IMG/VR virus record: IMGVR_UViG_3300030450_001690
Span: 1-22,425 of that record
Source of the DNA: a virus
Length of the DNA stretch: 22,425 nucleotides
Reading direction: 5' to 3' (one strand)
The notes beneath the pieces are model-generated. The model searched no databases, had not been told where the DNA came from, and saw only the letters and a program-made list of their open reading frames with translations. The stretch's first letter is position 1. The number at the start of each line of letters is the position of its first letter. Positions 1 to 22,425 of this stretch are shown here, piece by piece. The position numbers were made by a program, and so were the translations under genes.

Positions 1-44
1 GGAAGCTCAACACGATATATTAATACTAAACATATTTAATTTCT

Positions 45-521
45 ATGTCAAGCCAAAAAGAAAAGAAAACAACACTAGAAAGACAAAAAGAGTTTCTAAT
101 AGCTTACGCCAAGAAGGGAACTATAAACGGAGCTTGCAATGAATCAGACATTCACAGAAACACAGTAAGACATTGGAGAGAAACAAACATTGTTTTTAAA
201 GAAGAATTTGAAACAGCAAGAACACAATTCGTAGAACAATTAGAAGGAGTTGCTCACAGCTTGGTTTTTGAAATGGCTAAAAATAAAGATTACAAAGCTA
301 ACCCTACTTTGCTTTTAGCATTACTAAACGCTAACGCCCCTGATAAATACAGAAGATTTGATACAGGTGCAGGAGACCCTGCTAAAGAAGTTATGCAAGA
401 GTTTAGACAGCAACTTAAAGAAGCAAGCAAAGAAAAAAAACAAAAATCTCAATCTCATTCTTTAGAAAGCGAAGTAGAAAATTTGTTAAAGGACAAGGGC
501 ATTGCTACAGACACAGAATAA
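45..521 (+). CDS. terS: Terminase small subunit, probable
   Basis: The 158-residue product probably recognises phage DNA and loads the large terminase for packaging. Residues about 10-60 read as a helix-turn-helix of the kind found in small terminases: a helix with RQKEFLIAYAKKG, a turn, then RNTVRHWRE as the probable recognition helix. The middle is helical, and residues about 117-150 are a charged, lysine/glutamate-rich probable coiled coil suited to oligomer formation or large-subunit contact. It is first in the block and overlaps the large terminase gene by 20 bp, the standard small/large order. The ATG has no clear Shine-Dalgarno sequence (the upstream bases are TTTAATTTCT). The 44 bases before it are AT-rich; they may hold the end of a preceding gene or a promoter, but neither can be supported. 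The assignment rests on the HTH, the size and the position, since small terminases diverge strongly. Confidence 0.75.
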   Translation: MSSQKEKKTTLERQKEFLIAYAKKGTINGACNESDIHRNTVRHWRETNIVFKEEFETARTQFVEQLEGVAHSLVFEMAKNKDYKANPTLLLALLNANAPDKYRRFDTGAGDPAKEVMQEFRQQLKEASKEKKQKSQSHSLESEVENLLKDKGIATDTE

Positions 522-1854
522 CAGCGTAACAAAAATAAGAGAATTTATTTGGAACAAAGTAGGGTTTCAACCTACAGAGTTACAAAAACCTATTTTATAT
601 TCTGACAAACGATATATCCTTGTAGCAGGTGGAGAGCAGGCAGGCAAAAGCATGATAGCAAGTAAATACTTACTGTCAAGAATATTTGACACTGAAGGAG
701 CAGGACTATATTGGTTAGTAGCTGCTGATTACAACAGAACAAGAGCTGAATACGAATACTTGGTACAGGACTTTGCAACTCTTGGAGTTTTAAAGAAAGC
801 TTCAAAAAGAGTAGACCCTGCAAGAATAGAACTTGCAGACGGAACTATTATAGAAACTAAATCTGCTAAAGACCCTCGTACTTTGGCTATGACAGCTCCA
901 AACGGAATTATAGGGTGCGAGGCAAGTCAGTTAGATTTAGATACATTTTTTAGACTTAGAGGAAGAACAGCTCCTAAAAAAGGGTGGTTATTTTTATCAG
1001 GAACTTTTGAAGGGTCACTTGGTTGGTATCCACAGACTTATCTTGCATGGCAACACGGGTCTAGTGACGAACAATCTTATTCTCTCCCTTCTTATTCTAA
1101 CACCCATTTGTACAAAGGCGGCAAAGATGACCCTGAAATATTAAAGCTTAAAAACGCTTCTTCAGATGATTTCTTTATGGAAAGAATAGAAGGCATACCT
1201 TCTCCACCTATAGGACAAGTGTTTCCTGAATTTAGAACAGACATACATCTTAGAGACCTTGAATATGTTGAAGGACACCCTGTTCATATATGGATAGACC
1301 ATGGTTATGCTTCAGCTTACGCTTGTATGATAGTACAAATATTTGACGACCACGTTCTTGTGATTGACGAAATATATGAACAAGGACTTATTACAGAAGA
1401 AATAATAGAAATTGCTAAACACAGACCATGGTGGAAAGACGTGCAATATGGAGTAACAGACATAGCAGGGTATCAACATCAAGCTATGCCTGCCGTAGCT
1501 GAAATGTGGTTAGACCAAGCAGGGCTTTACATGTCAGGAGAAAAAATTAGAATTAATGACGGAACTGAAAGATTAAAGTCAGCGTTAAAAATAGACCCTG
1601 TTACTAAAGAGCCACGGTTAATTGTTGACCCTAAATGTAAAGGGTTGCTTTCTGAGTTCGGCAGTGCACCAAATCCTTTTGACGGACAAACCAAAGTTTA
1701 CAAATGGAAAACAGATAGAGACGGAAACATAGTTGGCAATCAACCCGAAGACAAGTATAATCATGGAATAAAAGCGTTAATTTATGGCTTGATAAATCAA
1801 TTTGGTTATGGTCATATTGAAAATAGAAACACTATTAGAGTTAAAAGGTGGTAA
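502..1854 (+). CDS. terL: Terminase large subunit (ATPase/nuclease)
   Basis: The 450-residue packaging motor uses ATP to pump DNA into the prohead and cuts the concatemer. Residues about 39-50 contain a Walker A-like loop, GGEQAGKS. A downstream CEASQLDLD stretch near residue 140 is a candidate Walker B/catalytic segment, followed by LFLSGTF as a coupling-motif-like strand. The second half looks like the RNase H-fold nuclease: IDHGYASAYA near residue 265 supplies the first acidic residue, VIDEIY near 290 and GVTDIAG near 317 are further acidic strands, and the end has the usual D-x-x-NHGIKALIYGL helix. The frame has a stop at 487-489 and no ATG before the ATPase motif, so the start is TTG 502, with AAGG-type purines upstream. 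It overlaps the small terminase gene by 20 bp. Length and motif order match phage TerL; the exact catalytic residues are inferred. Confidence 0.92.
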   Translation: MLQTQNNSVTKIREFIWNKVGFQPTELQKPILYSDKRYILVAGGEQAGKSMIASKYLLSRIFDTEGAGLYWLVAADYNRTRAEYEYLVQDFATLGVLKKASKRVDPARIELADGTIIETKSAKDPRTLAMTAPNGIIGCEASQLDLDTFFRLRGRTAPKKGWLFLSGTFEGSLGWYPQTYLAWQHGSSDEQSYSLPSYSNTHLYKGGKDDPEILKLKNASSDDFFMERIEGIPSPPIGQVFPEFRTDIHLRDLEYVEGHPVHIWIDHGYASAYACMIVQIFDDHVLVIDEIYEQGLITEEIIEIAKHRPWWKDVQYGVTDIAGYQHQAMPAVAEMWLDQAGLYMSGEKIRINDGTERLKSALKIDPVTKEPRLIVDPKCKGLLSEFGSAPNPFDGQTKVYKWKTDRDGNIVGNQPEDKYNHGIKALIYGLINQFGYGHIENRNTIRVKRW

Positions 1855-1857
1855 GCA

Positions 1858-3660
1858 ATGGCTCGTAAAAAGAGACTTACAGCTAACAGAATAATAGACA
1901 TGGTGGAATCGCACCATGAGTCAACAGAACCTTTAAGAAGGCGAATGGAAGAAGACTTTCAACTTTACACTCTTGACCCTTATGACGCAGGAGACGGGTT
2001 TCAATCTTACACATCTAACGAACCAAGCACATTTGCTGACAAAGTTATAGATTATTTGGTAGGAAGTGAAATGGTAATTAGAGTACCAAACACTTCTGCT
2101 GACCAAGAACAACGTCAGGCAAACAATATGAAAGAAAAATTTATGCTTGGTATAATGAAGTCTGCAAACGAAAGACAAAAAATGGCATTACGCCCTTCAG
2201 TTAAAGATGTTCTTTCTTGGCAAATAGCTTTAAGAGGTTGGTTTGCAGGAAGAAGTTTGTTAAGAAAAGATAGTAACGGAAAAACTATTGTAGATATTAC
2301 GCCATGGGACGCACTTCATACTTATTGGGGGACATCAGATAACGGACTAGAATGGGCATGTTACAGAATTAGAAAATCAAAAACAGATATAGAGCAATCT
2401 TATAACGTTAGATTAGACGGAAGCATGCACCCAAATGAAGATTGGATAAACATGTACGATTATTATGACCGCGAAGTAAACATGGTTGTTCTTGAAAATG
2501 GAAGAATTATTAAAAAAGCTACGCCTCACGGCTCTCCAAGAGTTCCTGTATTTATATCTCCTGTAGGTTCTACTCCTATGGTACAAGCGTTAAACGAACA
2601 AGGAGTAACCATAACCGACACTATTGCTAACATGGGCGAAAGCGTGTTTAAACACAACCGTGAATCTTACGAAAATCACAATTACATGATGAGCGTTATG
2701 CTAGAACTTACAGCTCGTGCTAGAAAACAAGGAATGAAAATTATATCAAGAGACGGTACTAAAACCTTAGACGAAGACCCTTACAAAGAAGGTACTGAAA
2801 TATCTTTAGCACAGGGCGAAGACGTACAACCTTTAGGTATGCTAGAAGCAGCTAGAGAAACAGGTGCGTATATGTCAATGATTTCAGGAGAAATGCAAAG
2901 AGGAGGATTTCCTCATAGTATTTATGGAGACTTGCCATTTCAATTATCAGGATTTGCAATTAATACATTAAGGCAAGGAATAACAGGAGTAATTCAACCT
3001 AGGCTTAGTGCGTTAGAAGAAGCGTTTAAACAGGCTCTTATGTTGATATGCGACCAATATGTAACAGGTGCGTTTGGGGCTATGGAGTTATCAGGACAAG
3101 ATATGAACAGACAATATTTTAAAGAAGAGATATCTCCTGACATAGTAGCAATAGCAGGGGACATGGAACTTAGTTTAGTAGGACAACTTCCACAAGACGA
3201 TATGTCGAAGATGAGCATGGCTCAGATAGCAAGAGACGGTCAAACTCCGTTGTTGCCTGACATATATATTAGAGATAGAATTTTAGGACTACAAGACACT
3301 GACGAAATAGACGCTTCTATTAAAGAACAACAAGGAGAAAGAGTTTTGCCTGAAGCAACTTTACTTGGAATGGTACAAGCTGCTGAAAGAAGAGGCAGAG
3401 ACGACTTGGCTCAAATTTATTTAGGAGAATTAATGTTTGTGTTACAATCAAAATTAATACAAAGGCAACAGGCAATGCAGGCAATGCAACCACAACAACC
3501 ACAACAACCACAACAACCGCCGCAACCAAACGGAACTAGAGGCATAGACCCAAGAGTTATGCCTAACGCAATGACAGGAGCACCGCCACCAACACCAACA
3601 CCACCTCAAGGAATGGTAGCTCCGAACACACCAAGACCAAACGCTAGAAATAACAGATAA
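1858..3660 (+). CDS. Portal protein
   Basis: The 600-residue product probably forms the dodecameric ring at the special capsid vertex through which DNA enters and leaves. It lies directly after TerL and is in the size range of podovirus portals. The N-terminal third is helical and charged (LRRRMEEDFQLY, then FADKVIDYLVG). A middle part has aromatic/acidic strands such as ITPWDALHTYWG and EWACYRIRKS, typical of portal wing regions. A long helical stretch follows (TDTIANMGESVFKHNRESYENHNYMM and beyond, through QLSGFAINTLRQG) that may form the stem and crown. The last 70 residues are low complexity: MQAMQ repeats, QPQ repeats and a Pro/Thr tail, probably disordered inside the capsid. It starts 3 bp after the terL stop. 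The function is inferred from position, length and general pattern. Confidence 0.85.
   Translation: MARKKRLTANRIIDMVESHHESTEPLRRRMEEDFQLYTLDPYDAGDGFQSYTSNEPSTFADKVIDYLVGSEMVIRVPNTSADQEQRQANNMKEKFMLGIMKSANERQKMALRPSVKDVLSWQIALRGWFAGRSLLRKDSNGKTIVDITPWDALHTYWGTSDNGLEWACYRIRKSKTDIEQSYNVRLDGSMHPNEDWINMYDYYDREVNMVVLENGRIIKKATPHGSPRVPVFISPVGSTPMVQALNEQGVTITDTIANMGESVFKHNRESYENHNYMMSVMLELTARARKQGMKIISRDGTKTLDEDPYKEGTEISLAQGEDVQPLGMLEAARETGAYMSMISGEMQRGGFPHSIYGDLPFQLSGFAINTLRQGITGVIQPRLSALEEAFKQALMLICDQYVTGAFGAMELSGQDMNRQYFKEEISPDIVAIAGDMELSLVGQLPQDDMSKMSMAQIARDGQTPLLPDIYIRDRILGLQDTDEIDASIKEQQGERVLPEATLLGMVQAAERRGRDDLAQIYLGELMFVLQSKLIQRQQAMQAMQPQQPQQPQQPPQPNGTRGIDPRVMPNAMTGAPPPTPTPPQGMVAPNTPRPNARNNR
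2641..2656. repeat. Coding copy of the AGCGTGTTTAAACA palindromic motif
   Basis: The 16 bases AGCGTGTTTAAACACA inside the portal gene are identical to 11864-11879 in the gap before the scaffold gene, and 14 of them recur at 19135-19148. Here the bases encode Ser-Val-Phe-Lys-His, so this copy could be a coincidence of codon use. It is listed so that the three copies can be compared. Confidence 0.6.
3487..3518 (+). repeat. 9-bp tandem repeat in the portal C-terminus
   Basis: The unit CAACCACAA occurs three times in a row plus a partial fourth, encoding repeated Gln-Pro-Gln. Such a tract can change length by replication slippage without shifting the frame, so the portal tail probably varies in length between relatives. 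Confidence 0.85.
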
Positions 3661-3671
3661 GGAGAATTATT

Positions 3672-4976
3672 ATGGCACAGATGACTTATACAATAACAAA
3701 AGCAGACGGCACAAAGGAAACAAAAAGCATAGAATACACGGCAAAAACTATGGAAGAAATCTTTGCAGAAGCCGCAAAACTTGCAGACGGAGAAACTTCA
3801 GGCAGAAAATTTGAAGACCGACTGTTTACAGTTGCTCGAGACGAAGGAGCTAAAAAAGCTCAATATGATTACATTGTGGCAAACCAAGCTTCACTCGGAG
3901 CTGACTCAGCTATAACTGAAGCACAAATGAACTCCATATTAAATCAACAAGGACAAAGCAATGCTGCCGCATTGAACGCTTCAAAAATTTCAATCGCTGC
4001 AGACGACAAACTAGCGTTTGACAAAATAAACAATCAAGCTTCGGCAATGGGAGGATTACCTGCGTGGCAATGGGAACGATTTTATAGAGACCAAGCACAA
4101 AGACAAACAGAAACACAAAACATAGACAATGCTTTAGCTACAGGAAATATGGCTGCTTTTGGCGGAGGAAATGCTTTAGGAGGCAGTAATGTAAATGCAA
4201 CAACCACAGGCACGGGAGTCGGAGGTAATAACACTGAAGTATCTATGATAGACCAACCTGAAGGAAGCGGAAACCCTCCTTTTCAGCCAATACAGAATGA
4301 CCCAATGGGAACAGGCGGAATAAACCTTGACCCTACAAGTAGAGCGTTACAAGAACTAGCTCCTTATGATGTATTTAGACAATATGTAGCAACTTCTCCG
4401 TATTCAACAGGAGCGTTGCAAAGAGCAGCTTTGTCACAGTACAACCCGCTATATACTCAGTTTGTACTAGGAGGCGGAATGGCTAATCAGCCTGTTGTAG
4501 GCGAAAACCCGTTTTTAACTTTCTTGGGAGAAGACAGGCAAGTAAATCCTTACTCATACGCACAATTAATAAGAAGAGCAGGAGACATAGCAGGAATGAC
4601 AGGAGACCAATTCCAAGAATCGCCATATATGCAAGACGCAAGGTCTTTAGCATTAAGAGATTTGTTTACAGGAAGCCAAGCAGGGCAATATGAACTAGCG
4701 GCTGCTAATTTACCATTTCAACAAATGGTCGGCTCTCCGTTAGCAAGAGGAGCAATAAGCAATACTATTCAAAATATGTACGACAGATTTAGAGCTAACT
4801 ACCCATTAACAACTGACCAAGGACAACCTGCAAGTTTCTTAAACTATATTAGGTCTAGAAACTTGGGAGGACTTTTTGGAACAACAGCAGACCAATCGCT
4901 AGGTTCGCAATTTGGAGTTGGGGGCGGAGGAGCTCCTGCTTTGAACTTAGGTGGAATGGGAAGTGGAAATGTATAA
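3672..4976 (+). CDS. Unknown 434-aa virion-region protein, Gly/Asn-rich linker
   Basis: I do not recognise this family with certainty. The N-terminal 110 residues are acidic and helical (MEEIFAEAAKL, then alanine-rich stretches). Residues about 155-230 are a low-complexity Gly/Asn/Thr linker. The C-terminal half has aromatic, helix-forming segments rich in Tyr, Gln and Arg, among them FRQYVATSPYS, YNPLYTQFVLGGG and RRAGDIAGMTG, and it ends in a glycine-rich tail. The gene lies between the portal and the giant protein, where podoviruses often keep internal or ejected virion proteins. A short pattern in its C-terminal half resembles one in the next gene, so the two may share a module. AAGGAG lies 7 bases before the ATG. 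A virion component that leaves with the DNA is the best guess, but this is inference. Confidence 0.6.
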   Translation: MAQMTYTITKADGTKETKSIEYTAKTMEEIFAEAAKLADGETSGRKFEDRLFTVARDEGAKKAQYDYIVANQASLGADSAITEAQMNSILNQQGQSNAAALNASKISIAADDKLAFDKINNQASAMGGLPAWQWERFYRDQAQRQTETQNIDNALATGNMAAFGGGNALGGSNVNATTTGTGVGGNNTEVSMIDQPEGSGNPPFQPIQNDPMGTGGINLDPTSRALQELAPYDVFRQYVATSPYSTGALQRAALSQYNPLYTQFVLGGGMANQPVVGENPFLTFLGEDRQVNPYSYAQLIRRAGDIAGMTGDQFQESPYMQDARSLALRDLFTGSQAGQYELAAANLPFQQMVGSPLARGAISNTIQNMYDRFRANYPLTTDQGQPASFLNYIRSRNLGGLFGTTADQSLGSQFGVGGGGAPALNLGGMGSGNV

Positions 4977-4985
4977 GGAGTAATT

Positions 4986-5354
4986 ATGGCAGAACCATTT
5001 ATGTCTACTAACACATTTGATATAACAAATCCATTTGCAAACATTTTGGAAGAAATGCCTACAGCCGCTTATTACTCAAGCCCTGCAGGACAAACATTTG
5101 CAGGGAGGTCTCCTAAACAAAGAAGTTTTTTTGAAAATCAATTTCAAAATATATACAACGCTTATTTGGGAGCACTTGGTTCTCAATTAAGAGAAGGAGA
5201 AGTTCCTACCTTGAAATTTCAAGATTATTTAGAAACTGCAAATCCTTACACAGGAACAGATTTATTTACTTCAAGGTATCAAGGAATGACTCCTACTCAA
5301 AGAGGAGACTATTCTTCATACATTGCACCTAGAACAAGGTTTATGTATTACTAA
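4986..5354 (+). CDS. Unknown 122-aa protein before the giant ejection-protein candidate
   Basis: This small aromatic protein begins MAEPFMSTNTFDITNPF and is rich in Tyr, Phe, Gln, Ser and Thr. The central stretch KQRSFFENQFQNIYNAYLG resembles, with one gap, LQRAALSQYNPLYTQFVLG in the preceding 434-aa protein (same spacing of QR, aromatic, Ile/Leu-Tyr and Leu-Gly). This suggests a shared helical module. The end, Met-Thr-Pro-Thr-Gln-Arg then APRTRFMYY, looks like a conserved tail. It starts 9 bp after the previous stop with a clear AAGGAG site, and its stop overlaps the next start by one base (TAATG), so it is probably translationally coupled to the giant gene. The function is unknown; a small partner of the ejection proteins is a guess from position. 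Confidence 0.6.
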   Translation: MAEPFMSTNTFDITNPFANILEEMPTAAYYSSPAGQTFAGRSPKQRSFFENQFQNIYNAYLGALGSQLREGEVPTLKFQDYLETANPYTGTDLFTSRYQGMTPTQRGDYSSYIAPRTRFMYY

Positions 5355-8300
5355 TGGTTGAACCTAATTACATACAGGATTTCTTAAGAAGAGCAAGACA
5401 GCAAAATCCTATCTTTCCTTCTACAGATATACCTGTCCCTCCTTCTTTGACTGTTCCCCAAGTAATTAGAGATAGAAATATACAATACCCAAGACCTGTT
5501 AAGCCACTTGCGGTAAACGAAGATTTATATAACCAACCACCAACACAAGCTTACACGGAACAAGTACCTGCTCCTACTGCTGACCAAAGACTATCAATAA
5601 TTGCAGCACAAGACCCTAGCAGAGGACTTATGAGATTTGGAGCACCTGACAGAGTTGTTCCCGATTCAGATGAGGTAGCGTTAGAAAAACAACGAGCAGA
5701 CGCACTTCTTCAAGGAACTGCTATGCCTGCTGATTTAAACTTCAGGAAAATAGTTTTAGACAAGGTTAAATCCCCTTTTGATTACGACCCTAATAAGTTT
5801 ACTTCAGATACTGTAACAGAAGCAGAAGTAGACATGGTAGCAAACAAAGCACAAGAAGTTGCCAACAGTTCTTATACAAAAATACAAGCTTTTATAAAAA
5901 CAGTTGAAGACGCAAAAAAATTACCCAAGGTTCAATTAACCAAGGGAGGTTTTATTCCTAAAGGACAAAACGATTTATACAACTTGCAAAACACAAGTGT
6001 AGAAGATTTAAGATTGTACGCTAATAGTATTTTGTATGACGAAAACATTAAGGCAGGAGAGCCTTTAGATAAAATGTCCCAACTAGGAAAAGCTTTGTAT
6101 GACCAAGAAAACATAAGCGACATGGAAGATGTAAACAGGATTTCAGAAACATTTAAATATAACTCGGGTGTAATAAAAGGATTACTACACCCTACAATAA
6201 CTCCGTGGGAAAGTTTTGAAATGGGGTATTGGGATTTGGCTTTCTATGCGATATTAGACTTTACTGCTGCTAAAGTATTAGCAAAAACATACGGCGGAGG
6301 AACTGTATCAGCTTTTGGAATAAGTACACCAAAAATAGGAATACAACCTGCAGCGTCAGCTATTGCCAAAACAAATGCTTACCAAGCTGTAACGAATCAA
6401 ACAACAAAGGTTATAGATAGCGTTATACCGCAAGCAGTTAAATCTGCTTTTGGTTCTGCAATGAACAAAGCAAAAGGATTAAAAGCACCTGCTTTGGAAT
6501 TTCAAGGAAGTCAGTTTAAATATTGGGCAGGAGGTACTCCTTCTTATTTAGGAACAGAAGCAGCCGTAAAAACACAAACAGACAATCCGTGGTTAATTTA
6601 TCCTACAAGCATAATAGCCGCAGGTGGAATACCTGCCGCCGTACCTAAAGTAAAAGATATTGCTACTACAGGGTTATTAAAAACAGGCGGGCTAGCAAAA
6701 ACAGCAGGCAAAACTGTAGGAGAAAGTGCTTGGAGAAATGTATTAAAATTAAAAAAACTTGACGCAGACATAGGAATAACTCCTTCTGTTGACGAAACTC
6801 AAGGCTTTACACCGTTTTTTAACAAAGCAGCAAAAGAAACAATAAGCAAAGAAAACAACAAACTAATAACAGGAACTGCTTCTGAAAAAATACAAGCAGA
6901 AAAAAATATAAATAAAATATTACAACCTGCTATAAATGATTTAAAAGAAAAAAGTACAGAATTAGGACTTGATGAAGCAATTCAACCAAAACCAAATATG
7001 GGATTATACGGAGGGTACGCAGAACATTCTATAGAAATGGTAGTTCCTTCTAATTTAAACGACTTAGACCAAATACTTTTTCTTGCTGCTGACAGAGCAA
7101 AAGCTTACAACCAAGACTCAACTTTAATTATACTAGAAGGACTAGACGCTAATTCTGCTTTAGTAAAAAGCACGGCTCGTATGTTTCCTGATTTACTAGG
7201 AGGAAAAGAATTTGTAAACTCTCCTATTATGAAAATAGATTTTGACAAAGCATTAACAGCTCAAGAAATAACAAACTTGCAAAAAACCCTTGCAAACCAA
7301 TCTCCCGTGTCAATAAATAAAATTACAGGAGAAGCTAGTGACAGAATCATTAGTGGGTTAAAATTGTCATCAGATAAGAAAAGTGTTACAATAGCTTTTG
7401 TAGATGAATTTCTACCTGAAAACACATCAATAACAAGGGCATTAAATGACTTTAAACAATTCGGAAAGCAACTTGCAACAGACCCCGACGGAGCGGGACT
7501 TCCAATCCTTACAAGATTGGGCGGAAGAGTTAAATTCTCTAGCGGCGTTGTCAGGTCGGTTGTCAGAGAAGAATACGACAGCGTCGGCAATCGTTTTCTC
7601 AACACCAACAGAGGTAAACAATATCTCAACAGAACCTCTGCAAAACGAACAAAGCAACTCTTAGACGACTACGAAGTCGATTACAAATGGTTTGAACCAC
7701 AGCCTGCGTTTGCAGGAACAGACCCTGTAAATGACCCTTATATTAGAATAGGGCAAGCTTTTAGTGAATCTGCAAAAAACAAAAACGTAATATCTGACGA
7801 TACTAGTCCTATATTAAAATGGGCTAAAAACTTTGTACACAACCCTCCTCCTACAAAAGACGGACAACCTTCAGGCACACATATTAGCAGAGCATTTGTT
7901 CATTTTATGCAAAGAATGTGGGACAACACTTATTTATTAAGAAGAGTTGGAGGACAATGGGGGCAAAAATCTTACGAAGAAATAGAAGATATGATAGTTT
8001 CTTTTGGAGGAGTTTCTGCACAAATTAATACTAGAATGAAAAGCGTGTTAAAAGAGCTTTCACAAATAGCTCCTGATTTAGACGTGACTGATTTAGATTT
8101 ATTAATGCGTATGGAACTTACTCTTAACTTGGCTAGGCAATGGACAAGAATTAACCCGAAAACTATGTTGCCACAAGGTCAAATGAAAAAGCTTCCTATT
8201 CCTATAGATGAAATATTAGGGAAAAAAACTAACAAGGTAACTTACGGAGACGTTGTAGACAACGTAGAATTAATAAGAGAAGAGCTTGTAAAAAAATACG

Positions 8301-11300
8301 GAACAACAGCATACAAAAAATTAAAACAACAAGTTAAAGTAATTAACAATGTTTACAGGCATGAAAGAAAAAGACTTTATGAAGAAGGGTTTTTAACCAA
8401 AGAACAATATGAAGGATTAAACAGAAATTATCCTGATTATGTTCCGACAAAATTTATAAATCAAATGGCTGATAACGTAAGCGGGAATTGGGCAAACAGA
8501 ACTGACTATAAAATTGTAAGAGAATTTAACGAGTTCGGGGACAGAGACACTACCATGCCTTTTCTTGAAACTATGCAAATGCAATTAGCAACTAATGAAT
8601 ACAGAATAAAACAAAACAAACTTCTTAAAACTGTTTTGACTTTATTAAACAGTTCTGAATATAAAAAAGTTTACACAGATTCTGCGTTGGCTAAAAAACT
8701 TTCTGTTCCTAGAGATTTTATAGCAGTAGAAGAAATAGATATAGGAATGTATAACAAACTGTTTCCCAAAAAAGAAGCTATTGCTTTTTATCACAACGGG
8801 AAACCTCAATACTTTAAAGTTTCTAAAGAACTTTATAGTGAATTAATAGGGTTTAAAAACGAACTAGCTATATTTAGAGAAGACTATGTGCCTTCATTAA
8901 TAAGCGGGTCTAACACCATGTTTAAACTTGCTCACACAGGAAGCGTTGAATTTGCTTCAAAAAATTTAATAATTGACTCTTTGTCTGCAACTATAACTTC
9001 TTCTAAAGGAACTGTTCCTAGGCTTCTAAGAATAGTCTTTAGAGACGCAATGAACAAGTTAGGTAAGGCAGATTTAGAAAACGAAATATTAAAAGATATT
9101 TATGATTTAAGCGGAGCTTCTCAAAAAAGATACACAGAAGATTTAGGACAAGATGTGTTTTTAAAAACCGCACAAGAAAACGGGCTTAACATAAAAGTAG
9201 GAGGAGCTTTAGGCGAATTTAAACTTTCTAAACAAGCCATGAAAGACGCAAAGAAAAACGGAGCTACGTTTATTGAGTTTAATAAAAAAGGAGATTTGCT
9301 AGATGAAAACGGAAACCCCTTGTTAACTGAATCTGTAAAATACAAATTGTTTGGAGACTTGTATGACAAATACCAAGTTGACCCTAAAACAAAACTTGAC
9401 GCACTAAAAACCATGAAAGGAGTAAAATTATTTTCTAACGCTCTCAGCAAATACACTTCTGTTTCGGAATACACAGAACAAATAGCAAGAAGAGCGGTGT
9501 TTGAATCTGAACTTAAAAAACAAATTAAACTAAACCCTGAACTTAAAAAAGCTTTTGAAATAGCAAAAACTCCGTTGCCAAAAAGTGCTAAACCTAAAAT
9601 GACAGTTGAAGAAAAAATAACTTTAGCTGCCGCTAAAAGAAATCAGAACAAAGCAATTAGAGAAATTGTAAGAGGCGAAGGAGCTGCTAAAGCAGCTACT
9701 CGTTCTGTTCAGGCTACTATAGATTTTAGCAGGGGAGGTCAATGGATTAAAAAAGCAAACATGTATATACCTTTTTTAAATGCGGCGTTTGAAGCAAGCA
9801 AGCTTCCTATAAGAACTTTGTTTACACAAAGGCAAGGCAAGAAAGCAGCTTTTGCAAAAATAGGAGGATTGCTTTCGGCTAAAATAGCTTTGGACGCTTA
9901 TAACATGTCACACCCTGAATATTGGGATATAGACCCTTCGCAAAGACACACCTCTATTTTCTTTATGCTACCTTCTACAGAACCAAAACAGCCGATAGAA
10001 AAAAAAGCAGACGGGACAGATAGATTAAAACCTAAGACATTTCAAGTAGTGCCTAGAACTAGAGAGTGGGCTTGGATATTTGGAAGCCACACAAAAATAA
10101 TGGAAGAGCTTTGGAGAACAGACGACGAAATAGAGGGACAACCATTTTCTGAATTTTTATTTAATGATATTATTCCTGAAATGAGCCCTGTAAATTTTTC
10201 AGGAAGAAACTTTTCTTGGGAAGGAACTATAGCAAGGTTTTTTCCTCCGTTGTTAGTCAATCCTGTTGAACAAATTCTTAATAAAAACTTTCACTTTGAT
10301 ACCCCGTTAGTTGACAAAAATGTTCCGACAGAAGAGCAATACAACTCAGGCACTAATCTTACTTACAGGGCAATAGCAAACACATTAAACATTCCTGTTT
10401 CTCCTGAAAGATTAAAACACTCTGTAAGAACATTTACAGGAACACTTGGAGAAGAACTTGTCACAGGATTTCCTGATTGGTTAATAGAAAATTACTTTTT
10501 AGAATATGTAATAGAACCCGAAGTAATAGAACCTTACAAAACTATACTTGCAATGAAAGACCCTGACAAGCAACAAGCTGTTCTTAGCAATCTTTCTCCT
10601 GAAATAAGAGAAAAAGTGTTAATAGAATTAAGAAGAAGAAATGTACGGCTTCCTGTTTTAAATAAATTTAGCGAAACATTTTATTCAACTGCAAGTGCTA
10701 GCGGAGCTGAAAGAGAAATATTTCCTGCTGTTTCAAAAGACTTAGGAATTGATATGGCACAACAAAAAGAATACGACGATTCTATACGGATTCATATAGA
10801 AAATGTGCAAAGACAAGGACACGAGTTAGCAGAACAACTTGAAAGCGGAAAGTTAACTCCTGCAGAATATAGAGACCAATACGCAGACTTGTATAAAGCA
10901 TTTGAAGTTACACAACAAAACAAGTTAACAGAGTTAGGAATAGACTCAAAAGTTTTCCAAACATTAACACAAGAAGAACAAAATGAATATTGGAACAGAG
11001 TTAACGAAGCTATGAAAGCAAGAGGGTTAACCGACCCTGCAGAATATTTGTATCAACAATACATGTCTATACGAGTTGACGAAGAAATGATGAGTATAAA
11101 TGAAGACTTAGCATTTGAAGAATTTTTTGCAAAACGAGACAGCTTTTTAAGTTCGTTAACACCTGAAGAAAAAGAAAGCGTTATTACAAAAAGAAATAGC
11201 AGAATAAACAAAGTCAGGTCAGAATACGAAAGAGACAGGGACAAGTTAAGCATTTTATGGGATTGGACTTCGCGGACTTCTATTACAACCGCTTTAGAAA

Positions 11301-11812
11301 CAGGGCAAGAAAAAGCATTTGGTAGAAATGTAAAATCAGAAAAAGATTTAACTACAGTTAAACTAACGCCTCAAAGAAGAAAAATATTTGAAGACTATTT
11401 AATGTATCTTAATTTAACTAAAACAAACCAAGCTGCTTATTATTCAGAAGATGTTATTAGAGCAATACAAGAAGAGCATGCTAAACAAGGAAAAGAATAC
11501 AATTCTACTTTGACTAGCCAAGGGGGAAGGACTGCTCCTGTTTCGCATTTTAATTGGATTAACAGTGTTAGGGTAATGGAGACTGAAAAAAATTCTTATA
11601 AAACTTCATTACTATACAATAACCCTAACTTAGACAACATTTATAGCAAATGGTTTGACAAGCAACCTTTAACTTGGGCACAAGTAAAGCGAAACACAAA
11701 CATAACTATTCCTTATAATTTTAGAAACAATTTAAATGCAGCAGTACACGAAAGCTCTCAGGAAATAAGAGAGAAATATTATCCCATGGCTTTTCAAAAA
11801 GGATTAGATTAA
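5354..11812 (+). CDS. Giant polyvalent-type internal virion (ejection) protein, 2152 aa
   Basis: This is by far the largest gene. Giant proteins between portal and capsid genes of podoviruses are usually packed in the head and ejected with the DNA. Residues 1-110 are Pro-rich. Hydrophobic stretches near 287-316 (DLAFYAILDFTAAKVLA) and 395-433 could touch membranes. Residues about 550-690 form an alpha/beta part. Near 1025, EEGFLTKEQYEGLNRNYPDYVP matches a motif I associate with polyvalent phage proteins. Residues about 1200-1545 resemble the LPD38 domain: NLIIDSLSATITSSKG, a Gly-rich part, then TIDFSRGG, a hydrophobic YIPFLNAAFEA, and the EYWDIDPSQRH segment. The last 450 residues are charged helices, probably coiled coil. 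No peptidase, lysozyme or N4-type RNA polymerase motif was found. Codons 698-771 have unusual base composition (see the nested frame at 7446). The family name is from memory; the ejection role is inferred. Confidence 0.8.
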   Translation: MVEPNYIQDFLRRARQQNPIFPSTDIPVPPSLTVPQVIRDRNIQYPRPVKPLAVNEDLYNQPPTQAYTEQVPAPTADQRLSIIAAQDPSRGLMRFGAPDRVVPDSDEVALEKQRADALLQGTAMPADLNFRKIVLDKVKSPFDYDPNKFTSDTVTEAEVDMVANKAQEVANSSYTKIQAFIKTVEDAKKLPKVQLTKGGFIPKGQNDLYNLQNTSVEDLRLYANSILYDENIKAGEPLDKMSQLGKALYDQENISDMEDVNRISETFKYNSGVIKGLLHPTITPWESFEMGYWDLAFYAILDFTAAKVLAKTYGGGTVSAFGISTPKIGIQPAASAIAKTNAYQAVTNQTTKVIDSVIPQAVKSAFGSAMNKAKGLKAPALEFQGSQFKYWAGGTPSYLGTEAAVKTQTDNPWLIYPTSIIAAGGIPAAVPKVKDIATTGLLKTGGLAKTAGKTVGESAWRNVLKLKKLDADIGITPSVDETQGFTPFFNKAAKETISKENNKLITGTASEKIQAEKNINKILQPAINDLKEKSTELGLDEAIQPKPNMGLYGGYAEHSIEMVVPSNLNDLDQILFLAADRAKAYNQDSTLIILEGLDANSALVKSTARMFPDLLGGKEFVNSPIMKIDFDKALTAQEITNLQKTLANQSPVSINKITGEASDRIISGLKLSSDKKSVTIAFVDEFLPENTSITRALNDFKQFGKQLATDPDGAGLPILTRLGGRVKFSSGVVRSVVREEYDSVGNRFLNTNRGKQYLNRTSAKRTKQLLDDYEVDYKWFEPQPAFAGTDPVNDPYIRIGQAFSESAKNKNVISDDTSPILKWAKNFVHNPPPTKDGQPSGTHISRAFVHFMQRMWDNTYLLRRVGGQWGQKSYEEIEDMIVSFGGVSAQINTRMKSVLKELSQIAPDLDVTDLDLLMRMELTLNLARQWTRINPKTMLPQGQMKKLPIPIDEILGKKTNKVTYGDVVDNVELIREELVKKYGTTAYKKLKQQVKVINNVYRHERKRLYEEGFLTKEQYEGLNRNYPDYVPTKFINQMADNVSGNWANRTDYKIVREFNEFGDRDTTMPFLETMQMQLATNEYRIKQNKLLKTVLTLLNSSEYKKVYTDSALAKKLSVPRDFIAVEEIDIGMYNKLFPKKEAIAFYHNGKPQYFKVSKELYSELIGFKNELAIFREDYVPSLISGSNTMFKLAHTGSVEFASKNLIIDSLSATITSSKGTVPRLLRIVFRDAMNKLGKADLENEILKDIYDLSGASQKRYTEDLGQDVFLKTAQENGLNIKVGGALGEFKLSKQAMKDAKKNGATFIEFNKKGDLLDENGNPLLTESVKYKLFGDLYDKYQVDPKTKLDALKTMKGVKLFSNALSKYTSVSEYTEQIARRAVFESELKKQIKLNPELKKAFEIAKTPLPKSAKPKMTVEEKITLAAAKRNQNKAIREIVRGEGAAKAATRSVQATIDFSRGGQWIKKANMYIPFLNAAFEASKLPIRTLFTQRQGKKAAFAKIGGLLSAKIALDAYNMSHPEYWDIDPSQRHTSIFFMLPSTEPKQPIEKKADGTDRLKPKTFQVVPRTREWAWIFGSHTKIMEELWRTDDEIEGQPFSEFLFNDIIPEMSPVNFSGRNFSWEGTIARFFPPLLVNPVEQILNKNFHFDTPLVDKNVPTEEQYNSGTNLTYRAIANTLNIPVSPERLKHSVRTFTGTLGEELVTGFPDWLIENYFLEYVIEPEVIEPYKTILAMKDPDKQQAVLSNLSPEIREKVLIELRRRNVRLPVLNKFSETFYSTASASGAEREIFPAVSKDLGIDMAQQKEYDDSIRIHIENVQRQGHELAEQLESGKLTPAEYRDQYADLYKAFEVTQQNKLTELGIDSKVFQTLTQEEQNEYWNRVNEAMKARGLTDPAEYLYQQYMSIRVDEEMMSINEDLAFEEFFAKRDSFLSSLTPEEKESVITKRNSRINKVRSEYERDRDKLSILWDWTSRTSITTALETGQEKAFGRNVKSEKDLTTVKLTPQRRKIFEDYLMYLNLTKTNQAAYYSEDVIRAIQEEHAKQGKEYNSTLTSQGGRTAPVSHFNWINSVRVMETEKNSYKTSLLYNNPNLDNIYSKWFDKQPLTWAQVKRNTNITIPYNFRNNLNAAVHESSQEIREKYYPMAFQKGLD
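7446..7664 (+). other. Possible overprinted 72-codon frame inside the giant gene
   Basis: In the +1 frame relative to the giant gene, an ATG preceded by AAGGG at 7435-7439 opens 72 codons. The peptide is rich in Ser, Thr, Asn, Gln and Glu, with almost no lysine. Its limits nearly match a segment where the host gene switches to C-ending codons (GTC four times, CTC three times, GGC three times) that are rare elsewhere. That could mean dual coding, or that this segment was imported by recombination and the frame is incidental. Translation of this frame is not established. Confidence 0.2.
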
Positions 11813-11823
11813 GATTTTAGTAA

Positions 11824-11852
11824 TTGACATACAAGGAAAATAAATGTATTTT
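11824..11852 (+). promoter_or_regulatory. Sigma70-like promoter candidate before the scaffold/capsid genes
   Basis: A perfect -35 box TTGACA (11824-11829) is followed after 17 bases by TATTTT (11847-11852), which matches four of six consensus -10 bases. Initiation would be near 11860, just before the palindromic motif. It lies in the 83-bp gap after the giant gene, one of the two longest gaps, and would boost scaffold and capsid expression. No start site is known; the call is by consensus only. Confidence 0.5.
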
Positions 11853-11906
11853 AATATAAACAGAGCGTGTTTAAACACACTAAAGGAGAATAAATATGGT
11901 AAGTGA
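11844..11906 (+). other. Possible 20-codon leader ORF overlapping the scaffold start
   Basis: An ATG preceded by AAGGA (11833-11837) opens 20 codons ending in TGA 11 bases inside the scaffold gene. The peptide (MYFNINRACLNTLKENKYGK) resembles nothing I know. If transcription starts near 11860 from the candidate promoter, this ATG would not be in the mRNA, so it could matter only on read-through transcripts. It may equally be chance, since AT-rich gaps often contain ATG after purines. Confidence 0.15.
11863..11879. repeat. Palindromic motif GTGTTTAAACAC in the gap before the scaffold gene
   Basis: Bases 11867-11878 form the perfect 12-bp palindrome GTGTTTAAACAC. The extended string GAGCGTGTTTAAACA is repeated exactly at 19134-19148, at the start of the tail nuclease/fibre genes. 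The copy sits just downstream of the candidate -10 box and upstream of the scaffold ribosome site, a place where an operator, a phage-specific control site or a recombination linker could lie. Confidence 0.6.
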
Positions 11907-12744
11907 AAACACTACACCGCAAGCAGAAGAATCTCAGCCACAAGCTGAGCCTGCTATAACGGACACAACGCCTGAAGGACAGGATTCGTTTAACCCTGCC
12001 CTGCCTTTTGTTATGCCAACAGAAACAAATGAAACTCAGGATTCTTCTGAACAAGGAGCGGAAAATGTGCAAGCCCCGCCTGCAGTCCCGCAACAAGAAA
12101 CAGAAGAAACAAGTGCACAACCTGTGCCAAGTACAGAAACAGAACAGCAACCACAAGACGCTGTTCCTGCTGAGCAAAATGTTCAGCCTCAAGCTACTCC
12201 TACCCCTGCAATACAACCTGATTTCGATACAAGAGTAAAGGAATTAGAACAACAGGTTCAAGGATATCAAGCTGAAAAGGCTCAACAAAATTTTGCTCAA
12301 CAAAAGCAAGCAGTACAGACACAGTACGAGCAACAAGGGTACGAACCTGAAGTGGCTGCATTACTAACTCAGCAATGGGAAAGCAATGCTATGCAAATGC
12401 AACAAATGCAAACCGCAGCTATTAACAGGGAAAATCTTATGGCACAAATGATGACAGAAGCGTTGTCTTTGTCTAAAGAATACAATGTAGACCCACAACA
12501 GTTGCTGAAGTACACAGACCCTGCTCAAATGCGAGAGGCTGCGGTTAGTCAGTCAAAGTTTAACAAATTAGAACAGGAGAACAAAAAGCTCAAAGAGCAA
12601 TTAGCTCCTGCTCAAAAGTTTGATGACAACGCTGCGAGTCCTACGTCAGAAGATTCTGATGAGTATTGGCAGGAAAGGTATATTCAGGGAGATAATTCTC
12701 CCAAAGCATTAGCTGCAGGTCGAAGAGCTGCAGGTTTACAATAA
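11896..12744 (+). CDS. Capsid scaffolding protein
   Basis: The 282-residue product probably guides capsid assembly and is then lost. The first 110 residues are an acidic, Pro/Gln/Glu/Thr-rich disordered arm. From about residue 113 the protein becomes helical coiled coil (RVKELEQQVQGYQAEKAQQ and the Gln/Met-rich stretches that follow), then a second coiled coil near 220-235 (KLEQENKKLKEQL). The C-terminus is short and basic (ALAAGRRAAGLQ), as expected for capsid binding in scaffolds of other phages. It lies 37 bp before the major capsid gene, the classic scaffold position. An AAAGGAG site is upstream of the ATG, and a sigma70-like promoter candidate lies in the preceding gap. No protease domain is visible, so capsid maturation would need another enzyme or none. 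The assignment rests on composition, coiled coils and position. Confidence 0.85.
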   Translation: MVSENTTPQAEESQPQAEPAITDTTPEGQDSFNPALPFVMPTETNETQDSSEQGAENVQAPPAVPQQETEETSAQPVPSTETEQQPQDAVPAEQNVQPQATPTPAIQPDFDTRVKELEQQVQGYQAEKAQQNFAQQKQAVQTQYEQQGYEPEVAALLTQQWESNAMQMQQMQTAAINRENLMAQMMTEALSLSKEYNVDPQQLLKYTDPAQMREAAVSQSKFNKLEQENKKLKEQLAPAQKFDDNAASPTSEDSDEYWQERYIQGDNSPKALAAGRRAAGLQ

Positions 12745-12746
12745 TC

Positions 12747-12760
12747 AGGTGGAGACACCT
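12747..12760 (+). promoter_or_regulatory. Small GAGA-loop hairpin between scaffold and capsid genes
   Basis: AGGTG and CACCT form a perfect 5-bp stem around GAGA, a GNRA-type tetraloop, starting 3 bases after the scaffold stop. No T-run follows, so it is not a terminator. It lies 10 bases before the capsid GGAGG site (12771-12775) and could stabilise a processed capsid mRNA or affect ribosome loading. The function is inferred. Confidence 0.4.
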
Positions 12761-12781
12761 ATTCAACGGTGGAGGAAATAA

Positions 12782-13651
12782 ATGGCTCAAACCGCTACAA
12801 CAGGTAGTTTAGAGAACGCGAGCAGAACTATAATCGCGGCTGCTAGATATACCGAGGAGCACAATGCTCCCGCTATGGCTTTAATAGAGAAGTTCACACT
12901 TCCTAAAGGTTCAAAGCAAGTAACTGTGCCAAAAGTCTCACAAATGACCGTGTCTGACTTAACAGACGGACAGGACATTGTTGACGAAGAAGAGATAGGA
13001 ATGACAACAGTCAGCCTTACTGCAAGTGAGGTAGGAGCTAAAGTTATTCTTACCGACAAACTTGTTCGTGAACAACAAAACAATGTGTTTACTATTATTG
13101 GTAAACAACTTGGAGACGCAATGGCAAGAAAAAAAGATACTGATGTTCACTCATTGTATAGTTCATTAAATGGTGGCACTACACTTGGTGCAGCAGCAGC
13201 TACAGCAAGTTTAGCTAACATGGCAGGTGCAATAGCATACGCAAAAGCCAACAAGTTTGGAACAGAAATATATATTCTGCAACACCCAAATACTGTTTTT
13301 GATATTGCTAACACAGCAGTAACAGCTTCTTCAACTTACCCTGTACCACATGGTTGGTCTGAAGATTTACTAGGAAACTTCTTTAGTGGTCTAAGACCTC
13401 TTAATGGAGTTCCAATTTTTGAAGACGGAAACTTATCAGTTGACTCAAATGATGACGCAGTTGGCGTTATTGCTGACAAATCAGCTCTAGCTGTACTACA
13501 GTCTGTTGACAGTAGAACAGAGAGACAGAGAGACGCTTCAATGCGTGCAACTGAGGTAGTTATAACTGCGGATTACGGAGTTGCAGAGCTTGATGATTCA
13601 AGAGGTGCACCTTTGACTTTTGACGCTTCCGCTCCTTCAACTAGTGCGTAA
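12782..13651 (+). CDS. Major capsid protein, HK97 fold
   Basis: The 289-residue product is the probable shell subunit. The start has a helical/polar arm, then the elements expected of HK97-fold capsid proteins: a beta strand pair with GSKQVTVPKVSQMTVSDLTDG (extended loop-like), a long spine helix at about 100-120 (FTIIGKQLGDAMARKKDTDVHSLYSSLNG), then the P-domain/A-domain with IYILQHPNTVFDIAN and VPIFEDGNL. Near the end, VVITADYGVAELDDSRGAPL resembles the last strand of small capsid proteins of podoviruses. A GGAGG site lies 6 bases before ATG. The gene follows the scaffold and is flanked by small head genes. The short length is normal for HK97-fold proteins without a cleaved delta domain. 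No sequence search was run; the fold is inferred from the pattern and position. Confidence 0.88.
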   Translation: MAQTATTGSLENASRTIIAAARYTEEHNAPAMALIEKFTLPKGSKQVTVPKVSQMTVSDLTDGQDIVDEEEIGMTTVSLTASEVGAKVILTDKLVREQQNNVFTIIGKQLGDAMARKKDTDVHSLYSSLNGGTTLGAAAATASLANMAGAIAYAKANKFGTEIYILQHPNTVFDIANTAVTASSTYPVPHGWSEDLLGNFFSGLRPLNGVPIFEDGNLSVDSNDDAVGVIADKSALAVLQSVDSRTERQRDASMRATEVVITADYGVAELDDSRGAPLTFDASAPSTSA

Positions 13652-13680
13652 TTAAAAATTAAATAATAAATGGAGGCTTT

Positions 13681-14091
13681 ATGGGTACAGGCATGCCGTC
13701 TGCACAGCGTAGAGAATTGTTAGAAGAGTTAAATCAATCTAACAGGGAGTTAGGTATGAACAAAGATTATGATTGGCAATTATTAGAAAGTTGGCAAGAT
13801 AAGGTTACTTTATATCAACACCTCCCTTCTTATACGGTAGAAGGAAAGGTTTGGAAACCCTGTGGGACAAAACACCTTAATCAGGTAGGAGACCCGCAAA
13901 ACCTAGCAAGGAAAGCTAAAGTTCCGTTAGCGTGGTTAATAACGCCATGGGACGGAGTTTGCAAAATGGAATTGCAAGGTAAAGAGTGTGCTTGTAAAAA
14001 AGCAGGCTTTAATGAAGATAAAGACAAAGTTACTCAGGAGAAAACTGAAGTTAAGGCGGAAACGCCTAAACAAAAAGCTACTCCTGAATAG
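13681..14091 (+). CDS. Unknown 136-aa protein with Cys/His cluster
   Basis: I do not recognise this protein. The N-terminus is helical and charged (AQRRELLEELNQSNRELG). The middle is Trp/Tyr-rich, with the Trp residues spaced through WQLLESWQDKV and VEGKVWKPCG. Five metal-ligand-like residues stand out: Cys61, His65, Cys94, Cys103 and Cys105 (CGTKH, then CKMELQGKECAC). The last 28 residues are Lys/Glu-rich and probably disordered. It lies between the major capsid and decoration genes with GGAGG 4 bases before ATG, and a 105-bp gap with a promoter candidate follows it. Such small genes next to the capsid often encode head-completion or stabilising proteins, but nothing here proves it. Zinc binding is a hypothesis from the Cys/His spacing. 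Confidence 0.6.
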   Translation: MGTGMPSAQRRELLEELNQSNRELGMNKDYDWQLLESWQDKVTLYQHLPSYTVEGKVWKPCGTKHLNQVGDPQNLARKAKVPLAWLITPWDGVCKMELQGKECACKKAGFNEDKDKVTQEKTEVKAETPKQKATPE

Positions 14092-14100
14092 CTTGTTTTA

Positions 14101-14139
14101 GTATAAGTGTAATCTTTGACCGAGCTTATACGACTTTTT
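14101..14139 (+). terminator. Possible weak intrinsic terminator after the capsid operon
   Basis: GTATAAG (14101-14107) pairs perfectly with CTTATAC (14125-14131) around a 17-base loop, and five T residues follow (14135-14139). The stem is AT-rich and the loop long, so termination would be partial. It overlaps the promoter candidate at 14116-14145, so the two roles may compete or the stem may be incidental. Confidence 0.3.
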
Positions 14140-14145
14140 AATAAT
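14116..14145 (+). promoter_or_regulatory. Sigma70-like promoter candidate before the decoration gene
   Basis: TTGACC (14116-14121, five of six -35 consensus bases) is separated by 18 bases from AATAAT (14140-14145, five of six -10 bases). Initiation near 14152 would give a leader of about 45 bases ahead of the decoration gene at 14197. The leader contains a CGGG/CCCG (14156-14159 with 14171-14174) possible stem and ends in a strong ribosome site. This is consensus evidence only. Confidence 0.5.
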
Positions 14146-14183
14146 CGGTTAAAGGCGGGGTATATAGAAACCCGTAAATAAAT

Positions 14184-14190
14184 AAGGAGG
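14184..14190 (+). promoter_or_regulatory. Strong ribosome binding site of the decoration gene
   Basis: AAGGAGG with 6 bases to the ATG is a full match to the anti-Shine-Dalgarno sequence and the best in the window. It fits a protein made in capsid-level amounts. Confidence 0.75.
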
Positions 14191-14196
14191 AAAGCT

Positions 14197-14937
14197 ATGG
14201 CTTTTCCAAATACAATCGTAGGAAAATACGGGTGGGAGAAAAAAGAAACTTCTGCTCAGAAACTTCCTTTAGGTACTGAGATGATTCTTCGAGACGGAAG
14301 AAGATATCGGTACACACACAACGGTGGTACTGCAATAGGAGAGGGGCTAGTAGTAGCTTCAGAAGCTCCTGCAGGAAACCATGATGAAGACTTGGTTATC
14401 GCAACAGGTGCTTCAGCAGGAGGTACAACTCTTGGTGTAACTCTTGGAGGAACTGCGGCGGCTAAAGATTTATATGCAGAAGGATATATATTCTTTAATT
14501 TACCGACTACAGACCCACATGAAATGTACAAAATTAAATCACACCCTGCTATCGATTCTTCAGGAACAGGTACTTTTACCATTGATGAAGAAGACGGGTT
14601 TATTACTGCAGTAGTTGCAGGAACAGACACAGCAGGTTTAATTAAGAATCCTTACAAAGACATTGTAGTTGCCCCTGCGGCAGTTGCAGGTAGATTTGTT
14701 GGAGTTACTACAAGAAACTTCACAGCAGACTACTATGGTTGGGTTCAGGTTAGTGGTCTTGCTACAGCAAAGATTGACGGCACTCCTGCTGTTGGTACTT
14801 TGGTTGGTGCAAGCTCAAACCACGCAGGTCAATTATTAGCTATCGGTGCGGACACTACTCCTGCTCTTGCAAGATTGCATGGTAAAGCAGGCGTGGACAA
14901 TGAGTTCCATACTGTAATGTTAATGAACCTACAGTAA
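14197..14937 (+). CDS. Probable capsid decoration/structural protein
   Basis: The 246-residue product is beta-rich, with many Gly, Ala, Thr and Val residues, no cysteine, and alternating hydrophobic strands. Examples are GTEMILRDGRRYRYTHNGG near residue 30, YIFFNLPTTDPHEMYKIK near 100, GTFTIDEEDGFITAVVAG near 130 and YYGWVQVSGLATAKIDG near 190. The overall pattern, an alanine-rich beta protein with 'G-x-L-V-A-S' and 'Y-Y-G-W-V-Q-V-S-G' strands, is one I associate with phage head-decoration or capsid-associated beta-sandwich proteins. Its own promoter candidate and perfect ribosome site suggest high copy number, which fits a decoration protein. It sits between the capsid and tail genes. An alternative is a second major head protein; a tail tube protein is less likely in a podovirus layout. 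The family name remains open. Confidence 0.65.
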   Translation: MAFPNTIVGKYGWEKKETSAQKLPLGTEMILRDGRRYRYTHNGGTAIGEGLVVASEAPAGNHDEDLVIATGASAGGTTLGVTLGGTAAAKDLYAEGYIFFNLPTTDPHEMYKIKSHPAIDSSGTGTFTIDEEDGFITAVVAGTDTAGLIKNPYKDIVVAPAAVAGRFVGVTTRNFTADYYGWVQVSGLATAKIDGTPAVGTLVGASSNHAGQLLAIGADTTPALARLHGKAGVDNEFHTVMLMNLQ

Positions 14938-14942
14938 ATTAA

Positions 14943-15371
14943 ATGTTTCAGCATACTGAGACATACGATAGACGGTTAGTGTTACCTGCAGGCGTTCTTC
15001 TTCTAGGAGAGTTGCCTGCAGGTAATACCTTAAGCTCGCTTTCTTTTAGTTTTTACGATTCGGTTACAGAACGTAGGTCAGTAATTCACAACATTCCTTA
15101 CACTCCTAATGACCCTTATTCTCACAACGGAATTGAAACTATGATAGGAGAAGCTCACGAAACATGGCTTAAAAACGTAAGAGAGCAAGGCAAAAAGAAA
15201 CCTAAAATGACTGTAGAACAAAGAAAAGAATTTGGTAAAATACTAGAAGAAATAAGAGTAAACAAAAACAAACGAAAAGAAAGTACAAACAATAAAATTT
15301 ATTACGAGGGGACAAATAATGGAAGACAACAAAATCGTAGACAGTTTAGACGCAGCACTAGACTCTCCTGA
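14943..15371 (+). CDS. Unknown 142-aa protein with basic C-terminus
   Basis: I do not recognise this family. Residues 1-70 are a globular, Leu-rich part (RRLVLPAGVLLLGELPAGN, then beta-like YDSVTERRSVIHNIPYTPND). Residues 70-120 are helical and Lys/Glu-rich, including KKPKMTVEQRKEFGKILEEIR. The last 40 residues are Asn/Arg/Gln-rich and run 53 bp into the next gene in another frame, so the tail may be constrained by that overlap rather than by its own function. The ATG lies 5 bp after the decoration stop without a clear ribosome site, so translation probably depends on coupling. Position among small head genes suggests a head-completion or assembly role, but no direct evidence exists. Confidence 0.55.
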   Translation: MFQHTETYDRRLVLPAGVLLLGELPAGNTLSSLSFSFYDSVTERRSVIHNIPYTPNDPYSHNGIETMIGEAHETWLKNVREQGKKKPKMTVEQRKEFGKILEEIRVNKNKRKESTNNKIYYEGTNNGRQQNRRQFRRSTRLS

Positions 15372-15600
15372 AAACACTCAGGAAGTAATAGACGATAGAG
15401 TATTAATAAAGCAGGAAGATATAACTGCGGTATTAAACCAAAGCGAGTTAACAAGAATAAAAGTAACTAATCAAGCTTTGCAAAGAAGAGTAAAAGAACT
15501 AGCTATTGAAATTTCAAGGCTTAAAGGTATACTTAAAATGCAAGGCGAAAATATTAACAAGCCTAAAACAAAGGAGAAAGCAAATGCCGCCAATGGGTAA
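15319..15600 (+). CDS. Small coiled-coil protein, 93 aa
   Basis: The N-terminal 30 residues are acidic (MEDNKIVDSLDAALDSPENTQE). Residues about 42-75 form a probable leucine-zipper-like coiled coil, with hydrophobic residues in a heptad-like spacing through LTRIKVTNQALQRRVKELAI and EISRLKGILKM. The tail is Lys/Asn-rich. GAGGGG lies 7 bases before the ATG, so the start is well supported even though it lies 53 bp inside the preceding gene. It overlaps the following 33-aa gene by 17 bp. A dimeric assembly helper is plausible; the function is unknown. Confidence 0.65.
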   Translation: MEDNKIVDSLDAALDSPENTQEVIDDRVLIKQEDITAVLNQSELTRIKVTNQALQRRVKELAIEISRLKGILKMQGENINKPKTKEKANAANG

Positions 15601-15685
15601 AGGTACATACGGAAGTAAAAGAGGACGACCACCTAAAAAAGGTAAGAAGATGATGAAAAAAACCATGAGAAGAAAAAAGAAATAA
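15584..15685 (+). CDS. 33-aa highly basic AT-hook-like peptide
   Basis: This short gene encodes 33 residues, about half of them Lys or Arg, with no acidic residue. The core Lys-Arg-Gly-Arg-Pro-Pro-Lys-Lys (residues 12-19) matches the AT-hook pattern, RGRP flanked by basic residues, which binds the minor groove of AT-rich DNA in other proteins. The rest is Lys/Met/Arg repeats (KKGKKMMKKTMRRKKK). GGAG precedes the ATG by 8 bases, and the gene overlaps the previous one by 17 bp and stops 2 bp before the next ATG, so it fits the operon precisely. A head-associated DNA-binding or condensing peptide is plausible. DNA binding is inferred from the motif, and no homologue was searched. Confidence 0.7.
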   Translation: MPPMGKGTYGSKRGRPPKKGKKMMKKTMRRKKK

Positions 15686-15687
15686 TC

Positions 15688-15966
15688 ATGGCGAGAGACC
15701 CTAGATTAAAAAGAGCAGGGGTTTCAGGGTTTAATAAACCTAAACGAACTCCTAGTCATAAAACTAAATCTCATGTAGTAGTGGCTAAAGAAGGAGACAA
15801 AATAAAGTTAATCAGATTTGGTCAGCAAGGTGTTAGTGGTGCAGGAAAAAATCCTAAATCAGCTAAAGACAAAGCAAGAAGAAAATCTTTTAAAGCTAGA
15901 CATGGTAAAAATATAGCTAAGGGTAAAATGTCCGCAGCACATTGGGCTAATAAAGTGAAGTGGTAA
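15688..15966 (+). CDS. Conserved-type small basic phage protein, 92 aa (possibly DUF6321)
   Basis: The protein is strongly basic and ends in a Trp-rich tail. Its features are RLKRAGVSGFNKPKRTP near the start, SHVVVAKEGDKIKLIRFGQQG in the middle (a short beta hairpin) and KSFKARHGKN then KGKMSAAHWANKVKW at the end. I recall a family of phage proteins with these same motifs in virion regions of marine phages, possibly Pfam DUF6321; this is from memory. Its role is not known to me. It follows the AT-hook-like peptide by 2 bp, so two Lys/Arg-rich proteins stand side by side. The start is fixed by the tight junction, though no strong ribosome site is present. Nucleic-acid contact is plausible from the charge only. 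Confidence 0.8.
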   Translation: MARDPRLKRAGVSGFNKPKRTPSHKTKSHVVVAKEGDKIKLIRFGQQGVSGAGKNPKSAKDKARRKSFKARHGKNIAKGKMSAAHWANKVKW

Positions 15967-15967
15967 T

Positions 15968-17248
15968 ATGGCAATAACACAAAGTAAAACTAGAGAAGAT
16001 ATAAGAAAAGCTATAGGCAGAAACCTAGGCAAAATGGTAACAGGTACTACTTCAGGTAGTGGCTCTACTACTACTGCCGTTGACGCCACGTTGTTTGGAG
16101 GAGATGACGAATACAATGGAAGTTACATTCGTCTTACTTCGGGAACTTATGACGGAACAACTAGAAGAATAACAGATTACGCCTCTTCTACGGGGACAAT
16201 GACGTTTTCTGCAGTAGCAGGAACTGTAGCAGGAAGTGTAACTTATGAATTATGGGACTCTAACTTTGACCCGCAGGTAATAGACGAGTTTATTAACCAA
16301 GCTATTTGGGAATCAACAGGGCGAATATATGACCCTGAAGAAAGCCTTGATGTGCATACAGATAAAATTAATGCACGGTGGGAAATACCTTCACAGTTTG
16401 CTATGATTCAAGATATTTATTACAGGCATAAATATACATCAAAAACACTTCATGCTTGCGGTACTACTTTTGACGAAACAACAGACAGCGACATAACACA
16501 AGCTGTAAGCACAGAAGATTACAAAAGAGACGGAAGTAGTTTGAAGCTTACTATAGCAGCAGGAGCTTCGGCAGGAGACAAAATAACAGACTCCATAAGT
16601 TCTGTTGATTTAAGTAAATATGACTTTATAGAATTTTGGATTAAATCTACAGTAGCTACTAGTGCAGGTAATTTAAAAATACATTTAGATAACGGAACAG
16701 TAACGGCTGACGGTAATGATTTAGAATCTTTAAATGTGCCCGCTTTAACTGCGGACACTTGGAAGTATTGCAGAGTAGCACTAAGCAACCCTGAATCTGA
16801 CACAGCTATAGTGTCAATAGGATTAGAATATGATAGTGATTTAGGAGCTTGTACTGTTTTCTTAGATGATATTAAAGCAGTAAAGAATGATACTGCGGTA
16901 TGGGAAAAACTAGATAGGAACACATGGAGAATAGACAAACAAGGAAGTCAGGGGGCAAGCACTCAAGATTTAATATTAAATGATAGAGGTAGAACCTTGG
17001 CAGGAAACAATTTATTAAAAATAGTAGGCGGAGACGAGCCTGCTGAATTGTCTGCTGACTCTGACACAACAGAAGTCCCTGAAAGATTTGTAACAGCTTA
17101 TGCTACAGCTTTAGCAGCACAAGCAGGGTCAACCCGTACTGACATGGACATGGACGCTATGAGAAATATAGCTGCGTTTTGGTTTACCAAAACAGAACAG
17201 GCTAGATATAGTCTTCCGTTTTTAACTAATGTCAGGACAGTAAGGTAA
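15968..17248 (+). CDS. Head-tail adaptor-like protein with inserted jelly-roll domain
   Basis: The 426-residue product resembles a podovirus adaptor (T7 gp11-like role), which connects portal and tail nozzle. A helical start (REDIRKAIGRNLGK) is followed by a beta insertion at about residues 24-95, and then by the helix DPQVIDEFINQAIWESTGRI, typical of adaptor helices. Residues about 160-307 form a second insert that reads like a carbohydrate-binding jelly roll: YKRDGSSLKLTIAAGASAGD, LSKYDFIEFWIKST, LKIHLDNG, DTWKYCRVAL and VFLDDIKAV are its usual strands. The core resumes with WEKLDRNTWRID and a C-terminal helix near 360-410. The gene starts 1 bp after the previous stop and overlaps the nozzle gene by one base. 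The adaptor role comes from position and helix pattern; ligand binding by the insert is unproven. Confidence 0.65.
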   Translation: MAITQSKTREDIRKAIGRNLGKMVTGTTSGSGSTTTAVDATLFGGDDEYNGSYIRLTSGTYDGTTRRITDYASSTGTMTFSAVAGTVAGSVTYELWDSNFDPQVIDEFINQAIWESTGRIYDPEESLDVHTDKINARWEIPSQFAMIQDIYYRHKYTSKTLHACGTTFDETTDSDITQAVSTEDYKRDGSSLKLTIAAGASAGDKITDSISSVDLSKYDFIEFWIKSTVATSAGNLKIHLDNGTVTADGNDLESLNVPALTADTWKYCRVALSNPESDTAIVSIGLEYDSDLGACTVFLDDIKAVKNDTAVWEKLDRNTWRIDKQGSQGASTQDLILNDRGRTLAGNNLLKIVGGDEPAELSADSDTTEVPERFVTAYATALAAQAGSTRTDMDMDAMRNIAAFWFTKTEQARYSLPFLTNVRTVR

Positions 17249-19131
17249 TGGCTAACAAAGTTGTAAAAAAAAATGAAGTTTATCTTAATGGAGTTTATTA
17301 CCCAATAAGTAGACCTGTGCAGAAAGTCTTAGCTTCCATATTTCCTGCAAAGGTTACTATTGGAGATACCACCCGTGACTCACAAACTAGAGCAAGTGTA
17401 ATATCTTGGTCTGATTTCAGGGGTGGTATAGGTGTAGAGAGAATGGAATCATCAGTAGATGTAAACAGAGCGTGGTGGAGTACCTGTAGCTTACGCTACA
17501 AAAGACACCTAGTATTACCTCCTTTAACAACCGAACTTACTAATGACGACGCAACTGCTGCAGGGTCGTTAGATATTATTACTCAGTTTAACAATGAGAT
17601 ATACGGTATATGGTCTGATAAAAAAGTGTATAAGTTTAATCAAGGGTACGCTTCTGCTTCAGACGCATTTGGCGACGCTTTAGATACGTTGCCTGCACAA
17701 GCAACAGACGCAGTAGAAGTAAGAATGGGAGGAACTTTATACATGGTTATAGCTCATGGCACAGGATATACTTACTCATCTAACGCTAGTAGTTTTACCG
17801 ACGATACTAAAGACGCTAAGTTTCTTACTTTTTGGGACGACAAGTTATGGGGAATAGATAACTCGGGGCAGCTTTGGCATGCGGCTACCATAGGTTCAGA
17901 AACAGATGACGCTAAACTTCCACTACCTGACGGATATGTAACTGATTTATTTGTAGCTAGAAATGCTAGTGGTAATCCTGTTATATATGCTATGACTAAA
18001 GTAGGATTATTCGCACACGACTCTGCTAATTCTAAATTTGTAGAGACTCAACTATCATTGCCGTTTCACGAAAACAACGGAGAAGGCTCTGTTAGGTGGA
18101 GAGATTCTGTATACATACCTGCGGGATTAGGTATATACAAGTACATAAATGGGTCAAATTCAGCCGTTGTAACCTTGGTTGGACTAGACAGAGACCACGG
18201 ACTTCCAACAGACCAAAGAGGTACAATTAAACAACTTCTAGGTACACACAATGATTTGCTTGCATTTGTAGACGGTACTATAGAACCAAACGAAACAGAT
18301 ATGTTTGACGGAACTAACATATCTACAAGCCCGTTACCTGCAGGTAATACAATAGAAGCTAGTACGGGTCTTAGTGCAATATTTGGTTGGAATGAAATGG
18401 GTTGGGAAACAAAATGGTTAGCAACAACAGCAGGAGAAAGTGTAACTTCTTCATTTGTTTCTAATGCTCAAGGTAACTATAGATTATATTGGGGTCATAA
18501 AGGTTATATGTATTATATGCAACTGCAAACTGATGTTATAAACCCTACACAAGTAAACACGTTTAATTACGCTTCTTCAGCAGAACATTATACCCCGTGG
18601 TTTAGTGCAGACCAAGTTGAAGTAGACAAACTAGCATTAAAACTTAAAGTAGAAACTGAAGGGTGTTCTTCTAATGAAACTGTTGCAGTATCGTATGCTA
18701 CTGATTACTCAGAATCTTATACTTCTATGGGAACTATTACTTCTGACGGATTAACTACTTATACATTTGGAAGCAATGCAGGAACTACTTTTAGGTCTAT
18801 TCAATTCAAGTTAGTTTTATCTAGGGGAGATACGAACACAAACACCCCTGATGTTATAAGCACTACATTTGAATTTAGAAAAAAATTACCTGCCAAGTTT
18901 GCTTGGGCAGTTGATTTAGATTTAAGCAAAGCTTACAAAAGCAATACCCCAAAAGCATTGAGGTCTAACTTGTTATCTGCAATAGAAAGCAACACATTAC
19001 TTGAATTTACATTTAGAGATGACTCTTCTACTAACAGAAATTATTATGTAGATATAACTTCCGCTCAAGGCATGGAACATACTGCCTATGATGAGCGAGG
19101 GTCAACAAGATTATTATTAGCAGAGCCGTAA
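17248..19131 (+). CDS. Tail nozzle-like protein with beta-propeller pattern
   Basis: The 627-residue product contains repeated blade-like strands: DIITQFNNEIYGIWSDKKVY, VRMGGTLYMVIAHGTGYTY, FLTFWDDKLWGIDNSGQLW, YAMTKVGLFAHDS, VRWRDSVYIPAGLGIYKY and LLGTHNDLLAFVDG. Spaced about 30-60 residues apart, they suggest a six- to eight-blade beta-propeller in residues about 95-430. The N-terminus has a conserved-looking start (SWSDFRGGIGVERM). Residues about 450-610 look like a beta-sandwich, with TFEFRKKLPAKFAWAVDLD. In T7 the nozzle protein gp12 also contains a propeller and follows the adaptor; this gene likewise follows the adaptor-like gene, with a 1-bp TAATG overlap, so they are probably coupled. 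The nozzle role is inferred; another tail-hub protein is possible. Confidence 0.65.
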   Translation: MANKVVKKNEVYLNGVYYPISRPVQKVLASIFPAKVTIGDTTRDSQTRASVISWSDFRGGIGVERMESSVDVNRAWWSTCSLRYKRHLVLPPLTTELTNDDATAAGSLDIITQFNNEIYGIWSDKKVYKFNQGYASASDAFGDALDTLPAQATDAVEVRMGGTLYMVIAHGTGYTYSSNASSFTDDTKDAKFLTFWDDKLWGIDNSGQLWHAATIGSETDDAKLPLPDGYVTDLFVARNASGNPVIYAMTKVGLFAHDSANSKFVETQLSLPFHENNGEGSVRWRDSVYIPAGLGIYKYINGSNSAVVTLVGLDRDHGLPTDQRGTIKQLLGTHNDLLAFVDGTIEPNETDMFDGTNISTSPLPAGNTIEASTGLSAIFGWNEMGWETKWLATTAGESVTSSFVSNAQGNYRLYWGHKGYMYYMQLQTDVINPTQVNTFNYASSAEHYTPWFSADQVEVDKLALKLKVETEGCSSNETVAVSYATDYSESYTSMGTITSDGLTTYTFGSNAGTTFRSIQFKLVLSRGDTNTNTPDVISTTFEFRKKLPAKFAWAVDLDLSKAYKSNTPKALRSNLLSAIESNTLLEFTFRDDSSTNRNYYVDITSAQGMEHTAYDERGSTRLLLAEP

Positions 19132-19133
19132 AT

Positions 19134-19148
19134 GAGCGTGTTTAAACA
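19134..19148. repeat. Boundary copy of the GAGCGTGTTTAAACA motif
   Basis: These 15 bases are identical to 11863-11877. The last A is the first base of the ATG of the nuclease-like gene, so the motif fills the whole gap between the nozzle and nuclease genes. It may act on translation or transcription, or mark a recombination junction. Confidence 0.6.
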
Positions 19149-19552
19149 TGGTAACTAACAACACAAATACATTACCTCAAGTTCCTTCTAGTTGGGAAGG
19201 AAGCCTTCCTGAGTACATGGTACTTCAAGCTTTAAATAGATTAGGGCTAAGAGACGGCTACGAGTTTACCTATCAGTCTCCTTTACTTGGAGGCAGAATA
19301 GAAAAAGGCGGGTATGTTGTAGACTTTTTGTTTAATGAACCCCCTGATTTAGCAATAAATGTACAGGGAGAATATTGGCATTATGCTCAGGGAATAACTA
19401 AAACAACAAGCGACGACATGTCGAGAGCAATCTTAGCAGGGCAAGGAATAACCTTGATTATGATTGATGAAAATGATATATATAAAGATGTGGATTTTTA
19501 TGTAAGGGAAGCTTTACGATATAGAGACCACTCCAAACAAGTCGGGAGATAA
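19148..19552 (+). CDS. PD-(D/E)XK-nuclease-like (Vsr/DUF559-type) small protein
   Basis: The 134-residue product follows the restriction-endonuclease-like fold pattern: an early Glu (Glu22 in LPEYMVLQAL), an alpha helix, a strand with Asp59 in YVVDFLF, then a strand ending LAINVQGEYWHY, a helix (DDMSRAILAGQG), and a strand TLIMIDENDIY. In Vsr/DUF559-type proteins the strand after the Asp usually reads IExxG; here Asn71 replaces the Glu while Gln73 and Glu75 follow. The enzyme may thus be altered, inactive or use another residue. It sits between nozzle and fibre genes. The ATG at 19148 is the first in frame after the stop at 19133 and lacks a Shine-Dalgarno sequence. An 8-codon ORF (19132-19158) overlaps it and may couple translation. 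A role in virion assembly, packaging or entry is open. Confidence 0.55.
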   Translation: MVTNNTNTLPQVPSSWEGSLPEYMVLQALNRLGLRDGYEFTYQSPLLGGRIEKGGYVVDFLFNEPPDLAINVQGEYWHYAQGITKTTSDDMSRAILAGQGITLIMIDENDIYKDVDFYVREALRYRDHSKQVGR

Positions 19553-19554
19553 GT

Positions 19555-22371
19555 ATGGCAATAAAATTACAAGGATATGTATTTAAAAATGACGGCACAG
19601 CATTAAGCGGTGCTACAGTACAGGTTTATGACACCTCAGATTCCTCTACGGAAGGGACTGCTGTAAACACAGATTCAAATGGATTGTGGACTTACGCAGA
19701 CATTAGTACTGACGCTTTATATGATGTAAAAATTTCTAGTGGTGGCTCAGTCAGGTGGAGAATGGGAGAAGATAAGATTCAAATTAAAGAAGCTTATATC
19801 AGAAACGACACAGCAAACTCTCAATCCCCTTTATACTTAGCAAATGCTACCAATAATGCTAGCAACAAAGTATTAGACTTGTCTAATAAAAACTCTACTA
19901 GAGCAAACAATGATGAAGTTTATATGTCATTTAATTTGCAAAATGCAAGCGGGACTGCAAAAGAATTTGCCCGTATAACAGCAGTAGCGACAGATGTAAC
20001 TAATACATCAGAAGACGGAGAAATTCAATTTGATGTAATGAAGTCAGGTAATTTAACAAAGGTATGGACTTTAAGCTCTTCAACATCAGGAGCTACTTCC
20101 ATGGATATGGATATAGATAGCTTTACTATAGGAACAGGAGCAGACACAGATATTACTTTAACCTTTGACGCTAATACAGCAGACGGAGTTATTACATGGA
20201 AAGAAGACGAAGACTATTTCCAATTCTCAGATGATATCTTAATGAACAGTACCGAAAAAATAAACTTTGGAGATACAGGTACATTTATACATCAGTCTTC
20301 TGACGGAGTAATGACTATTGACGGAGAAGCAACGATAGACCTTAATGCCTCTACAGCAGTTTTAGTTAGCAATGATTTGAAATTAAATAGTGACTCTGCT
20401 GTTTTAGGATTCGGGGCAGATAACGACACAACTCTAACCCATACAGACGGAACAGGATTGACACTAAACTCAACAAACAAATTGACTTTTGGAGATACAG
20501 GTACATTTATTCATCAATCTTCTGACGGCGTTTTAACTATAACTTCAGACACCACAGTAGATATTAATGGAGCTGTTGCCTTTGACGGAGCAATCACAGG
20601 AGCAACTAACATAACCTTATCAGGAGAGTTAGACGCAGCTACTTTGGATATATCAGGTAATGCTGATATAGACGGAACACTAGAAGCAGACGCAATTACA
20701 ATAAACGGAACAGCAATAGGCTCAATATACGGGGTAGTTGCAGGAAGCTCTAGCATTGTAACAACAGGAGCTTTGGATAGTGGTTCGATTACTTCAGGTT
20801 TTGGAAACATTAATACGGGTTCATCAACTATTACAACCACAGGAGCTGCTGATTTAGGAGCTACAACTGTAGATAGTTTAACTTCTACAGGAACAATAAC
20901 AGGCGGGAGTGACGGCTCAGGAGTAGATGTTATATTTTACTCAGCAACAAGTGGGGATAATTTAACATGGGACGCGTCAGAAGAAAAGCTAGTTATCACA
21001 GGAACTGACGGAGCTAATGCTCTTGAGGTTGCTGACGGCAATGTATCTATTACTGATAACTTAACTGTTAGTGGAAATTTAACCGTTAGTGGGTCAACAA
21101 CAACTGTTAATACTGATAACCTAACTGTTGAAGACCCTTTAATTAAATTAGCACACGGAACTACGGCTTCTCCTACAAATGACTTGGGACTTATATTTAC
21201 TAGAGGTAACGGTTCTTCTAGTAACATAGCAAACAGAGCTATTTTATGGGACGAATCAGCAGACGAATTTATATTTGCAAATACAAATGATGAAGCAGGA
21301 ACAACTACAGGGAATGTAGATATAGATGACTATGCAAGTGTTAGATTAGGAGGGTTAACGGCTGATGACGCTGTAACCCTATCTACTATAGCAGAAGTAG
21401 GAAGTGATACTGATAAATTTTTAGTGTCAGATAGCGGAGTTGTTAAATATGTAACAGGAGCTAACTTACTAAGTTATATAGGAGCAGGTACAGGAAGTGG
21501 AGATATTACAGGAGTTACGATAACTGCTGATGATACTAATACAGCTTCTGATACAGCAGGTAGTGCAGACTTTACTATAGCAGGTGGTACAGGATTAACA
21601 TCATCTGTGTCAGGAACTACAATAACTATAGCAGCAGACGCTGCACAAACAGGAATTAACTCTTTACTTGCTACGGATATAGTAATTGGAGAAGACGCAC
21701 AAACTAAAATAGATTTTGAAACAGCTAATGAAATTCACTTTGACGCTGATAATGCAGAACGAGTTAAGATAGATTCTACAGGATTGAATATAGTAAGTGG
21801 TAGTTTAGAAACAGCTACCATTGATTACACAGACGGCGATTTAGCCATAACTATCGCTGACGGAGGTGGCATAACTGCCGCAGCAGGTATTACATCTACA
21901 GCCGCAGCTAATAGTTTTGGAGCTTCATCTTTTAGCGGAGATATTACAATGGGAGATACAGGTCAAGTTATATTTAGTGACACAGCTCCCGCTTCAGACC
22001 ATACAGCTACAGGAGTAATAATGACAATGAACGCAGGAGAATCTGTAGGGATTTTTGACGCGGTCTTTATTCATACTGACGGAGAATTACACCGTGCTGA
22101 CGCAGACGCTGCAACATCTATGCCTGCTATAGGCATATCTTTAGAAGCTAAAGGCGACGGAGAAGCTATGAAAATTTTAACACAGGGAGTGTTAAGAGAC
22201 GACTCTTACAACTTTACTGTGGGAGCAGATATATTTATAAGCACAACAGCAGGAGATATCACAGCTACAGCTCCTTCGGGTAGTGGAGATACAGTACAGA
22301 AAGTAGGAGTAGCTTTAACTGCTGATAGTGTATATTTTAATTTTAATACTACTGAAATATTGTTAGCATAA
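19555..22371 (+). CDS. Tail fibre protein with repeats
   Basis: The 938-residue product is probably a host-contacting fibre. Residues 1-90 form a small beta domain (GYVFKNDGTALSGATVQVYD, then GLWTYADISTDALYDVKI), similar to carboxypeptidase regulatory-like domains that often attach fibres to the tail. The middle is a long, Thr/Ser/Asp/Gly-rich beta region with recurring DITL, LTLN and GDTGTFIHQSSDG units; one repeat occurs twice 74 residues apart (near 238 and 312). Residues 500-520 have NLTVSGNLTVSGSTTTVN, a pattern typical of phage fibres. Residues about 825-938 form a compact domain (GIFDAVFIHTDGEL through ILL) that may be the tip or a trimer cap. GGGAG lies before the ATG. The last base overlaps the next start. 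No receptor can be named. Confidence 0.8.
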   Translation: MAIKLQGYVFKNDGTALSGATVQVYDTSDSSTEGTAVNTDSNGLWTYADISTDALYDVKISSGGSVRWRMGEDKIQIKEAYIRNDTANSQSPLYLANATNNASNKVLDLSNKNSTRANNDEVYMSFNLQNASGTAKEFARITAVATDVTNTSEDGEIQFDVMKSGNLTKVWTLSSSTSGATSMDMDIDSFTIGTGADTDITLTFDANTADGVITWKEDEDYFQFSDDILMNSTEKINFGDTGTFIHQSSDGVMTIDGEATIDLNASTAVLVSNDLKLNSDSAVLGFGADNDTTLTHTDGTGLTLNSTNKLTFGDTGTFIHQSSDGVLTITSDTTVDINGAVAFDGAITGATNITLSGELDAATLDISGNADIDGTLEADAITINGTAIGSIYGVVAGSSSIVTTGALDSGSITSGFGNINTGSSTITTTGAADLGATTVDSLTSTGTITGGSDGSGVDVIFYSATSGDNLTWDASEEKLVITGTDGANALEVADGNVSITDNLTVSGNLTVSGSTTTVNTDNLTVEDPLIKLAHGTTASPTNDLGLIFTRGNGSSSNIANRAILWDESADEFIFANTNDEAGTTTGNVDIDDYASVRLGGLTADDAVTLSTIAEVGSDTDKFLVSDSGVVKYVTGANLLSYIGAGTGSGDITGVTITADDTNTASDTAGSADFTIAGGTGLTSSVSGTTITIAADAAQTGINSLLATDIVIGEDAQTKIDFETANEIHFDADNAERVKIDSTGLNIVSGSLETATIDYTDGDLAITIADGGGITAAAGITSTAAANSFGASSFSGDITMGDTGQVIFSDTAPASDHTATGVIMTMNAGESVGIFDAVFIHTDGELHRADADAATSMPAIGISLEAKGDGEAMKILTQGVLRDDSYNFTVGADIFISTTAGDITATAPSGSGDTVQKVGVALTADSVYFNFNTTEILLA
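20267..20528 (+). repeat. Two 40-bp near-identical repeats in the fibre gene
   Basis: 20267-20306 and 20489-20528 are 40 bases each and differ at two positions, 222 bases (74 codons) apart in frame. The near-identity at the DNA level points to a recent duplication or gene conversion, or to recombination-prone fibre repeats. Confidence 0.8.
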
Positions 22372-22425
22372 TGCCTGATATAAGCAAAGTAAATAATGTT
22401 ACAGCAGATACCTCTACTATTTCTA
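22371..22425 (+). CDS. Start of another tail gene (partial)
   Basis: An ATG overlaps the fibre stop by one base (TAATG). The 18 visible codons read MPDISKVNNVTADTSTIS and run off the end. This resembles the start of marine phage tail proteins beginning with D-I-S-K-V-N-x-V repeats, but that is from memory and too short to name. Confidence 0.55.
   Translation, partial: MPDISKVNNVTADTSTIS

Follow-up and report, generated by a model that had tools for sequence, protein, structure and literature searches.

Why should one long phage gene abruptly favour C in the third codon position over some 75 codons, and what has the +1 frame lying open across nearly all of that stretch to do with it? An initial annotation, which pointed out both features, left a choice between an overprinted gene restricting third bases and a foreign segment recombined into the gene. 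The answer favoured here, with a high degree of confidence though short of certainty, is that 7446-7664 is an overprinted +1 gene whose 72-aa protein would be translated from its own AAGGG-ATG and kept by purifying selection.

The codon island and its setting

The window, meaning the whole stretch of DNA that was analysed, is a virus record of 22,425 bases and comprises a tailed-phage structural module (Table 1). LPD38 is the sole Pfam domain above cut-off in the giant protein (46.4 bits against a cut-off of 27), and since no second domain reaches that level while distant ones could escape detection, the product is labelled only as virion-type. The phage is probably marine, because the small protein encoded downstream at 15688-15966 finds its matches among phages of Roseobacter-group hosts, cyanobacteria and Puniceispirillum. 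Within the late gene block a small ORF (19148-19552) weakly resembles HNH/homing endonuclease families.

Table 1. Positions of the features discussed, in window coordinates
Feature	Position	Strand	Remarks
Small and large terminase genes			in the structural module of the window
600-aa product in the usual portal position	1858-3660		without family match
Giant gene, virion-type protein, 2152 aa	5354-11812	+	LPD38 domain near residues 1521-1702
Promoter-like TTGTCA-17-TACAAT, TG before the -10 (extended -10)	7364-7392	+	putative, weak
AAGGG, Shine-Dalgarno-like	7435-7439	+	6 nt between its end and the ATG; L065 has AAGG at almost that position
Putative overprinted gene, +1 frame, 72 aa, ATG to TAG	7446-7664	+	start, stop, length and residues conserved in L065; third-base constraint on host frame
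C-ending-codon/GC3 island, giant frame	about 7448-7690	+	codon counts, both lineages
Major capsid protein	12782-13651		later virion genes downstream

The C-ending stretch described in the initial annotation is borne out by codon counts and by shuffling, and its hand count of about 56 G+C in the 120 bases of 7501-7620 proves exact on recounting. Against gene-wide values of 0.135 for C3 and 0.238 for GC3, the top 73-codon window for C3 (7475-7693) reaches 0.384, the next non-overlapping one being at 0.233, and that for GC3 (7466-7684) reaches 0.466, with the next at 0.356. The best window of 75 codons has 29 that end in C, a number that 5000 synonymous-codon shuffles within the gene never attained (maximum 26), and by such shuffles the GC3 island has P = 0.004. 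There is one such C-ending island in the giant gene, the largest by far, and the homologous gene of the relative L065 has its top C3 and GC3 windows at the same place. The +1 ORF, with its ATG, its 72 codons and its AAGGG, is also as first described, and it nearly spans the island; C-ending codons persist for some 10 codons beyond its stop.

A nested frame conserved between two lineages

The ORF is complete and lies wholly within the giant gene in a different frame. An open +1 run of at least 72 codons is only mildly unusual in a single genome (P = 0.07 under synonymous shuffling), so that homologues are needed to judge it, and such significance as the ORF has would come from its conservation and not from its openness in one genome. 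Three homologues of the giant gene were available: L002 (99% identical, hence uninformative), L065 (55% identical; L006, L062 and L063 are this contig too) and L005, which is close to L065 and ends at a contig edge. As L002 and L005 are near copies of one or the other, the collections hold two independent lineages, and scans of viral contigs and genome contigs found no third with a homologue of the giant gene. Those terminase relatives whose giant-gene position was in reach have giant genes that are unrelated or too distant, and that are without this ORF. Two of these distant relatives have, in unrelated 1386-aa genes, nested +1 ATG ORFs of 73 and 88 aa (L054:15476 and L061:4521, giant-gene offset 832), which at 98% identity are too alike for a test of conservation.

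The two lineages are strongly mosaic. For the capsid block (12782-15371) protein identity is 96-99% in most genes and third positions are 86-98% identical, against 55% for the giant protein of the same pair, and the giant gene has the look of an allele that is old and quick to diverge. Its main difference from the otherwise 99% identical L002 is a short hypervariable patch with small indels near the N-terminus of the protein (5740-5775).

Across the island the giant protein aligns gap-free to that of L065, and the +1 ORF there is again 72 codons long, without an indel, has its ATG and TAG at identical positions and agrees at 45 of the 72 residues. Stops in the +1 frame of homologues had been named at the outset as what would count against overprinting; L065 has none, and keeps both start and stop. 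In the giant frame, identity to L065 at codon positions 1, 2 and 3 is 0.69, 0.74 and 0.72 over the ORF compared with 0.66, 0.75 and 0.54 gene-wide, so the raised conservation is limited to third positions. Conservation of that kind points to a second, +1-phase coding frame rather than to a recent exchange, which would raise all three positions.

Neighbouring genes differ greatly in their divergence, which confounded a synonymous model pooled over genes; constraint was therefore scored within the gene, with a codon model trained on its remainder and conditioned on amino acids. Third-position z over the 73 codons of the ORF is 6.6 and 6.8 in the two directions, the maximum of the gene, while the best non-overlapping window elsewhere has 2.4-2.7; synonymous divergence of the host frame is reduced over the ORF. 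The initial annotation had proposed comparing third-position with +1-frame rates, and giant third-base divergence does fall sharply here. Substitutions are near-even over the +1 codon positions (19/21/22), so that synonymous change is not dominant in that frame, which weakens a simple dN/dS reading; an even spread is what is expected given that the third positions of the ORF are first positions of the giant gene.

In simulated descendants subject to giant-frame constraint alone, 6.8 and 5.7 internal +1 stops are expected where none is seen, and a stop-free +1 frame was reached in 0 and 4 of 20,000 draws. Under the same conditioning on the giant protein, the 45 +1 identities compare with 22 and 26 expected. 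The identity z of 8.6 and 7.6 at the ORF stands against a maximum of 2.3 for 44 windows of this gene used as controls, whose low values indicate that the null is calibrated. The ORF is conserved beyond what its host frame leads one to expect. Because conservation of third bases raises identity in all frames, a second null took as given which third bases had changed and redrew only such synonymous choices as were left; with it, avoidance of +1 stops has P = 0.009 and 0.0001, and conservation of +1 residue type (BLOSUM) P = 0.006 and 0.00015. Among five alternative frames the +1 alone shows both effects in both directions, the +2 frame having an effect on residue type (P = 0.01) and one antisense frame on stops (P = 0.02), each in one direction. 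Two antisense ORFs were set aside: one, 7261-7629, would be open by virtue of the giant codons themselves (expected stops 0.00), and the other, 7442-7657, is matched in L065 by a shorter ORF of 51 aa and shows no excess that is consistent. The locus, then, has a codon island, an intact and conserved ORF, and third-position constraint specific to the +1 frame.

Origin of the constraint and routes of expression

An overprinted gene would account for the island in a simple manner. With the third base of a giant codon serving as second base of a +1 codon, a synonymous change in the giant gene would alter the small protein, and giant third bases would thereby be locked; and as codons for Ser, Thr, Ala and Pro, in which the product is rich, mostly have C at position 2, the locked bases would often be C, giving the C3/GC island. 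Of the two possibilities first raised, it is overprinting that the stop-free frame and the third-base constraint in L065 support.

Could the bases be conserved for themselves, the open +1 frame being a by-product of a packaging, promoter or structured RNA signal? Third-base conservation does extend upstream of the ORF, and it peaks in a 36-nt stretch (7574-7608) with a possible hairpin, in which the nucleotides are near-identical and the residues of both frames almost all conserved. Yet an Rfam search gave no match, folding energies are ordinary (z -1.9 and -0.9), positions 1 and 2 of the giant frame are not more conserved, the constraint matches a complete ORF, and it is the +1 frame alone which, with changed third bases fixed, still avoids stops and keeps its residues in both directions. 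Such an element is thus an unlikely source of the whole pattern, and the 36-nt stretch could be an additional nucleic-acid signal that does not account for the whole ORF.

Recombination into the giant gene of a foreign or exchanged stretch, with codon habits of its own, would fit the abruptness of the change, and the mosaicism, with a capsid block near-identical in lineages whose giant genes differ, shows that exchange occurs elsewhere in this phage. Here there is no sign of a recent one: the alignment to diverged L065, which has the same island, is gap-free through both edges and at positions 1 and 2 the similarity is that of the gene at large, while an exchange before the lineages split would leave the later third-base conservation unexplained, so that this second possibility of the initial annotation becomes very improbable. 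That the frame is open merely by chance in a stretch of odd codons, with no second product, might be argued from the modest rarity of so long a run in one genome and from an unconserved 79-codon +2 run elsewhere in L065; set against the conservation statistics, their nulls and the calibrated control windows, it is scarcely credible.

How might an overprinted gene at 7446-7664 be expressed? L065 retains AAGG although the giant residues there differ, but comparable sites precede 14-19% of off-frame ATGs, so that for an internal start the site is no more than supportive. The promoter-like site is 53 nt before the ATG and in L065 has an identical -10 and a -35 weaker by one base; adjoining it, all 15 of the 15 third positions in 7373-7417 are conserved (z about 3.3). 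In the giant gene as a whole, the promoter scan found no more such sites than in shuffled sequence, and as a real promoter this one is suggestive only. Almost no third-base change is seen in 7364-7423, over and after it. Translation would proceed from the internal ATG on the transcript of the giant gene, or on a short transcript started near 7399 from the promoter-like site, with expression presumably late, alongside the structural genes. Entry by programmed frameshifting from upstream is excluded in the window, where a TAA stop in the +1 frame directly precedes the ATG, and extension by stop readthrough would in L065 meet a further +1 stop five codons on.

The product and its known counterparts

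The 72-aa product has a pI of 4.05 (4.77 for its L065 orthologue), is hydrophilic (GRAVY -0.79 and -0.65 for the two orthologues) and has no membrane segment, and neither orthologue contains a cysteine. Its predicted structure is a single helix (16-42) in disorder, of low overall confidence (pLDDT 64). There was no credible match for it in Pfam, PHROGs, a phage collection or a viral fold library; those to ZorA (padloc E 0.0034, one orthologue only) and to a C-type lectin (PDB E 0.0018, 22 residues) probably reflect helix composition. The field of overprinted genes, and the viral trend for a largely disordered newcomer to be overprinted on an older folded domain, have been reviewed (PMC8227390). 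The corresponding stretch of the giant protein (about 698-770) is among its better-predicted parts (block pLDDT 72-88, in a low-confidence model), and the predicted contrast fits that trend. Codon usage here correlates with that of the genome at 0.31 in the giant frame and at -0.06 in the +1 frame, which agrees with the latter being the newcomer; the small protein would then belong to the younger frame, and its family is probably an orphan one, born de novo.

Suggestions as to role can be no more than tentative. From location alone, the protein might perhaps be a small soluble helical partner, or an assembly or packaging factor, of the giant virion protein. An equally tentative alternative is that the gene arose de novo, has a promoter to itself, and that its orphan helical product has a role separate from that of the giant protein; this reading, which as a whole is doubtful, also takes in the gene's position on a folded domain in an uncultured, probably marine phage group, and for it host takeover or counter-defence are conceivable examples.

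What was seen in raw sequence as a codon island has led to a hidden gene backed by two diverged lineages, and with it to an orphan family of proteins that probably arose de novo. The case suggests that, in long phage genes, an abrupt island of third-base bias can serve in practice to flag a gene concealed within. In all likelihood 7446-7664 is a genuine small gene, of the sort that standard annotation would overlook.

In tailed dsDNA phages, the most familiar of the well-supported overprinted genes belong to lysis cassettes, and such genes are thrown out by gene callers. Gene E of the small ssDNA phage phiX174, which encodes a membrane lysis protein, lies in an alternative frame within D, with both frames under selection. 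The gene proposed here resembles it in being overprinted in an alternative frame with selection on both, and differs in that the phage is a tailed dsDNA one and the product is without a membrane segment. For the host gene alone, LPD38 and a position between terminase and capsid genes are shared with the large polyvalent proteins, with LPD domains, that phages encode at that location (Iyer et al. 2017, PMC5512222); the word 'overlapping' is absent from that text, which does not appear to report a nested gene. A similar arrangement is seen in the embedded spanins of lambda, Rz/Rz1, where the +1 frame of one phage gene contains the whole of a smaller gene, of a type usually missed by gene-calling programs (PMC6139136). 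Rz1, a lipoprotein of the outer membrane, forms a pair with a membrane i-spanin, whereas here the host gene encodes a 2152-aa virion-type protein and the nested product is hydrophilic; lacking the cysteine of a lipobox for lipid attachment in either orthologue, it is not an embedded o-spanin of that kind. The class, that of overprinted nested phage genes, is a known one, and its member here is probably a new and unrelated product.
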